Assembly: GCF_007830615.1 (NCBI RefSeq)
Contig: NZ_VLLI01000001.1
Location: forward strand, 62,001 to 126,000
Direction of reading: 5' to 3'
DNA length: 64,000 bases
Source of the DNA: Mucilaginibacter frigoritolerans
GTDB taxonomy: Bacteria; Bacteroidota; Bacteroidia; Sphingobacteriales; Sphingobacteriaceae
Below the pieces are notes generated by a model. It worked only from the letters and a program-made list of their open reading frames with translations, was not told where the DNA came from and ran no database searches. Below, in pieces: positions 1 to 64,000 of this stretch (the stretch's first letter is position 1; each line of letters begins with the position of its first letter). The position numbers and the translations under genes were made by a program.

Positions 1-361
1 TGCGGATAATGGCATAAGCCGGATCTTCGCCGCCACCTTTTACAACAACATCATTTAACTGATAGGACTCTGCCTTCAGTGTAACATTAACCGATTGATT
101 GGCATTGATGTTCAACTTTCTGCTTTGCTGCCCATAGCCAACTGCTTTATATTGAACTTCGTATGTGCCTGGTTTTATCTGCAAAGTATATTCACCATCA
201 CTGTTTGCTGATGTGCCTTTGGTTGTGTTTTTAATATAAACACTGGCAAACGGAATAGCTTTGTTTTGATCATCAGTTATCTTTCCGCTGAGAATAACTT
301 GTTGCGAAAATGCGCCAATACTGATAAAGAGTAATAGTATAAAAGGTAAAGTAAATTTCAT
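1..361 (-). CDS. CarboxypepD_reg-like / DUF5686-type outer-membrane protein, 5' part only
   Basis: Only the first 120 codons are inside the window; the gene runs off the left edge. The ATG at 361 is followed by a clear signal peptide ending near ISIGAFSQQ. The next ~80 residues read as a carboxypeptidase-regulatory-like beta-sandwich (ILSGKITDDQNKAIPFASV, then NSDGEYTLQIKPGTYEV and VQYKAVGYG). The sequence GGEDPAYAIIR right at the edge resembles the junction into the DUF5686 region of large Bacteroidota surface proteins. By family this would be an outer-membrane or surface protein; the DUF5686 assignment is an inference from that short motif. It could also be the N-terminus of a TonB-dependent receptor, but no plug sequence is visible. 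Confidence 0.75.
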   Translation of the reverse strand, partial: MKFTLPFILLLFISIGAFSQQVILSGKITDDQNKAIPFASVYIKNTTKGTSANSDGEYTLQIKPGTYEVQYKAVGYGQQSRKLNINANQSVNVTLKAESYQLNDVVVKGGGEDPAYAIIR

Positions 362-483
362 TTAGCAGGTGTTTATGCTAAGATGAATTTTATTTGTTGA
401 AAGTTACAGCAGCTTTACGTTAATTATTGTTAAAGTGCGCAATACAATTAACCATCAGATACTTTTGGTGCTTCCTCAGTAAA

Positions 484-2520
<2,037 letters not shown>

Positions 2521-2703
2521 TTATAAAATACTATAATAACCCTGGGATAGTTTGGTAATAATTGATATGATGAATTAAATATGGGCTGAATTGTTTGTGA
2601 ATGTAATTGATTGATTTTTAGTGTGATGTAAGGAAATTGTAAGTTGCATTAAACCCGCCTGCCTTTTTTTTATCTTAATAACAAAACAAACACTAATACA
2701 ATT

Positions 2704-3009
2704 ATGAAAAAGTTAAGCAGAATTTTAATGTTGTTATCAATTTGCTCAGTATTTGCATTAAAAAGCAAAGCTCAGGAAATTGTAGTTAGAGCGCGTTTGG
2801 GTCGTCCGGCTGGGGTTGTTGTAGCAAGGCCTTACAGGCCATCACCAAACCATGTTTGGGTTGCAGAAGAGTGGACACCGGGTAGAGGCAGCTATGTTTA
2901 TCATGCCGGTTATTGGGCATTGCCTCCTCATCCTCGTGCTATATGGATTGCAGGCCACTGGAGAGGTCGTCGTGGTGGTTATGTATGGATACCGGGACAT
3001 TGGAGATAA
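2704..3009 (+). CDS. Small secreted protein with WxxGHW-type repeats
   Basis: A 101-residue protein with an N-terminal signal peptide (MKKLSRILMLLSICSVFALKSKAQ) and a short mature part dominated by tryptophan/glycine/histidine repeats: WVAEEWTPG, YHAGYW, WIAGHW, WIPGHW. This layout is that of YXWGXW/WXXGXW-repeat proteins, short secreted or outer-membrane-associated proteins of unknown role in Bacteroidota and Proteobacteria. The mature part is Arg-rich and basic. It has its own intergenic region upstream and a strong hairpin just after the stop codon, so it is probably monocistronic. Function unknown; the family name is inferred from the repeat pattern. Confidence 0.85.
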   Translation: MKKLSRILMLLSICSVFALKSKAQEIVVRARLGRPAGVVVARPYRPSPNHVWVAEEWTPGRGSYVYHAGYWALPPHPRAIWIAGHWRGRRGGYVWIPGHWR

Positions 3010-3021
3010 TTATAAAAAGAG

Positions 3022-3053
3022 AAAAGCCTCCGGTAGTTTTACTGGTGGCTTTT
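3022..3053. terminator. Bidirectional hairpin terminator between convergent genes
   Basis: AAAAGCC pairs with GGCTTTT around an inner stem and short loop, with an A-run on one side and a T-run on the other. It lies between the stop of the WxxGHW protein (3009) and the stop of the convergent gene at 3057, so it can serve both strands. Confidence 0.75.
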
Positions 3054-3056
3054 TGT

Positions 3057-3977
3057 TTACTTATCAGTAGTAATAATATCCGTATTAAAGGTCATCGGTA
3101 TGGTCATTCCCCCTGGTAGCTGAGGGTTATCTTGTATCTCAATACTTCCTTTCATTATCTGCTTTAATTTTACTTCGCTAATCCAACCGGTATTCCTGTT
3201 TACTTTTATATCGGTTAGTAATGAGCCATTCAGATCATATTTCATTGGCATCCCGTTTATCTCTCCCGGTTTTGCGTTTTTATCCGTCGCTAATGTTCCA
3301 TCCCCATGAATCAGATAAAAATCAGGTGTAATATCAGTTAGCTGATAAACCGTTTGCACGTCAGCTTTTGTTGGTGCTTCCATGTTGGTGTGAATGGTCC
3401 ATTTCTCATCTTTACTTACAGCCCCCGACGGAAAAATGGCTGTCCCCATTTCCAGGCTTCCCCTGAAGGCATCGGCACCGAAAGATTGCATAAACTGTTT
3501 TTTAAGCTGCTCTTTTTTTGTTTGGTCAATTTTGGGAAATTCATCAAATACCGAGTTTATTATTTTTTCAATGTTATCAACAGATTGTACTTTACCTCTT
3601 TTGGTAAGGGTAATGTTAAATGGTTTGTTCATCATTGCTGCCATAAAAGATGACGGGATATCCAATGAGTCGGGTTTCAGGGAATTCAATTCGATAGACT
3701 TTCCACCGGTTTGTATTTTCATATCAATAGACTGATAGCTTACTTCCATATTGTAAACAGTATCTTTTATATCAATTACTTTAAAAGCCATTTTGAATGT
3801 AAAAGTCAGGTTTAACGTATTTTCTTCGCTGTTTAAAGTTTGTACTATAGCAGAATTAGCACTGCTTATCATATAATAGGTATTGCCTTTTTTTAAATTA
3901 AGTGCAGGCTTTACTTTTTGGGCAATTGAGGTACTAATGGTAATAAATAATAAAAACAGGATATAAGAGTATTTCAT
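3057..3977 (-). CDS. Secreted protein of unknown function, possibly DUF6263-like
   Basis: 306 residues with a signal peptide (MKYSYILFLLFITISTSIAQ) and a beta-rich mature part without recognisable catalytic motifs. The opening LNLKKGNTYYM, the sections LTKRGKVQSVDNIEKII and AIFPSGAVSKDEKWTIHTN, and the ending NTGWISEVKLKQIMKGSIEI resemble the DUF6263 group of secreted Bacteroidota proteins; I am only moderately sure of that label. It probably resides in the periplasm or at the outer membrane, with no lipobox. The gene converges on the WxxGHW gene across a shared terminator. A possible -7 box (TATCTTTA on the minus strand) lies at 3998-4005. Confidence 0.75.
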   Translation of the reverse strand: MKYSYILFLLFITISTSIAQKVKPALNLKKGNTYYMISSANSAIVQTLNSEENTLNLTFTFKMAFKVIDIKDTVYNMEVSYQSIDMKIQTGGKSIELNSLKPDSLDIPSSFMAAMMNKPFNITLTKRGKVQSVDNIEKIINSVFDEFPKIDQTKKEQLKKQFMQSFGADAFRGSLEMGTAIFPSGAVSKDEKWTIHTNMEAPTKADVQTVYQLTDITPDFYLIHGDGTLATDKNAKPGEINGMPMKYDLNGSLLTDIKVNRNTGWISEVKLKQIMKGSIEIQDNPQLPGGMTIPMTFNTDIITTDK

Positions 3978-4246
3978 TGGGGAAATGTTAATCGCTTTAA
4001 AGATATGTAAAGTATAAGATTTAACGAATCATCAAATTTAAAGGCTGATGAATAATGCTGTTATTTAATTTAGGATTAAGAAGGGAGGCCTGAAATGCCA
4101 GGGTATTAGTTGATTGGAGTGATGTTTTCGAGGCGTTATAAAATGAGAATAGCCAGGCTCTCAACCCCGGCTACTACTCAAATTAGCATTATCATTAATT
4201 TTTCACTCACCTGCTTTTACGTAATTTTTTGTGATAGGTTACATTC

Positions 4247-4281
4247 CAAAAAAAATGCTCTTGCGTAAAACACAAGAGCAA
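4247..4281 (-). terminator. Rho-independent terminator of the 33-residue membrane-peptide gene
   Basis: TGCTCTTG (4256-4263) pairs perfectly with CAAGAGCA (4273-4280). On the minus strand the stem is followed at once by a run of T (4248-4255). It lies 44 bp beyond the stop codon of the small gene at 4325-4426, and no other minus-strand gene ends here. Confidence 0.7.
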
Positions 4282-4324
4282 TACTTTTTCATAAATGAAA
4301 AGGTAATATCAGACGTTTTCTTAT

Positions 4325-4426
4325 TTAAGAAAGTCTTTTACGCTTAATCATAGAAATACTTGTCTTAATGATAAAGAATACAGGGATTGCCTGAATTAAG
4401 ATACCAACGATAGCTAATAAACTCAT
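4325..4426 (-). CDS. 33-residue single-span membrane peptide (unlisted small gene)
   Basis: A 34-codon frame (ATG at 4426, TAA at 4325-4327) encodes MSLLAIVGILIQAIPVFFII followed by KTSISMIKRKRLS. The first ~20 residues form one hydrophobic helix and the tail is strongly basic, the pattern of a small single-span inner-membrane peptide with a positive-inside C-terminus. The sequence shows a start, a stop, a membrane helix and a matching intrinsic terminator 44 bp downstream in an otherwise empty 870-bp gap, which together argue for a real transcription unit. I do not recognise a family. It could be a stress-related small protein or a type I toxin-like peptide, but no antisense partner was identified. 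Function unknown. Confidence 0.55.
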   Translation of the reverse strand: MSLLAIVGILIQAIPVFFIIKTSISMIKRKRLS

Positions 4427-4848
4427 GATAATACTAATTTGAGAGTGAAATAATAACATGGAATTTAGTACAAAAATCATACCCCGTTCTGAAAAAACAG
4501 GTCTTTATTCTCTATTCTAAATATATAGCTTTATTTAGGGTTTTAAGTGATTAAAATTGAGTGTTTTATGTGTAAATATTTGCCCGAATTGCGCAAAGTT
4601 ATGCCCTGTTTTGTGGACAATAAAACTGAGTTTTCTTTAACTGAATTTTAAAGGCAATACGTAAACTTAATTGCTAGTGTTATTTTCGCTATAATTAAAA
4701 GTTTCCTGTCGGTTTATGCGCTTTTTTGTCAGCTTTTTTACTGTTAACTTTTTATTATGAAGAAACCTGATAGCAAATTGCCGGCCAATTATGCCCGTAT
4801 TGGGAAATTAATTGCCCGGCAATTGAATTTATAAAGCTTTTAGCTGAT
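4427..4848. other. Intergenic stretch, no gene seen
   Basis: AT-rich spacer between the small membrane-peptide gene and the DUF885 gene. The only structure seen is a 9-bp inverted repeat, AATTGCCGG at 4776-4784 and CCGGCAATT at 4816-4824, just downstream of the DUF885 stop. It may be a weak terminator for that gene. Confidence 0.4.
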
Positions 4849-6624
4849 TTAATGACCCGTACTGCTATCCTTTTCTTTTGCTAACATGGCATCTTTAATC
4901 AATTTAACAGGGGCGCTGCCATAGCTTAAAAATTTCTCATTGAAATCCTTCAATTTATATTTATCGCCCATCTTTTTCTTATACTCTTCGCGCAGATTTG
5001 TTATTTCTTTATAGCCTGTAAAATAGCTGTCCAATTGTACGCTGGTAACACTTACCCGCTTCCATTTACCCTCAGCTTCTGCCTGTTGCTGAAAAGCTTC
5101 GTGGGTAAGTAACTTTAAAGCATCTTGTTTTTGCATATTTTGAGTATGAACGCCATAATCCAGAATAGTATTACAAACAGAACGTAAATGCCATTTATAC
5201 CACATCAGTCTTATTTCCGGGCTATCGCTATCATAGCCATTATCCAGCATCATTTCTTCGCTATAAACTGCCCATCCTTCAATCATGGCACCATTTCCAA
5301 AAATGGACTTAATTAAGCTTGGTGCTTTATTAGCATAAATTAATTGAACATAGTGACCCGGGATAGCTTCATGAATACAAAGTATCTGCAACGTGTATTG
5401 GTTGTATTCGCGCAAATAGCTTTCGGCTTTTTCTGCAGGCCACCCGGCAAGGCTGCCCACATTAAAGTAAGAGTTGCCATCCTTGTCATATGGGCCAGGC
5501 GAGCTCATTGATGCTCCGGCTACACCAGCCATATATCCAGGTTCTTTACGTACAACCAATGGTTTGGTTGGATCCATAGTCAACAGATCTTTATTGGTTA
5601 CAAAAGAAGTTAATTTAGGAATCAGATTCTGTATGGCTGATTGAAACTCGTCAGGAGCTACGTGTTTGGACGAAAGGGTATCAATTACCTGTGCAATTAA
5701 ATCTAACGAATCAGCAGGCATTGGCTTTGTTCCAAAATATTTTGGCCAAAGCTTTTTACTGATTTGTGCCATAGCATGATGGACATATTTTTTACGTTCA
5801 ACAGCAGCATTATAAATTTGCTGCGCTGTTTGTGCCGACTGGATATTAAATTTGAATTTGTCTTCATACAGTTCTTTACCCAGCCTGAAACTTCTTGGAT
5901 GATCATTCTTTAATGCCTTTAACCATTCGGCATAGCCCTTTATAGCCTCGGCAGACAATCGTGCCCTTTCCAGCATTTGTTTTTGTTCAGCTTGTGGGAT
6001 ATTGGTCTTTTTTAATGAATCGGCAAAGTCTTTTTCTATTACACTAACTCCACCCAAATGCTGTTCAATGGCCAGGTTGGTTAATTCAACAACCGGATTT
6101 TTAACCTGCTTCTCTGCTTCTTTGTAATAAGCCGGAATATTGGCCATTTTTTGATAGAAATTACGCAGGCGCTTTGCCAATGGTTCGTAATGTTCATTAA
6201 GTATATACGCAAATGTGCCAATTACATTGTATTGAGATGGATCCCATTCATAGGCTTTTAACGATTGGTTGGTCCATTCGATTGATTCCATTTGATTTTG
6301 CATCAGGTGGTAATCAATTTTATTTGCTTCGCTCAATATGGTAGGGTCAAACCTGCTTAATGAGTCGAGTTGTACCTTTGCATAAGTAACTATTTTATCC
6401 CTTTGCTTATCATCAGGTACAAAAAGTAAACTATCATATTTATGATACCCAACAGATGTAGCCCAGTCGGGATTTAGTTTCCACAAACCATCCAGAAATG
6501 AGTTTTCATAGTTAGTAAATGCAGCATCGTCCTTGGCGCCATTGGGGCCTACTGAGCCATCCTTTTTGCATCCGATAAATGCAGTTGTAACTAAAAGTGC
6601 TGTGTATAATAGTTTTTTGATCAC
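4849..6624 (-). CDS. DUF885-family putative zinc metallopeptidase, lipoprotein
   Basis: 591 residues of the DUF885 family, whose members carry a gluzincin-like HExxxGH site. The motif HEAIPGH is present at residues 418-424, followed about 25 residues later by GWAVYSEEMM, which would supply the third zinc ligand. The N-terminus (MIKKLLYTALLVTTAFIGCK) is a lipoprotein signal peptide with the acylated Cys at about residue 19, so the enzyme should be anchored in the periplasm or outer membrane. The start codon is GTG at 6622-6624 (CAC on the plus strand), which is the only start that gives the lipobox. Substrate unknown; probably peptides or small amidated compounds. Monocistronic, with repeats B and A in its upstream region. 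Confidence 0.88.
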   Translation of the reverse strand: MIKKLLYTALLVTTAFIGCKKDGSVGPNGAKDDAAFTNYENSFLDGLWKLNPDWATSVGYHKYDSLLFVPDDKQRDKIVTYAKVQLDSLSRFDPTILSEANKIDYHLMQNQMESIEWTNQSLKAYEWDPSQYNVIGTFAYILNEHYEPLAKRLRNFYQKMANIPAYYKEAEKQVKNPVVELTNLAIEQHLGGVSVIEKDFADSLKKTNIPQAEQKQMLERARLSAEAIKGYAEWLKALKNDHPRSFRLGKELYEDKFKFNIQSAQTAQQIYNAAVERKKYVHHAMAQISKKLWPKYFGTKPMPADSLDLIAQVIDTLSSKHVAPDEFQSAIQNLIPKLTSFVTNKDLLTMDPTKPLVVRKEPGYMAGVAGASMSSPGPYDKDGNSYFNVGSLAGWPAEKAESYLREYNQYTLQILCIHEAIPGHYVQLIYANKAPSLIKSIFGNGAMIEGWAVYSEEMMLDNGYDSDSPEIRLMWYKWHLRSVCNTILDYGVHTQNMQKQDALKLLTHEAFQQQAEAEGKWKRVSVTSVQLDSYFTGYKEITNLREEYKKKMGDKYKLKDFNEKFLSYGSAPVKLIKDAMLAKEKDSSTGH

Positions 6625-6745
6625 GGGGCTAATTGTTTAACTATGGAGGTATAAACTTAAAACATTTACCTGAAATAAATTAACAGAATGTTGATACATT
6701 ATTATAACTGTTACAATTAAGATTTAGTTTAAGGCGATAAGATCG

Positions 6746-6797
6746 CTGTTTCAAAAGCGTTTCAGAGGTGTTCGCTCCTGAAACGAACGCAACAACA
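6746..6797 (+). repeat. Repeat family B, copy 1
   Basis: About 52 bp beginning CTGTTTCAAAAG and ending CGAACGCAACA, the hallmark ends of family B. The core contains GTTCG ... CGAAC inverted arms able to form a hairpin. It lies in the divergent gap between the DUF885 and DinB-like genes, 13 bp before a family A element. Confidence 0.8.
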
Positions 6798-6810
6798 CAA
6801 ATATCCAACA

Positions 6811-6963
6811 CGTCATCGCGAGGTACGAAGCGATCTCTACGGAGGACAATCGACAGCACTTTATTACGTCATTGAACAAAATCTATCTTCCCTGATCTGC
6901 ATTAGCTTATAGATTGCTTTCCCGAAACAAGTTCGACACAGGCTGTTCCTCGCAAAGGCGCGC
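6811..6963 (-). repeat. Repeat family A (MITE-like), copy 1, variant with internal insert
   Basis: About 150 bp opening CGTCATCGCGAGGTACGAAG and ending in the inverted form CCTCGCAAAGGCGCG. The right arm carries the extra block TTTCCCGAAACAAGTTCG also found in copy 3 (27381). The orientation is the reverse complement of copies 2-4. The interior shares GACAATC..CAGCAC and TTGAACAAAATCTATC with the other copies. Confidence 0.85.
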
Positions 6964-6973
6964 GGAGGAATTA

Positions 6974-7040
6974 CTGTTTCAAAAGTGTTTCACAGGTGTT
7001 CGTTTCAGGAGCGAACAGTAGTGAAACAGTTTTGAAACAC
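6974..7040. repeat. Repeat family B, fused inverted pair
   Basis: The left part reads CTGTTTCAAAAGTGTTTCAC as in a plus-oriented family B copy. The right part reads TTTCAGGAGCGAACAG ... GTGAAACAGTTTTGAAACAC, the reverse complement of another copy. The two halves meet in GTTCG, giving a near-perfect 67-bp palindrome. Confidence 0.8.
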
Positions 7041-7174
7041 TTTCTCTCTTACAGAGATGACGCTAGGGAAGTGGCTTGTGTTTGTTTTTGTAGCGGCGCA
7101 TAATTTGTGACAAATGGCAGAAAAATTATTCAACCATTTTGATTGATATTTGTTGATACATAAAACTTCACCTG

Positions 7175-7648
7175 ATGAATTATCAGCATAAATTAATTAC
7201 CAAAGAACTAACCAAATTGTTATTGGGCGGCAGTGCCCATGTTTCTTTAAAAGATGCGCTGGACAACCTTAAGCCTGAATTAAGGGGTATTAGACCTGAA
7301 AATATGCCTTATAGCATATGGCAATTAGTTGAACATATCAGAATAGCCCAATGGGATATGCTTCAGTTTAGCAAAGATGCAGAGCATAAATCGCCCAAAT
7401 GGCCCGATGAGTACTGGCCAAAAGAAAATGCTCCTGAAGATGATGATGCCTGGAAAGGTTCATTAAAACAAATAAACAGCGATCTTGATGAATTTATTGA
7501 ATTGCTGGAGCACAGTGATATATGCCAGGAAATACCGCACGGTGAGGGGCAAACTATTTTAAGGGAAGCGCTTCAACTAGCGGATCACAATGGATACCAT
7601 ATTGCAGAAATTGTTGCGCTAAGAAGAATGCTTAAAGATTGGAAATGA
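7175..7648 (+). CDS. DinB superfamily protein
   Basis: 157 residues with the DinB/YfiT-like four-helix bundle pattern. Members are often metal-binding and act as thiol- or stress-related transferases of poorly known substrate. Metal-ligand histidines fit H52 in WQLVEHIRIAQWD and the C-terminal pair in DHNGYHIAEIV. There is no signal peptide, so it should be cytoplasmic. ATG at 7175 is preceded by an AT-rich leader. The stop codon lies inside an 11-bp perfect hairpin shared with the convergent hydrolase gene. Length matches the family. Confidence 0.85.
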   Translation: MNYQHKLITKELTKLLLGGSAHVSLKDALDNLKPELRGIRPENMPYSIWQLVEHIRIAQWDMLQFSKDAEHKSPKWPDEYWPKENAPEDDDAWKGSLKQINSDLDEFIELLEHSDICQEIPHGEGQTILREALQLADHNGYHIAEIVALRRMLKDWK

Positions 7649-7670
7649 AACCCGTTACAGGTTTCATTTC
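7642..7670. terminator. Stop-codon-containing bidirectional hairpin
   Basis: GAAATGAAACC (7642-7652) pairs perfectly with GGTTTCATTTC (7660-7670) around a 7-nt loop. The TGA of the DinB-like gene is in the left arm and the TGA of the minus-strand hydrolase is in the right arm. T-tracts are weak, so termination is likely but not certain. Confidence 0.65.
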
Positions 7671-8638
7671 AATTTAGTACTTATAAATTCAACTATGCCG
7701 TTAACCAATTCGGGCTTTAACGGCAGGTTGGGTTTATCATAAGTAGCCGTATTTTGATCGGGATCAGCAGGAGCATCTTTTAAAATATGGTTCATATTTT
7801 TTATCTGCATATAAGAAGCATCTGATTTTGCTTTTTTAAACCTGTCTCCATTGATTACCGGAACAGTTAAGTCTGTAGTTCCCTGTAAAATCAGTATCGG
7901 TACTTTAATTACTTTTAAGCTTTTAATAGGATCATAACGACAAAACGACATAACAAATGGCTGAATAGATGGCCTGGCTATATAATATAACGATGGGTCA
8001 ACTTTATCGGTTGTTTTACCTTTTTTAAGGCTATCCATAATGGCTTTAAACTCATCGGCCAAAAACTTAGGCTTGTCTTTCATGGCATCGGTCATTATTT
8101 TTTCGCCTCTGTCGGCAAATCCTTCCGCTATAATAAATCCTTTTTCTGATTGATCGTAGCCAGCAAGCATCGCTACAAGTGCGCCTTCTCCGTGGCCAAA
8201 TAAAACCACCTTCGAAAAACGTTGATCGTTATCTAATAAGTTTATTAAACTAACGGCGTCATCGCTATAGTCTTCAATATGCAATTGCGATTCTTTAATA
8301 CTAGTTGTAGTTGCACCTACAAAACGTTTATCATAACGTACAGTGGCAATGCCTTTTTTTCCCAATTCAATTGCCAATAACTTATAAGTATTACCTGCAA
8401 TACCAGTTTTTGCGTTGTTTCCATCGCGATCGGTAGGGCCTGCATCGCCAATTATTATTACCACCGGAATTTTATCTTTTACATTCTTTGGCATTACCAG
8501 TGAACCTGATATGGTGCTTGATAATGTTTTTGCCGAGATAGGCGTTTCAGTTAATGAGGCATCGATAGTTACATCCTGAGCAATAGCCTTTATACTGAAA
8601 ATTATGAATGGGAGGATAAAAAAAGCAATTTTTTTCAT
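7664..8638 (-). CDS. Secreted alpha/beta hydrolase-fold protein lacking the nucleophile serine
   Basis: 324 residues with a signal peptide (MKKIAFFILPFIIFSIKAIA) and an alpha/beta hydrolase fold. The usual nucleophile elbow G-H-S-E-G is here G-H-G-E-G: residue 150 is glycine, encoded by GGA. The acid (GTTDLTVP, near residue 254) and histidine (NMNHILKDAP) positions are still present, as is an oxyanion-type IIIGDAGPTDRDG. Related Bacteroidota proteins are esterase- or peptidase-like enzymes. With no Ser it may be inactive as a hydrolase, or may bind a ligand or use another mechanism. Converges on the DinB-like gene; monocistronic. A -7-like TAATTTCG lies ~30 bp upstream on the minus strand. 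Confidence 0.85.
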   Translation of the reverse strand: MKKIAFFILPFIIFSIKAIAQDVTIDASLTETPISAKTLSSTISGSLVMPKNVKDKIPVVIIIGDAGPTDRDGNNAKTGIAGNTYKLLAIELGKKGIATVRYDKRFVGATTTSIKESQLHIEDYSDDAVSLINLLDNDQRFSKVVLFGHGEGALVAMLAGYDQSEKGFIIAEGFADRGEKIMTDAMKDKPKFLADEFKAIMDSLKKGKTTDKVDPSLYYIARPSIQPFVMSFCRYDPIKSLKVIKVPILILQGTTDLTVPVINGDRFKKAKSDASYMQIKNMNHILKDAPADPDQNTATYDKPNLPLKPELVNGIVEFISTKLK

Positions 8639-8706
8639 TTAGTTATATTCAGGGGATATTATTAACGCTCCGAAATTAATAAAAAACATTTGATCGGCAT
8701 TATGTT

Positions 8707-9090
8707 TCATTCAACCAATTGCTCAAACAGTTTGTTTAGCGTTTCCAGCGCATCAATGCAAAACCCCGGATGTACTTTTGAGGTTTGTACAATGGTGCTA
8801 CGGGTTGCGGTAAGCCAACGAAATCTGGAAGCAATATCGAGCTTGCCTATTGGGCCGGCGTCTTTATCGCCAATGCAAATACGTTCAAGTGAACATACAT
8901 GCTCTTTTAATTCGGTAATATCCAAATCAGCACAAAATGCCTGCAAACGCTGCTCATTTATTAAATACCTGGCTTGCAAAAATTTTTGTTTGGCACAATA
9001 AACAATCACCCCGATATTCAGAAACTCTTCGCGTTCAACCCTGGGCATTACACGAATAACGGCATATTCAAATAACTGTTTCTGCTGCAT
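8707..9090 (-). CDS. DUF3037 family protein, partner of HipA-like kinase
   Basis: 127 residues, cytoplasmic, matching the DUF3037 pattern: YAVIRVMPRVEREEFLNIGV near the N-terminus, then VYCAKQKFLQARYLI. The function of DUF3037 is unknown. The start ATG (9088-9090) lies 23 bp inside the end of the upstream HipA-like gene in another frame, so the two genes are almost certainly co-transcribed and translationally coupled. This pairing is recurrent for these families from general knowledge, pointing to a joint function. No DNA-binding motif is visible, so DUF3037 is not an obvious classical antitoxin. Confidence 0.82.
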   Translation of the reverse strand: MQQKQLFEYAVIRVMPRVEREEFLNIGVIVYCAKQKFLQARYLINEQRLQAFCADLDITELKEHVCSLERICIGDKDAGPIGKLDIASRFRWLTATRSTIVQTSKVHPGFCIDALETLNKLFEQLVE

Positions 9091-9865
9091 TTTTAGCTTC
9101 TTTTACAAAAATATCGGAATGTTCAATCCGGGTTAATAGAAATTTGATATAAGCCTCACGGTATTCCTGTGCATTTTGGAATGATGATTCACCGGTAAGC
9201 CACTCATCAGGCACCAAAGCCACAATGGACCTGATCACTTCTGCGCTTAAAATTGTTTTGGAAGTGGCATCAACTTCGTCCAGCTCGGTTGCCAGTGGCA
9301 ATAGCACGTGGTCTTTAACCTGTACAAAAGGTCTTTTGGCCTGTTCTTCCCAATTATGCCAGCTATGATGAAAATAAAGCGCAGCACCGTGGTCAATCAA
9401 CCATAATTCTTTATGCCAGGTAAGCATATTAGTATTGCGGGGCGTTCGGTCAACATTGGTAAGCAGGCAATCCAGCCATACAATTTGTGATGCCAGTTGA
9501 TGATTGGGCTGATTAATAGTAGGATCAAAAGTTATGGCACCTGATAAATAATGAAGCGCCAGATTTAACCCCACGCTTGCTTTAAGCAGGTCTTGTATTT
9601 CTTCATCCGGTTCTGTGCGGCCAAAGGCTTCATCCAGGTTTGCAAAAACCAATTCCGGAACTTTTAAGCCCAGAGCCCTGGCAATTTCGCCACCAATAAG
9701 TTCGGCAATCAATGCTTTTGAACCCTGGCCGGCACCGCGAAACTTAAGTACATATAAAAAATTATCGTCAGCCTCGGCAATAGCCGGTAGTGAGCCTCCT
9801 TCACGTAAAGGCGTTACATATCGGATAACATTAACTGTGCGAAGTTGTGGCGGCCTGAAATCCAT
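9068..9865 (-). CDS. HipA-like kinase-fold protein (HipA_2 type)
   Basis: 265 residues of a HipA-related kinase fold. Visible are an ATP-lysine region (FLYVLKFRGAGQGSKALIAE), the catalytic-loop-like LLTNVDRTPRNTNML, where D and N residues match the D..N pattern of HipA kinases, and LIDHGAALYFHH corresponding to the metal-binding DFG-like step. It lacks the N-terminal subdomain of full HipA toxins (about 440 residues). HipA proteins phosphorylate glutamyl-tRNA synthetase, but the substrate of this shorter group is not established. No HipB-like antitoxin is encoded next to it; the partner is DUF3037, overlapping by 23 bp. First gene of a two-gene unit; a TTAGTTTG box lies about 15 bp upstream. 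Confidence 0.85.
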   Translation of the reverse strand: MDFRPPQLRTVNVIRYVTPLREGGSLPAIAEADDNFLYVLKFRGAGQGSKALIAELIGGEIARALGLKVPELVFANLDEAFGRTEPDEEIQDLLKASVGLNLALHYLSGAITFDPTINQPNHQLASQIVWLDCLLTNVDRTPRNTNMLTWHKELWLIDHGAALYFHHSWHNWEEQAKRPFVQVKDHVLLPLATELDEVDATSKTILSAEVIRSIVALVPDEWLTGESSFQNAQEYREAYIKFLLTRIEHSDIFVKEAKNAAETVI

Positions 9866-10139
9866 AAAATGTATTCAAACTAATTAAGTTTGTGTGCCGT
9901 AAAAGTACATCATAAAAAAAGAATGATTTATTATATTTTTTAAATTATCTTTACTGTTTAAGCCGCCTTATCGCAGTAATGCTAAAAACTAACTTGCAGG
10001 CAATAAATTCCATTTTAATGAAGGTTACTTTTTACATCCCATTAAGGAAATATTATTTCTCAATTTAATTATTGTTACTATATTGAGGCTCTTTTAATTT
10101 TAAATTAAGGTTATAGTAAAAATTCTACACCACCTATTA

Positions 10140-12575
10140 ATGAGACTTATAATTGTATGCTTTTTTGTGGCGTTAATGGCCTGCTTATGCAATAATTTAT
10201 ATGGACAGGAAAAGTCAGCCGGCATACAAGGTAAAGTGTTAATTAATAGTCAATTGCCTGCAGAGTCATCCACTGTTATTTTATTAAATTACAACGATTC
10301 TTCAATCGTAAAATCTACGCTGGTAAATAAAGAAGGTCTTTATAAATTCTCCAACCTTGAGCCAGGTGATTACCTGTTAATGGTAACTAAAGTAGGGTAC
10401 AGTAATGCATATTCCAGGCAGTACAAGCTCATTGCAGACCAAATAATTACTGCCGATGATGTTATAATCAGTCCTGCAACCCAACAGCTAAAAGAAGTTT
10501 CTGTAACAGCCAGTAGACCCCCGGTTGAAGTTCAGCCCGGTAAAATTATATTGAATATACAGAGCAGCATAATTGCCACTGGTTCGTCTGCACTTGATAT
10601 ATTAAGGCAATCGCCAGGGGTACGTGTTGATAATAACAATAGTATTAATATTATAGGGAGGCAAAATGCGCTCATTACTATTAATGGGAAACCCACTAAT
10701 TTAACGGGCGAAGATTTGGCTACTATTTTAAGAAGCATTCCCGCAAGTACTATTGATCGTATTGAACTGATAACTGCCGGATCTGTAAAATATGATGCGT
10801 CATCAGGTGGTATTATTAATATAGTAACCAAAAAGGGAAACAATTATGGCGAAAACGTTACGGTAAGCGCCAGTGCTGGATATGGTAGATACTACAAGGC
10901 TTCAACTGGAATTGTTTTTAATGACCGTACTGATAAATTTAACATTTTTGGCAATTATAATTTTAGCAGTAACAAAACCTTTCATGATTTCAGCAATGAC
11001 CGTATTATTGATTTTGATAACCTTCAAAGTGAATATAATGTAGCTTATAGTAGTGTTCAAACTAATAATAATAACTCATTTGGTTTTGGTACAGATTATT
11101 ATGTATCCAAAAATAACACTATTGGCTTTTTAGTGAGCGGATCATTTGTAGGGGTTGATTTGACAAAAAATGATAACTTAAAAATATATAACCAGGCAGT
11201 ATTTGATTCCACCATTACAGCCATGTCTGATGTTAGCAGGAATATCAGAAGGTTAAATTATAATGTAAATTACAACGGCAAACTGGGAAGTGGAGGGCAA
11301 ACACTTACTGCTAATTTTGACTATAATACTTATAACCGTTCCTCTACAGAACATGTTACCAATAACTTTTATAATACCGATGGAAGTAAGTATAGCGATT
11401 CACTGCAACAACGAATTTTATCGCCCTCAAATATTCATATCTGGCTTTCAAAAATTGACTTTACCGATCCCCTTTCAAAAACTTCAAAGCTGGAAGCAGG
11501 CATAAAATATAGCAATGTAACCAGCAATAATGATTTGCTTTTTTACCGCCAGACGGGTAACGGTCCGTATATAGAGGATGCGTCATTTACCAATCATTTC
11601 ATGTATACTGAAAATGTAAATGCTGCTTATATTAATTATGAAAACAATATTGATAAATTGAGCATTGATGCAGGTTTGAGGGTAGAACAAACTATTTCAA
11701 AAGGAAACTCTGTTACTTTAAACCAAACGGTTGACAATAAGTATACCGATCTTTTTCCTCATGTGCTGTTGTCTTATACTATTACTGATAAAAAGGAAAT
11801 CAGCCTGAGTTTTAACCGGGGCATAACACGGCCCGGATATGAATTGCTTAATCCATTTTTATATTATGTTGATCTGTACGATTATCATTCAGGTAATCCT
11901 TATCTAAAGCCTGAGTATTCAAACTCCATTGAACTATCTTATACCTACAATAAAACTATTGTGGCTACTTTATATTCAAACGTTATAAGCGATGCTTATG
12001 AGCTTAATTTTTATGAGCAGAACGATACTTCAAAAGTGAATATTAATACCAATAGAAACTTTGGAAGAATTGAAAATTTTGGCATACGGTTTTTTGCACC
12101 GGTAACGTTCACAACCTGGTGGAATGCCAATTTTAACCTTGATGCAGCTTATCAGCGTTATATATCTTATCCGCAAAATGGTTATTTAAATAAAGGGACA
12201 CAGGATGTTGTTTTAAAAACTACACAGTATTTTATTATAGGTAATGATTTTACAGCAGAACTTTCCGGCCGCTATGAAACGCCCAGCTATTATGGGTTAA
12301 ATCAATATAAATCATACTATAATGTAGATGCTGGTATAAGTAAGAAATTGTTTAATAAAAACGGAAGTATAAGATTTGCAATGGTTGATATATTTAATAC
12401 CATTCGAGACAGGAGCCGTACCAATTATGAGAACCTGAATATGACAGGGGTTGATAAGAGGGAATCGCAAATTGCTACACTCACCTTTACCTATCGTTTT
12501 GGTAAAATGTTAAAGTCAATTAGCCATCATACCGGGAATGAAGAGGAGGTGCGCAGAACCAACTCTACCAATTAA
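10140..12575 (+). CDS. Outer-membrane beta-barrel protein, OMP_b-brl_3 type TonB-dependent-receptor relative
   Basis: 811 residues. Order: signal peptide (to about LYGQ), a carboxypeptidase-regulatory-like domain at roughly residues 27-115 (GIQGKVLINSQLPAESSTVI, YKFSNLEPGDYLLMVTKVGY), a plug-like segment at ~120-225 (LKEVSVTASRPPVEV, SALDILRQSPGV, NIIGRQNALITINGKP, IELITAGSVKYDASSGGIINI), then a long barrel ending in alternating aromatic strands (FTYRFGKMLK). This is the family of SusC-like/TonB-dependent receptors with a C-terminal OMP_b-brl_3 barrel; ligand unknown. The gene is AT-richer than its neighbours and rich in Asn/Tyr. Monocistronic, and ends 6 bp from a convergent gene. No SusD partner is nearby, arguing against a polysaccharide locus. 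Confidence 0.9.
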   Translation: MRLIIVCFFVALMACLCNNLYGQEKSAGIQGKVLINSQLPAESSTVILLNYNDSSIVKSTLVNKEGLYKFSNLEPGDYLLMVTKVGYSNAYSRQYKLIADQIITADDVIISPATQQLKEVSVTASRPPVEVQPGKIILNIQSSIIATGSSALDILRQSPGVRVDNNNSINIIGRQNALITINGKPTNLTGEDLATILRSIPASTIDRIELITAGSVKYDASSGGIINIVTKKGNNYGENVTVSASAGYGRYYKASTGIVFNDRTDKFNIFGNYNFSSNKTFHDFSNDRIIDFDNLQSEYNVAYSSVQTNNNNSFGFGTDYYVSKNNTIGFLVSGSFVGVDLTKNDNLKIYNQAVFDSTITAMSDVSRNIRRLNYNVNYNGKLGSGGQTLTANFDYNTYNRSSTEHVTNNFYNTDGSKYSDSLQQRILSPSNIHIWLSKIDFTDPLSKTSKLEAGIKYSNVTSNNDLLFYRQTGNGPYIEDASFTNHFMYTENVNAAYINYENNIDKLSIDAGLRVEQTISKGNSVTLNQTVDNKYTDLFPHVLLSYTITDKKEISLSFNRGITRPGYELLNPFLYYVDLYDYHSGNPYLKPEYSNSIELSYTYNKTIVATLYSNVISDAYELNFYEQNDTSKVNINTNRNFGRIENFGIRFFAPVTFTTWWNANFNLDAAYQRYISYPQNGYLNKGTQDVVLKTTQYFIIGNDFTAELSGRYETPSYYGLNQYKSYYNVDAGISKKLFNKNGSIRFAMVDIFNTIRDRSRTNYENLNMTGVDKRESQIATLTFTYRFGKMLKSISHHTGNEEEVRRTNSTN

Positions 12576-12581
12576 TAGGTT

Positions 12582-12962
12582 TTAACCAGCGTGCCCATTT
12601 AGTAAGCTGATGAAAATGATCAACAAAACCAGTATGCTGATTGCAACGTACAGGTAATCTTTTTCCATAGCAAAGCCTATTGCAGAAAATACCACCCTCA
12701 AAACAGGTGTGGCAATTAAAAGAATAATACCCAATTGGATGATGGCTTGCCCCCTTAACGTAAAAGCCCCATAAATTAAACTGCCCGGATGCTGAACAAA
12801 ATCTGGTATGCCGGTAAATACCTTATAATTGGCAATGGTTTGTCCGTGTCTGTACAGGTAAAATGCTCCGCCAATAAAAACTATGCTAACAGATATGATA
12901 GTGCCAATCCGCAGCACGTGTCCAATAAGTCCCTGTATATCTGTATCTTTAAATTTCGCCAT
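12582..12962 (-). CDS. DUF1634 membrane protein
   Basis: 126 residues with three predicted membrane spans (IGTIISVSIVFIGGAFYLYR; GQAIIQLGIILLIATPVL; YLYVAISILVLLIIFIS). This matches DUF1634, a small membrane protein regularly encoded next to TauE/SafE permeases, as it is here: the permease gene ends 7 bp upstream in the same direction. It probably acts as a subunit or accessory of that permease. No enzymatic motif. Confidence 0.88.
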   Translation of the reverse strand: MAKFKDTDIQGLIGHVLRIGTIISVSIVFIGGAFYLYRHGQTIANYKVFTGIPDFVQHPGSLIYGAFTLRGQAIIQLGIILLIATPVLRVVFSAIGFAMEKDYLYVAISILVLLIIFISLLNGHAG

Positions 12963-12969
12963 AGTTCAA

Positions 12970-13806
12970 TTATATTTTTCCTGTAACTCCATTATAAATC
13001 ATCTGTCCGGCTAAAAAAGTAACCACAATGGCAAATGTCCACCTTAACCAACGTGATGAACTTGTATGTACCAATATTTTTGAGCCTGTAAATGCACCAA
13101 ATAATACCCCTATAACCACCGGCATGGATAAGCCCGGACTAATGTATCCCCGCTGTAAGTAAACCACCGCACTTGCCGATGCTGTTACCCCGATCATAAA
13201 ATTGCTGGTAGTAGTTGAAACCTTGAATGGTATACGCATTATAGTATCCATGGCAATCACCTTTAATGCACCCGATCCGATTCCCAGCAAGCCCGATATT
13301 ACGCCAGCAAACAACATCATGAAAAAGCCGCCGCCTACTTTACTTACACCATACTCAACGGTGCCGTTTGCGGTAGGATAGCTGCTATTCAGCTTCAGTT
13401 TTTCGGCCAGGTAGCTTTTGTGCTGTACAATGTGTTCTGCTTTTTTTCGGAGTGATAATAGAGCCGAAGCGGTAAGGATCACCCCAAACAAAATGGCAAT
13501 ATAATGCGTAGGGATATAAACGGCCAGTACAGCACCGCACATGGCACCCAGGGTAGTGGCAATTTCCAAAAACATCCCTAAACGCATATTGGTAATGCCC
13601 TCTTTAACATAAGCCGCTGCAGAGCCCGATGATGTGGCTATAACCGACACCAGCGATGCCCCGATGGCGTAATGGATATCAACCTTAAGCAATATAGTTA
13701 ATAGCGGGATAATGACTACACCACCCCCCAAACCTGTTAACGAACCCAATAAACCTGCAAAATAGGAGCCTATTAATATAATAATGGTGAATACGAGTAT
13801 CGTCAT
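12970..13806 (-). CDS. TauE/SafE family anion permease
   Basis: 278 residues with about eight membrane spans arranged as two repeats, typical of the TauE/SafE family, which exports sulfite, sulfoacetate or other organosulfur anions. The N-terminal glycine-rich motif GLLGSLTGLGGGVVIIPLL and its repeat near residue 170 (GVISGLLGIGSGALKVIAM) are characteristic. It forms a two-gene operon with the DUF1634 gene. A -7-like TACTTTTA lies about 25 bp before the ATG on the minus strand. The exact substrate cannot be read from the sequence. Confidence 0.92.
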   Translation of the reverse strand: MTILVFTIIILIGSYFAGLLGSLTGLGGGVVIIPLLTILLKVDIHYAIGASLVSVIATSSGSAAAYVKEGITNMRLGMFLEIATTLGAMCGAVLAVYIPTHYIAILFGVILTASALLSLRKKAEHIVQHKSYLAEKLKLNSSYPTANGTVEYGVSKVGGGFFMMLFAGVISGLLGIGSGALKVIAMDTIMRIPFKVSTTTSNFMIGVTASASAVVYLQRGYISPGLSMPVVIGVLFGAFTGSKILVHTSSSRWLRWTFAIVVTFLAGQMIYNGVTGKI

Positions 13807-13990
13807 TGGGCTGATTTGCTAACGCGGTAAAAGTAATAATAACTTTTTTCAGGTACTTACTTTAATGTTTATCTATGGATTTAGTTGAGAATAACACCAT
13901 TCTTTTAAAGAAGGAAACCGATAACATAAAGTTTTAAGATTACAGACTATTAAGGAAAAATAATTACTTTCAAGCCGTAATAAAAACCTT

Positions 13991-15361
13991 ATGGCTAAAA
14001 AAATTTACTTATTTATTATTCTCCTTTTTCCCTTATTTCTAAAGGCTCAAAATAAACTACCTAACAATATTTTTCTGCACAAACTTCCTAACGGACTTGA
14101 TGTATTGGTTGTTGAAGATAACAGTGTTCCGCTGGCAACAATAACAATGACATTTAAAACCGGAGGGTTTATTGAGTCAGAAAAATTTGCCGGACTTACC
14201 GGAATATATCAGGAAATGCTTTTGAAGGGTAATAAAGATTATTCGAATGAACAAGATTTGCATTATCATGCAGGTGCATTAGGAATATTAAATATGGATT
14301 ACCAAACAACTGAAGAGTATTCAAAAAACTATTTTACATTACCTAAATCAAACCTTCAAGCCGGATTAAAGTTTATGAATTCGATGATCCGCTTTGCTAA
14401 ATTTAGCTCTGATGAATTTGTAAAAGAGAAAGAAGCAAATGATAATCAATTAAAACAAAAAGAATCATATCCTGCATTTGCATTAACTGTAGCTATGATT
14501 CATCATTTATGGGGAAATCTTTATAACCGGAAATTAGGCATAGGAAATCATCAAAACATACAGCATGCAACTCTTGCATTGATGGATTCTATAAGAAATA
14601 AATATTATTACCCTAACAATGCCATTCTGATAATTGGCGGCGATGTTGCTCATGAAGCTGTATTTAAATCGGTAGAGAATATTTATGGCGATTGGAAAGC
14701 AAGCAGTTTTGATCCTTTTAAAAAATGGCCGATTCCTGAATTTGCGCCCCTTGCTAAAACCGATTATTTTATTGTTGAGTCACCCCTTGCCACTGTACCA
14801 TTAATAAGGGTTGACTGGCACGGACCTGATACACGAAACGATATAAGCTCAACTTACTGTGCCGACGTGTTTTCTTATATCGTAAATCAAAAATCATCAA
14901 AATTAAACAATGCGCTGGTACAATCGGGATTAGCACTGGCAACAAATTTGGGGTATTTAACGCTTAAATACGTTGGCCCAATTAATCTGACAATAAACCC
15001 TTATCCATCAAAAGTAAAAGAATGCGTTGAAGAACTTAAAAAGCAAATTGATTTAATGGGAGAGGATGATTATATAACGGATGAACAAATAGAAACGGCA
15101 AAAAGAATGCTGGAAATAACAAAGACCCGCGAAGAAGAAATAACATCTGTTTATGTAAATTCATTATCCTTCTGGTGGGCATCTGCATCCCTTAATTATT
15201 TTGCCACATACAATGAAAACTTAAAAAAAGTAACACGGGCCGATCTTAAAAAATACATAAATAAGTATATCAGAAATAAGCCTTATTGCGCAGGCTTGCT
15301 TATAAATCCGGAGTTAAATGAACAAATTAATGCAACATCATTTTTTACACCTAACAATTAA
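13991..15361 (+). CDS. M16-type (pitrilysin-fold) secreted protein without the zinc motif, first of pair
   Basis: 456 residues with signal peptide (MAKKIYLFIILLFPLFLKAQ) and the two-domain M16 fold: LPNGLDVLVVEDNSVPLATITMT at the N-terminus and a second half starting near LATVPLIRVDW. In active M16 proteases the helix after the first strands contains HxxEH; the equivalent segment here is LTGIYQEMLLKG, with Gly and Glu where the histidines should be. It therefore looks catalytically inactive as a zinc protease. The following gene (starting 10 bp after this stop) encodes a second M16-like protein that also lacks the motif. The pair may form a heterodimeric periplasmic scaffold or chaperone, but this is inference. 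AT-rich, lysine-rich coding sequence. Confidence 0.85.
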   Translation: MAKKIYLFIILLFPLFLKAQNKLPNNIFLHKLPNGLDVLVVEDNSVPLATITMTFKTGGFIESEKFAGLTGIYQEMLLKGNKDYSNEQDLHYHAGALGILNMDYQTTEEYSKNYFTLPKSNLQAGLKFMNSMIRFAKFSSDEFVKEKEANDNQLKQKESYPAFALTVAMIHHLWGNLYNRKLGIGNHQNIQHATLALMDSIRNKYYYPNNAILIIGGDVAHEAVFKSVENIYGDWKASSFDPFKKWPIPEFAPLAKTDYFIVESPLATVPLIRVDWHGPDTRNDISSTYCADVFSYIVNQKSSKLNNALVQSGLALATNLGYLTLKYVGPINLTINPYPSKVKECVEELKKQIDLMGEDDYITDEQIETAKRMLEITKTREEEITSVYVNSLSFWWASASLNYFATYNENLKKVTRADLKKYINKYIRNKPYCAGLLINPELNEQINATSFFTPNN

Positions 15362-15371
15362 TATACGAACC

Positions 15372-16664
15372 ATGAAAAAAATAATTTTCACTTTAATTAT
15401 TTCCTGTGTTTGTATTTCAATAGCAAATGCGCAGTCAGAAACACAATCATTTGCTGCCGATGGGATTAAAGTTATTTTTAAACCAACCACAAAGAATGTA
15501 GTTAATGTAATGGTGTTTTTTAGAGGAGGAGTAACTAATTATCCGGCAAATAAAGCCGGAATTGAGATGCTTGCCCTTGAAGCAACAGAACAATGCGGTA
15601 CCAAAAAATATCCGGCAACAGCATTCAGGGATACATCTGATAAATATGGGGTATTGATGTACGGAGCATCAGGCCGCGATTATGGTTTTATACAAATGAA
15701 TTGCATTTCTAAATATTTTGAAAAAGGTTGGGATTTATTTTCAGATGCAATAATGAATCCTGTTTTTGAAGCTAGTGAAGTGAATTTATTAAAAGGCAAG
15801 GCACTGGCAGCTAACAGAAATCGTCTTTCTAATCCTGATAACCATTTATTTGAATTAGAGATGCAAAATGCGTTCAAGAATACACCATATGCCGTTGATC
15901 CTGGCGGAAATGAACAAACAATAAGAGACTTATCAGCTACAGACCTGGCTGATTATTATAAAACATTATTAAGTAAAAATAGAATATTTATAGTGGTAGT
16001 TGGCAACGTTAGTAAGCAGGATATTTTTGAAAAGATCTTATTGGCTTTTGGCAATATCCCCTCAAAGCCGTACACTGAAGTTGAAATGAAAACGCCTGTT
16101 TTTAATGATAATAAGTTACTTGCAGAAAAACGCAATACTAAACTTAATTATATTGGGGCAATAGTGAATTCTCCCCAATTTACAGATGTAAATTATGTGC
16201 CTTTCCGGTTAGGTATTTCTGCTCTTGGCGGAAGCCTTTATGCTGCTTTATCCACACAATCTAATTTGGTTTACACTAGCAGCGCAAGTGCCTTGCAATT
16301 AAAAATGCCCATTGCTATGATGGCCGCAAGTTCAACACATGTTCAGGAAACTATGTTAGTTATGATGAGGAAGCTAAAGGAGATTCAGGCTAATGGGGCT
16401 GATGGTGAATGGCTTCAGCATATCAAAAATAGTTATCTTACTCAAAGCTATATTAATAGTCAAAGTGCCGCCAGTATAGCTGTAGGGCTTGGCCAGGCAG
16501 AAGTACTGGGTAACTGGCAATATGCTGATGATCTTACAAAATTGGTAGATATGGCCACCGCCGAGCAAATTAGCAGTGCGTTAAATTTTTATATAACAGG
16601 GTTAAGATGGACATACCTCGGCAATACCGATGTATTTGAAGATTTTAAACCACCTGTTTACTAA
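15372..16664 (+). CDS. M16-type (pitrilysin-fold) secreted protein without the zinc motif, second of pair
   Basis: 430 residues from ATG 15372, chosen because it gives an immediate signal peptide (MKKIIFTLIISCVCISIANA); an upstream in-frame ATG at 15318 would place 18 residues ahead of it and overlap the previous gene. The body is M16-like: GIKVIFKPTTKNVVNVMVFF, NYPANKAGIEMLALEATEQC, then DLADYYKTLLSKNRIFIVVV typical of the M16 inter-strand region. Where HxxEH is expected it reads IEMLALEATEQ, so it has no zinc site. Bacteroidota often encode an active/inactive M16 couple; here both members appear inactive. Co-transcribed with the preceding gene. Confidence 0.85.
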   Translation: MKKIIFTLIISCVCISIANAQSETQSFAADGIKVIFKPTTKNVVNVMVFFRGGVTNYPANKAGIEMLALEATEQCGTKKYPATAFRDTSDKYGVLMYGASGRDYGFIQMNCISKYFEKGWDLFSDAIMNPVFEASEVNLLKGKALAANRNRLSNPDNHLFELEMQNAFKNTPYAVDPGGNEQTIRDLSATDLADYYKTLLSKNRIFIVVVGNVSKQDIFEKILLAFGNIPSKPYTEVEMKTPVFNDNKLLAEKRNTKLNYIGAIVNSPQFTDVNYVPFRLGISALGGSLYAALSTQSNLVYTSSASALQLKMPIAMMAASSTHVQETMLVMMRKLKEIQANGADGEWLQHIKNSYLTQSYINSQSAASIAVGLGQAEVLGNWQYADDLTKLVDMATAEQISSALNFYITGLRWTYLGNTDVFEDFKPPVY

Positions 16665-16702
16665 ATTTCGGCATAACCGGCAGGCTTGTAATTTAACTTT
16701 TA

Positions 16703-16710
16703 TACTTTTG
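16703..16710 (+). promoter_or_regulatory. Putative -7 box of the ubiD-type gene
   Basis: TACTTTTG matches TAnnTTTG exactly and lies 22 bp before the ATG at 16733, a normal leader distance. A TTG about 15 bp further upstream is a weak -33 candidate. Confidence 0.4.
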
Positions 16711-16732
16711 GCGAAAGTTTTATTATTTGCTA

Positions 16733-18571
16733 ATGGGTTACCCAAGTTTACAAGCCTGCATTACTGATCTGGAAAAACACGGACATTTGGTCCGCATAAA
16801 AGAAGAGGTTGACCCTTATCTGCAAATGGCCGCAATTCACTTGCGCGTGTTTGAAAATGAAGGTCCTGCTATACTTTTCGAAAATGTAAAGGGCAGTAAG
16901 TTCCCGGCAGTATCAAACCTGTTTGGTACGCTCGATAGGTCGAGGTTTATTTTTAGGGATACGTTAGATAAGATCAAAACACTGGTCGACATTAAATCCG
17001 ATCCTATAAAAGCTATTAAGCATCCTTTTAAGTATGCTAATGTAGCCATGACGGCTTTATCGGCCCTGCCGATGAAAACCGGGAAAAGTGCGCCCATAAA
17101 CTTTGCCAAATGTCAGATCAGTGATATACCGCAGATAGTAAACTGGCCAAAAGACGGTGGTCCCTTTGTGACCATGCCGCAGGTGTATACCGAAGATGCC
17201 GATAAACCCGGCATTATGAATGCCAATTTGGGTATGTACCGTATCCAGTTAGCCGGTAATGATTATATTCTGAATAAAGAAATAGGCTTGCATTACCAGT
17301 TGCACCGTGGTATCGGTGTTCATCAGGCTAAAGCAAATGCAAAAGGACTACCCTTAAAAGTAAGCATATTTGTTGGTGGCCCGCCATCACACCCGGTAGC
17401 TGCGGTGATGCCGCTGCCTGAGGGACTTTCAGAAATGACCTTTGCCGGGGCATTAGGTAACCGCCGTTTCCGTTATTTTTATGATGATGAGGGCTTTTGT
17501 ATTTCTGCTGATGCTGACTTTGTGATCACCGGAACCGTAATGCCGCATGATAATAAACCCGAGGGCCCTTTTGGCGATCATTTAGGATATTACAGCCTGG
17601 TACACCCGTTTCCGTTACTAAAAGTGCATAATGTTTATCACCGTAAGGATGCCATTTGGTCGTTTACGGTAGTAGGCAGGCCACCACAGGAAGATACCAG
17701 CTTTGGCGCCCTCATCCACGAGATTACCGGATCGGCCATACCAAAGGAAATTCCAGGTCTTCATGCTGTAAATGCGGTTGATGCTGCCGGGGTTCACCCT
17801 TTGCTGTTTGCTATTGGCAGCGAACGTTATACGCCTTATATTAAGGAACGCGAACCACAGGAGATCTTAACCATTGCCAATCATATATTCGGTAAAAGTC
17901 AGCTAAGCCTTGCCAAATACCTGTTTATTGCTGCTAAAGAAGATGATGCCAAACTGAATGTAAATGACATTGGCGGTTTCTTAAAACACATGCTGCAACG
18001 GATTGACCTCGGCAGAGATTTACACTTCTACACCAAAACCACCATTGATACGCTTGATTATAGCGGTAGCTCGCTAAACTCGGGCAGTAAAGTAGCCATT
18101 GCAGCAGCCGGAGATATAAAGCGTGAACTTTGGACCGAATTACCATCAACCTTTGATTTGCCTCGCCCGTTTGAAAAGTATAAAATGGCTATACCTGGCG
18201 TACTGGCTGTTGAAGTACCTAAAAACATCAAGAGCAGCGATATCCCTTTAATAATGGAAATATTACAGGAGCATTTGGAAAACGCCGAACTGGATGGCTT
18301 ACCGCTAATAGTTTTGTGTGATGATGCCGATTTTACTGCGCAAAATACCAATAATTTGGTATGGGTAACCTTTACCCGCAGCAATCCATCGCACGATATT
18401 TATGGAATAAACAGCTTTACCGAGCATAAACATTGGGGCTGTAAAGGTCCGCTGATTATTGATGCGCGCATTAAACCGCACCATGCACCGGTATTGATAA
18501 AAGACCCCGAAGTAGAAAAGCTGGTAGACAAGATGGGAGAGCCGGGCGGTGCCCTGTACGGAATTATTTAA
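16733..18571 (+). CDS. UbiD family decarboxylase (menaquinone/ubiquinone-type)
   Basis: 612 residues, the usual length for the long Bacteroidota UbiD enzymes, which decarboxylate aromatic or alpha,beta-unsaturated acids using prenylated FMN. Recognisable segments are YPSLQACITDLEKHGHLVRI, PAILFENVKGSKFPAVSNLF, an HRGIGVHQAKANAKGLPLKV stretch, FVGGPPSHPVAAVMPLPEG, and the conserved EGPFGDHLGYYSLVHPFP, which carries the Glu/Asp region of the active site. Start: an ATG at 16733 rather than the TTG two codons earlier. Substrate uncertain; a role in quinone biosynthesis is the common annotation. No ubiX-type prenyltransferase gene is adjacent. Monocistronic. Confidence 0.93.
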   Translation: MGYPSLQACITDLEKHGHLVRIKEEVDPYLQMAAIHLRVFENEGPAILFENVKGSKFPAVSNLFGTLDRSRFIFRDTLDKIKTLVDIKSDPIKAIKHPFKYANVAMTALSALPMKTGKSAPINFAKCQISDIPQIVNWPKDGGPFVTMPQVYTEDADKPGIMNANLGMYRIQLAGNDYILNKEIGLHYQLHRGIGVHQAKANAKGLPLKVSIFVGGPPSHPVAAVMPLPEGLSEMTFAGALGNRRFRYFYDDEGFCISADADFVITGTVMPHDNKPEGPFGDHLGYYSLVHPFPLLKVHNVYHRKDAIWSFTVVGRPPQEDTSFGALIHEITGSAIPKEIPGLHAVNAVDAAGVHPLLFAIGSERYTPYIKEREPQEILTIANHIFGKSQLSLAKYLFIAAKEDDAKLNVNDIGGFLKHMLQRIDLGRDLHFYTKTTIDTLDYSGSSLNSGSKVAIAAAGDIKRELWTELPSTFDLPRPFEKYKMAIPGVLAVEVPKNIKSSDIPLIMEILQEHLENAELDGLPLIVLCDDADFTAQNTNNLVWVTFTRSNPSHDIYGINSFTEHKHWGCKGPLIIDARIKPHHAPVLIKDPEVEKLVDKMGEPGGALYGII

Positions 18572-18690
18572 ATTAAAATTATTGATATATAGCTTGTTAT
18601 GGTATTTGTAATATAATGTGACTGTATTGCTTAATGTTATGAGCAGAAGTTGATATATTTAGTGCTTATACATGCAACCGACTTATTACA

Positions 18691-21120
18691 TTGAAATTTA
18701 TATTGTTTAAGAAGAAATTATTTCTTTTTATCTTGTTTCTCGCCTTTTCTGTTAAATCATTTAGTCAGCAGTTTTATGCTTGTGATTCAAATGGCAAGCT
18801 CGCTTTAATTACGTTAACCAATAGCGGCCCTCAGTATCAATATTTACAAGGCTGTGGTACGTACTTTTCAATAGCTATATCCGGCAATAAGCTGTATTAT
18901 ATTGATTCTTACGCTAATCTTTTTTCGGCTGATATTACAACGGGTGCAACCCCCACAATTACCAATTGTACACTCATTACAACCGGTATTGCCGGCGATG
19001 CCCTTACTGTTGACACCAAGGGATTGTTATATTACGTTAATGGTTATCAGCTTTATTCAGTTAACCCCAATAGCCCCAATCCAACATCTCAATACTTAGG
19101 CACAATGCCCTATAGTGCTGCGGGCGATGTAGCATTTTATAATAACCAATTGTATATGGCTGCTCCCGAAGGTATCGTTACCGTAAATTTAAGTAACCCG
19201 GCTTTAAGCACCCTATCTATTCCTATGTATAATGTAGACGTTTTTGGCTTGGCAAATGTTTTGGTAAACGGGGTCAAAACATTATACGCATTAGATGTAA
19301 ATCAGCAAGCAAACTCAACCAGTATTATTCAGCTCGATATGCAAAATATGACTCAGGTGGGTTCAGTAGGAACTGTACCATTTGTAATTTATGATGCAGG
19401 AAGCGCTACAGAAGCGGGTGTGGTGCAAAGAATCAATATTGTTAACTTTACTACTACCCAGGAGTGTAACGCATATAACCAGGCAAGCGTTGCTATAGTT
19501 TGCTCACCCGGTACCAATCAATACACATTTACGCTTGGTAATGGCCAGAGCAATACTACCGGAACCTTTGATAATTTGCCACCAGGTACTTATAATCTTA
19601 CCATCAAATCAAACGGGCCGGAAATACCAACAGATACAGCTTTTGTTATACCGGATTATACGGTTAATAGCCCGGCAATTACCGAAACTCAAATAAATCC
19701 TGTATGTAATAATAGCGGTCAGATTAAGCTTGATGTGGGGGCTTCTGACGCATTGTACAGCATAGCGTTTCAAAATAGTGTTTATGGCTTCGACCATATC
19801 TTTACAGGTTTAAGTACAGGGACTTATAGTTTTACTATTCTAAATAAAAGTGGTTGTATAATTGACCAGAAATCCTACTATCTGCCACAAGATCCATGTG
19901 TTTCTGTTGTGATTGATAGTATTAATGTTACCAGGGAATGTAACGCATTGAATAAGGGGCAGGTTAAAATTGTGTGCGAACCCAATACCGATCAGTTTAC
20001 ATTTACCCTAGGTAATGGCCAATCCAATACAACGGGTATTTTTGATAATCTTTTGCCGGGTACCTATCAGCTTAATGTTACATCAAACGGAGGGCAATTC
20101 CCTACCAATACAACCTTTATAGTGCCCGATTTTAGCTTGAGTGACCCAATCATAAATGCAACACTCAATGAACCGATATGCAATTTAACCGGTACTATTA
20201 AGCTTGATGCAGGAAGCGCAGATGCTGCATACCGTATACAATACAACAATAATACCTTTGGTTTTGATAATAGTTTTACCGGGCTTACTGCAGGCACCTA
20301 TCACTTTACTATTGTTAACACAGCCGGTTGCATTATTGAGGAAAAGGATTATGTGCTAACGCAAAATGTTTGCCCCCCAATAACCATTGGCAATATTGAT
20401 GTAGCCCCCGAGTGCACTGTTTACGGACAAGCCAGCATAACAATAACAACGCAACCTCATCCTGATCAGTACACTTATACATTAAATAATGTGAGCGATA
20501 CTACCGGTGTTTTTGATTTTGTGCCTCCTGGTACTTATAATCTGGTTATTACTTCATCTGGCGGAGACAAGTTAGAACAGCAGGTAATAGTGCCCGACTA
20601 TACGCTTGATAAACCAGATATTGCCCTTACTATTAAAAGTGCAGAATGTGAATTACCAGGCAGCGTAAAAATTTCTGCCAATGGCGATAGTAAAGGTGCG
20701 GCAACTATTAAACACGGTACTGATGTTTTTCCTTTTAATTCAACTATTAATAATTTGAAACCTGGCATTAATTATTTTAATATATTTAACGGGCAAGGTT
20801 GTATTATTGATACACTTGCCGTCAATATTCCGCATGATGAGTGTTTTATTGTAAGCTTCCCAAATGCTTTCACACCAAATGGCGATGGTATAAATGACGT
20901 TTTTAGGGCGAATCAAAATAGTAATCCCATAGTTTTTAAGCTTTTCGTTTATGATCGCTGGGGCAGTTTGGTATTTCAATCAAAAAGTGTTTTTGATGGC
21001 TGGGACGGAACCGTTAATAATAACCCCGCACCATTTGGCGTGTATTATTACGTAGCATCCTTTACCATGCCCGATAACAAGAGCAGTACAAAAAGCGGAT
21101 ATGTAACACTTATAAGGTAG
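18691..21120 (+). CDS. Secreted multi-domain protein with T9SS type B (CHU_C) sorting domain
   Basis: 809 residues. The start must be TTG at 18691: it gives a signal peptide (MKFILFKKKLFLFILFLAFS) and no in-frame ATG occurs before the mature region. Residues ~25-245 look like a beta-propeller-type region (repeated YYIDSYANLFSAD, LYYVNGYQLYSV). Three homologous modules of ~155 residues follow, each opening with a ...ECN/ECT... strand and containing QSNTTG.FDN..PGTY and PDY or PDF signatures. The last ~85 residues (FTPNGDGINDVF, DRWGSLVFQS, FDGWDG, PFGVYYYVA) are the gliding-motility-associated C-terminal domain recognised by type IX secretion. Expected to be surface-exposed or released; likely an adhesin or matrix protein. 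Confidence 0.92.
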   Translation: MKFILFKKKLFLFILFLAFSVKSFSQQFYACDSNGKLALITLTNSGPQYQYLQGCGTYFSIAISGNKLYYIDSYANLFSADITTGATPTITNCTLITTGIAGDALTVDTKGLLYYVNGYQLYSVNPNSPNPTSQYLGTMPYSAAGDVAFYNNQLYMAAPEGIVTVNLSNPALSTLSIPMYNVDVFGLANVLVNGVKTLYALDVNQQANSTSIIQLDMQNMTQVGSVGTVPFVIYDAGSATEAGVVQRINIVNFTTTQECNAYNQASVAIVCSPGTNQYTFTLGNGQSNTTGTFDNLPPGTYNLTIKSNGPEIPTDTAFVIPDYTVNSPAITETQINPVCNNSGQIKLDVGASDALYSIAFQNSVYGFDHIFTGLSTGTYSFTILNKSGCIIDQKSYYLPQDPCVSVVIDSINVTRECNALNKGQVKIVCEPNTDQFTFTLGNGQSNTTGIFDNLLPGTYQLNVTSNGGQFPTNTTFIVPDFSLSDPIINATLNEPICNLTGTIKLDAGSADAAYRIQYNNNTFGFDNSFTGLTAGTYHFTIVNTAGCIIEEKDYVLTQNVCPPITIGNIDVAPECTVYGQASITITTQPHPDQYTYTLNNVSDTTGVFDFVPPGTYNLVITSSGGDKLEQQVIVPDYTLDKPDIALTIKSAECELPGSVKISANGDSKGAATIKHGTDVFPFNSTINNLKPGINYFNIFNGQGCIIDTLAVNIPHDECFIVSFPNAFTPNGDGINDVFRANQNSNPIVFKLFVYDRWGSLVFQSKSVFDGWDGTVNNNPAPFGVYYYVASFTMPDNKSSTKSGYVTLIR

Positions 21121-21162
21121 TTGCTAAACAACATATTTACATTATTCTACTCGAAAATAAAA

Positions 21163-21170
21163 TACATTTG
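21163..21170 (+). promoter_or_regulatory. Putative -7 box of the 21218 lipoprotein gene
   Basis: TACATTTG matches TAnnTTTG exactly; it lies 47 bp upstream of the ATG at 21218 and just after the preceding gene stops. No clear -33 TTTG was seen. Confidence 0.4.
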
Positions 21171-21217
21171 CAGGTAATTGCGGTTAGCCATAAAAGGCTT
21201 TCAGCCGCATTGATTGT

Positions 21218-21922
21218 ATGACTAAACGTATTAATTTTTTAGCGCTTTGCTTTTTAACGTTCATTTTTTTTGCCTGCAAAAAGCCACAGCCTGTTCCGCA
21301 TTATACTATATCAAAAGTTTTTAAAACAGATACCCTTACTACTGTTGATGTTCACATTAACCACAGGATGACCGCACAGCAACTATTGCTGATAGCCGGC
21401 AAAGTGAAAACCGACAGTGCCAAAATTGAGCACCTGGCTATCCATTACCTGTTGCCCGGCAATACTGATTTTAGCGCAGGCGATAACAGCTATTACGCAG
21501 CCGCTAAGTTTATTAAAGAAAGCGATGTAAAACCAACCGATACTTTAAAGGACGATAACGGCAACGTATTCAGGGTGAAGATTTATGGATTGGATAGCGC
21601 AAAAGTGAAAATACTACTGAGCCTTCAGCCTAAAGAAATTACCAATAAGAATGTGCTGGGCAGGTTTATTGATGATTATAATCATACGGTAATTATTCCC
21701 TTTACCGATCCGCTGGATGAAAAGAATGACCTCTATATTATTGAGCTCGATTCTACCGCCAAAATAGTATCTGCCACCATGCCGCAAAAGGTAAATGATG
21801 GTTTTGAAAAATGGCTGGTAAGCCCCAATGGCGATTACATCACCCTAAAAGATAGTGTGCTTACCCAATATGCTGCCGATGGTTTGGGCGTGCCGTTTAA
21901 CAGTATAAAATCAGGAAGGTAA
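21218..21922 (+). CDS. Lipoprotein of unknown function
   Basis: 234 residues with a lipoprotein signal peptide (MTKRINFLALCFLTFIFFAC, acylated Cys at residue 20). The mature part starts KKPQPVPHYTISKVFKTDTL and is soluble, with many Asp/Lys residues and no motif I recognise. Bacteroidota encode many such outer-membrane lipoproteins. There are no operon partners: a family A repeat follows and then a convergent gene. Confidence 0.75.
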   Translation: MTKRINFLALCFLTFIFFACKKPQPVPHYTISKVFKTDTLTTVDVHINHRMTAQQLLLIAGKVKTDSAKIEHLAIHYLLPGNTDFSAGDNSYYAAAKFIKESDVKPTDTLKDDNGNVFRVKIYGLDSAKVKILLSLQPKEITNKNVLGRFIDDYNHTVIIPFTDPLDEKNDLYIIELDSTAKIVSATMPQKVNDGFEKWLVSPNGDYITLKDSVLTQYAADGLGVPFNSIKSGR

Positions 21923-21937
21923 AAAATCTCTCCCCCA

Positions 21938-22064
21938 TGTCATTGCGAGGTACGAAGCAATCTATAAGCTATGCAAATCAATGGCGAAGGATTTCTGTTC
22001 AATAAAGAGAATACCGTTCCGTTGATTGTCCTTTGTAGAGGTTGCTTCGTACCTCGCAATGACG
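21938..22064 (+). repeat. Repeat family A (MITE-like), copy 2
   Basis: 127 bp with terminal inverted arms: TGTCATTGCGAGGTACGAAG at the left and its complement ending CCTCGCAATGACG at the right. The interior includes CTATAAGCTATGCAAATCAA and GTTGATTGTCC as in copies 3 and 4. It sits between the convergent lipoprotein and PBP4-type genes. Confidence 0.9.
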
Positions 22065-22088
22065 CTTGGTAATTTTTACGATTCCCTC

Positions 22089-23501
22089 TTACTTCAACTC
22101 ATCCAATACCCCAAACATCTTCTCCTTAATAGCGTGACTCGATCCGTTGAAGTTGTTTACCATGATGGAGAAACATAGCTCCCTGCCCTTATATGTTTGA
22201 TAACCGGCATAAGTGAGCACATTAATAATGCTGCCGCTTTTCATTTTCATGTTGTTGTAGGTGGGCAAGCTCTCGTAAAAATCAACGAACCAATCTGTCC
22301 CTTTTGCTGATTTCAGGATGGTGGCCATGGTTAAGGTAGTTACCCTGTCGGTAGGGGATAGACCACTGCCATCAACAATGTTTAGTGAGTGTGGGTCAAT
22401 ACCCCGGGCTTTCCAAAAATCCTGCTCTACTTGTACGCCGTTGGTGGTTGAGGGTTGTTTACCTGCTTTCCAGGCTATGGTTTTTAATAATTGCTCGGCA
22501 TACAGGTTAATGCTTTTCTGGTTGAGCCAGTAAATAATCTGGCTTAAACGTGGCGATGGTATGCTGGTTAAATTAGTGGCTATCTGTGGTGTTTGCAGGC
22601 CCTTAGCCGCTAATGTTCCGGTTGATTCGGGTTCATTGCTTACCAAAATACCTAATCGTTTCAGGGTATCGGTAAGATGGTAGGCGGCATCATAAGCCGG
22701 ATCGGGGAGGGCCGCTGCTATGCTTTTTTTAGTTTGATCAATGGCATAGGTACCCCGCAGGTACATGGTTTTACCGCCTATGGGTAAAAAGGCATAAGCA
22801 TTGTCGCCGGTACCTGATGGCGCATTGGTCAGCTCGCTTTTAAAGTTCAGGTAGGGCACATTGGGCACGGTACGCGTTACACTTACCGGACTATCAACCC
22901 CACCGGTATGCAGCTTAATATCAAACTGGTTTTCGCGCCAGCAAAGTCCCGATGTTCCTGCGCCGTAGTAATTGCCTACATCCATCCAGATCCACCCCTC
23001 AGGAATTGACTGCGAACCAAATATGCTGTCATCGCCAATAACCCTGCCGTTTACCTTTTTTATGCCTGCTTTTTGCAGGGCAGTAACCATCAGGCTAAGG
23101 ATATGATCCTCGTGCATGCTTTCATAGCGCCAGCTGCCCAGGGTAGGGTCGCCGGCACCTTTAATAATGATATCACCGTTAAGGGTACCATCGGCAGTAA
23201 TAATACCTGTGTAGCCAAACTGGGTTTGGTATTGAAAATCCTTCCCTAATAAATTGAAGGCCGTAATAGTAGTAACTGTTTTTAAGGTTGATGCCGTAGC
23301 CAGACCCATATTAGGATTGGCGGAAAACACCGTTTCACCCGTTTTAGCATCCAGCACGGTTAATGATACCGAGGCATAACGGCACTGTGTATCGCTTTGC
23401 AGACGGTTAAATGCCGATTGCAGGTTTTGCTGTAAGGATTGCCCCGAAGCATCGACCCCTAAAAAAAATAAACTAACTAAGCAGATCTGCCTGATCTTCA
23501 T
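22089..23501 (-). CDS. dacB: D-alanyl-D-alanine carboxypeptidase/endopeptidase, PBP4 (S13) type
   Basis: 470 residues from ATG 23501, which gives a signal peptide (MKIRQICLVSLFFLGVDASG); in-frame codons further upstream add 14 residues but no better start. The three class C penicillin-binding-protein motifs are seen: SxxK as STLK in MGLATASTLKTVT, SxN as SIN in NQKSINLYAEQLL, and KTG-like KSG in NMKMKSGSIINV. The enzyme acts in the periplasm on peptidoglycan cross-links and stem peptides. Its start lies 29 bp inside the end of the upstream amino-acid permease gene, so they are probably co-transcribed. Length is typical of PBP4. Confidence 0.93.
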   Translation of the reverse strand: MKIRQICLVSLFFLGVDASGQSLQQNLQSAFNRLQSDTQCRYASVSLTVLDAKTGETVFSANPNMGLATASTLKTVTTITAFNLLGKDFQYQTQFGYTGIITADGTLNGDIIIKGAGDPTLGSWRYESMHEDHILSLMVTALQKAGIKKVNGRVIGDDSIFGSQSIPEGWIWMDVGNYYGAGTSGLCWRENQFDIKLHTGGVDSPVSVTRTVPNVPYLNFKSELTNAPSGTGDNAYAFLPIGGKTMYLRGTYAIDQTKKSIAAALPDPAYDAAYHLTDTLKRLGILVSNEPESTGTLAAKGLQTPQIATNLTSIPSPRLSQIIYWLNQKSINLYAEQLLKTIAWKAGKQPSTTNGVQVEQDFWKARGIDPHSLNIVDGSGLSPTDRVTTLTMATILKSAKGTDWFVDFYESLPTYNNMKMKSGSIINVLTYAGYQTYKGRELCFSIMVNNFNGSSHAIKEKMFGVLDELK

Positions 23502-24909
23502 TTGTTGAATTACGTTGCGTAAAATAATAAATAGGGATACCAATCAATACAATAATTAAGCCTGGCCATGTAAAGTTTGGCTTATAGATAATCAATAAGA
23601 TACAAAAAACAACCCCCATAATCATATAAATAGCTGGCAATACAGGGTATCCGAATGCTTTATAGGGCCTTTCGGCATTGGGGCGCTTAACGCGGAGTAT
23701 GTAAATGCCTAAAATGGTTAATACATAAAATATCACCACTACAAAAGATATCATGTCCAGCAAATCGCCATATCTGCCGCTCAGGCAAAGAATAGAAGCT
23801 ACTACGGCTTGTATCCACAAACCAAATTCGGGTACGGCAAACTTGTTTAAAGTGCCGGTACGTTTAAAGAATAAACCATCTTTAGCCATGCTGTAGTAAA
23901 CCCTTGCACCTGCCATAATTAAACCATTGTTACAGCCAAAGGTGGAGATCATGATCATTACGGCGATAATATAAGTGCCTAAATCACCGAATATTACATG
24001 TGATGCAGCCACGGCAACACGGTCTTTATCGGCAGTGGCAATATCATGCATTGATAGTACGCCTGTATACATCACATTGGCCGAAACATAAATAATGGTA
24101 ACTATCAATGTACCAAAAAATAAGCTTAGGCCGATGTTACGCTTCGGGTTGCTCATTTCGCCTGCAATAAAGGTTACATTGTTCCAGGCATCACTGCTAA
24201 AAATAGAACCCACCATAGCGGCAGCAATTGCACCCATAGCAGCAGCAAGCGTATAACTTCCGAAAGAACCATCGGCATTGAGCTTGTGCATACTCCAGGC
24301 ATTTGTCCAGTTGGCATGCCATACATCGCCCTTAAGGGCAAAAAAACCAAATATAATCAACCCGAATAAACTGAGTAGTTTGGTAATGGTAAATATATTT
24401 TGGATGATTTTACCGCTTTTAACACCTTTGGTATTGATAAAAGTAAGCAGCACAATTACTACGATAGAAACCAGTTGCGCTGCGCTGATATTGACCAGGC
24501 TGCTGTGAAAAAGAATATTATCCTCGCTAAGCGGATGAAAAAGGTACGCAGCAAATTTAGAAAATGCCACCCCTACGGCAGCAATGGTGCCGGTTTGTAT
24601 TACGGCAAAAAAGCTCCATCCGTATAAAAAAGCAATTAGTTTGTTGTAAGCTTCTTTAAGGTAGATGTACTGACCACCTGCTTTGGGGAACATGGCACTC
24701 AGCTCGCCATAGCTTACGGCTGCGGTAAGGGTCATAAAGCCGGTTATGAGCCAAACGGCTATGAGCCAGCCCGCCGAGCCCACATCGCGGGTAATATCGG
24801 CACTAACAATAAATATACCTGAGCCTATCATGGAGCCTGCTACCAGCATAGTGCCGTCAAGCAAACCCAGTTCGTGCTTCAATTTTGGTTGTTCCTGTTT
24901 CTCAGTCAT
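23473..24909 (-). CDS. APC superfamily amino-acid permease (LAT-like)
   Basis: About 478 residues with twelve predicted membrane spans. The N-terminal unwound-helix motif LGLLDGTMLVAGSMIGSGIF is diagnostic of APC transporters. EMSNPKRNIGLSL in the cytoplasmic loop and SYGELSAMFPKAGGQYIYLKE are also typical. Start: the ATG at 24909; a TTG one codon upstream is possible. It imports or exchanges amino acids in the inner membrane; substrate not predictable. First gene of a unit with the PBP4-type gene. Confidence 0.9.
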   Translation of the reverse strand: MTEKQEQPKLKHELGLLDGTMLVAGSMIGSGIFIVSADITRDVGSAGWLIAVWLITGFMTLTAAVSYGELSAMFPKAGGQYIYLKEAYNKLIAFLYGWSFFAVIQTGTIAAVGVAFSKFAAYLFHPLSEDNILFHSSLVNISAAQLVSIVVIVLLTFINTKGVKSGKIIQNIFTITKLLSLFGLIIFGFFALKGDVWHANWTNAWSMHKLNADGSFGSYTLAAAMGAIAAAMVGSIFSSDAWNNVTFIAGEMSNPKRNIGLSLFFGTLIVTIIYVSANVMYTGVLSMHDIATADKDRVAVAASHVIFGDLGTYIIAVMIMISTFGCNNGLIMAGARVYYSMAKDGLFFKRTGTLNKFAVPEFGLWIQAVVASILCLSGRYGDLLDMISFVVVIFYVLTILGIYILRVKRPNAERPYKAFGYPVLPAIYMIMGVVFCILLIIYKPNFTWPGLIIVLIGIPIYYFTQRNSTNEDQADLLS

Positions 24910-25057
24910 CAATAGTGAGGTGTTTAAGCTTCTAAACTATTCAAAAAACTTTATAATTGACACGCTATTGTAAATAAATTAATTTGCTAATTTGCAGAAC
25001 CAATTATTTTAATCATCTAAGGGATTAATAACAAAAAACTTACACCAATTATTGAAT

Positions 25058-27307
25058 ATGGATTTTTTAAACACTTACTTAATTTATTTGATTCCTGTAT
25101 TTGGACTTATTGGAATTATCGCCATGGCTATAAAGGCTGCATGGGTTACTAAACAGGAAACCGGCGATGCAGGGATGAACCAGTTAGCAGGCTACATTGC
25201 CGATGGTGCAATGGCTTTTTTACGTGCCGAGTGGAAAATACTCAGCTACTTTGTAGTATTAGCCATGATATTGCTGGCATGGTCGGGCACAACGGTGACT
25301 ACATCGAGCCCGGTAATTGCGGTATCATTTTTAGTGGGCGCTTTCCTATCGGCCTTTGCAGGCTTTTTGGGGATGCGTATTGCTACCAAAGCCAACGTGC
25401 GCACCACGCAGGCAGCTAAAACCAGTTTGGCCAAAGCCCTAAAAGTATCGTTTACAGGCGGTACGGTAATGGGTTTGGGCGTTGCCGGTTTGGCGGTTAT
25501 TGGTTTAGGTTCCTTGTTTATTGTGTTTTATACGGTTTACGTGGTAAATACAGGCAGCAGCGTTAACGGCGAAGCCATGGCAAGAGCCCTGGATGTTTTG
25601 GCCGGATTTTCATTAGGTGCTGAATCCATAGCGTTATTTGCCCGTGTTGGCGGTGGTATTTATACCAAAGCTGCCGACGTAGGTGCCGACCTGGTAGGTA
25701 AGGTTGAAGCCGGGATCCCTGAGGATGATGTGCGTAACCCCGCCACCATTGCCGATAACGTAGGCGATAACGTGGGTGACGTAGCCGGTATGGGTGCCGA
25801 TTTATTCGGATCGTATGTGGCTACTATGCTGGCGACTATGGTATTGGGTAGAGAAATAGTATCTGACGATAAATTTGGTGGTATAGCCCCGGTATTGTTG
25901 CCGATGGTTATTGCAGGCTTAGGTTTGGTATTCTCTATTGTTGGTGCCGCCTTCGTTAAAATAAAAACAGAAACCTCCAGCGTACAAAAAGCATTGAATT
26001 TAGGCAACTGGATGTCGATTATATTAACTGCAATAGCTACTTATTTTGTGGTGATGTGGATGCTGCCCGATGGTGAGTTCCACATGTCGAGAGATTTGGC
26101 TAACGGTGTTTTAAAAGAGGGGTCATCGCACTTTACTAAAAACGGGGTGTTTATGGCTATCCTGGTAGGCTTGGTAGTAGGTACGCTGATGTCTATGATT
26201 ACAGAGTATTATACCGCTATGGGCAAGCGCCCGGTGCTGAGCATCATCAGGCAATCGTCAACGGGCCATGCAACCAATATTATTGGTGGTTTGGCTGTGG
26301 GCATGGAGTCGACAGTGGCCCCGATATTAGTTTTGGCAGCCGGTATTTATGGCGCCCATTACTTTGCAGGCTTATACGGCGTGGCTATTGCTGCTGCCGG
26401 TATGATGGCCACCACCGCTATGCAATTGGCTATTGATGCCTTCGGACCTATTGCCGATAACGCAGGTGGTATTGCCGAAATGAGCCGCTTACCCGAAGAA
26501 GTTAGGCACCGTACCGATAACCTTGATGCTGTGGGTAACACTACCGCAGCAACCGGTAAAGGTTTCGCCATTGCTTCGGCAGCGCTAACCTCACTGGCCT
26601 TGTTTGCAGCCTTTGTGGGTGTTGCAGGTATTGAGCATATTGATATTTATAAAGCAAATGTACTGGCTGGCTTATTTGTTGGCGGTATGATCCCATTCAT
26701 CTTCTCTGCGCTGTGTATCTCTGCCGTTGGTAGAGCAGCTATGGCGATGGTGGAAGAAGTACGACGTCAGTTCCGTGAGATACCGGGCATTATGGAGTAT
26801 ACCGGTAAGCCCGAGTACGAAAAATGCGTAGCCATATCAACCAAAGCATCTATCCGCGAGATGGTTGCCCCGGGATTGATTGCCCTGATTACGCCAATTA
26901 TTATCGGCTTTGCTTTTGGTCCGGAGGTTTTGGGTGGATTATTGGCAGGCGTAACCGTATCGGGTGTATTGATGGGAATTTTCCAGAGCAATGCCGGTGG
27001 TGCCTGGGATAATGCCAAAAAATCATTCGAAAAAGGATGCGAGATAAACGGAGAGATCTATTACAAAAAATCAGAACCGCATAAAGCATCCGTAACCGGC
27101 GATACCGTAGGCGATCCGTTTAAAGATACCTCAGGTCCGTCGATGAATATTTTAATTAAGCTGATGTCTATCGTATCACTGGTAATAGCCCCGCACTTAA
27201 ATGCAAGCGATGCCAAACCAAGTGCGATAAATCATCACCCAGCACCAAAAGAGATCAGGATGCAAGCCGTAAACACGCATGTAACGCTGATCAGCAAAAA
27301 AGGATAA
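25058..27307 (+). CDS. hppA: Membrane-bound pyrophosphatase, K+-dependent, probably H+-pumping
   Basis: 749 residues from ATG 25058, with ~16 membrane spans. It hydrolyses pyrophosphate in the cytoplasm and drives ion pumping across the inner membrane. Active-site motifs are present: [38 protein letters not shown] and the C-terminal [24 protein letters not shown] has Ala (not Lys) at the position that decides potassium dependence, so it should need K+. Where Na+-pumping relatives have Glu in DLFES there is Gly (residue 251), and the plant-type Glu four residues on is Ala. A Glu instead occurs in [15 protein letters not shown] (residue 189), as in the Flavobacterium-type H+ pumps. Proton pumping is therefore the better guess over the default sodium label. 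Followed by a strong terminator. Confidence 0.95.
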
Positions 27308-27329
27308 TTCAACCTTATAAATATAGATG

Positions 27330-27361
27330 AAAAGGGCTTCCAGGGATGGAGGCCTTTTTTG
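27330..27361 (+). terminator. Intrinsic terminator of hppA
   Basis: AAAAGG..CTTCCA pairs with TGGAGGCCTTTT around a GGGA loop and is followed by T residues. It lies 23 bp after the hppA stop codon. Confidence 0.8.
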
Positions 27362-27380
27362 TGCTCATTTCTCTGCGCCA

Positions 27381-27531
27381 CGTCATTGCGAGGTACGAAG
27401 CAATCTATAAGCTATGCAAATCAATGGAGATAGATTTTTGTTCAAATAACATAATGCCGTGCTGTTGATTGTCCGCTGTAGAGGTTGCTTTCCCGAAACA
27501 AGTTCGGGACAGGCAATACCTCGCAATGACG
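27381..27531 (+). repeat. Repeat family A (MITE-like), copy 3, variant with internal insert
   Basis: 151 bp. The left arm starts CGTCATTGCGAGGTACGAAG, the interior is like copy 2, and the right arm is interrupted by TTTCCCGAAACAAGTTCGGG before ACCTCGCAATGACG. The same insert occurs in copy 1, so these two define a subfamily. Confidence 0.9.
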
Positions 27532-27540
27532 CGCGGTGAT

Positions 27541-27600
27541 TAGTTTCTTGTTTGTCCGTCCGGTTTTTAGGAGCGGGTATGGTGGACAAGGGCGGACGAA
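27541..27600 (+). repeat. Repeat family C, copy 1
   Basis: About 60 bp containing TTTGTCCGTCCGGTTTTTAG and GTATGGTGGACAAG. The reverse complement of copy 2 at 36185-36250 is nearly identical. GTCCGTCC/GGGCGGAC-type arms could pair. Confidence 0.8.
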
Positions 27601-27641
27601 TCTCTCTTCTCATCCCACGATGGATGTTGAATATATTTGCA

Positions 27642-27692
27642 CTGTTGCGTTCGTTTCAGGAGCGAACAGGGGTGAAACACTTTTGAAACAGT
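27642..27692 (-). repeat. Repeat family B, copy 4
   Basis: Reverse-oriented family B: CTGTTGCGTTCGTTTCAGGA at the left end and AAACACTTTTGAAACAG at the right end. With the neighbouring A and C copies it makes a composite repeat island between the hppA terminator and the marC gene. Confidence 0.85.
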
Positions 27693-27740
27693 AAACATCC
27701 ATCCACATGCATTCCTGCTCCCCCTTCAGGGGGGTGGGGG

Positions 27741-28313
27741 TTATAAATGCGTATTACTCCTAAACAACTTTATCGCGATAGCTAATAAAATAATACCGAA
27801 GGCTTTACGCAGTATGGCTAATCCGGTTTGGCCCAGCAGGCGCTCCAGCCATTTTACATTTTTTAGTACGAGGTAAACAAACAGGGTATTCAATATAATG
27901 CCTACTACAATATCCTGCGTTTGGTATTGTGTTTTGAGGGATAGCAGGGTGGTCATGGTACCGGCTCCGGCTATAAGCGGGAAAGCCAGGGGGACGATAG
28001 ATACCGTTGCAGGGATATGATCTTCCTTAAAAAGGGTGATGCCCATTATCATTTCCATCGCTATAATAAAGATCACCAGCGAACCGGCTATGGCAAATGA
28101 AGATACATCCAAACCGATAATGCTCAATAACTTTTCGCCCACAAACAGAAAAACAATCATCAGTACCAGTACGGCTATACTTGCTTTTTCCGATTGGATA
28201 TGCCCGGCCCGTTGGCGCAGCTGGATAATTACGGGTATGGCTCCTATAATATCAATGATCGCAAAAAGGATCATGGTAACGGAAATTATCTCTCTGAAGA
28301 TAAATGGATGCAT
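27741..28313 (-). CDS. MarC family integral membrane protein
   Basis: 190 residues with six membrane spans, the MarC/UPF0056 family (sometimes called NAAT transporters). Motifs: FAIIDIIGAIPVIIQLRQ near the N-terminus and PLAFPLIAGAGTMTTLLSL in the middle, both highly typical. Function in the inner membrane is not firmly established; a link to antibiotic resistance was proposed for E. coli MarC and later doubted. It starts 12 bp after the stop of the upstream MFS gene, so both probably form an operon. Confidence 0.92.
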   Translation of the reverse strand: MHPFIFREIISVTMILFAIIDIIGAIPVIIQLRQRAGHIQSEKASIAVLVLMIVFLFVGEKLLSIIGLDVSSFAIAGSLVIFIIAMEMIMGITLFKEDHIPATVSIVPLAFPLIAGAGTMTTLLSLKTQYQTQDIVVGIILNTLFVYLVLKNVKWLERLLGQTGLAILRKAFGIILLAIAIKLFRSNTHL

Positions 28314-28325
28314 GGCATTAATTTT

Positions 28326-29489
28326 TTAAGCGTTCGACTTTAACCTAAAACTTAACAAAAATGCAACTAAAATATAGAAAGACGACAAAAAGAATATACT
28401 ATGTATAGAAATAACTGCAATAAGGCCCGCGGTTATGGGCCCTAATGTTTGCCCTATAGAGGCGTACGACTGATTGATCCCCAGTATTTTACCCTGTTCT
28501 GATTTGTCAATATTATCGGCTATAATGGCGTTAAGCATGGGGTTGCGTAAACCATTAAACAAGCCATAGATACAAAGCCAGATGGCAAAAGGGATCAGCA
28601 GGGAATTAAGTCCAGAAAGGAACATCGCTGCAAAACATAATAGGGTGGAGATCATCAGGATCAAAGGCTTCGACTTAAATACTTTGATAAAGAAAGGCAC
28701 ACAAAGCTGCATTATGATGCCACAGATGCCAAATCCCGCCAGGAAAATACCCATTTGGGTAGGGCTTATCTTCAACACATCAACGCTAAAGGTTTGGAAT
28801 CCTATAACCATGGTGAACTGAGCCATGGTAAGTATAAAGCCGATAAATACTGCCGTACCTACTGTTTTTCTTTTTAGCGTGGTAAGCATGGTGCTGAACT
28901 TGAAGTGATACTGCTTTTTTGACCGGGTTTCTTTATTGGTAGGGTTGGTTTCTTTGAGTAAAAAGGCTGCGCATAAGGTGCCTAATAAGGAGATTCCCGC
29001 TGCAAAAAAGAAAGGTGCCTGCGCACTCAAAGCACTGAACGAACCACCTACCACCGGCCCTATTACAAAGCCAAATGCAAAGGCCGAGCCTAAAATACCA
29101 AAACGTTTTGCCCTGTTCTGTGCATTAGCGGTATCGGCTACCATGGCCTGTGCAACGGATACATTGCCGCCCGTTAAGCCATCCAATATCCGCGCAGCAA
29201 AAAGAACTATTAAGCTTCGTGCCTCGGCAAACATGAGGAAAGAGATACAAGTACCTGCCAGGCTGATGACCAGTAAAGGTTTGCGCCCCCATTTGTCTGA
29301 CAGGGAGCCTAAAACAGGCGTTGCAAAAAACTGCGCTATGGAAAATGTAGCCGTTAATATACCCAGTGTAGTACCCGTAAGTCCGAAGGTTTTACCATAG
29401 GTATACAGCACCGGCACAATGATGCCAAAGCCGAGCGAGTTAATAACACAAACAAATACTAATATCCAGAGGTTTTTATCGGCCTTCAT
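28326..29489 (-). CDS. MFS transporter, TetA-like drug efflux type
   Basis: 387 residues, twelve predicted membrane spans. The loop 2-3 signature GSLSDKWGRKPLLVISL is that of the drug:H+ antiporter (DHA1) branch. GLTGGNVSVAQAMVAD and FGFVIGPVVGGSF correspond to motifs of TetA-like pumps. It is an inner-membrane proton-driven exporter or importer; the substrate cannot be assigned and resistance should not be assumed. Upstream partner of marC (12-bp gap). Confidence 0.9.
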   Translation of the reverse strand: MKADKNLWILVFVCVINSLGFGIIVPVLYTYGKTFGLTGTTLGILTATFSIAQFFATPVLGSLSDKWGRKPLLVISLAGTCISFLMFAEARSLIVLFAARILDGLTGGNVSVAQAMVADTANAQNRAKRFGILGSAFAFGFVIGPVVGGSFSALSAQAPFFFAAGISLLGTLCAAFLLKETNPTNKETRSKKQYHFKFSTMLTTLKRKTVGTAVFIGFILTMAQFTMVIGFQTFSVDVLKISPTQMGIFLAGFGICGIIMQLCVPFFIKVFKSKPLILMISTLLCFAAMFLSGLNSLLIPFAIWLCIYGLFNGLRNPMLNAIIADNIDKSEQGKILGINQSYASIGQTLGPITAGLIAVISIHSIFFLSSFYILVAFLLSFRLKSNA

Positions 29490-29522
29490 GCAGATGGTGC
29501 GGGTTTTCGGGATTTAAGGTAA

Positions 29523-29553
29523 CAAAAAAGGCTCTGATAAATCAGAACCCTTT
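29523..29553 (-). terminator. Intrinsic terminator of the 29612 amino-acid permease
   Basis: On the minus strand GGTTCTGA pairs with TCAGAGCC around a short AT loop and is followed by TTTTTTG. It lies about 60 bp beyond the permease stop codon. Confidence 0.75.
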
Positions 29554-29611
29554 CAACAATTCGGTTATATTATTCAACCAATGGCAACAAATAGTGCCCT
29601 GGTTAGTTATA

Positions 29612-31168
29612 TTATTCTACAAATTTAGGATTAATCGGATCCTCTGCAGGCTCAACAATACCGTGCCTTACTTTTGAGTGTTTAATACTATAGCCAAAGA
29701 ATACAATAAAGCCAATCAGCAACCAAACAATTAACCTTGCCCAGTTACCAATGCCTTCGCTGGCAATCATAAACAGGCAGATTAACGCACCCAGCGGACA
29801 AACCAACCAGTAAAGCGGCGTTTTAAACGGCCTAACCAGGTCAGGATCTGTTCTGCGCAGAATAAGGATACCTAATGATACCAGCACGAATGCGAATAAA
29901 GTACCTATACTTACCATATCTCCCACTATGGTATCAGGTATAAATCCGGCAAAAATCGATACAAATACAAAGAACAACCATTGTGATTTATATGGTGTAC
30001 GATGTTTTGGATGTAACTTTGAAAATACCGGCGGTATTAAACCGTCGATGCTCATGGTATAAAATACCCTTGTTTGGCCCAATAACATCACCAGGATAAC
30101 TGATGAAAATCCGGCTAAAATAGCGATAGTAACCAACGAAGCTAACCAACCATAACCCGGCATAAACTGGGTAATAGCATACGTTACCGAAGCTTCTTTA
30201 CCTTTAATCAAAAAGTCTTTGTATGGTGCTAAACCTGTTAATACGTGCGAGAAAAGGATGTAAAGTAAAGTACAGAAAGCCAATGAAATCAGGATACCTT
30301 TTGGCATATCTTTCTGCGGATTTTTAGCTTCCTGAGCGGCAGTTGAAACGGCATCAAAACCAATAAAGGCAAAGAATACCACACTGGCACCACGCAACAC
30401 ACCCAGCCATCCGTGGTTAAACGTATCGGCATAATTAATTACCCCGGTGCTGGTTTTAACGATACCGGCATTAGCAGGAATTAAATAAGGTGTATGGTTA
30501 GCAGGGTTGATGAACTGCCAGCCTAAAGTAATGATCATTAATACGATAGCTACTTTAACTACCACAATAACGTTGTTTACAATAGCTGATTCGGCCGTAC
30601 CGCGGATAAGCAGCAAGGTAAGCATCAACACAATAAATATAGCCGGAAGGTTAACTATACCGTGGCCATGGGCCTCGTTAATATACAATCCGGTTTGTGA
30701 TATATTGGTTTCCCATGGGGCATGCGACCATACAAATGGAATATGCACATGGAAAAAAGTGTTCAGAAACTCGTTAAAATACTGCGACCAGCCAATGGCT
30801 ACCGTAGCAGCGCCTAAAGCGTATTCCAGTACCAAATCCCAGCCGATGATCCAGGCAATAAACTCGCCCATGGTGGCATAAGAGTAAGTATAGGCCGATC
30901 CGGCGATAGGGATCATACTGGCAAACTCCGCATAACACAAACCTGCAAGCGCACAACCTGACGCTGCGATAAGGAATGAAATGGTTACGGCAGGCCCGGC
31001 ATGTTCACCGGCTGCTGCTGCTGTACGCACAAAAATACCGGCACCAATAATGGCTCCGACACCCAATGCAATAAGCGACCCGACACCCAGCGTTCGTTTT
31101 AAGGTTTTTTCCGTCTCCTTCGACGCAGCCATGAGCTGCGCTATAGGTTTCTTAATAAATAACTTCAT
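29612..31168 (-). CDS. APC superfamily amino-acid permease (cationic amino-acid transporter-like)
   Basis: 518 residues with a C-terminal extension and ~12-14 membrane spans. The N-terminal LGVGSLIALGVGAIIGAGIF followed by CYAEFASMIPIAGSAYTYSY, and AFIGFDAVSTAAQEAKNPQKD in the middle, are the typical CAT/YfnA-like signature. It is an inner-membrane amino-acid importer. Codon use is like housekeeping genes here. Monocistronic, with its own terminator; upstream lies a repeat island in a divergent promoter region shared with the 31715 gene. Confidence 0.93.
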   Translation of the reverse strand: MKLFIKKPIAQLMAASKETEKTLKRTLGVGSLIALGVGAIIGAGIFVRTAAAAGEHAGPAVTISFLIAASGCALAGLCYAEFASMIPIAGSAYTYSYATMGEFIAWIIGWDLVLEYALGAATVAIGWSQYFNEFLNTFFHVHIPFVWSHAPWETNISQTGLYINEAHGHGIVNLPAIFIVLMLTLLLIRGTAESAIVNNVIVVVKVAIVLMIITLGWQFINPANHTPYLIPANAGIVKTSTGVINYADTFNHGWLGVLRGASVVFFAFIGFDAVSTAAQEAKNPQKDMPKGILISLAFCTLLYILFSHVLTGLAPYKDFLIKGKEASVTYAITQFMPGYGWLASLVTIAILAGFSSVILVMLLGQTRVFYTMSIDGLIPPVFSKLHPKHRTPYKSQWLFFVFVSIFAGFIPDTIVGDMVSIGTLFAFVLVSLGILILRRTDPDLVRPFKTPLYWLVCPLGALICLFMIASEGIGNWARLIVWLLIGFIVFFGYSIKHSKVRHGIVEPAEDPINPKFVE

Positions 31169-31429
31169 TTTAAATTAATAAGATCAGTTTTAAAAGTTTA
31201 AATCACATTTCCCCAAACGTAGTTAAATTTATTGAAATGATAAAGAGCAGATTGTAACAATAAAAGCACTTATACATTTTTATTTATAGTTTGATAAACA
31301 GTGAGTTAATGGCCCATAAAACATTAGCCCCAACACACTAAGAACCGCTCAATTACCCCGAAATATTCGCGCCGGAAGGAAAAATTCACGTTTATTTAAC
31401 GTACTGTGCATTTGGGATTTATTTCTACA

Positions 31430-31554
31430 CGTCATCGCGAGGAACGAAGCGATCTATAAGCAATGCAGATCAATGGAGATAGATTTTATTAAATGACGAA
31501 ATACCGTGCTGTTGATTGTCCAGCGTAGAGATTGCTTCGTACCTCGCAATGACG
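31430..31554 (+). repeat. Repeat family A (MITE-like), copy 4
   Basis: 125 bp with left arm CGTCATCGCGAGGAACGAAG and right arm ATTGCTTCGTACCTCGCAAT followed by GACG. The arms form a long hairpin. It ends with the flank CTTGGTAA also found after copy 2. Located in the divergent region between the permease and hydrolase genes. Confidence 0.9.
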
Positions 31555-31569
31555 CTTGGTAAGTGCAAA

Positions 31570-31619
31570 GTGTTTCAAAACTGTTTCACCCCTGTTCGCT
31601 CCTGAAACGAACGCAACAC
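31570..31619 (+). repeat. Repeat family B, copy 5
   Basis: About 50 bp with AACTGTTTCACCCCTGTTCG and CCTGAAACGAACGCAACAC. The CACCCCTG sub-variant is shared with copy 6 at 32771, on the other side of the hydrolase gene and in the same orientation. Confidence 0.85.
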
Positions 31620-31714
31620 CCACAACCAACGATCATCGCTCGCAGAGGGAGTATTCCAGGGCTAAACTGTAACCTAAGAGTAAATAGTACAGTCATAGTT
31701 TTAAATCAAAAAAA

Positions 31715-32719
31715 ATGAACATACAATTTGCCATCCTAAATTTACGGACTTGTTTAATAGCGCTTTTTTTGCTTTTAACTTCAATTGTTACTAAAGGGCA
31801 GAATAAAGATAGCGTATACTATAAAAAACAACATGAGCAGGGAGTAAAGAAAATATTGATAAACGGAAAGTTTTGGGTTTGGACTCAAAAAATCGGAGAT
31901 GGAAAAATTAATGTTTTGTTATTGCATGGCGGTCCCGCTCAATCGCATGAATATTTTGAAATATTTTCAAAGTACCTCCCAAACAATGGAATAACAATTT
32001 ATTATTATGACCAATTTGGGTCTTACTTTTCTGAGCAACCAACAAAGCAGCAATTAAATGACACTACTCTTTGGAAGGTGTCTCGTTATGTTGAAGAAAT
32101 AGAACAAGTGCGGAAGGGATTAAAGCTCAGTAAACTTTTCATATACGGACACTCATATGGTGGTTTGCTTGCTCTTGCTTATAGTTACAAATATCAAACC
32201 CACGTTAAAGGGATGATATTTTCAGATATGAACCCCTTTCCAAAAGATTTCGATCAAAGAATTTCTTTTATTAATAATCAAACCGACAGTATACTAAATG
32301 CGACAAAAAAATATAATAGCCTTATCCAAAGGAAGCTGCAAGGATCATCTTATGATAAAAAGGTATATCAGGAAGCATTCGATAGCACATTTACCAGAAA
32401 CTTTGTACTTAGACTGGACACATTGCCCGATGCAATTTTAAGAACAAAAGTCCATAAGAATTTTGAGGTTGCCCAAAAGATAGGACCGTCGACCTTTTCA
32501 CTGAATTATGCTGATATGATACCGAAAATAAACATCCCTGTTTTGCTAATAAGTGGAGAATATGATTTTATTATAAGTACTAAACAGATTGAAACGCTAA
32601 GCAAATTGTTTCCTAATGCTCAATATTATATAGTGCCAAATGCAGGTCATATCTGTTTTATCGACAACCCTAATCAATATTTCCCAGGTTTGATAGATTT
32701 TATTAAACGCAATAACTAA
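31715..32719 (+). CDS. Secreted alpha/beta hydrolase, proline-iminopeptidase-like (S33)
   Basis: 334 residues. An N-terminal hydrophobic segment (LRTCLIALFLLLTSIVTKGQ) serves as signal peptide. The fold has the S33 hallmarks: oxyanion LLLHGGPAQSHEYF, YYYDQFGSYFSEQP, nucleophile elbow IYGHSYGGLLALAYS (Ser intact), acid in LLISGEYDFII and histidine in PNAGHICFIDNP. S33 enzymes cleave N-terminal proline or related peptides, or act as esterases; specificity is unknown. The gene is clearly AT-richer than its neighbours and is bracketed by two directly repeated family B elements (31570 and 32771), suggesting later arrival. Confidence 0.88.
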   Translation: MNIQFAILNLRTCLIALFLLLTSIVTKGQNKDSVYYKKQHEQGVKKILINGKFWVWTQKIGDGKINVLLLHGGPAQSHEYFEIFSKYLPNNGITIYYYDQFGSYFSEQPTKQQLNDTTLWKVSRYVEEIEQVRKGLKLSKLFIYGHSYGGLLALAYSYKYQTHVKGMIFSDMNPFPKDFDQRISFINNQTDSILNATKKYNSLIQRKLQGSSYDKKVYQEAFDSTFTRNFVLRLDTLPDAILRTKVHKNFEVAQKIGPSTFSLNYADMIPKINIPVLLISGEYDFIISTKQIETLSKLFPNAQYYIVPNAGHICFIDNPNQYFPGLIDFIKRNN

Positions 32720-32770
32720 TGGAATATTGACAACAAAAATAGCTAAGCAGATCTTATGTAATCTGCCGCA

Positions 32771-32823
32771 CTGTTTCAAAACAGTTTCACCCCTGTTCGC
32801 TCCTGAAACGAACGCAACAGCAC
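32771..32823 (+). repeat. Repeat family B, copy 6
   Basis: CTGTTTCAAAACAGTTTCAC at the left and CCTGAAACGAACGCAACAGC at the right. It shares the CACCCCTG variant and orientation with copy 5 upstream of the hydrolase gene. Confidence 0.85.
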
Positions 32824-32928
32824 AGCAATATCTCCTTGCTGATAATCAACATTTTTACTCCCTGATCTTCACAGTTTGTACAACTGGTTTTCAAATTGTT
32901 ATATTAGGGGTATAAATCATTCGTCAAT

Positions 32929-35349
32929 ATGCTGCGTAACATGCTGTTGGTTACTTATCGTAACCTGATCAAAAACAAATTTTACACTTTTATAAATGTA
33001 GCCGGACTTGCTTTGGGTATTGCTGCCTTTGTTTTGATAAGTGCCTACGTGCATTTTGAAAAAAGCTACGACCACATGAATGCCGACGCTGATAATATTT
33101 ACCGCGTGGAAAGTCAGTTTTATAAAGGTGATGTTTTGAACGATAGCTGGGCCACCAGTACCAATGGTTATGCCACTGCCATGAAGGCCAATTTTCCGGA
33201 AATAGCATCATTTACGCGGATAAACTGGAACAATTCTGAAAGGGTAGTAAGGTATCAGAACATAAAATACAGGGAAGAGCATGTTTGCTTTGCTGATACT
33301 AACTTCTTTAAATTCTTCACTTATAAACTAATAAAAGGCGATGCCTCAACGGTATTGAACCGGCCCAATACCATAGCCATATCGCAATCGTCGGCACTAA
33401 AGTTTTTCGGCAATGCCGACCCAATGGGTAAGTTTGTTGATGTAACCAATTATAATGGCACTTTTCATTGTATGGTAACGGGTGTTTTTGCAGATGTGCC
33501 CCCAAATACTACCATAAAGTTCAGCTTTTTAATATCATGGGATACTCAGCCCCGGTTTCTTAAAGATTTTTGGTACATACACGAGAGTTACACTTTTGTA
33601 AAGCTAAAGCCCAATACCAATATAGCCGCCGTTGAAGCGAAGTTTCCGGCCCTTGCAGAGCGGTATAAAACAGCTCAGTCGCTTAAAGATTTAAAATGGG
33701 CCATCCGGCTGATTCCGTTAACCAGTATCCACTTAAATCCGGCAAAGCCTTATGAAATTGAAACCAAAGGAAACGCCCTTGCCGTTAGCTTTTTAAATAT
33801 AATGGCCTTTGTTATATTGATAATAGCCTGCGTAAACTATATTAACCTGGCAACAACCAAAGCTGCCGACAGGGCACGTGAAATTGGTATCCGTAAAGTT
33901 AACGGGGCAAGGATAGGGCAGTTATTGGCTCAATTTTTAATAGAATCGGGTATTATTAACCTGGCAGCGTTAGTTATAGCCATAGTAATTGTGAATGTTT
34001 CGGTTTACTACCTGCCTTCTTTTACCGGCAAAAGTGCAACCGAAAGTCTTTTATTTGATTTGCCCTTGTATCTGCAAACCGGGGCAGTGTTATTGGCGGT
34101 TATGTTTTTATCGGGCTTTTACCCGGCTTTAGTATTGGCCAATGTGAACCCGGTGCGGGTATTAAAGGGCCGCTATACCTTTTCAAAAGGAGGCATTATC
34201 CTTCGGAAAGGAATGGTTGCCTTCCAGTTTACCGCTTCACTATTACTTATTGCAGGTACCATTGCTATTTACAGGCAGCTTCATTATATGAATAATGTTG
34301 ATACGGGGATCAATATGGATCAAACCCTTGTGCTGAAAGCACCTGTGAGTACCGATAATTATGCATCAAAACTCAGCAGCTTTAAAGCCGATGTGAAAAA
34401 CATTAACGGTGTGAAAAACATTACAGGTTCAGCAGCGGTACCCGGTAAAGAGGTTGGCGGATTTTCGGCCGACAGAAGGTTTGGAGCATCAAAAGCCGAA
34501 GAACGGTTGTATGAGCTGCAACGGGTTGATTTTGATTTTATTAATGCCTATGATTTGAAAGTTATTGCAGGCAGGGCATTTGATGCAAGCCGTCCTTCAG
34601 ACTCTACCGGCGTTGTGTTAAATGAAGCCGCAGTAAAACAATTTGGCTTTGCCTCAGTAAATGATGCAGTAGGTAAAAAAGTATGGCTGGAAACGCTTGA
34701 CAAAAAGCCTAATGAGGTAATAGGGGTGGTGAAAAACTATCATCAGCAATCATTACAGCGTAACTACACCCCGGTAATTCTTTTTATGGATCCTAAATTA
34801 GGATGGGTGGGCATCAATTATTATTCTATTAAAACCAGTACCAATAATAACCGCCAGATAGTTGATGAGGTGAAAAGCATCTGGAACCGGTATTTCCCCG
34901 AATCATCCTTTGATTTCTTTTTCCTGGATGATTTTTACAACCAGCAATACCAGCAAGAAACACAATTTGGAGGCACCTTTATGCTTTTCTCTGTATTGGC
35001 AATTATTATTGCCTGTATGGGGCTGTTTGGTCTTACTGCTTATAATACCTCACGCCGTACAAAGGAAATTGGTGTGCGTAAGGTTTTGGGCGCATCTGTG
35101 CAAAGCATCGTATCCATATTAACATGGGATATTATCAGGCTGATACTGGTTTGCAGTTTAATAGCTATTCCGCTTGCCTTTGTGTTGGTAAATCAATGGT
35201 TAAATGGCTATGCCTTCAGGGTTCAGCTAAGTTTGTGGCAGTTTATTTTACCTATACTAACGCTTATTTTACTAACGCTTGCTACAATCAGTTACCTTAC
35301 CGTTAAAGCAGCCATGAGCAACCCAGCCAGAACGTTAAAAGATGAGTAA
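32929..35349 (+). CDS. Orphan ABC transporter permease, MacB/FtsX type
   Basis: 806 residues with the duplicated Bacteroidota layout: TM helix (FINVAGLALGIAAFVLISAY), MacB-type periplasmic core at ~50-250, FtsX helices around 285-410 (ATTKAADRAREIGIRKVNGA), a second helix near 430, second periplasmic core at ~460-660, and terminal FtsX helices with the second coupling motif TSRRTKEIGVRKVLGASVQS. These permeases move no solute through the membrane but act mechanically, as MacB does in exporting peptides or lipoproteins. The needed ATPase is not encoded nearby; it must act in trans. Starts with ATG at 32929; followed by repeat family D. Confidence 0.92.
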   Translation: MLRNMLLVTYRNLIKNKFYTFINVAGLALGIAAFVLISAYVHFEKSYDHMNADADNIYRVESQFYKGDVLNDSWATSTNGYATAMKANFPEIASFTRINWNNSERVVRYQNIKYREEHVCFADTNFFKFFTYKLIKGDASTVLNRPNTIAISQSSALKFFGNADPMGKFVDVTNYNGTFHCMVTGVFADVPPNTTIKFSFLISWDTQPRFLKDFWYIHESYTFVKLKPNTNIAAVEAKFPALAERYKTAQSLKDLKWAIRLIPLTSIHLNPAKPYEIETKGNALAVSFLNIMAFVILIIACVNYINLATTKAADRAREIGIRKVNGARIGQLLAQFLIESGIINLAALVIAIVIVNVSVYYLPSFTGKSATESLLFDLPLYLQTGAVLLAVMFLSGFYPALVLANVNPVRVLKGRYTFSKGGIILRKGMVAFQFTASLLLIAGTIAIYRQLHYMNNVDTGINMDQTLVLKAPVSTDNYASKLSSFKADVKNINGVKNITGSAAVPGKEVGGFSADRRFGASKAEERLYELQRVDFDFINAYDLKVIAGRAFDASRPSDSTGVVLNEAAVKQFGFASVNDAVGKKVWLETLDKKPNEVIGVVKNYHQQSLQRNYTPVILFMDPKLGWVGINYYSIKTSTNNNRQIVDEVKSIWNRYFPESSFDFFFLDDFYNQQYQQETQFGGTFMLFSVLAIIIACMGLFGLTAYNTSRRTKEIGVRKVLGASVQSIVSILTWDIIRLILVCSLIAIPLAFVLVNQWLNGYAFRVQLSLWQFILPILTLILLTLATISYLTVKAAMSNPARTLKDE

Positions 35350-35417
35350 GGTCAATGATAAATCAAAAATCCCCCTTCAGGAGGCTAGGGGAACAGGAAC
35401 GCGTAATTCTACACCTT

Positions 35418-35543
35418 GTCATTTCGAACGAGGGTACCGAGGGGAAACTATCTCTTGAGCGCAGCGAAAAAACTTTTACGTGTGATAGGCAAAGCGTAAA
35501 GCTTGTACGGCGCAAAAGCTTTCTCGTTATTACTCGAAATGAC
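35418..35543. repeat. Repeat family D, single copy (palindromic element)
   Basis: 126 bp bounded by a perfect 10-bp inverted repeat, GTCATTTCGA and TCGAAATGAC. The interior is GC-rich and has internal complementary stretches (TTTTACG..CGTAAA; AAGCTTGTAC). This is only one copy in the window, so the family status is inferred from the ends, which resemble family A ends (GTCATTGCGA). Confidence 0.65.
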
Positions 35544-35566
35544 ATGCTGGATGGGTTAATACGTTA

Positions 35567-35618
35567 CTGTTTCAAAAGTGTTTCACAGGTGTTCGCTCCT
35601 GAAACGAACGCAACAGCA
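35567..35618 (+). repeat. Repeat family B, copy 7
   Basis: CTGTTTCAAAAGTGTTTCAC at the left end and CTGAAACGAACGCAACAG at the right end. It lies between family D and a truncated family A copy. Confidence 0.85.
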
Positions 35619-35643
35619 TATTGAAAAGAGATACTGCACCGCG

Positions 35644-35690
35644 CGTCATTGCGAGGTACGAAGCAATCTCTACTGCAGACGATTAATGGA
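35644..35690 (-). repeat. Repeat family A, truncated copy 5
   Basis: CGTCATTGCGAGGTACGAAG followed by CAATCTCTACTGCAGACGAT matches the left third of copies 6 and 7, then the match stops 12 bp before the GIY-YIG stop codon. The missing right two thirds suggest replacement or deletion at the GIY-YIG segment. Confidence 0.8.
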
Positions 35691-35701
35691 CCAATATTAT
35701 T

Positions 35702-36007
35702 TTATTCTTCCATTAACTTATCATATAAATCAATCCATTCAGGATTTATGGATTCAACTAATTGCTTTTTATATTTCCGATTACCTCCTTTTATTGCCTT
35801 TTCAGAAGCAATAGCTTCCTCTATGCTCGAATAAAAAAAGTAGTAAACTAATTTATCGCAATTGTATTTCGCCGTAAAGCTATTGGGGTGTATTTTGTTT
35901 TTATGCTCCCATATTCTACCTGTAATGTCAGAAGTAACACCAGTGTAAAGCACCGTATGTAATTTGTTTGTGGTGATATAAACACATCCACCTCTTTGAA
36001 AAACCAT
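35702..36007 (-). CDS. GIY-YIG domain protein (UPF0213-like putative endonuclease)
   Basis: 101 residues of the small GIY-YIG superfamily. The tripeptide pair is VYI...YTG in GGCVYITTNKLHTVLYTGVT. The catalytic Arg is in GRIWEHK and the metal-binding Glu in EEAIASEKAIKGGNRKYKKQ, with the classic C-terminal INPEWIDLYD. These stand-alone domains are putative nucleases with unknown targets; some relatives act in repair or as homing enzymes. The gene is bracketed by family A repeats (truncated 35644-35690 and full 36047-36172) and is AT-rich. A link to the repeats is inference. Confidence 0.92.
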   Translation of the reverse strand: MVFQRGGCVYITTNKLHTVLYTGVTSDITGRIWEHKNKIHPNSFTAKYNCDKLVYYFFYSSIEEAIASEKAIKGGNRKYKKQLVESINPEWIDLYDKLMEE

Positions 36008-36046
36008 ATTATCAAATAAACATTAAAACCACATCCCATCACCGCG

Positions 36047-36172
36047 CGTCATTGCGAAGAATGAAGCAATCTCTACTGTGGACAATCAGCAGCACGGTAT
36101 TACGTTATTGAACAAAAATCAATCTCCATTGATTTGCATAGCTTATAGATTGCTTCGTACCTCGCAATGACG
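36047..36172 (-). repeat. Repeat family A (MITE-like), copy 6
   Basis: 126 bp beginning CGTCATTGCGAAGAATGAAG and ending GCTTCGTACCTCGCAATGACG. Interior GACAATCAGCAGCACGGTAT and TTGAACAAAAATCAATCTCC in the orientation of copies 1 and 7. It lies 39 bp upstream of the GIY-YIG start codon, so it may overlap its promoter. Confidence 0.9.
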
Positions 36173-36184
36173 TGGCGGAGAAAG

Positions 36185-36250
36185 CTTTGTCCACTCTTGT
36201 CCACCATACCCACTCCTAAAAACCGGACGGACAAACAAGAAACTAACCAC
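36185..36250 (-). repeat. Repeat family C, copy 2
   Basis: Contains CTTGTCCACCATACCCACTC and AAAAACCGGACGGACAAACA, the complement of copy 1 at 27541-27600 with few changes. The shared tail AAGAAACTA extends the match on the far side. Confidence 0.8.
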
Positions 36251-36254
36251 CAGG

Positions 36255-36379
36255 CGTCATCGTGAGGAACGAAACGATCTCTACGTAGGACAATCAACAG
36301 CCCGGTATTACGTCATTGAACAAAACCTATCTCCATTGATCTGCATAGTATAGAGATTGCTTCGTACCTCGCAATGACG
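36255..36379 (-). repeat. Repeat family A (MITE-like), copy 7
   Basis: 125 bp from CGTCATCGTGAGGAACGAAA to TTCGTACCTCGCAATGACG. It differs from copy 6 at several positions but has the same inner order. It ends 22 bp before the convergent methyltransferase stop. Confidence 0.9.
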
Positions 36380-36400
36380 TGGTGCAGAAAGAGTAAGGGG

Positions 36401-37561
36401 CTAGGGGGTTAGCCTTGCCACAAACATGGTATCGGCTTTGTTCTCGTAACCCTTTAAAACTTTTTGCTCTTGCAGTTTAAGGCCAAGTTCTTTTACAATA
36501 AAGTTCACTACCTCTTCATTCTCTGCTTTAAATGCTGAGCAGGTAATATAGATAAGCGGTTTGCCGGGTTTAAGGTGTTTTACCACATTGCGCACAATGC
36601 TCTGCTGTAGCCGCTGAAAGAATTCAATCTTATAGGTATCAAACTGACTGATCATTTCGGGCGTACGTCCCCAGGTGCCTGAGCCGCTGCAGGGGGCATC
36701 AAGTATAATACCATCAAAGGTATAGTCGTGTAACAGGAGGTCGTTATTTTGAGTTAGGTCGAGGATCTTTTTCTGGTACTTGATGAGGCCTGCCTGCTGG
36801 AAGCGTTCATCCAGGTTGGTGAGGATAGATTCGCGGATATCAGAAACCACCAGTTTTAAATTTGGTTCGATGTCATGCAGCAGGAGGGATTTACCACCGG
36901 AGGCAGCACAGGCATCCCACCAGGCATCCCACTTTTGTGGTTTAAAAAACTGAGCCGTTTGCTGTGAGGAATAATCCTGCACTTCGTACCAGTTAACGTT
37001 GGGGATCAGGGTTTCTAAACGGGTGCCATTAGGCAATGAGAAACAGCCATTGCCTTCATCCTTAAAAGCAATTTCGGCGGTGGTCAGGATAATTTTTACC
37101 TGCTGCTCATATCGCTTATAAACGCGGATAAAAAGATCGGGCTGAATAAAAAACGAACGTAAAAAGGCTTCTTTATCAATACTTCCCGAAAGCTGACTAA
37201 CCCATGGGAAAACATCATCCAACTTAAATTCGGGATGGGTGCTTTTAACTATGGCCAGCTTTTCATCAATCCCAAAACCTATGCAGGCAGCCCATTCAGG
37301 CTTAAAATGCTGTAAAAAGGAGTTGACCTGGGTATTGCATAAAAACTCGGCAATAAACAGGCGTTCATCGGCAGATAAATTGGGCAATGCTTTACCTAAA
37401 CGGAAGTAATTGTACACCAACCTACCGGCAATGCGCCTGTCGGTTGAGCCCATTTGCTTGTTTTGACGGTAAAAACCCGGTAAAAACTTGCTTAGAGGCG
37501 TCTCTGCCGGATATTCATCCAAAATTCGCTGAAACGTTTTAAGCTGGTTTATTGCCTTCAT
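36401..37561 (-). CDS. RsmB/NOP family class I SAM-dependent RNA methyltransferase
   Basis: 386 residues, a cytosine-5 RNA methyltransferase of the RsmB/NOP2 type, probably acting on rRNA. C-terminal catalytic domain motifs: QDYSSQQTAQFF, the SAM-binding loop as CAASGGKSLLLHD (most family members have AAPGGK; here Pro is Ser), VVSDIRESI, then motif IV DAPCSGSGTWGRTPE and motif VI ITCSAFKAENEEVV, which together carry both catalytic cysteines. The N-terminal ~150 residues form a helical RNA-binding part. Starts within the 4-bp overlap (ATGA) with the preceding lipoprotein gene, so it belongs to the guaA operon. Confidence 0.92.
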   Translation of the reverse strand: MKAINQLKTFQRILDEYPAETPLSKFLPGFYRQNKQMGSTDRRIAGRLVYNYFRLGKALPNLSADERLFIAEFLCNTQVNSFLQHFKPEWAACIGFGIDEKLAIVKSTHPEFKLDDVFPWVSQLSGSIDKEAFLRSFFIQPDLFIRVYKRYEQQVKIILTTAEIAFKDEGNGCFSLPNGTRLETLIPNVNWYEVQDYSSQQTAQFFKPQKWDAWWDACAASGGKSLLLHDIEPNLKLVVSDIRESILTNLDERFQQAGLIKYQKKILDLTQNNDLLLHDYTFDGIILDAPCSGSGTWGRTPEMISQFDTYKIEFFQRLQQSIVRNVVKHLKPGKPLIYITCSAFKAENEEVVNFIVKELGLKLQEQKVLKGYENKADTMFVARLTP

Positions 37562-38808
37562 TCTACCTTTTTAAGTTCAAAGTTAGCATATTTATAGATG
37601 TTCACATGGGTGTTTATCCAACCAATGCCCGGTTTCTTCTGAAATTCAAAATCATTATGCAATCCGGTAAAATCAGCTTTGCTTAGTCCATTTATACTAT
37701 CATTAGCAAGCAGCTTGCCCAGATACAGGCCTTCGTCAAAACCTTTAATAGCATAATTGGTTGGTTCTGTATGATATACGTTACGGTACTGGCGTACAAA
37801 GGCTATGGTGTTTTCGGCTTTATAATCCACATGGTCGGAAGAAGTTATGTGGGTATCCAGGCGTTGCAGCAGTTCAGCTTTTAAGAAAGTGAAGTTTACC
37901 CAGCTAGGGTGACCAAAAACGGTTACCGGATAACTTTTGTTCAAGCTATCCAGCGCACGCAGCGTAGTGGTTAAGAACCGCTGATCTGTTGCCGGAACAA
38001 TGAACACGTTTTTACCACCGGGATTAAGCTGATTGATGATTGGACCTAACTGCCCGTGAATAACGGTAAGTTCCACCACTTTTATGTGCCTTTTACCCAA
38101 ACTGTCAATAGCTCTTTTAAAAGGGCCTATGTATTCATTTTCTTCGCTAAAGCCTGAACGCAGGATAAATATTTTATCGGGATGCAGCTTATTGCTGATG
38201 TACCTGGCTGCGCTCCATGCATGATATTCAAGCGGAGGTATTATGGTAATTAACTCGGGATTTTTAAAAGTAGCAGGGGAGGCAGGGGATAGCGGAGAAA
38301 CAATAGGCTGTTTTCCATTGGTATAAGCAGCGGTAAATGCCTTTATGTCGTCAGGGAAAACCGGACCAACAATCAGGTCGCTGTTTTTTATAGCCGGATT
38401 AAATGCCAGGCTATGCACCTGCGCATTCTGATCTCTTGAATCATAAACCTGTAGTTTATAATTATAGCCAGCAGCGGTTAAAGAATCGAGCGCCAGTTTA
38501 AAGCCCCGGTAATAGCCCAGGGCAATATCTGCTTCTTTTAACGATACCGAAGTATAGTTTGCACCGGGAGCCAAATGATCCAACCCAAAAGGCAGCAACA
38601 AAGATATGGTTGATACTTTTGGTGCTACAGGTTTTACTACAATAGGCTTAGCCGGTTGATTTTCAACAGGCTTTGGAGCGCTTTTTACAGGCTGATTTGC
38701 TACCGGCAGCACCTTTGGTGAACATGCGGCCGTTAGCAGTGCCAGTGTTAAAAATAAGAACCACCTATTCCCACTCAATAGTAGCAGGCGGTTTTGAGCT
38801 GATATCAT
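37558..38808 (-). CDS. Lipoprotein with type 1 periplasmic-binding fold (LppC/ABC-binding-like)
   Basis: 416 residues. The N-terminus contains a lipobox ([12 protein letters not shown]); acylated Cys at about residue 29. A Pro/Lys-rich linker ([17 protein letters not shown]) leads into a type 1 periplasmic-binding fold: [50 protein letters not shown]. Members bind amino acids or act as LppC-like activators of penicillin-binding proteins. The start is uncertain: ATG at 38808 overlaps the guaA end by 44 bp, while TTG at 38778 would shorten the signal peptide to a more usual size. Overlaps the methyltransferase gene by 4 bp; same operon. Confidence 0.85.
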
Positions 38809-40294
38809 ATACTACCCGGTTAATTCCTTTTACGTTGTTAATGATTTCGTTACTGATTTTAGCAAGCAGATCATATGGCAGGTGGCACCAGTCGGCGGTC
38901 ATCCCATCTAATGATTCTACGGCCCGCAGGCAAATAACGTTTTCATAAGTTCTTTCATCGCCCATAACCCCTACCGATTGTACCGGTAAAAATATGGACC
39001 CTGCCTGCCAAACTTTATCATAAACATCAGCCGAGCGCAAATTGTTGATATAAATTGCATCAGCCTCTTGTAATATATGAACTTTTTCCGGAGTTACCTC
39101 ACCTAAAATTCTGATAGCCAAACCCGGACCCGGGAATGGATGTCTGCCTAAAATATTCGGATCAATGCCCAAAGCCTTACCAACACGCCTAACTTCGTCT
39201 TTAAACAAGGTATTTAGCGGTTCAACCACCTTCAGCTTCATAAAATCGGGCAAACCGCCAACGTTATGGTGCGATTTAATAGTTGCCGACGGACCTTTTA
39301 CCGATACTGATTCAATAACATCGGGATAAATAGTGCCTTGCCCTAACCATTTAACGTTCTGTACCTCATGTGCGGCATCATCAAATACTTCGATAAATAC
39401 GCGGCCAATAGCCTTACGTTTTTTCTCCGGATCAGTTAAGCCTGCAAGTGCATCGTAAAAACGTTGTTTGGCATCAATACCTTTTATATTTAAACCCATG
39501 TGCTGGTATGAATCCAGTACGGATTGATATTCGTCTTTACGCAGTAAGCCGTTATCCACAAATATGCAATGCAGGTTTTTGCCGATAGCATGGTGCAATA
39601 ACACTGCCGCAACGGATGAATCTACACCGCCCGAAAGACCAAGTACTACTTTATCATCGCCCAGTTTTTCTTTCAAAGCAGCAATGGTAGTTTCAACAAA
39701 TGAATCAGGGGTCCAGTCTTGCTTGCATCCGCAGATATCAACCAAAAAGTTGAACATTAATTGTTTACCGTCTGAGCTGTGGGTAACCTCCGGGTGAAAC
39801 TGGATACCATAAGTATGGGTGCCTTTTACATGGTAAGCGGCTACTTTAACGGTATCGGTACTGGCAATTACTTCAAAGTTGCTGCCAATGCGAGATATGG
39901 TATCGGCATGCGACATCCACACCTGTGAGCCTGGTGTTATCAGCTTAAAAAGTGGATTATGCTCTTCAATATATTGCAGGTTGGCACGGCCATATTCACG
40001 GGTGCTTGATGGCAATACCTCACCGCCATGAAAATGCGCCATATACTGTGCACCATAGCAAACGCCTAAAATAGGCAGGGTACCATGATACTTTTTAAAA
40101 TCGAAATGGGGGGCATCGTCCTGTCTAACAGAATAAGGACTGCCCGAAAGGATAATACCTTTTACACTGCTGTCAACTTCGGGAAATTTATTGAAGGGAT
40201 GGATCTCGCAGTAAATATTGAGCTCTCTGACACGGCGCGCAATTAACTGAGTAAACTGCGAACCAAAATCAAGAATAAGGATTTTTTCTTGCAT
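38765..40294 (-). CDS. guaA: GMP synthase (glutamine-hydrolysing)
   Basis: 509 residues from ATG 40294 (a TTG two codons upstream is less likely). It converts XMP to GMP with glutamine and ATP in the cytoplasm. Glutamine amidotransferase domain: nucleophile Cys79 in GVCYGAQ and the catalytic His167/Glu169 in FHPEV. ATP-pyrophosphatase domain: PP-loop LSGGVDSS at ~220-227. The C-terminal dimerisation domain has [18 protein letters not shown] and ends [17 protein letters not shown] perfect -7 box (TATCTTTG) ends 3 bp before the ATG, so the message may be leaderless. First gene of a three-gene unit. Confidence 0.98.
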
Positions 40295-40297
40295 GGG

Positions 40298-40305
40298 CAA
40301 AGATA
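40298..40305 (-). promoter_or_regulatory. Putative -7 box of guaA operon
   Basis: TATCTTTG on the minus strand, an exact TAnnTTTG match, 3 bp before the guaA ATG. A TTTC about 19-20 bp further upstream is a weak -33 candidate. Such a short distance implies a leaderless or near-leaderless transcript. Confidence 0.5.
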
Positions 40306-40430
40306 GGATTTGATTTCGGATTTCGAAAGTTGTATTTCGGAATTATTAAAGCTATCTTAATTAATAAAAAGCATATTAGCTTGAAAGCTATCATCAACTT
40401 TCGTAATATCGTGTTCCAATTTATTCCATT

Positions 40431-40825
40431 ATGCAAAAAATCACCAACTTTTTAATGTTTAACGGTAAGGCAGAGGAGGCCATGAATTTTTATGTTTCCT
40501 TATTTAGTAATGCCGGAATAGTTAGCATTACGCATTATGGCGCAAACGAAGCGGGTGTTAAAGGTACGGTGATGCATGCTACATTTAAGCTTCAGGGGCA
40601 GTTGTTTATGTGCATTGATAGTTCGGCGCAGCATTCATTTACCTTTACACCGGCCATGTCACTTTATATCGGTTGTGAATCAGACAGGGAGATTGATAAA
40701 TTATTTAGTGCTTTATCTGCAAACGGCAATATACTATGCCTTTAAGTGCCTATCCTTTCAGTAAAAAGTATGGCTGGCTTACAGATCAGTTCGGGGTTTC
40801 GTGGCAATTGAATTATAATCAGTAA
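40431..40825 (+). pseudogene. VOC/PhnB-like protein gene with a frameshift
   Basis: The frame from ATG 40431 encodes a PhnB/VOC-like domain (MQKITNFLMFNGKAEEAMNF, FMCIDSSAQHSFTFTPAMSL) and then reaches a premature stop after about 104 residues. A different frame resumes in the next bases with the expected family ending: MPLSAYPFSKKYGWLTDQFG, then VSWQLNYNQ and a stop at 40823-40825. One missing base around 40731-40733 (near AATATACTATG) restores a complete protein of about 131 residues. Either the gene is inactive or the shift is a sequencing error. VOC domain proteins of this type have diverse, mostly unknown roles. No signal peptide. Confidence 0.85.
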
Positions 40826-40852
40826 ACTGTTTATTATCAAATACGGATTTGC

Positions 40853-40860
40853 TTTATTTG
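40853..40860 (+). promoter_or_regulatory. Putative -7 box of the GNAT gene
   Basis: TTTATTTG, 7 of 8 matches to TAnnTTTG, ends 4 bp before the ATG at 40865. Same close spacing as ligA, guaA and the 43151 gene. Confidence 0.3.
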
Positions 40861-40864
40861 TAAC

Positions 40865-41401
40865 ATGTCAATAACTACACGCCTTGCCAAATTTGAAGAT
40901 ATCCCGCAGTTGAATGAAATGATAGCACTTTCTGTTCGCGGGTTAAGTACTGATTATTATACCCCAGCACAGATAGAACGTTCTATTAAATACATTTTTG
41001 GGGTAGATACGCAATTGATTACTGATGGTACCTATTATATTGCTGAAAAGGATGGAATGCTTGCAGGCTGCGGTGGGTGGAGTAAACGTAATACCCTTTA
41101 TGGCGGCGATCAGCATAAAGAGGTAGAAGATCCTCTGCTCGACCCTGAAAAAGATGCTGCCAGGATAAGGGCATTCTTTGTTCATCCGGATCATGCACGG
41201 CAGGGGGTAGGCCGGCATATTATAAACGTTTGTGAAACTGCTGCACAACAGCACGGTTTTACCAGCTTTGAGTTAGGCGCTACTTTACCAGGCGTACCGC
41301 TTTATAAAGCTATGGGATATGAGGCGATTGAAAGGATAGATGCACCAATGCCCGATGGGGAGCTTTTAGGCATAGTAAAGATGAGAAAGGTTTTGAGTTG
41401 A
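40865..41401 (+). CDS. GNAT family N-acetyltransferase
   Basis: 178 residues with the GNAT acetyl-CoA fold. Motif A is readable as RIRAFFVHPDHARQGVGRHI (the Q/RxxGxG/A turn is RQGVGR), and motif B as FELGATLPGVPLYKAMGYEA. Acetylates an unknown amine substrate in the cytoplasm. Length is usual. The start ATG lies 40 bp after the end of the frameshifted VOC gene. Confidence 0.92.
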   Translation: MSITTRLAKFEDIPQLNEMIALSVRGLSTDYYTPAQIERSIKYIFGVDTQLITDGTYYIAEKDGMLAGCGGWSKRNTLYGGDQHKEVEDPLLDPEKDAARIRAFFVHPDHARQGVGRHIINVCETAAQQHGFTSFELGATLPGVPLYKAMGYEAIERIDAPMPDGELLGIVKMRKVLS

Positions 41402-41458
41402 ATGCTTTTAAACCTTGTAATTCATTAGTTGTCAATTGATTTTAAATCAATTCATTTT

Positions 41459-42361
41459 ATGAGAAACGTAGCTTTATTGATTTTTTCCATCATTACCTTA
41501 TCCATATCGGCTCAGCCAAAACAAAAAAAAGAGCAGATAATGGTTGATGGTATAGCCAGGGAATTTATTGTTTATGTTCCTCAGTTAGCTAATATTTCTG
41601 ACAAGCTTCCTGTTATAATTTCACTGCATGGCAGATTAGGCACAGGAGAGGGTATGATGAATTTTGCTGATTTTAAACCGATAGCCGACAAAGAGAAATT
41701 TATTATTGTATGCCCAAGCGGGATTGATAAGAGTTGGAACGATGGCCGCGAAACACCTGCTCACAAAAAAGGGATTAATGATGTGAAATTTATTGACCAG
41801 TTGATTACTTATATCTTAAACACTTATCATGGTGATGATAGGAGGGTTTATGTTACCGGTATGTCAAACGGTGGTTTTATGGCTTCGCGACTGGCCTGTG
41901 AGTTGAGCAATAGGATAGCTGCGATAGCGGTGGTTGGGGCCTCGATGGATAAGAATATGGATTATCACCCGGTAAAATCATTGCCGGTAATGTATATACA
42001 GGGAACAAAAGATCCTTTGGTGCCTTACAACGGAGGAACTATGAAAGGCGCAGGAGGTGATATTTACAGCCATACCGATGTTTTAAAGCTGTGGGCCGTA
42101 ATGGGGCATTGTCAGGATAATTTGGATTATACCAATATGCCCGATAATGCTAATGATGGCACCAGTATTAAAAAAGAGCAGTACAGCAACGCTGCAACCG
42201 GGGTTAGAGTTGTTGGCTATACCGTAATAGATGGAGGGCATACCTGGCCCGGAGGAACACAGTACCTACCCAAATTTATAGTAGGTACTGTGTCACATAA
42301 TCTGAATGCCTGTGAGGCAATCTGGGCCTTTTTTAAAGATTGTAGGTTGGATAAAAACTAG
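41459..42361 (+). CDS. Secreted esterase, PHB-depolymerase/feruloyl-esterase-like
   Basis: 300 residues from ATG 41459, which is followed directly by a signal peptide (MRNVALLIFSIITLSISAQP). Catalytic residues are present: oxyanion LPVIISLHGRLGTGEGM, nucleophile in VTGMSNGGFMASRLACE, acid in IQGTKDPLVPYNGG, and His in DGGHTWPGG. This is the PHB-depolymerase-like esterase family that hydrolyses esters of polymers or plant phenolics; the exact substrate is uncertain. Its stop codon overlaps that of the convergent barrel gene in the tetranucleotide CTAG. Confidence 0.92.
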   Translation: MRNVALLIFSIITLSISAQPKQKKEQIMVDGIAREFIVYVPQLANISDKLPVIISLHGRLGTGEGMMNFADFKPIADKEKFIIVCPSGIDKSWNDGRETPAHKKGINDVKFIDQLITYILNTYHGDDRRVYVTGMSNGGFMASRLACELSNRIAAIAVVGASMDKNMDYHPVKSLPVMYIQGTKDPLVPYNGGTMKGAGGDIYSHTDVLKLWAVMGHCQDNLDYTNMPDNANDGTSIKKEQYSNAATGVRVVGYTVIDGGHTWPGGTQYLPKFIVGTVSHNLNACEAIWAFFKDCRLDKN

Positions 42362-42978
42362 AAGGTAAAACCAACGTTAATGCTTGAACGTTCAGTTTGA
42401 ACTGATGAGCCATCAGTATTACCTGCTACAAGGTTAGTTATACCTGCTTGTCCGTCAAACTCAATAAAGAATTTTGCAGTATTGGATACCGGGAATTTAA
42501 AGCCGATTCCAACGTCAAGACCAGCATCAGTGCTACTGAAATATGGTTTCAAATCAGTATCGCCAACGTTATCTTTAGCATTTAACAGGAAGCCAACATA
42601 GGGCCCAAAGTTTAAATATACATTTTTGGTTCTTCCAAAATGCCAGTTGGCTAATACCGGTACGGTAATGTAATTTAGTTTGTAGTTAACACCATAAGCA
42701 GTATTTCCCTGGTCGTCAACTAAGTAGCCATCTCCCCAGCCTTTTTGGTCATAAATGGCTTTTACTTTAAGGCTCCAGCTTGGGTTAAAATAATAATCGG
42801 CAGATACACCAACGTTAAATCCGCCCACCCATGAGCTATTAGCGCCCGAATAAGAATCAATAACATATGATTCATTGTAGCCAACATTTACGCCGAATTC
42901 GACATTGCCTTTTGTTTGTGCAGACGCTATAGTAGCAACGCCCATAATGATTAGTAGTGTAGTAAGAATTTTTTTCAT
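42358..42978 (-). CDS. Outer-membrane beta-barrel protein, PorT-like family
   Basis: 206 residues from ATG 42978 (good signal peptide MKKILTTLLIIMGVATIASA; in-frame codons upstream reach 43017). The mature part is eight-stranded-barrel-like with alternating strands: VEFGVNVGYNES, WVGGFNVGVSADYYF, SLKVKAIYDQKG, and a C-terminal strand ending NVGFTF. Such proteins share the PorT-like outer-membrane barrel domain; a role in type IX secretion applies to true PorT only and is not claimed here. Convergent with the esterase. Confidence 0.85.
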   Translation of the reverse strand: MKKILTTLLIIMGVATIASAQTKGNVEFGVNVGYNESYVIDSYSGANSSWVGGFNVGVSADYYFNPSWSLKVKAIYDQKGWGDGYLVDDQGNTAYGVNYKLNYITVPVLANWHFGRTKNVYLNFGPYVGFLLNAKDNVGDTDLKPYFSSTDAGLDVGIGFKFPVSNTAKFFIEFDGQAGITNLVAGNTDGSSVQTERSSINVGFTF

Positions 42979-42999
42979 CGATGTGATTTTAAGGTGCGG

Positions 43000-43007
43000 C
43001 AAAAATA
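43000..43007 (-). promoter_or_regulatory. Putative -7 box of the 42978 barrel gene
   Basis: TATTTTTG on the minus strand, an exact TAnnTTTG match, 21 bp before the ATG. No clear -33 element was found. Confidence 0.4.
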
Positions 43008-43138
43008 GCAACTTCAAGTAATGGTTAAGTATATTTATAAAATAAGCTTAAACGTTATAATTGCGTTAAAGGTTATTTTGATTATCAATCGTTAGTATAA
43101 ATGAGGGATGTTTGAAACTTAAACCAGGTAAATAAATT

Positions 43139-43146
43139 TATATTTG
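43139..43146 (+). promoter_or_regulatory. Putative -7 box of the 43151 gene
   Basis: TATATTTG, an exact TAnnTTTG match, ends 4 bp before the ATG at 43151; TTTG at 43111-43114 is a possible -33 element (24-bp spacing). Suggests a leaderless message. Confidence 0.4.
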
Positions 43147-43150
43147 AAAC

Positions 43151-43747
43151 ATGCTTAAAAAGGTTTTTTTATTGTTGTTTTTTATATCGGTGTATGTGGC
43201 TGCTAAAGCTCAATCTGCCGATGTTGTTTATAATCAGTACCTTGATTTTAACCTGGCAAGGTTTCAGGGCGAGCAGGAAAAAACGTTAGAGCTGGGTGAA
43301 AGTATATTACCCAATGCTGATAAGCTGCCTGAAAAAACAAGGGTTAATTTTTATTTCGGTGTAGGTAAAATGTACGAGGATAATGAACAGGCCGACAAGG
43401 CAATCACCTATTATGAAATAGTTGCAAAAGCAGTTCCAGATTATTATGTAGTACACCGGGCTTTAGGCTATTTATACCTGGATAAGGCAAAGCAATTAGA
43501 AAAGCAACTAAGTGCTTCTGCCGGAGATAAAACAATGGAAGCTCAACTTTCATCAGCTTATAACTTAAATGTGAAAATGGTGCTTCCTCATCTTGAAAAG
43601 GCCCAGGCCTGTGACCCAAGTGATGATACGCTTGCTATTATAAAATCGCTTTACAATAGTATTAATGATGCCGATGGATTAAGCACTTTAGATAGTCGCT
43701 TAAAACAACTGAGCAAGAATTGTATTGATATTTTGACCGACCGATAA
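43151..43747 (+). CDS. Secreted tetratricopeptide-repeat protein
   Basis: 198 residues with signal peptide (MLKKVFLLLFFISVYVAAKA) and helical TPR-like repeats: LELGESILPNADKLPEKTRV, VGKMYEDNEQADKAITYYEI, VHRALGYLYLDKAKQLEKQL, then VLPHLEKAQACDPSDDTLAI. Such proteins mediate protein-protein contacts in the periplasm. No enzymatic motif. Followed 27 bp later by a small membrane protein gene in the same direction, possibly co-transcribed. Confidence 0.85.
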   Translation: MLKKVFLLLFFISVYVAAKAQSADVVYNQYLDFNLARFQGEQEKTLELGESILPNADKLPEKTRVNFYFGVGKMYEDNEQADKAITYYEIVAKAVPDYYVVHRALGYLYLDKAKQLEKQLSASAGDKTMEAQLSSAYNLNVKMVLPHLEKAQACDPSDDTLAIIKSLYNSINDADGLSTLDSRLKQLSKNCIDILTDR

Positions 43748-43774
43748 ATAAATTTTCCTTTATTTTGGCTTGTA

Positions 43775-44077
43775 ATGAAAGTAAGCAAGTTTGTAACCAA
43801 AATATTCGTCCGTATTTTCTTTATACTGGTTTTTGTAGCCATGATCCCTTTTTTACAGGGCGATCAGAGTAAATGGCAGCATATTTATTTTGTATTTAAT
43901 CACAAGTGGGAGATGATTTTCCCTATTGTATTAATATTAGGCTTTATAAGCTTGCTCATAATATGTGCCGCAAAAAAATATGCAGAGCCTGACCTTAACT
44001 GGCTATTGGTTTTAAATACCGTAATATTACTAGCCTACGGAATTGCAGTATTTATCCGTGTTGCTCATATGGCGTAG
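43775..44077 (+). CDS. Small three-span membrane protein
   Basis: 100 residues with about three hydrophobic helices (IFFILVFVAMIPF, MIFPIVLILGFISLLIICA, LLVLNTVILLAYGIAVFI). No motif I recognise. The gene lies 27 bp after the TPR gene and ends 14 bp before the convergent AI-2E gene. Presumably an inner-membrane protein; function unknown. Confidence 0.75.
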   Translation: MKVSKFVTKIFVRIFFILVFVAMIPFLQGDQSKWQHIYFVFNHKWEMIFPIVLILGFISLLIICAAKKYAEPDLNWLLVLNTVILLAYGIAVFIRVAHMA

Positions 44078-44091
44078 CAATTGTATAATCA

Positions 44092-45201
44092 TTAACTTCT
44101 ATCGGCAACAGCGGGCTTCATTTTTTTCATTGATGATTTTTTTCTGGGCTCACCACTGCCGAATAAAAAGCCCCATGGCTTGAGGGTTTCAACCCTGTCG
44201 AAAACAATTTTAAGAATAGCCAATACAGGGATAGACAAAAACATACCCGAAAGGCCCCATATCATTTCACCAATAATAATACCTAAAAAGGTTATCAATG
44301 CATTAAGTTTTACCTTTGAACCAACAATAGTAGGCAATAATATATTCGAATCTATAGCATGTATAGCCAGTACGCTAACGGCTACTTTTACGGCATCGCC
44401 AACGCTTCCGGTAGCAAATGTGATAAGGGTACTTAATAGCAAGGCAGTAAAAATACCGATGTAAGGTATCAGGTTAAACAGGGCTACAATAATACCCAGC
44501 AGAACGGCATATTTTACACCTATCATCCAAAATGCAGTGCAGGCCAAACAGGCAACCACAAACATTTCTAACAATAGCCCCAATATGTATTGCCTTAAAA
44601 TTTTTTGAATGTTTTCAACTATGTCATGAACAACAGCTGCATACTCATCACTAAAAACCCACTCAATAAAGCGGATGAGCAGGCTGCGGTAAAGCAATAT
44701 AAAGAAGGTGAATATCAGAATAAATACGTAGAACAGCATTAATGAAGATATGGCACCAAACGTTTGCCCCAAAACATCGCCTCCGGAAGCCATAATTTTT
44801 GTGGTAGTTTCATGTACATAGGTTAATTGTTTGCTGGTATTTATATGGAATACATGCTGAATATATTCGGAAAGATCATCTAAGGATTGACTCACCTGGG
44901 TTTTCAGCATGGGCCAGTCTGTCGCCAGCTTTGATATTTGTGAGCCAACCAGATACAGGATTCCGCCTACAAATGATAAAAGCAATAGAATAGACACCAA
45001 CGAGGAAATACTACGGGGCAGACGAAGCTTTTTTTCAAGGAAATTAGCAATCGGATATAATAAGATGGCAAATAAAAATCCAAAAATTAATGGATCCAGT
45101 ACTTCTTTCCCTAAAATTATGAGGTAGCCAAGGGCAATGAGGCCGATAAGTACCAATGATAATTTTTCGTAAAAAGGGTGTGTGTTTTGTTTTACAGTCA
45201 T
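44092..45201 (-). CDS. AI-2E family transporter (UPF0118)
   Basis: 369 residues with eight predicted membrane spans and a long periplasmic stretch (~65-145) between spans 3 and 4. Typical pieces are PLIFGFLFAILLYPIANFLE, LLGIIVALFNLIPYIGIF and LPTIVGSKVKLNALITFLGI. The family includes E. coli TqsA/PerM and sodium/proton antiporters; many members are simply inner-membrane permeases. The basic C-terminal tail (GEPRKKSSMKKMKPAVADRS) is cytoplasmic. Monocistronic; a -7-like TATTTTTA lies about 15 bp upstream. Confidence 0.9.
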   Translation of the reverse strand: MTVKQNTHPFYEKLSLVLIGLIALGYLIILGKEVLDPLIFGFLFAILLYPIANFLEKKLRLPRSISSLVSILLLLSFVGGILYLVGSQISKLATDWPMLKTQVSQSLDDLSEYIQHVFHINTSKQLTYVHETTTKIMASGGDVLGQTFGAISSLMLFYVFILIFTFFILLYRSLLIRFIEWVFSDEYAAVVHDIVENIQKILRQYILGLLLEMFVVACLACTAFWMIGVKYAVLLGIIVALFNLIPYIGIFTALLLSTLITFATGSVGDAVKVAVSVLAIHAIDSNILLPTIVGSKVKLNALITFLGIIIGEMIWGLSGMFLSIPVLAILKIVFDRVETLKPWGFLFGSGEPRKKSSMKKMKPAVADRS

Positions 45202-45437
45202 ATTAACAGATGCTTAAAAATAATCCGGTTGTATAAACACCCGTTATTTATATTGGTTTGAAGATACTAATAATCGGTAGATTATAATTTAAAAATGAAA
45301 AATGTGTACAGCTTTTGTGTAGTAAGATTATATAAATTTACAAGCTTTCTTGCTTAATAAATAAAAATATCTACCTAAAGAAAATAATATTACAACAAAG
45401 TATCAGAAGAGGGGAAAGATCCCTAAAAGAAACATAA

Positions 45438-45472
45438 TGCTGGAGGTGCAATGAGTGATCGCACCCCTGTTA
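45438..45472 (-). terminator. Possible hairpin terminator after the oxidoreductase pair
   Basis: GGGGTGC pairs with GCACCTCC (one wobble) around a loop of 11 bases just past the stop of the 45470 gene. The minus strand lacks a T-run, so termination efficiency is doubtful. Confidence 0.35.
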
Positions 45473-46450
45473 TTTTTTCGTAAATGCATCCATTATATCC
45501 ATTAATGTTATGGCTTCATCAATTGAGCAAGGATTTGGCCCTTCATCATTAAAATAGGCTACAATTTTTTCAATCATAGGCTGCTGGATATGTTCAGGGT
45601 GGATAAACTTGATGGTTTGTTCATCATCGTCTGTTTTCCAGCTGATGTAGTCACCAAAAAATGGGAAGATAATGCGCCCTTTTGTGCCAATGACCTCACA
45701 GGTATCAGTAGTTTGGTTATCGGCCACATTAAAACACCAGGAGCCGTTTACTACTACCTTATTTTTAAATAATATTTGCCCGCAAACATGATCGTCTGCC
45801 GGAGTATTGCCTGATTGGTTTAACGAAAAACCATTATAATATTCAGGCTCGCCAAAGTAATAAAGCATTAAATCCAATTGGTGAGGAGCCAGGTCATGAA
45901 AATAGCCACCACCCGATAATTCTGGCTGTACGCGCCAGTTTTCTTCCACCTTTGCTATTAATGCTGGTTTACGGCTTTGCCACATCCTGATCTGTACAGT
46001 TCGTACTTCGCCAATCAGTTTACTTTCCAGTAGTTCTTTTACTTTTAAAAACATAGGTACCGCACGCCTATAGTGCGCAACGGTAAGCTTTTGTTCAGGA
46101 TGGTGCTTAACTGCCTCAGCAATTTGCCGGGCTTCATCAGCATTACGCGTAACCGGTTTTTCTACATAAACATTAAAGCCTTTACTAAGTGCTTCAATAG
46201 CATAATCCATATGCGATGCCGGTGGGGTAGCAATATAAATAGCGTTGATGTTTTTATTATTCATCAATTCGCTTGCATCGCTATACCAGTTGGCTACATT
46301 GTGACGCTGTGCATAATCTGCTGCTTTAGTGGCATCACGGCGCATCACACCGAGGAGGCTGCTGCCAGAAACTTTGCTAAATGCCGGTCCACTTTTTTTT
46401 TCGGTTACATCGCCGCAACCAATAATACCCCAGTTAATTTTGCTCATCAT
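45470..46450 (-). CDS. Gfo/Idh/MocA family oxidoreductase
   Basis: 326 residues. N-terminal Rossmann fold INWGIIGCGDVTEKKSGPAF with GxGxxx, then NKNINAIYIATPPASHMDYA and the catalytic EKPVTRNADEARQIAEAVKH (Lys of EKP). The C-terminal domain has GGGYFHDLAPHQLDLMLYYF with the usual D..xH pair. Uses NAD(P) to oxidise or reduce a sugar or cyclitol; substrate unknown. It lies 5 bp downstream of the aldo/keto reductase gene, so both likely act in one catabolic step. Confidence 0.93.
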   Translation of the reverse strand: MMSKINWGIIGCGDVTEKKSGPAFSKVSGSSLLGVMRRDATKAADYAQRHNVANWYSDASELMNNKNINAIYIATPPASHMDYAIEALSKGFNVYVEKPVTRNADEARQIAEAVKHHPEQKLTVAHYRRAVPMFLKVKELLESKLIGEVRTVQIRMWQSRKPALIAKVEENWRVQPELSGGGYFHDLAPHQLDLMLYYFGEPEYYNGFSLNQSGNTPADDHVCGQILFKNKVVVNGSWCFNVADNQTTDTCEVIGTKGRIIFPFFGDYISWKTDDDEQTIKFIHPEHIQQPMIEKIVAYFNDEGPNPCSIDEAITLMDIMDAFTKK

Positions 46451-46455
46451 ATGTT

Positions 46456-47442
46456 TTACAGTATTGCTTCAATTTGTGCCAATTCTTCTTTAGAGAATTC
46501 AATATTGTCCAGGCATTTTAATGAATCAGTTAATTGCTCGGGTCTGCTGGCGCCTATTAATACAGATGTTACACGATGATCTTTCAACAGCCAGGCCAAA
46601 GCCATTTGTGCCAGTGTTTGACCACGTTTTACTGCAATATTGTTTAATTGGTTTATCTGACTGATTCTTTCTTCTGTTACATGGTCTTTTTTAAGAAAGC
46701 CTGTTGGTTTTGCAGCTCTTGAATCTTCTGGTATACCATGTAGGTATTTGTTGGTGAGCAGTCCCTGGGCTAATGGTGAAAAAGGGATACAGCCTACACC
46801 ATTTTTTTCTAAAACATCCAGCAAGCCACCTTCAACCCAGCGCTCAAACATAGAATATTTAGGTTGATGAATAAGGCAAGGCGTTTCTAAACGCTTTAAA
46901 ATGGCAATAGCCTCATCAGCTTTTTGAGCCGGGTAGTTTGATATGCCCACATATAATGCTTTTCCCTGGCGGACAATCAGATCCAGTGCAGCCATAGTTT
47001 CTTCCAATGGTGTTTCAGGATCCGGACGATGATGATAGAAAATATCAACATAATCCAGTTTCATCCGTTTCAGGCTTTGATCCAAACTGGATACCAAATA
47101 TTTTTTGGAACCCCAATCGCCATATGGGCCATCCCACATAGTATAGCCAGCTTTGCTGCTGATAATCAACTCATCGCGATAGCCGCTGAAATCGGATTCA
47201 AGGATTCGACCGAAATTCTCTTCGGCTGATCCCGGAGGAGGGCCGTAATTATTGGCTAAGTCAAAGTGGGTAATGCCGCTATCAAATGCGGTATGCAAGA
47301 TCTTACGATAATTTTCTGCAACATCAACACCGCCGAAATTGTGCCATAAGCCTAATGAAACAACTGGTAATTTAATACCGCTTTTACCGCAGCGGCGGTA
47401 TTGCATATTTTTGTATCTTTCTGAAGATGGAAGGTATGTCAT
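46456..47442 (-). CDS. Aldo/keto reductase, L-glyceraldehyde-3-phosphate-reductase-like (YghZ/MgrA type)
   Basis: 328 residues forming an AKR TIM barrel. Readable: CGKSGIKLPVVSLGLWHNFG, FDLANNYGPPPGSAEENFGR (Asp and Tyr of the catalytic tetrad), ELIISSKAGYTMWDGPYGDW (Lys), then YVDIFYHHRPDPETP with the active-site His. The sequence matches the YghZ/MgrA group, which reduces L-glyceraldehyde 3-phosphate. Cytoplasmic, NADPH-using. First of a two-gene operon with the Gfo/Idh/MocA gene. Confidence 0.92.
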   Translation of the reverse strand: MTYLPSSERYKNMQYRRCGKSGIKLPVVSLGLWHNFGGVDVAENYRKILHTAFDSGITHFDLANNYGPPPGSAEENFGRILESDFSGYRDELIISSKAGYTMWDGPYGDWGSKKYLVSSLDQSLKRMKLDYVDIFYHHRPDPETPLEETMAALDLIVRQGKALYVGISNYPAQKADEAIAILKRLETPCLIHQPKYSMFERWVEGGLLDVLEKNGVGCIPFSPLAQGLLTNKYLHGIPEDSRAAKPTGFLKKDHVTEERISQINQLNNIAVKRGQTLAQMALAWLLKDHRVTSVLIGASRPEQLTDSLKCLDNIEFSKEELAQIEAIL

Positions 47443-47636
47443 AATTTATTATAGGTAGCGTTGGTTTTAACGGGAGTAAAAATAACTTTTTTTAGTTAGC
47501 GTGAAGCTTCCATTTTAATGTACACATAATTTTTACATCCCATCGTCGTATGCTTTTTTAAAGATGTAACATTTTAAAAGTCGCCGTATCTAACGCAGCA
47601 TAAATAGGAAACAGGTAAATCATATATGCCCTTTTA

Positions 47637-48113
47637 ATGGAGTTTGAAGAAATCTATTTAAAATATTCTCCCCAGATATTCAGGGTATGTATGGGCTATA
47701 TTAATGATTATGAGGCAGCCAAAGATCTTACCCAGGAAACTTTTATCTCTGTTTGGAAAAACCTCGATTCGTTTAAAAATCAATCTAAAATAAGTACCTG
47801 GATATTCCGTATTGCAACCAATAATTGCTTACGGGCTATTGAAAAGTCAAAGCGGGTTACTACTGAAGAGTTACCGCTAAACCTGGCGGATAAGCTGGAG
47901 GAAAATAATGATGAGAAGCTGGCTTTTTTATATAACTGTATTGCCGAACTGGAAGAAACTGAAAGGATTATTATTTCATTAGTACTGGAAGATTTATCGC
48001 GTGATGAGATTGCCTCCATTGTGGGTTTAAGCAGTGTGAATACCCGGGTGAAAATTCATAGGATAAAAGACAAACTGGCACAAAAATTTAAGCAGCATGG
48101 ACAATTTGAATAA
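47637..48113 (+). CDS. ECF-type RNA polymerase sigma factor
   Basis: 158 residues. Region 2 is seen in LKYSPQIFRVCMGYINDYEA and DLTQETFISVWKNLDSFKNQ with the RPOL-core contact pattern. A short linker leads to region 4 (YNCIAELEETERIIISLVLE, DLSRDEIASIVGLSSVNTRV), which recognises the -35 element. It redirects RNA polymerase to a regulon that is not identifiable here. The stop overlaps the start of the next gene by 17 bp, so it is coupled to the membrane protein, a likely regulator. Confidence 0.94.
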   Translation: MEFEEIYLKYSPQIFRVCMGYINDYEAAKDLTQETFISVWKNLDSFKNQSKISTWIFRIATNNCLRAIEKSKRVTTEELPLNLADKLEENNDEKLAFLYNCIAELEETERIIISLVLEDLSRDEIASIVGLSSVNTRVKIHRIKDKLAQKFKQHGQFE

Positions 48114-48678
48114 CCTAAAACAGATCTGGCTGAGTGCTGATACAAGCAGTTTACCAAATTCGGCTGAAATTGTGCGAATGGCAAAAAGATTCCGTAATGA
48201 AAAGCTAAGGCAAAAGGTGCTGGTAATTGTGACTGCGATAATACTAACAGCAATGATGGTGTTGGTGATGTTTATATACAAATCAGCAATGGTTACCACC
48301 AAGATTGGAGAGGTTTGTATGCTGATTACCAGTGGTATATTGATTTATACCAATGTCAATTCTATCGGCAGGTTTTTGCGGTATAAGGATTTTAATAATA
48401 AAGAGTTCCTGGCGTTTTTGGAGCAAACCCGTGCCAATCAAATATATTTTTATCAAAAAACACAAGTGTGGGGATTGATCTTTTGTTCGGTAGGCTTAGC
48501 ATTTTATTTGTTTGAAACGGCCTGTGCTAATTTAATGGCTGGCCTTATTCTGTATTTGTTTACAGGAGGATTTCTGCTGATCAATGGGTTTGTGATCAGA
48601 CCGAGGAAGTTTAAAAAACAAAAGGAAAAGTTGGAAAAAACGATAGCCCAATTACATAAAGTAGCTGATCAGCTTTAA
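48097..48678 (+). CDS. Membrane protein coupled to the ECF sigma gene, possible anti-sigma factor
   Basis: 193 residues. A cytoplasmic N-terminus of about 40 residues (MDNLNNLKQIWLSADTSSLP) is followed by four predicted spans (VLVIVTAIILTAMMVLVMFI; VCMLITSGILIYTN; VWGLIFCSVGLAFYLF; LMAGLILYLFTGGFLLI) and a basic helical tail. No zinc-type anti-sigma motif is present. The 17-bp overlap with the sigma factor gene and the cytoplasmic N-terminus make an anti-sigma role plausible, but no sequence motif proves it. Confidence 0.65.
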   Translation: MDNLNNLKQIWLSADTSSLPNSAEIVRMAKRFRNEKLRQKVLVIVTAIILTAMMVLVMFIYKSAMVTTKIGEVCMLITSGILIYTNVNSIGRFLRYKDFNNKEFLAFLEQTRANQIYFYQKTQVWGLIFCSVGLAFYLFETACANLMAGLILYLFTGGFLLINGFVIRPRKFKKQKEKLEKTIAQLHKVADQL

Positions 48679-48689
48679 AAATAAGTAAT

Positions 48690-48917
48690 ATGAAATTTAA
48701 AAATGCACCAAAAACGGCCAGGCAGCTTTTAGCCATCGGGCTGTTATTAACGGCATTATCGGGTATTATTAATGATTTTATTCATATCCCCGACTTTTTC
48801 CGTGGTTTTATGGCAGGTATCGGATTGGGCCTTGAAATTATGGGTATTATACTGTTAAGGAAGGGTAACAAGTCAAGCTTTAAAAGCAGGAGCAATGAAG
48901 CTACTCTGAACGACTAA
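48690..48917 (+). CDS. Small two-span membrane protein in the sigma operon
   Basis: 75 residues with two hydrophobic helices (QLLAIGLLLTALSGIINDFI and FMAGIGLGLEIMGIILLRKG) and a basic soluble tail. It follows the preceding gene by 11 bp in the same direction and ends in convergent overlap with folC (stop codons overlap in CTAA). Family unknown; likely part of the same regulatory unit. Confidence 0.7.
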   Translation: MKFKNAPKTARQLLAIGLLLTALSGIINDFIHIPDFFRGFMAGIGLGLEIMGIILLRKGNKSSFKSRSNEATLND

Positions 48918-50233
48918 ACCGCTTCGGCAACTACAAATGTGCTACCACCCACAAATACAAGGTCGTTTCCTGCTGCTGCTTTTTGTGCTGCTTGCAACGC
49001 AATTTTTACCGAGGTATAAGTTTGTCCGTGCAGGTTAAATCCTTCAGCAGTCTCTTTTAAATTTTCTGCATCTAAACCACGAGGGATATCAGGTTTACAG
49101 AAATAATAGGTAGCCTTTTGAGGGAGCATTGCCAGTATTTTACTGATATCTTTATCGTTAACTACTCCCAAAACAAAGTGCAGATGAGTGTATTTTACCG
49201 ATGTGATATTTTGCAGCACTTCTTTAATACCTTCCGGATTATGCCCTGTATCGCATATGGTTAAGGGTTGTTTATTTAAAACTTCCCAGCGGCCATGCAA
49301 ACCAGTTAATGTTTTCACCTGGCTTAATGCTGTTTTTAAATGCTCATCGGTTATTTTAAAGCCCTGTAAGCGCAATTCATCAACAGCGGCCAAAACCGTT
49401 TTTATATTTTTAAGCTGATAAGTTCCCGTTAGGTCAAGACTTAAATCGATGCTCTTAGATTCCGATTGAGTAACTTTAATATCCAATAATTCATTAGGAT
49501 TACGATTCTCCGACTCCAGACTTCCGACTCCAGACTTCCAACTCCGAACTTCCGACTTCCCATCGGATGCAAAAGAGATCCGGCTGTTTTCTTTTTTTGC
49601 TTTTTCGATAAAGACAGACGATACCTCAGGCTGGTTTTCTCCGATGATAACCGGAATACCGGGTTTAATAATACCAGCTTTTTCGCTTGCTATTAGCGGC
49701 AAGGTATTGCCCAAAATATTCATGTGATCCCAACCAATATTCGTAATTACCGACAGGAGCGGGGTAATGATATTGGTTGAGTCTAATCTGCCTCCCAGGC
49801 CGACTTCCACAATGGCTATATCAACTTTTTCCTTCGCAAAAATATCAAATGCCAGGGCAACAGTCATTTCAAAAAAGGAAGGTTTTATATCTTCAAAATC
49901 AGCGCGGTGAGCGGCTACAAAATCAATAACACTTTGCTCGCTTATCATTGCTCCGTTGATGCGGATACGCTCCCTGAAATCTTTTAAATGGGGTGATGTA
50001 TATAAGCCAGTTTTGTATCCAGCAGTTTGTAGTACGGCTGCCAGCATGTGCGAGGTTGAGCCTTTTCCATTGGTACCGCCAATATGTACACTTTTAAATT
50101 TATGCTGCGGGTTATCTAAAAGCGCACATAAAGCAAGGGTATTCGTTAAATCAGCTTTATAGGCCGAAGCACCATCGCGGGTAAATAATGGCAGCTGGCT
50201 GAATAGATATTGGATGGTTTCCTGGTAGTTCAT
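48914..50233 (-). CDS. folC: Folylpolyglutamate synthase / dihydrofolate synthase
   Basis: 439 residues, Mur-ligase-like ATP enzyme that adds glutamate to folates and/or makes dihydrofolate. ATP loop GTNGKGSTSHMLAAVLQ, then GLYTSPHLKDFRERIRING, and DIAIVEVGLGGRLDSTNII. The C-terminal domain carries GRWEVLNKQPLTICDTGHNP. In the region around residues 224-242 a run of Ser/Glu/Gly/Trp residues (KSEVRSWKSGVGSLESEN) is encoded by a 14-bp tandem DNA repeat (49510-49560) that looks like an in-frame insertion rather than native protein. Last gene of the TonB/ExbBD cluster, 117 bp after tonB. Confidence 0.93.
   Translation of the reverse strand: MNYQETIQYLFSQLPLFTRDGASAYKADLTNTLALCALLDNPQHKFKSVHIGGTNGKGSTSHMLAAVLQTAGYKTGLYTSPHLKDFRERIRINGAMISEQSVIDFVAAHRADFEDIKPSFFEMTVALAFDIFAKEKVDIAIVEVGLGGRLDSTNIITPLLSVITNIGWDHMNILGNTLPLIASEKAGIIKPGIPVIIGENQPEVSSVFIEKAKKENSRISFASDGKSEVRSWKSGVGSLESENRNPNELLDIKVTQSESKSIDLSLDLTGTYQLKNIKTVLAAVDELRLQGFKITDEHLKTALSQVKTLTGLHGRWEVLNKQPLTICDTGHNPEGIKEVLQNITSVKYTHLHFVLGVVNDKDISKILAMLPQKATYYFCKPDIPRGLDAENLKETAEGFNLHGQTYTSVKIALQAAQKAAAGNDLVFVGGSTFVVAEAV
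49510..49560. repeat. 14-bp tandem repeat inserted in folC
   Basis: CCGACTCCAGACTT occurs at 49510-49523 and 49524-49537, a diverged third unit CCAACTCCGAACTT at 49538-49551, then a partial unit. The 51 bp equal 17 codons and keep the frame. Such stretches are familiar as scattered low-complexity repeats in Bacteroidota genomes, normally in non-coding DNA. Confidence 0.85.
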
Positions 50234-50350
50234 TTGTAGAAGGATTTCGGAATTCGGCTATTCGATTTTTAACGAGTTAATTATTTTTGGTGTTAAAGAG
50301 GGTTACACCGTTTCGAATTTGGTTATTATAAAAACTTTCGAACGTAAAGT

Positions 50351-51151
50351 CTAATCAACCTTAAACCTGAAAGTATACTGGCCTTTTTGATTACCTGTTG
50401 CCTGGGTTGATGAAATGAATTTGGTATTTCGTATAGCATCAATACAACTCTGAACAAGGCTTATATCGGCAGTAGTTTTTCTGGATGCGCTTGCTGATAT
50501 CACATTGCCATTTTGATCAACAATAAAGTCAATAATTACCACTCCGGGTACACGGTGTATATTTTGAGGATCAGGAGCACTTACAAATTTCCAGTTAGGC
50601 ATATTGAGGCCGTTACCTGAACCACCCGGTCCATAGTTATTACTCAAGGTTGATCCGTTAGGACTGCCCTGATTACCGGGTGTACCTGTTGTTCCATCAC
50701 CAGCACCAGTGCCTTTGCTTGAGGGACCGTGATATAGTGCGTTAGCATTTACCACTTCTTTTTTAACCGGTTTAGTTACGGTTGCAGCAACAGTAGTACT
50801 TGTTTTTTTGGAATTAGCAGCTACTTGAGGTGCGTCTTCAGCTTCCTGGGTAACTACTTTTTGGGGACTATTATCAACCTGTGTTTTTTCTTCGGTTGGT
50901 TTGGCATCAGTTACTTTGTCTGGTGGGGTTTGATTGGCTTTTTCTGCTACTGATGGCGCTTCGGTGCTGGTAATATCTTTGCCAGAGCCTGCATCAGTAG
51001 TGCCATAGTTTACCAGTATGCCGCCTGTGCCCATTTCCTGTTCTGGTGGGTTTTGAAAAACAATTAAATAGGCCAAAGCAATCAGCACGGCCAATATGAT
51101 GCCTGTTGCCAAAAATGCTTTTGGATAATTATTTTCTTCCCGGTAGTTCAT
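50351..51151 (-). CDS. TonB family protein (energy transducer)
   Basis: 266 residues. N-terminal membrane helix LATGIILAVLIALAYLIVF, a long periplasmic linker rich in Pro/Lys/Thr/Gly (KVTDAKPTEEKTQVDNSPQK), and a C-terminal TonB-like domain: HRVPGVVIIDFIVDQNGNVI then NTKFISSTQATGN and a final QYTFRFKVD. It couples the proton-motive force at ExbB/ExbD to outer-membrane receptors. The last domain has the TonB pattern but is fused to a rather short linker. 79 bp downstream of exbD. Confidence 0.9.
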   Translation of the reverse strand: MNYREENNYPKAFLATGIILAVLIALAYLIVFQNPPEQEMGTGGILVNYGTTDAGSGKDITSTEAPSVAEKANQTPPDKVTDAKPTEEKTQVDNSPQKVVTQEAEDAPQVAANSKKTSTTVAATVTKPVKKEVVNANALYHGPSSKGTGAGDGTTGTPGNQGSPNGSTLSNNYGPGGSGNGLNMPNWKFVSAPDPQNIHRVPGVVIIDFIVDQNGNVISASASRKTTADISLVQSCIDAIRNTKFISSTQATGNQKGQYTFRFKVD

Positions 51152-51230
51152 TATTCAGTTTGCCGTTATTGGTTTGCAGTATGCAGATGATGTGGTATAA
51201 GCCCACTGCAAACTGCCTACTGTTAACTTT

Positions 51231-51629
51231 TTATTTAGGTACCGTTGCCAGCACCAGTTTAATATTCAGTTTTTGGGCTATATCCATTATCTGTACAACA
51301 TCTTGTATAGCCACTGTTTTATCAACGTATAAAATAATGGTTAGCTCTGCAGTTTTGCTTTTATACCCGGTTAAAACAGTTGAAAGATCAGCCAATGCCA
51401 CTGGTTTTTTATCAACCGTGTATTGCAGATCTTTATTAATGGTTACGTTGATAGTTTTTTTGGATATTGATTTTCCGGATTGTGATTTTGGCAATAGCAA
51501 CTTAATCACGTTAGGGTTGGTTAACGTTGATGCAATCAGGAAAAACAGCAACAGGAAAAACATAATGTCGTTCATTGCCGAGGTATGTACTTCGGCCGAC
51601 ACTCCTTTTTTTCTATTTCTTAAATTCAT
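51231..51629 (-). CDS. exbD: ExbD/TolR family proton-channel subunit
   Basis: 132 residues with one membrane helix (MNDIMFFLLLFFLIASTLTN, which contains the conserved Asp required for proton flow) and a periplasmic domain with TINVTINKDLQYTVDKKP. Partner of ExbB in the inner-membrane motor that powers TonB. Start overlaps the exbB end by 4 bp (ATGA). Confidence 0.95.
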   Translation of the reverse strand: MNLRNRKKGVSAEVHTSAMNDIMFFLLLFFLIASTLTNPNVIKLLLPKSQSGKSISKKTINVTINKDLQYTVDKKPVALADLSTVLTGYKSKTAELTIILYVDKTVAIQDVVQIMDIAQKLNIKLVLATVPK

Positions 51630-52339
51630 TTGCTTGGCTCCTCTAACAGGTCAATAAATTCAATAGCATCAGTTTCCAGGTTTAATATTAACCGCTCAAC
51701 CATCATGTTTAAAATGTGATAGCCCACATAAGCAACAATACCAACCGTTAAACCTGCTGCAGAGGTAATCATTTTTACGTAAAGCCCACCTGATATAACG
51801 CCTATGCTAAAGTTATCTGTTTTAGAGATATCAAAAAATATTTTAATAACCCCGATAATAGTTCCTAAGAAACCAAACATGGGTGCAATACCAGCCACAA
51901 TGCCTAATATGCCTATGTTTTTTTCGAGTTTTGAAACTTCCAGTTTGCCTACATTTTCAATAGCGCCTTCAATATCTTTTATAGGACGACCTATTCTCAA
52001 TAATCCTTTTTGCAGCATACGGCCAAGTGGGGTATTGCTGTTACGGCAAATAGCAATGGCCGATTCAAGGTTACCGGTATGAATGCTCGAACGAACCTGG
52101 ATCATTAGGTTTGATTCATTTTTTGAAGCCTTGCGAATAGTAAAATACCGTTCGAAAAATATAACCAATCCTAATACAGCCAGGATACCAATGGGGATCA
52201 TTACCCAACCACCTTTTATAATCAGATCGCCAAAGTGAATTTCCTGATCAGGTGCCTGGGCCATTTGAACGCCGGCATGTTTAGCAGTGTCTATTATTTT
52301 ATTTACTGAATCTGTTGTCTGAAAGAATAATAATGTCAT
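51626..52339 (-). CDS. exbB: MotA/TolQ/ExbB family proton-channel subunit
   Basis: 237 residues with three membrane helices. Hallmarks: an N-terminal periplasmic stretch, span 1 (WVMIPIGILAVLGLVIFFE), cytoplasmic loop including LGRMLQKGLLRIGRPIKDIE, then APMFGFLGTIIGVIKIFFDI and SAAGLTVGIVAYVGYHILNM of the channel region. With ExbD and TonB it forms an energy-transducing complex. Overlaps the preceding HU/SPOR gene by 4 bp. Confidence 0.95.
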   Translation of the reverse strand: MTLLFFQTTDSVNKIIDTAKHAGVQMAQAPDQEIHFGDLIIKGGWVMIPIGILAVLGLVIFFERYFTIRKASKNESNLMIQVRSSIHTGNLESAIAICRNSNTPLGRMLQKGLLRIGRPIKDIEGAIENVGKLEVSKLEKNIGILGIVAGIAPMFGFLGTIIGVIKIFFDISKTDNFSIGVISGGLYVKMITSAAGLTVGIVAYVGYHILNMMVERLILNLETDAIEFIDLLEEPSK

Positions 52340-53385
52340 TGTTGGGCGTTTATTTGTATAATTTCCGAATTCGGGCTAATCATTTTCGCTTTGATCAGAT
52401 AATCTTTTTTTGCTTCTGCTTCATTTTCAGTCGGAAAAGTTCCAACCGAAACCCGGTATAAAGGTCCGGGTATTTCTCCGCGGGGAACTATTTCAGCATT
52501 AACGCCTTTATCCTGGAAGCGCTTTCTCTCATCTGTTGCCAGTTTTTTTAGCCTGTTTTTGTAGGCGATTACTGCCCACTGGATTGTTGGTTTAACTGTA
52601 TCGAGAGGTATAGCCGTTGCTGTAAGGGTTGTAGTGTCTTTTTTAGGTATAGGTTTCTTGATGCTGTCAGCTTTTATTTCGTGCCTGTAAACAGGGACTA
52701 TACTATCTTCTTTTTTATTGATGATTTTATGATAGGTAGCATTTATTTTATCAAATACAGATGGGTAGAACTTATAAACCCCAAACAGGGCTAATGCGAT
52801 AACCGCCAGACTAATTAAAATAATAAGCCAAACGTTTGTGGTTTTTCTTTCCTCTGAATCTTCTTCAAAGTATTGCTGATTTTCCACGGTCTGAATGGGG
52901 TGTTCTGATATTGTAACCGGTGTAGTTACTACAGGCTCGGCATAAACTGATTTTATATCACCACCAGATGGTTTGTTTAACCGGTTGATATCAATAGCAG
53001 GATATCCATAAAAGGATGGATCAGCTGCTACTTTTTCATGTGCTTTAAAAACAAGATTATGGTCATTATCCGTTTGAAAAATGCCCAAATCAGCAAACAG
53101 ATACTTACCTTTTGATGCTTCTTCCTTTAACTTAAGGATAAATTTTTCGGCGAAATATTTGGATGAAGCCAGCGAAATGTTTTTCTTATCAGCGACATAT
53201 TGAACAAAGGTATCATCTTCTTTTTGCTGTGATACGAACCTTATTTTGTGGTGAGGCGGATAAAATTTAGCTTCTCTGTCGTTATAAAATCCACTTACAC
53301 GTTCGCGCACAAAATAGCCCAGACCTGGTACGCTTACCTCATCGTGCTGCCCTAACAATTCGCTCAAATAATCAGCTAAATTCAT
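52336..53385 (-). CDS. HU (CCDC81-like) domain plus SPOR domain protein
   Basis: 349 residues with an unusual order. The N-terminal ~140 residues (LADYLSELLGQHDEVSVPGL, then KGKYLFADLGIFQTDNDHNL) are the CCDC81-like prokaryotic HU domains 1 and 2. A membrane helix follows at ~189-208 (VWLIILISLAVIALALFGVY), then a linker, then a C-terminal SPOR domain (WAVIAYKNRLKKLATDERKR, YRVSVGTFPTENEAEAKKDY) that binds denuded peptidoglycan. The HU part would be cytoplasmic and SPOR periplasmic, so the protein may link the septal wall to the inside. Co-transcribed with exbB. Confidence 0.93.
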   Translation of the reverse strand: MNLADYLSELLGQHDEVSVPGLGYFVRERVSGFYNDREAKFYPPHHKIRFVSQQKEDDTFVQYVADKKNISLASSKYFAEKFILKLKEEASKGKYLFADLGIFQTDNDHNLVFKAHEKVAADPSFYGYPAIDINRLNKPSGGDIKSVYAEPVVTTPVTISEHPIQTVENQQYFEEDSEERKTTNVWLIILISLAVIALALFGVYKFYPSVFDKINATYHKIINKKEDSIVPVYRHEIKADSIKKPIPKKDTTTLTATAIPLDTVKPTIQWAVIAYKNRLKKLATDERKRFQDKGVNAEIVPRGEIPGPLYRVSVGTFPTENEAEAKKDYLIKAKMISPNSEIIQINAQQ

Positions 53386-53423
53386 CGTGCTAAAAATACG
53401 TTTTATTATAACGTTTAGAAAAC

Positions 53424-55238
53424 TTAAAAAGTAAACCCAACACCGCCAAATATATTAAACCCGTAATCAGGATAATATAACCACGTTTGATTGGTTCCGT
53501 TTAAAATATTATTAACTTTTACAAAAAGTGAAAATCTGTTATTTATCTTATAGTCAACACCACCACTTACATCAGCAAATGAGTTAATAGTTGTTGGTGT
53601 GGTACTGCCTGCTTTTGAAGGATATGGATCAAGTGCCGAACCACGTATTAACAATGTTCCGCTTATATTAATCTTATCGGTAATATGCAATATGGTTCCG
53701 GCAGTAAGCTTAAACTTAGGCAAGTTCCAGGGTTGTGCAACGGTTGCCATCTGATAGTCCTTAATTTCAACACGGCCAAAAATATCCACGTCTTCTGATG
53801 CTTTGTAATCCAGTTCTCCATTAAATCCATTAACGCGCGATTTGCCATCATCATAAATAACAGTAAAACGGTTATAGCCTTTGGTAAAGTCAAAGTCGCT
53901 GACAAACAGCGGCATATCTTTAATACTATTGCGGAAAACAGATACCTTAAAGCCTAATCCCGGTACTATAGTACCTTTTAATCCGGCGCTGATATCCAAT
54001 TGATCAACCGAGTTCTGGATATTGATGTTTTGTCCTAAAAATGGATTGTAGCTATAAAAGTCGAGTAGTGATGATTTATTTACATCACCCTTGGCTTCAA
54101 CAAAAAGCCGTACATATTTGGGAATCACCTGGAACTCCAGCTTTGCTGCCGGGAATACATGAAAATTTGATGTGCCGCCAAATTGATCAACGATGTTTAT
54201 CCCCGCATCAATTTTATAATTATCGCCCTGAAATTTAATGTAAGGGTTAAGCCTGATAAGGCTGTTATTATAATTATGGAGATATAAACTATCCTGTTGG
54301 GTACTTAAATCGAGCGAGCCGCTTAAACCAACATAAAACTGGTTAATAGTTTCGTTTAAAAATCCTGAAAGAACAATATTGTTTTCCTTAGTTTGATATG
54401 CATCACTAAAAGTATAGGCCTTAATTTTAAGAGCATAAGTAAAATCATTCTCTACATCCTTAAAGTTTTTGGCAAGCTCGCCTTCGGCTCCTAATGTGCT
54501 GAAGTGCTGTTTGTTGATTTGTACAGGGTTTAGCGGGTTGGCTTCATCAATACCGTAAAAATAATTACTGTTATAGTTATAGGTAATACGGCCGCTTAAG
54601 GAGTTTTGAGCTCCTATGCTTTTACCAAAAATGCCAGCTTCTTCTTTAGCCGAATTTTGTTTGTACAATGATCCATCCTGGGCAAAATGTTTCAGATAAC
54701 CGCCAAACTGTAAACCCTGATCCTGGCCATTGTTAAAATAGGCCTCGCCATAAGTGGTTTTTAAATTACCCAGGCCGGCTTTTACATAGTTATTTGTTGG
54801 GATAGAATCGTGCTCTGCTGGCCTTTTCATGGCCTCCAGTTGTTTTATTTCATTATTCTGTTCAAGGCGCTTATCAAGCGGGGTGTAAATCAGGGGAGCT
54901 TTAAAAGGTGTGGTATCTCCCAGATCCGGATTACGGCGAATCTTCACTGCATCTGCCAATACCGGTTTATAAGCAGTAGTTACTACAATTTCTTCCGAAA
55001 GGCTGCTGTTGTCACTTGGTTGGCCACCTTTTTTAATGGTATCAATGGTCACTTTTGCTGCAGCATCACCTAAACTTTTGGCGGCTGTTTTTTGTGTGCT
55101 GGTGATTGCTTTAGCAGGTTTTTTCTTTACTGCCTTTGTGGAATGCTTTTTAGCTTTTTGATTTGTTTGTGCAGATGCAGGAACAATGTACAAAGCTATT
55201 ATTAAGCTAAGCAGCGTATAGATGTATTTGAATTTCAT
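53424..55238 (-). CDS. Outer-membrane beta-barrel protein without plug, TonB-box-like start
   Basis: 604 residues from ATG 55238, with signal peptide (MKFKYIYTLLSLIIALYIVP); a second ATG at 55250 is possible. A basic Lys/Ala stretch precedes SLSEEIVVTTAYKPVLADAV, which resembles a TonB box. The barrel begins near residue 145 (NNYVKAGLGNLKTTYGEAYF) without any visible plug domain, and ends NIFGGVGFTF. It is conserved next to TPR, HU/SPOR and ExbB genes in Bacteroidota. Function unknown, perhaps a porin linked to the TonB motor. Confidence 0.87.
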   Translation of the reverse strand: MKFKYIYTLLSLIIALYIVPASAQTNQKAKKHSTKAVKKKPAKAITSTQKTAAKSLGDAAAKVTIDTIKKGGQPSDNSSLSEEIVVTTAYKPVLADAVKIRRNPDLGDTTPFKAPLIYTPLDKRLEQNNEIKQLEAMKRPAEHDSIPTNNYVKAGLGNLKTTYGEAYFNNGQDQGLQFGGYLKHFAQDGSLYKQNSAKEEAGIFGKSIGAQNSLSGRITYNYNSNYFYGIDEANPLNPVQINKQHFSTLGAEGELAKNFKDVENDFTYALKIKAYTFSDAYQTKENNIVLSGFLNETINQFYVGLSGSLDLSTQQDSLYLHNYNNSLIRLNPYIKFQGDNYKIDAGINIVDQFGGTSNFHVFPAAKLEFQVIPKYVRLFVEAKGDVNKSSLLDFYSYNPFLGQNINIQNSVDQLDISAGLKGTIVPGLGFKVSVFRNSIKDMPLFVSDFDFTKGYNRFTVIYDDGKSRVNGFNGELDYKASEDVDIFGRVEIKDYQMATVAQPWNLPKFKLTAGTILHITDKINISGTLLIRGSALDPYPSKAGSTTPTTINSFADVSGGVDYKINNRFSLFVKVNNILNGTNQTWLYYPDYGFNIFGGVGFTF

Positions 55239-55252
55239 TGCTTGTCTCATTT

Positions 55253-58200
55253 TTATTCTTTGTTATCCTGTTTCTTATCGTTTGTTCCTGTTGCTGATAG
55301 CTTATCCAATTTTTGTTTGGCTGTTGGGAGGATGTCATCATCGCCTTTATAGTTGTCAATAACACTTTGAAGGGTTGCTTTGGCCTGAAAGGTGTCTTTT
55401 AATCCCACATAATCATCCGCCAGCAGGATAAAGGTTTTAGTTACCCAATAGTCGTAATTTGGGAGATTTTTTACCAGATCAAAGCAGGTTTTTTGTGATG
55501 CTTTGTAATGGCCTTTCAAATATTCAATATTGGCAATATTGTATTTGGCTTCGGCCGCGGCAACTGTTTTGGTATTGGCTACGGTATAATCAAACTCGTT
55601 AACCGCTTTAGTGGTATCATTTTTTTGCAAGTAAGCTAAACCCGCGTACAAACCAGTTTTGAATTTATCTTCCTGAGATGTCTTATCATTATCACGCACC
55701 TGTTTTACATAATTCAATACATCATCAGGCATCTCCATTTGAGCATAGCAAAACAGGAGGTTATTTATAGCAAAAGTGTAATCAGATTTGTATTCAGCAT
55801 TAGTTTCCAGCTTTTTCAGGAAAGGAACCGCTTCGTTATATTTTTTTTGAACCATGTACAATTTAGCCATACTGATGAGCGATTGTTCAGTATAAGGACT
55901 TGTCCAATCATTTAATATCACATTATAATCGGTAACGGCTTCATCATACCTGTTTAAGTTGGCTAAGCTTTGTGCACGGATAAATCTTGCCTGCTTATCA
56001 TAAATAGGCTTGGTTGGAAATTTATCATAATAAGCGTTAACGGCTCCTACTGTTCCCTGCCAGTCACCACGTAAATAAAGATTGTTAGCTGCGGTTATCA
56101 TGATATTTTCCTGATCAGCCGCGCTGTAATTTGCTATTGGCGTAGTGGATGCGTAATTGATAAAGGTTTTTGCGTCACCTTTATCGGTGTAAATTTTCTC
56201 CACTTCTTTCAATGCCGATTTAGCTTCATCAGTTGAGGAGTAGTCCTGAATTACGCGTTTGAATGATTCAATAGCTAAATCATCATTCCCTGAATTATAG
56301 TCAATCAAGCCTATAGTAACCAATGCCCGCGGTACGTAGCTGCTATGTGGATATTTTTGAATCATATTCAGTAGACCGGTTTTGGCGGTTGTTGAATCAT
56401 TTTTTAAGAAATAAGTATAAGCTATTTCAAAAGAAGCATCATCAGCATAATCTGAACTCGGGAATTTGTTTAAAACATCTGTTAATGTAGTAATCTTAGT
56501 ATCAGGTGCACCCTGTAAACCCTGGATCATCCCGCGCTGAAATAAGGCATAATCCTCTCCGCGATTATGTTTTTCAATAATGCGATTGTAATAATCAAGT
56601 GCCTTGCCGTATTGTTTTAAAACAAAATAGCTATCGCCCAGACGGGTTGTTGCATCGTTTATTGTGTTAGCGTCTTTCTCATCGCCATCTAAAAACTTCT
56701 GGAAATAAATAGCTGCCTTTTTATATTGTTCGTCACTAAAGGCGGCATAGGCTAAAGCATAATTAGCATAATTATATACATCAGTTTCGCTGGCGCCGGG
56801 TAAGTCAAGAAACCTTTCAAAGGTTTCAACAGACTCTTTATACTTGCGTACTTCATACATGGCTTCGGCCATCCAGTAAGTAGTTAAAACCTCTACCTTA
56901 CTGTCAACTGGATTTTTTAACGACCTGAGGAAGATACCGATAGCATTTTCAAAAGCGCGTTCATTATAAAATTCCAGCCCGCGATAATAGGTTACCTTTT
57001 GATAAGCTGCCTGTGCACTGGCTGATTTATTGGGAATAGGCTCCAATATATCAACCGCCTCCTTGTAATTGTGTGAATTGAGCAGTTCTTCGCCTAACAA
57101 TGTTTTCATTTCGTCATTACGACGGGAGCGCGGATAGTTTTTTAAATATAGCCGTGTTGCATCAAGCGCTTGTGTATTAAAATCAAGCTCATAGGATAAC
57201 TTGGCATATTCATACAAAGCATCTTCCTGTAATTGCTTATCAAAATCAAGCTTTGATGCTGCAAAAAATGCACTGCGTGCACTTTGCTTGTTATTCATTT
57301 TCAGAAATACATTGCCAAGGGTGTAATTTCCATTCTGGCTGTAAATATCATTTTGCTGTTGTAGTTTTTCCAGTTCGCTTGCGGCTTTTGCATTATTGCC
57401 CACCTTGAAAAAGGTATAACCCATTTGGTAACTATCCTGAGTGTTTTGGGTATGCCCCAGGTCTTCCGTTTCAAAACGGGTATAGTATTTGGCTGCGTTA
57501 GGGTAATCGGCCTTTGCAAAATAGGATGCTGCAATAATTCGCAGCATTTCTTTTTCATTTTGCTGGTGTGTGTTATTAACTATAGGTATTGCATAGTTAA
57601 TAACATCATCATAGCGGTTATCTAAAAAATATACGGCAGAAATATAATAAGGGTAACTGCTTTCGTATTTTTTGGAGTTTTTCAGCCTTTCAAAATTTAC
57701 CAGTGCTAAATGATAGTCTTTATTTAAATAGGCAATGTAGGCAAAGTAATAAGTAGCATCATCGGTAAATGGCGAGCGGATATTTTTTACTTCTCCAAAA
57801 AGCAGTTGTGCATTTTTATAATCATTAGTTGCAAAGTAAGCATACCCCTTACGGAACTTATATTCGGTATTTTCACGTCCATTGAGCTGATCCGCATTAA
57901 CTTTATTAAACCAGGTTAAGGCTTCGGTATATTTTTCTTGTTTGGAATACGAACGTCCAATTTGATAATAGGCTAGTTTGGTTAATGGATTTTCGGGATG
58001 TTCTTTTATAAACCGCAGAAACATGCTTTCGGCATCGTCATTTCCAAGCTCAAGGGCACACAAGGCTTCGTAATATTGGGCATTTTCTTTTATTAATGAT
58101 AGCTCTGATTCAAACTTAGGTTGGGTGCTTGTTTTAAGCCTTGAATTTTCAACGAGACGAAATTGTTCTGCAGCGGCAACATATTTTCCTTTATCAAGTA

Positions 58201-58315
58201 GCTCATTTGCTGTGTGATAGATGCGATACACCTGGAAAGATGGATTTTGCTGTGCATAAGATGAAAAGACAAAAAATACCGGAACAAGAAAATAAATGTA
58301 TTTATGTTTGGTCAT
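55253..58315 (-). CDS. Large periplasmic tetratricopeptide-repeat protein
   Basis: 1020 residues with signal peptide (MTKHKYIYFLVPVFFVFSSY) and more than twenty TPR-type helix pairs, for example PLTKLAYYQIGRSYSKQEKY, NGNYTLGNVFLKMNNKQSAR and ARFIRAQSLANLNRYDEAVT. It forms a solenoid for protein-protein contacts in the periplasm. Heads the operon TPR, barrel, HU/SPOR, ExbB, ExbD, TonB, FolC. The divergent region upstream contains DnaA-box-like sites; on the minus strand a TTAGTTTG box (58323-58330) is close to its ATG. Confidence 0.92.
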   Translation of the reverse strand: MTKHKYIYFLVPVFFVFSSYAQQNPSFQVYRIYHTANELLDKGKYVAAAEQFRLVENSRLKTSTQPKFESELSLIKENAQYYEALCALELGNDDAESMFLRFIKEHPENPLTKLAYYQIGRSYSKQEKYTEALTWFNKVNADQLNGRENTEYKFRKGYAYFATNDYKNAQLLFGEVKNIRSPFTDDATYYFAYIAYLNKDYHLALVNFERLKNSKKYESSYPYYISAVYFLDNRYDDVINYAIPIVNNTHQQNEKEMLRIIAASYFAKADYPNAAKYYTRFETEDLGHTQNTQDSYQMGYTFFKVGNNAKAASELEKLQQQNDIYSQNGNYTLGNVFLKMNNKQSARSAFFAASKLDFDKQLQEDALYEYAKLSYELDFNTQALDATRLYLKNYPRSRRNDEMKTLLGEELLNSHNYKEAVDILEPIPNKSASAQAAYQKVTYYRGLEFYNERAFENAIGIFLRSLKNPVDSKVEVLTTYWMAEAMYEVRKYKESVETFERFLDLPGASETDVYNYANYALAYAAFSDEQYKKAAIYFQKFLDGDEKDANTINDATTRLGDSYFVLKQYGKALDYYNRIIEKHNRGEDYALFQRGMIQGLQGAPDTKITTLTDVLNKFPSSDYADDASFEIAYTYFLKNDSTTAKTGLLNMIQKYPHSSYVPRALVTIGLIDYNSGNDDLAIESFKRVIQDYSSTDEAKSALKEVEKIYTDKGDAKTFINYASTTPIANYSAADQENIMITAANNLYLRGDWQGTVGAVNAYYDKFPTKPIYDKQARFIRAQSLANLNRYDEAVTDYNVILNDWTSPYTEQSLISMAKLYMVQKKYNEAVPFLKKLETNAEYKSDYTFAINNLLFCYAQMEMPDDVLNYVKQVRDNDKTSQEDKFKTGLYAGLAYLQKNDTTKAVNEFDYTVANTKTVAAAEAKYNIANIEYLKGHYKASQKTCFDLVKNLPNYDYWVTKTFILLADDYVGLKDTFQAKATLQSVIDNYKGDDDILPTAKQKLDKLSATGTNDKKQDNKE

Positions 58316-58363
58316 AAAATATCAAACTAAGGATTTCGCGAAATTAGGGGAAATGGAATGTGG

Positions 58364-58519
58364 TTCTCCACAATAGTAATTCACATGGTGTGGATAACAT
58401 TTTCTTAACGGTATTAAATTACTACATGTTATTGATGTGGATAACTTTAAGGTTGTTTAAAAAAGAACAAAACACAGGCTCAAAATAAAAACACTTCAAA
58501 TAATATCGCTTTATCAACG
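58364..58519. other. Cluster of DnaA-box-like sequences, candidate origin or DnaA-regulated region
   Basis: Two perfect DnaA boxes in reverse orientation, TGTGGATAA at 58389-58397 and 58436-58444 (47 bp apart), each within the longer GTTATCCACA match. One near match, TTCTCCACA at 58364-58372, is in the other orientation, and one looser match, TTATCAACG, is at 58511-58519. The surrounding 100 bp on the right is A/T-rich, as an unwinding element would be. The cluster sits in the 237-bp divergent intergenic region between the TPR gene and the DUF922-like gene. I cannot compute GC skew, so origin status is a hypothesis. Confidence 0.5.
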
Positions 58520-58552
58520 CTTTCGTTTTATAGTAAAGAATAATTAATCTGT

Positions 58553-59668
58553 ATGTTTTTTTTAGGAAAGAGGTGGGCGAAATTTGTTTTATTAATAATA
58601 GCTGGTTTATGGGCCGGACTTCAACAAGCTTTGGGTCAAACGCAGGAGATTTTTCTAAAAAATGAACACCTGAATATCAAGGCTGAACAATACTATATCA
58701 AAAAAATAATTGATGAACGTGTTAACCGCACAATGGTTGCCTCATTAGCTGATGTTGGTACGTCTTTAAATAATAAGACTAAAAGTAATACAGCAGATTT
58801 CGCAGGTGGTACTCAGGTAGCTTTACAACAATTTGTTTTGTATAATAATTTAAATGTTAAATCAGGATTTCCATTAATTATCCGGGTGAAAAAATTTAAT
58901 GCAACAGAAACAACAGCTGCTAATGGCAGTATTCAAGGGAAAGTAATACTAATAATGTCATTTGATGTAGATAAGGGTGACGATGAGATCCTTCATCTAA
59001 GTGATTATAATGGGAATGCTGTTTATACAAGAGGGATAGGCCCTGCACAAAATATGGAACCAGCTTTAAGACAGGTATTTGAAAACGGCCTTATTTACAT
59101 TAATAACTGGATGAACCAGTCAATATCAACCAATATTAAACTGGCCCGGGCGGTGAAGGTTATTTTTACTGATTTTAGTGAAAAAGAGGAGGGAGACACC
59201 ATTTATTATAACCCAAAGCGGCCCTTAAGTTGGAACGATTTTCAATCCAGAATACAAAGTAATAAGTTCGATGCCGAAGTGTTTCCAACAATTGGATATG
59301 AAGAGCGGAATGAAGTTATAAAAGGAGTGGTAGTAATTACAATGGCTATGAAGGTGAGCTTACCCAAAAGCGCCAACTGGGTAAAGGAGGGAAGCCGTAA
59401 TAGTTATGCTTTAAATCACGAACAAAGGCACTTTGATATAGCCAAAATTGCGGCACTGCATTTTGAGCAAAGGATAAAGGCCGAAAATTTACCGGTAAAT
59501 AACTATGATGGCTTTATTAATGAGGCTTATCTGGATGCTTACCGCGAAATGAATAATATGCAGAAGAAGTATGATGATGAAACCAGACATGGCTCCGATG
59601 AGTTGGCTCAGGGACAGTGGAATACTTTTATTGATAAAGAGTTGAAGAAGATGATTCTATCCCCATAA
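58553..59668 (+). CDS. Secreted DUF922-like putative zinc protease
   Basis: 371 residues. A signal peptide (FVLLIIAGLWAGLQQALGQT) precedes an N-terminal region of unknown fold. From about residue 218 it reads YYNPKRPLSWNDFQSRIQSN, then SYALNHEQRHFDIAKIAALH, a DUF922-like domain with HEQxHFD, a HExxH-related pattern in which a His-Glu pair and a second His could bind zinc. The protein is probably periplasmic. The start ATG at 58553 gives a charged-hydrophobic N-terminus. Divergent from the large TPR gene across the DnaA-box cluster. Confidence 0.82.
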   Translation: MFFLGKRWAKFVLLIIAGLWAGLQQALGQTQEIFLKNEHLNIKAEQYYIKKIIDERVNRTMVASLADVGTSLNNKTKSNTADFAGGTQVALQQFVLYNNLNVKSGFPLIIRVKKFNATETTAANGSIQGKVILIMSFDVDKGDDEILHLSDYNGNAVYTRGIGPAQNMEPALRQVFENGLIYINNWMNQSISTNIKLARAVKVIFTDFSEKEEGDTIYYNPKRPLSWNDFQSRIQSNKFDAEVFPTIGYEERNEVIKGVVVITMAMKVSLPKSANWVKEGSRNSYALNHEQRHFDIAKIAALHFEQRIKAENLPVNNYDGFINEAYLDAYREMNNMQKKYDDETRHGSDELAQGQWNTFIDKELKKMILSP

Positions 59669-59726
59669 TCTTAAATACGTTTTTTTAACGTTTTAATCTG
59701 GAGGGGGATGTTACTAAAAGCTTGTT

Positions 59727-60089
59727 TTAAGCTGCAGGAAGTTGCAATTTAATGATTTGGAGGAGGTCATCAATATCAAAGGGTTTTGCTAAAAAAGCAT
59801 TTGGTGCCCCTATGTTATTGGATGCATTTGCCACGTTATGACTCGCTGAAACCAATATTACTGGAATATTGGTTGTTTCAAGTTTCGCCTTAACATCTTT
59901 ACAAAGCTCCCGGCCATCTAAATTACCCAACATAATATCAAGTAAGATTAAATCTGGCGTGTGTGCTTTAATCTTTTCGAATAAATAACGCCCATCCATA
60001 AGTGTGTCTACCTCATAACCGGAATCTTCTAATATAAACTGAAGTACTTCAAGTATATCTCTGTCATCGTCCACCGCTAAAATCCTCAT
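59727..60089 (-). CDS. Single-domain response regulator (CheY-like receiver)
   Basis: 120 residues, only a receiver domain. Acidic pair DD at residues 7-8, phospho-acceptor Asp51 in LILLDIML, switch Ser81 and Lys102 in FLAKPFD, all present. Without an output domain it must signal by binding another protein. No histidine kinase is encoded nearby. Similar to the gene at 60399, 309 bp away on the same strand. Confidence 0.95.
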   Translation of the reverse strand: MRILAVDDDRDILEVLQFILEDSGYEVDTLMDGRYLFEKIKAHTPDLILLDIMLGNLDGRELCKDVKAKLETTNIPVILVSASHNVANASNNIGAPNAFLAKPFDIDDLLQIIKLQLPAA

Positions 60090-60398
60090 TTTGATACGTA
60101 TAAATTTAATTTCTGATCTGCTAATAATGTAAGCGTAATAGCTTAATAAACTGTATTGTGTAAGGCAGACACAATTATTATACCAGCTTATTTAATTAGT
60201 GCTGATTAATTTTAAACGTATTTTAAAAATGACAATTAATTAATTCGGGTTAAAGGTAAGATAAGGTGTATTTATTCCTTTAAGTGTTTAAAAGTCCTTT
60301 TTTTAATGATCTTACCGGAATTGGTTGAACTGTAGCTTTTTATTGAAGTTGTATAGTTTTATAAACTATTGTTTAAAAATAACAAAATTTGTAATGGT
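60090..60398. other. Intergenic stretch, no gene seen
   Basis: 309 bp of AT-rich spacer between the two receiver-domain genes. I found no open frame of note, hairpin with T-run or known repeat. Confidence 0.5.
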
Positions 60399-60782
60399 TT
60401 ATAATAGCGTGTTTTCTTTGCTCTCGTTTAGTAAACTATTCACTTTAGTAACCAGTTCATTTAAATCAAAGGGCTTATTGATTATTGCATCACATCCATA
60501 AGCATAAAGCTCATCGTCATGATTAATGTAAGCAGAAAATATAATCACGGGTGTGTTTTTAAAATTGGGATGTGATTTTATTTGCATACATAGTTCACCA
60601 CCGTTTGTACCTGCTACCCGGTAATCTAATATAATTAAATCAGGCGCAAATTTTTCCATTAATGGGATAACCACTTCTCCGCGCGATGTGCTCTTCACTT
60701 CAAATTGCTCATACGAAAGCGTTTCGTGAACAATGTCCAGAATGTCATGATTGTCATCCAATACCAATATGCGTTTTGCCAT
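60399..60782 (-). CDS. Single-domain response regulator (CheY-like receiver)
   Basis: 127 residues, receiver domain only. Acidic pair at Asp9/Asp10, phospho-acceptor Asp53 in LIILDYRVAG, Ser83 and Lys103 in INKPFDLNEL. A basic-plus-acidic tail follows. Not adjacent to a kinase. Likely paralogous to the 59727 gene but clearly diverged. Confidence 0.95.
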   Translation of the reverse strand: MAKRILVLDDNHDILDIVHETLSYEQFEVKSTSRGEVVIPLMEKFAPDLIILDYRVAGTNGGELCMQIKSHPNFKNTPVIIFSAYINHDDELYAYGCDAIINKPFDLNELVTKVNSLLNESKENTLL

Positions 60783-60936
60783 AACAAATTAAATTTAACG
60801 GCCGAAAAAAGTACAATGATTGCTATAGCTAAAAAAGAATTGAGTCGGCTCTAACTTTATCGGGATTAATAATGTATAATTATACTAATTTTTATATTAA
60901 TAATATAATTTTTAACAATTGTGTTAATTTTTTTAC

Positions 60937-62160
60937 TTAGAAAGCTTCACCAAGGGCTATGTTTAGATCAGAATAACCTTTGCTAAAACCATAATCAAAG
61001 CAAATATTGGTATTTGATTTCTTGTTGAATTTAATACGCAGACCGCCGCCACCCGCAGGATTAAGATATTCAAATTTGCGTGTATTGGGTTGACTGGCAG
61101 AATTTACATTTGCAAATAGTACAAAGCCCAGCAAACCATTGTTTGTAATATCCCTCCGGTATTCAGTTTCAAAATAGATCAGGCTTTCGCCGCGATACCT
61201 GCTTTGTTCAATTCCCCGTCCCGAACGCTGATATGGATCCATACCAATTGATGGTAAATTAAGGTATGGCGTACCAGTTGAGAGTGTTGTCCAGTAGTAA
61301 GACCAGAAAGCCAATTGGTTTTTAGGTCCTGCTTCGGTTAAAGAAACATACTTGCGGAAATCAAGATAAAGGGACCGTGAATTGTTATCACTTCCTAAAA
61401 CTTCGGTATTGAACCGATAAATAATATTTCCATAAACACCAGGAATAGGGTTAAGGGAGTTTTGCCTTGTATCGTATAAAAAGTTTAATGACAGGCCCGA
61501 GGTAAATGATTTCTGATTGGTTGTTGTTCCATATACGTAATGGGTAAAGTCAGCTAATGAAACTGGCTGATTGGCAATAGTAGGATTAAAATCGAAGTAA
61601 TAATCCATATTATACCCAATACCTGCATAGAAATAAGAGCTGATGCGTTTAAGTGCACTCTGATAAAAACGCAGATAATCGTAGTTAATCAATACCCTAT
61701 TATTTTCAGGCTGGCCACCGCCAAGCCCCCATGTATTTTGTGGATATACTAAAAATCGGGTATCACCCTGTATATTAAATGTATTATCCTTTAACCAGAT
61801 GCTGGAGTGTATGGGTAAGCCGTACCTGCCCTTAAAATTAAAGTAAGGTGCGAAAGTAACACTGCTTAAATAGGTAGTTTTGCGTGGCCCCAGGTAAAAG
61901 CCGGCAGTTGTAGAAGTAACCAATACATTACTTGCGCCCGGAACAGCTGTTGAAATGGGTAAAACTGAATAATATATTTGTTTTTTTTCCTTATTAGGAT
62001 ATTTGCGGGGCTTAAATTTAAATAACTTTAGGCCGATATCTATTAAGTCCTTCTGACCGGTAGTATCAATATCGGGCGAATTGGTGGTATCAACCGGTAC
62101 TTGTGCTTTTACTAATAAAGGCAACAAACAAATAAGTACTAAAAAAATATATCTGTGCAT
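60937..62160 (-). CDS. BamA/TamA-type outer-membrane barrel protein, second of tandem pair
   Basis: 407 residues with signal peptide (MHRYIFLVLICLLPLLVKAQ). There are no POTRA domains; most of the protein is a BamA/TamA-like barrel: LTSTTAGFYLGPRKTTYLSS-like strands, GYNMDYYFDFNP, and the conserved YQRSGRGIEQSRYRGESLIY followed by FETEYRRDITNNGLLGFVLF, which is near the RGF-type motif of this superfamily. Ends NIALGEAF. It is closely similar to the next gene upstream. Probably an outer-membrane surface antigen of unknown ligand. Confidence 0.9.
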   Translation of the reverse strand: MHRYIFLVLICLLPLLVKAQVPVDTTNSPDIDTTGQKDLIDIGLKLFKFKPRKYPNKEKKQIYYSVLPISTAVPGASNVLVTSTTAGFYLGPRKTTYLSSVTFAPYFNFKGRYGLPIHSSIWLKDNTFNIQGDTRFLVYPQNTWGLGGGQPENNRVLINYDYLRFYQSALKRISSYFYAGIGYNMDYYFDFNPTIANQPVSLADFTHYVYGTTTNQKSFTSGLSLNFLYDTRQNSLNPIPGVYGNIIYRFNTEVLGSDNNSRSLYLDFRKYVSLTEAGPKNQLAFWSYYWTTLSTGTPYLNLPSIGMDPYQRSGRGIEQSRYRGESLIYFETEYRRDITNNGLLGFVLFANVNSASQPNTRKFEYLNPAGGGGLRIKFNKKSNTNICFDYGFSKGYSDLNIALGEAF

Positions 62161-62250
62161 TAATCCTTAAAAGCAATTAAAAAGGAATTTGTTTGAATGG
62201 TACAGAATTACGATTATTTAAACACCTGGAAAATAGATTGTGAATAAGGG

Positions 62251-63471
62251 TTAAAAAGCTTCACCAAGTCCTAAAATTACGGCCGAGTAGTTTTTGCTGA
62301 CTCCATAATCAATACAAATATTGGTGTCTGACTTTTTGTTGAATTTTATACGCAAGCCTGTACCTGCTGCCGGGTTCCAGTATACAAAGCGATTATTTTT
62401 AGGTTGACTGGCGGAGTTAACATTTGCGAATACCACAAAGCCCAATAAACCATTTTCGGTAATATCACGACGATATTCACTTTCAAAGTAAATTAATCTT
62501 TTTCCACGATATCTGTTTTGTTCAATCCCCCGGCCCGAACGCTGGTATGGATCCATACCTATCGCTGGCAGGTTAAGATAAGGTGCTCCTGAATTTAAGG
62601 TTGACCAGTAATAACTCCAAAACGCCAGTATATTTTTGGGCCCTGAGTTGCTAAGAGAAATGTATTTACGAAAATCGGCGAATATAGATTGCCAGTTATT
62701 ATTACTGCCAACTACGTCGGTATTGTACCTGTAAATAAAGTTAACATACGCACCAGGTAAAGGGTTTAATGAGTTTTTGCGGGTATCATAAAGTACGTTA
62801 ACAGTTGGTCCTGATGAAATAAAGTTATGATCATTAAGGGTCCCAAATTTGTAATGGCTAAAATTAATCAATGTATTATTATTCGTTATACTTTCAACAT
62901 CCAGATAATAATCGAGATCATAACCAAGGCCAACAAAAAAATAGGGGGTTATGCGTTTCAACGCACTTTGATAAAAGCGCAAATAATTATAGCTAACCAA
63001 AAGCTTATAACTTTCGGGCTGGCCACCTCCCAGGCTCCAGGTATATTGCGGATAAACCAGGATACGGGTATCTCCCTGTATATTCCAGCTATTGTTATTT
63101 AACCAGAAACTTGATCGGATAGGTAGGCCATATCGCCCCTTTAAATTAAAATAAGGAGCGAAAGTAATGGTAGAGAGATAGGTTGTTTTTCTGTTGCCCA
63201 GGTAAAAACCTGCAGTAGTAGAGGTAACCAGTGCGTTTCCGCCCCCTGGTATAGATGTAGAAAGTGGTAAAAAGGAAAAGTAAATAGTCTTTTTATCATC
63301 CAGCGAAACCGGGCGTGGGGGTGATTTAACGAAGGAACGGGCAATATCTATCAAATCCTTTTTGCCAGTAGTATCAAAGTTCATGTGGGTTTTATCAATA
63401 GGGCTTTGGGCCATTATTGCATACGGAACTAAACAACCTGTAAGCATTAATAAAACCTTTCCTATTTGCAT
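62251..63471 (-). CDS. BamA/TamA-type outer-membrane barrel protein, first of tandem pair
   Basis: 406 residues from ATG 63471 (TTG three codons upstream is less likely), signal peptide MQIGKVLLMLTGCLVPYAIM. Same structure as the 60937 protein, which starts 90 bp after this stop: NALVTSTTAGFYLGNRKTTY, PYQRSGRGIEQNRYRGKRLI, LGFVVFANVNSASQPKNNRF. The two share long nearly identical blocks, suggesting a local duplication. Lack of POTRA domains separates them from true BamA. Confidence 0.9.
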   Translation of the reverse strand: MQIGKVLLMLTGCLVPYAIMAQSPIDKTHMNFDTTGKKDLIDIARSFVKSPPRPVSLDDKKTIYFSFLPLSTSIPGGGNALVTSTTAGFYLGNRKTTYLSTITFAPYFNLKGRYGLPIRSSFWLNNNSWNIQGDTRILVYPQYTWSLGGGQPESYKLLVSYNYLRFYQSALKRITPYFFVGLGYDLDYYLDVESITNNNTLINFSHYKFGTLNDHNFISSGPTVNVLYDTRKNSLNPLPGAYVNFIYRYNTDVVGSNNNWQSIFADFRKYISLSNSGPKNILAFWSYYWSTLNSGAPYLNLPAIGMDPYQRSGRGIEQNRYRGKRLIYFESEYRRDITENGLLGFVVFANVNSASQPKNNRFVYWNPAAGTGLRIKFNKKSDTNICIDYGVSKNYSAVILGLGEAF

Positions 63472-63530
63472 CCAAAACAAAAATTAAGTTTAGCCAAATT
63501 ATTTAAAAAAAACATAAAACCCCCATTTTA

Positions 63531-64000
63531 TCAATCACCAATAAATTTCAAAACAGCGGCTGAAAATTCAGAAGTTCTAATAGCTGTATTGTGATTACCC
63601 GGAACATAAGTAAGTTCGGAATGAAGGATAAGTTTATTTAATCCTATTTCGGAGCCATTTTCTTTATCTTCAGTTCCCCGGATAATTAAAACCGGCTTTT
63701 TTACAGCAGCCAGTTCTTTTATGCTTGTTGATGGTTGATATTTTTGTTGATAGGCCAATGATAGTTCATCAAAATGCTGGCTGTGAATGTATTTTACCAT
63801 ACCATCTACATCATGTAAGGTAGTATCGCCCATTAAGGCTTTGTAGGCATGTACCCTGCGTGGCCAATCAGGATTGGTGTATGCATCGCCCATGCCACCC
63901 ATTATGGCTTTATGGATCCTTTTATCCAGCACTAACAATCGGGAAAGTATAATGGAGCCACGGGAATATCCTAAAGCATCGTAATGCTTAATGTTCAGGC
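63531..64000 (-). CDS. Alpha/beta hydrolase, C-terminal part, start outside the window
   Basis: The frame is open to the right edge. Just before the edge it reads KHYDALGYSRGSIILSRLL, the nucleophile elbow GYSRG (Ser intact). Further on come VLIIRGTEDKENGSE (acid) and TYVPGNHNTAIRTSEFSA (His), giving a full catalytic triad. About 156 codons are visible. It is a serine hydrolase of unknown substrate. A stop codon lies 60 bp from the start of the barrel gene on the same strand, so they may be co-transcribed. Confidence 0.85.
   Translation of the reverse strand, partial: LNIKHYDALGYSRGSIILSRLLVLDKRIHKAIMGGMGDAYTNPDWPRRVHAYKALMGDTTLHDVDGMVKYIHSQHFDELSLAYQQKYQPSTSIKELAAVKKPVLIIRGTEDKENGSEIGLNKLILHSELTYVPGNHNTAIRTSEFSAAVLKFIGD

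Follow-up and report, generated by a model that had tools for sequence, protein, structure and literature searches.

A conserved cluster of DnaA-type boxes in front of a TPR/outer-membrane operon of Mucilaginibacter frigoritolerans: a candidate DnaA operator rather than an origin of replication

Several bacterial promoters are regulated by DnaA, among them those of ftsZ, mipZ and gcrA in Caulobacter, of ftsL in B. subtilis and of dnaA and mioC in E. coli (PMC8203912). A DnaA effect on ftsZ has been reported for Caulobacter, as has binding of DnaA to the B. subtilis ftsL promoter; three boxes upstream of E. coli ftsZ are described in the same source as playing no part in its transcription (PMC8203912), and thus boxes should be read as a sign of function only with caution. 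As to the arrangement of boxes, E. coli DnaA prefers two that are 2–3 bp apart, and these have been modelled in tandem (PMC11317965). We found no report of a link between DnaA and ftsZ in Bacteroidetes, nor of the oriC of Mucilaginibacter, in the open literature, subscription literature being outside the scope; the open papers that mention DnaA, Pedobacter and oriC together are, judged by titles and the first lines of abstracts, on other subjects, and PMC12371093 mentions neither ftsZ nor Bacteroidetes.

The locus described here lies in a stretch of 64,000 nucleotides from M. frigoritolerans (C1:62001-126000 of a 5.66 Mb genome in 32 contigs), hereafter the window. A sequence-only reading had noted a cluster of DnaA boxes at 58364-58519 in a divergent intergenic region and had proposed it as a candidate oriC or DnaA switch. 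The boxes, two perfect copies of TTATCCACA, the 8/9 TTCTCCACA and the 7/9 TTATCAACG, are exactly where they had been placed, and the setting is divergent as described, with the TPR operon on the left (minus strand) and the DUF922 gene on the right (plus strand; Table 1). The strong enrichment claimed for the close pair holds; the 9-mer as such shows none. The two perfect boxes, 47 bp apart, are the sole pair closer than 5 kb in the genome, the next closest being about 5 kb apart, and by our estimate 69 randomly placed sites would give about 0.04 such close pairs per genome. On the other side, perfect TTATCCACA occurs four times in the window and 69 times genome-wide, equal to the 69 copies of a backward-read control, and the 29 one-mismatch boxes in the window (21 expected) are reached in 5 of 100 shuffles. 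A stronger argument for the reality of the cluster than these pair statistics is its conservation.

Table 1. Boxes, conserved motifs and genes at the locus (window positions; scores are those of the origin-trained matrix)
Feature	Position	Strand	Remarks
TonB C-terminal-type protein	50351..51151	-	28.0 bits, cut-off 27.1; no Pfam match
ExbD/TolR family protein	51231..51629	-	
MotA/TolQ/ExbB family protein	51626..52339	-	
HU-CCDC81 protein	52336..53385	-	C-terminal SPOR sub-threshold, 19.0 bits, cut-off 21
608 aa protein	53424..55250	-	no family match; outer-membrane barrel predicted from sequence
TPR protein, 1020 aa	55253..58315	-	first gene of presumed operon; YbgF/BamD-type repeats
Presumed -7 element of TPR promoter, TAATTTCG	58339..58346	-	placed by position and conservation
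Box A, TTCTCCACA (8/9)	58364..58372	+	conserved TGT(G/T)(G/A)A in alignment A2; score 7.6
Box B', TAATTCACA	58377..58385	+	inverted partner of box B, 3 bp away; score 9.0
Box B, TTATCCACA (perfect)	58389..58397	-	score 12.6
Conserved CGTTAAG	58404..58410	-	part of second conserved half (ATACCA, ~14-17 bases, CGTT)
Conserved ATAACAT	58426..58432	-	ATACCAT in most aligned rows
Box C, TTATCCACA (perfect)	58436..58444	-	score 13.2; TTTTCCACA in most Mucilaginibacter
Weaker matrix site, TTTTTAAACAA	58453..58463	-	score 9.4
7/9 box, TTATCAACG	58511..58519	+	outside conserved block; score 9.1
DUF922 gene, divergent neighbour	58553..59668	+	

The boxes are part of a conserved element of about 75 bp that fronts the divergent TPR/outer-membrane operon, whose core is made up of a box with an inverted partner 2–3 bp off, followed by one more box where the -33 region is presumed to lie. 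Toward the TPR gene the order is as follows: box C (TTTTCCACA), ATACCAT, about 14–17 bases, CGTT, box B, 2–3 bases, B' (TGTTAATT), CT, two bases, box A (TGT(G/T)(G/A)A), the presumed -7 element and the ATG. In alignment A2 the conserved form of box B' is TGTNAATT, and box B reads TTNT(C/T)(C/A)ACA in 31 of 31 rows, which is partly built in by the selection pattern. By eye, the box at 58511 has no conserved counterpart among the alignment rows listed. Conservation in sister genomes, to which the sequence-only reading had pointed as a check, has been borne out. Among 80 named loci, mostly from Mucilaginibacter, also from Pontibacter and a few others, with each box allowed at most one mismatch, a same-strand pair 43–54 bp apart is present at 44 of the 57 loci where an open frame of 840 aa or more runs divergently and at none of the 23 lacking such a frame, and the B–C spacing is 48–50 bp in 35 of 45 cases. 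A search of the genus with the pair pattern matched 31 of 61 genomes, once each, against 11 matches for a backward control; one of the 31 (G002) is the nadA-nadB spacer. Among 20 TPR promoters of other genera, box C at the usual spacing is found only in genus g26, and a pattern search picked up the ATA(A/C)CA...CGTT half in nine.

A model of the element, R1, built of sequence only from 31 rows, has one strong match in the genome of the window, which is the site itself (E 1.2e-12; next best 0.034). At E ≤0.01, counted at any location, 109 of 151 family genomes are matched. Among the matches listed, 57 of the 64 comparable genomes, that is, those with R1 matches listed and the TPR gene placed, have one no more than 400 bp upstream of the TPR gene, a count that takes in matches at E <1e-9 plus weaker ones of genus g18 (to E 0.009). 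The remaining seven (G083, G096, G110, G111, G121, G133 and G149) have no listed match there, and six of 29 usable Mucilaginibacter TPR promoters show, by eye, no clear boxes with ATACCAT and CGTT kept; both exceptions to the conservation of the boxes across species at this promoter speak against the reading as a DnaA operator. The ATACCAT-N-CGTT half (58404-58432 in the window) persists even in promoters that have lost the boxes. A second promoter or the site of another factor may be what it represents, and ATACCA-N-CGTT might conceivably be read as an ECF-sigma site. Secondary R1 matches, mostly to the B-B'-A part, occur in seven Mucilaginibacter genomes at neither ftsZ nor mraZ (G043:C12:171578, G020:C18:19822, G042:C12:46994, G052:C12:184813, G102:C3:799421, G093:C3:305340 and G086:C9:76834). 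An RNA element at the site was also considered and rejected, Rfam giving a single chance-level match (E 0.69).

The gene behind the element encodes a TPR protein that matches TIGR02795 with 176.8 bits (cut-off 90.1). In the genome of the window the operon is extended by HU/SPOR-like, ExbB/TolQ, ExbD/TolR and TonB-like genes, and the genes from TPR to TonB presumably form one operon; a Mur-ligase-type protein, which we name FolC-like, follows. In G128, a genome of another genus, only the TPR and barrel proteins stand behind the element, and therefore the Tol/Ton part is not family-wide. The operon may have a role in division or envelope constriction. The DUF922 gene, which had been named as an alternative target of DnaA, is an unlikely one, because the element fronts the TPR gene also where DUF922 does not adjoin it, as in G128, where the neighbour upstream of the element looks by eye like aspartate carbamoyltransferase, and in G023, where no DUF922 relative was found. 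Most of the named relatives of the DUF922 protein come from Mucilaginibacter (best identity 61%). Further on, the window contains two adjoining and clearly similar outer-membrane-type proteins of 407 and 409 aa (60937-63480), apparently a tandem duplication.

With what should the boxes be compared? The nadA-nadB spacer (in the genome of the window C2:328161-329560; L184, L198, L199) is likely the oriC of the genus. In G013, a single contig, the TPR/DUF922 locus (4.27 Mb) has negative GC skew to its left and right; the change to positive skew comes at about 6.325 Mb, nadA being at 6,326,237 (40 stretches sampled, the one outlier being at 4.94 Mb). The turn in G002 lies between 1.75 and 2.5 Mb, noisily (17 stretches), with nadA at 2.225 Mb and four perfect boxes alongside it in 445 bp; the TPR locus of G128 is away from the skew turn (20 stretches). 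On contig C2 of M. frigoritolerans the cumulative minimum is at about 317–329 kb (396 kb sampled) and nadA at 328.2 kb. The cumulative skew of C1 changes little between 60 and 120 kb and climbs to either side of this interval. An alignment of 19 genomes shows a spacer of about 400 bp with an A/T-rich block by nadA and the conserved motifs TGTTAATAA, TGTTAATTT, GTGGATAAC and TATTAACA. TTNTNMACA is more frequent there than in shuffles in most of 49 genomes (4 versus 0.8 in M. frigoritolerans), the excess being absent in G156 (0 versus 0.4) and barely present in G087 (1 versus 0.7). By box score the nadA-nadB spacer ranks first in G013 and G002; in the genome of the window it is outscored by the TPR promoter.

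An 11-column matrix was trained on 49 nadA upstream regions with no TPR sequence among them, using a second-order background and, as seeds, DnaA-box forms, a choice that counts against the DnaA reading. Box clusters were then ranked at thresholds of 5, 6 and 7 in 842 kb of the M. frigoritolerans genome. First place goes to the TPR promoter at all three (1, 1, 1), the ftsA-ftsZ spacer ranks 4, 2, 2 and the nadA-nadB spacer itself 3, 3, 5. With column-permuted matrices, TPR enters the top 10 in 0 of 120 cases and ftsZ in 2 of 120; a backward matrix places TPR outside the top 600 and ftsZ at 140, and a control matrix trained on nadB coding DNA places TPR at 433 and ftsZ beyond 600. Retraining with two seeds each gave TPR ranks 1 and 2 and ftsZ ranks 2 and 31 from all 49 regions, TPR 1 and 1 and ftsZ 25 and 22 from 20 origins of other genera, and TPR 2 and 35 and ftsZ 1 and 137 from 28 Mucilaginibacter origins excluding that of M. 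frigoritolerans. The fall to 35 and 137, obtained with seed TTATTAACA, and that of ftsZ to 22–31 in three other trainings are points against DnaA. Elsewhere the TPR promoter ranks 2, 2, 1 in G128 (400 kb) and 70, 28, 56 in G013 (765 kb), and in G002 (265 kb) its boxes are not recognisable, the latter two results again unfavourable to DnaA; the second-ranked cluster of G002, about 2 kb beyond DUF922 and upstream of a response-regulator gene (L155:11799-11960), is possibly a moved site. Overall, the boxes resemble the family's own origin boxes above chance, more weakly in G013 and with one training set. The DnaA protein of M. frigoritolerans carries GRDHSTV, close to the usual signature GRDHTTV. 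Other top clusters are inside reading frames (C2:445033, C1:97036, C1:420653, C1:200646, C1:397566 and C2:391343) or, in the case of C1:8152, overlap a frame of 118 aa. An inverted GTTATCTACAGGTTAAATTTGTAGATAAC-type cluster at C1:247897 (L041:1897), third in one matrix ranking, stands between frames without a clear target.

A similar module is found near ftsZ. By eye, the ftsA-ftsZ spacer of the genome of the window (C1:53482-53559; L033:13482-13559) contains five box-like sites in about 80 bp; the products of the two flanking genes were identified as FtsA and FtsZ. In relatives, where the module is known from the positions of R1 matches, 30 of 59 genomes (nine genera) have such a match 45–149 bp in front of ftsZ, in all 30 cases antiparallel to the gene. 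The 59 genomes had mostly been picked for R1 matches away from TPR, whatever their location, and by our estimate almost none would be expected at such a position by chance. Directly upstream of mraZ, a conceivable further target at the start of the division/cell-wall cluster, there is a weaker box group (C1:39139-39213; L032:19139-19213) with an R1 E-value of 0.19 in this genome and a matrix rank of 21–164 depending on the training set, and of 6 with the coding-DNA control.

We consider it somewhat more probable than the contrary that the site is a DnaA-bound operator of the TPR operon, belonging to a regulon shared with ftsZ. Control of the TPR/TonB operon by DnaA had been offered as an alternative to oriC, and conservation and the origin-trained matrix now support it without proving it. 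The -7 form of Bacteroidota is TAnnTTTG, and with the presumed -7 element of the TPR promoter at 58339-58346, box A falls where the -33 would lie. Measured upstream from box A, the start of B' is 5 bp away and the end of B 25 bp away; C begins 39 bp past B. An outline of the putative mechanism is as follows: box B, the inverted B' and box A, plus C in Mucilaginibacter, would serve as DnaA boxes, to which DnaA, probably as an oligomer, would bind, on the -33 region and immediately upstream of it. Bound DnaA, which could block RNA polymerase or contact it, would then alter transcription of the TPR gene with the DnaA cycle. Repression is our guess for the sign of the effect, in view of the overlap with the -33. 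Given the similar antiparallel module upstream of ftsZ, one factor would govern the initiation of replication, ftsZ and a cell-envelope operon, which hints at wiring between replication and cell-envelope genes. A family-wide version, in which DnaA directly controls both ftsZ and the TPR/outer-membrane operon via the conserved inverted-box module and initiation of replication would time the division ring plus envelope remodelling, is put forward only tentatively, as we think it may well not hold.

The main rival is control of ftsZ and the TPR operon by some other transcription factor whose site (TTNTNMACA / TGTTAAT) is DnaA-like, in which case A/T-rich sites would have converged on a likeness to origin boxes; we regard this as unlikely, if still worth weighing seriously. 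The classical DnaA box is TTATNCACA, and base 6 of box B is A, outside this form, in 13 of 31 rows; against this, TTNTTAACA, which has A at this place, is common at origins. Judged by eye, covariation of base 6 between origin and TPR boxes is not convincing. Further points for another factor are that the close pair is inverted, that few origins (4 of 49 genomes, with one copy each) have TTNTCAACA, the box-B form of many other-genus TPR promoters, and that no counterpart of ATACCA...CGTT was seen by eye in the origin alignment. R1 also scores origins weakly, which again counts against DnaA: over 49 nadA loci it gave 12 matches at E ≤10, seven of which, in four genomes, are inside the nadA-nadB spacer (best E 0.023; coordinates read by eye); the best overall (E 0.0041, L186) is outside it. 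The rival has, however, to account for the first rank that the origin-trained matrix, unlike its permuted, backward and coding-trained counterparts, gives to the TPR promoter in 842 kb. An intergenic site of DnaA titration or reactivation, datA- or DARS-like and without transcription control, would fit the single strong R1 match in the genome and the top-scoring box cluster of the 842 kb scanned, but appears improbable in view of its constant place at the TPR promoter (57 of 64 genomes, among the matches listed) and of the likewise constant place of a similar module near ftsZ (30 of 59). That the site is itself oriC, as first suggested by the box cluster and its A/T-rich flank, has next to no chance, because cumulative GC skew rises through it (446 kb of C1) without a minimum, the locus is off the skew turn in G013, G002 and G128, and in the sampled parts of M. 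frigoritolerans and G013 and, more coarsely, in G002, the turn sits instead at the conserved, box-rich and A/T-rich nadA-nadB spacer, the better candidate.

If the site is indeed a DnaA operator, the coupling between replication and division in Bacteroidota can be tested directly at a compact set of sites (nadA-nadB, ftsZ and the TPR operon), and an uncharacterised TPR/outer-membrane operon gains a likely link to the cell cycle.

Compared with the probable oriC at nadA-nadB, the TPR site shares an overlapping set of box forms, but it is off the skew turn, shorter and at a promoter. It is like the DnaA-regulated promoters as described in PMC8203912 in having DnaA-type boxes in the promoter region and a cell-division gene among its presumed targets, and differs from them in that DnaA control is here deduced from DNA sequence, that the targets would be a TPR/outer-membrane operon plus ftsZ, and that the close pair is inverted. 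With the double DnaA box of E. coli, as presented in PMC11317965, it has in common two boxes 2–3 bp apart; the orientation separates them, as the E. coli boxes are modelled in tandem, whereas the pair at the TPR promoter is inverted, with a third box next to it.
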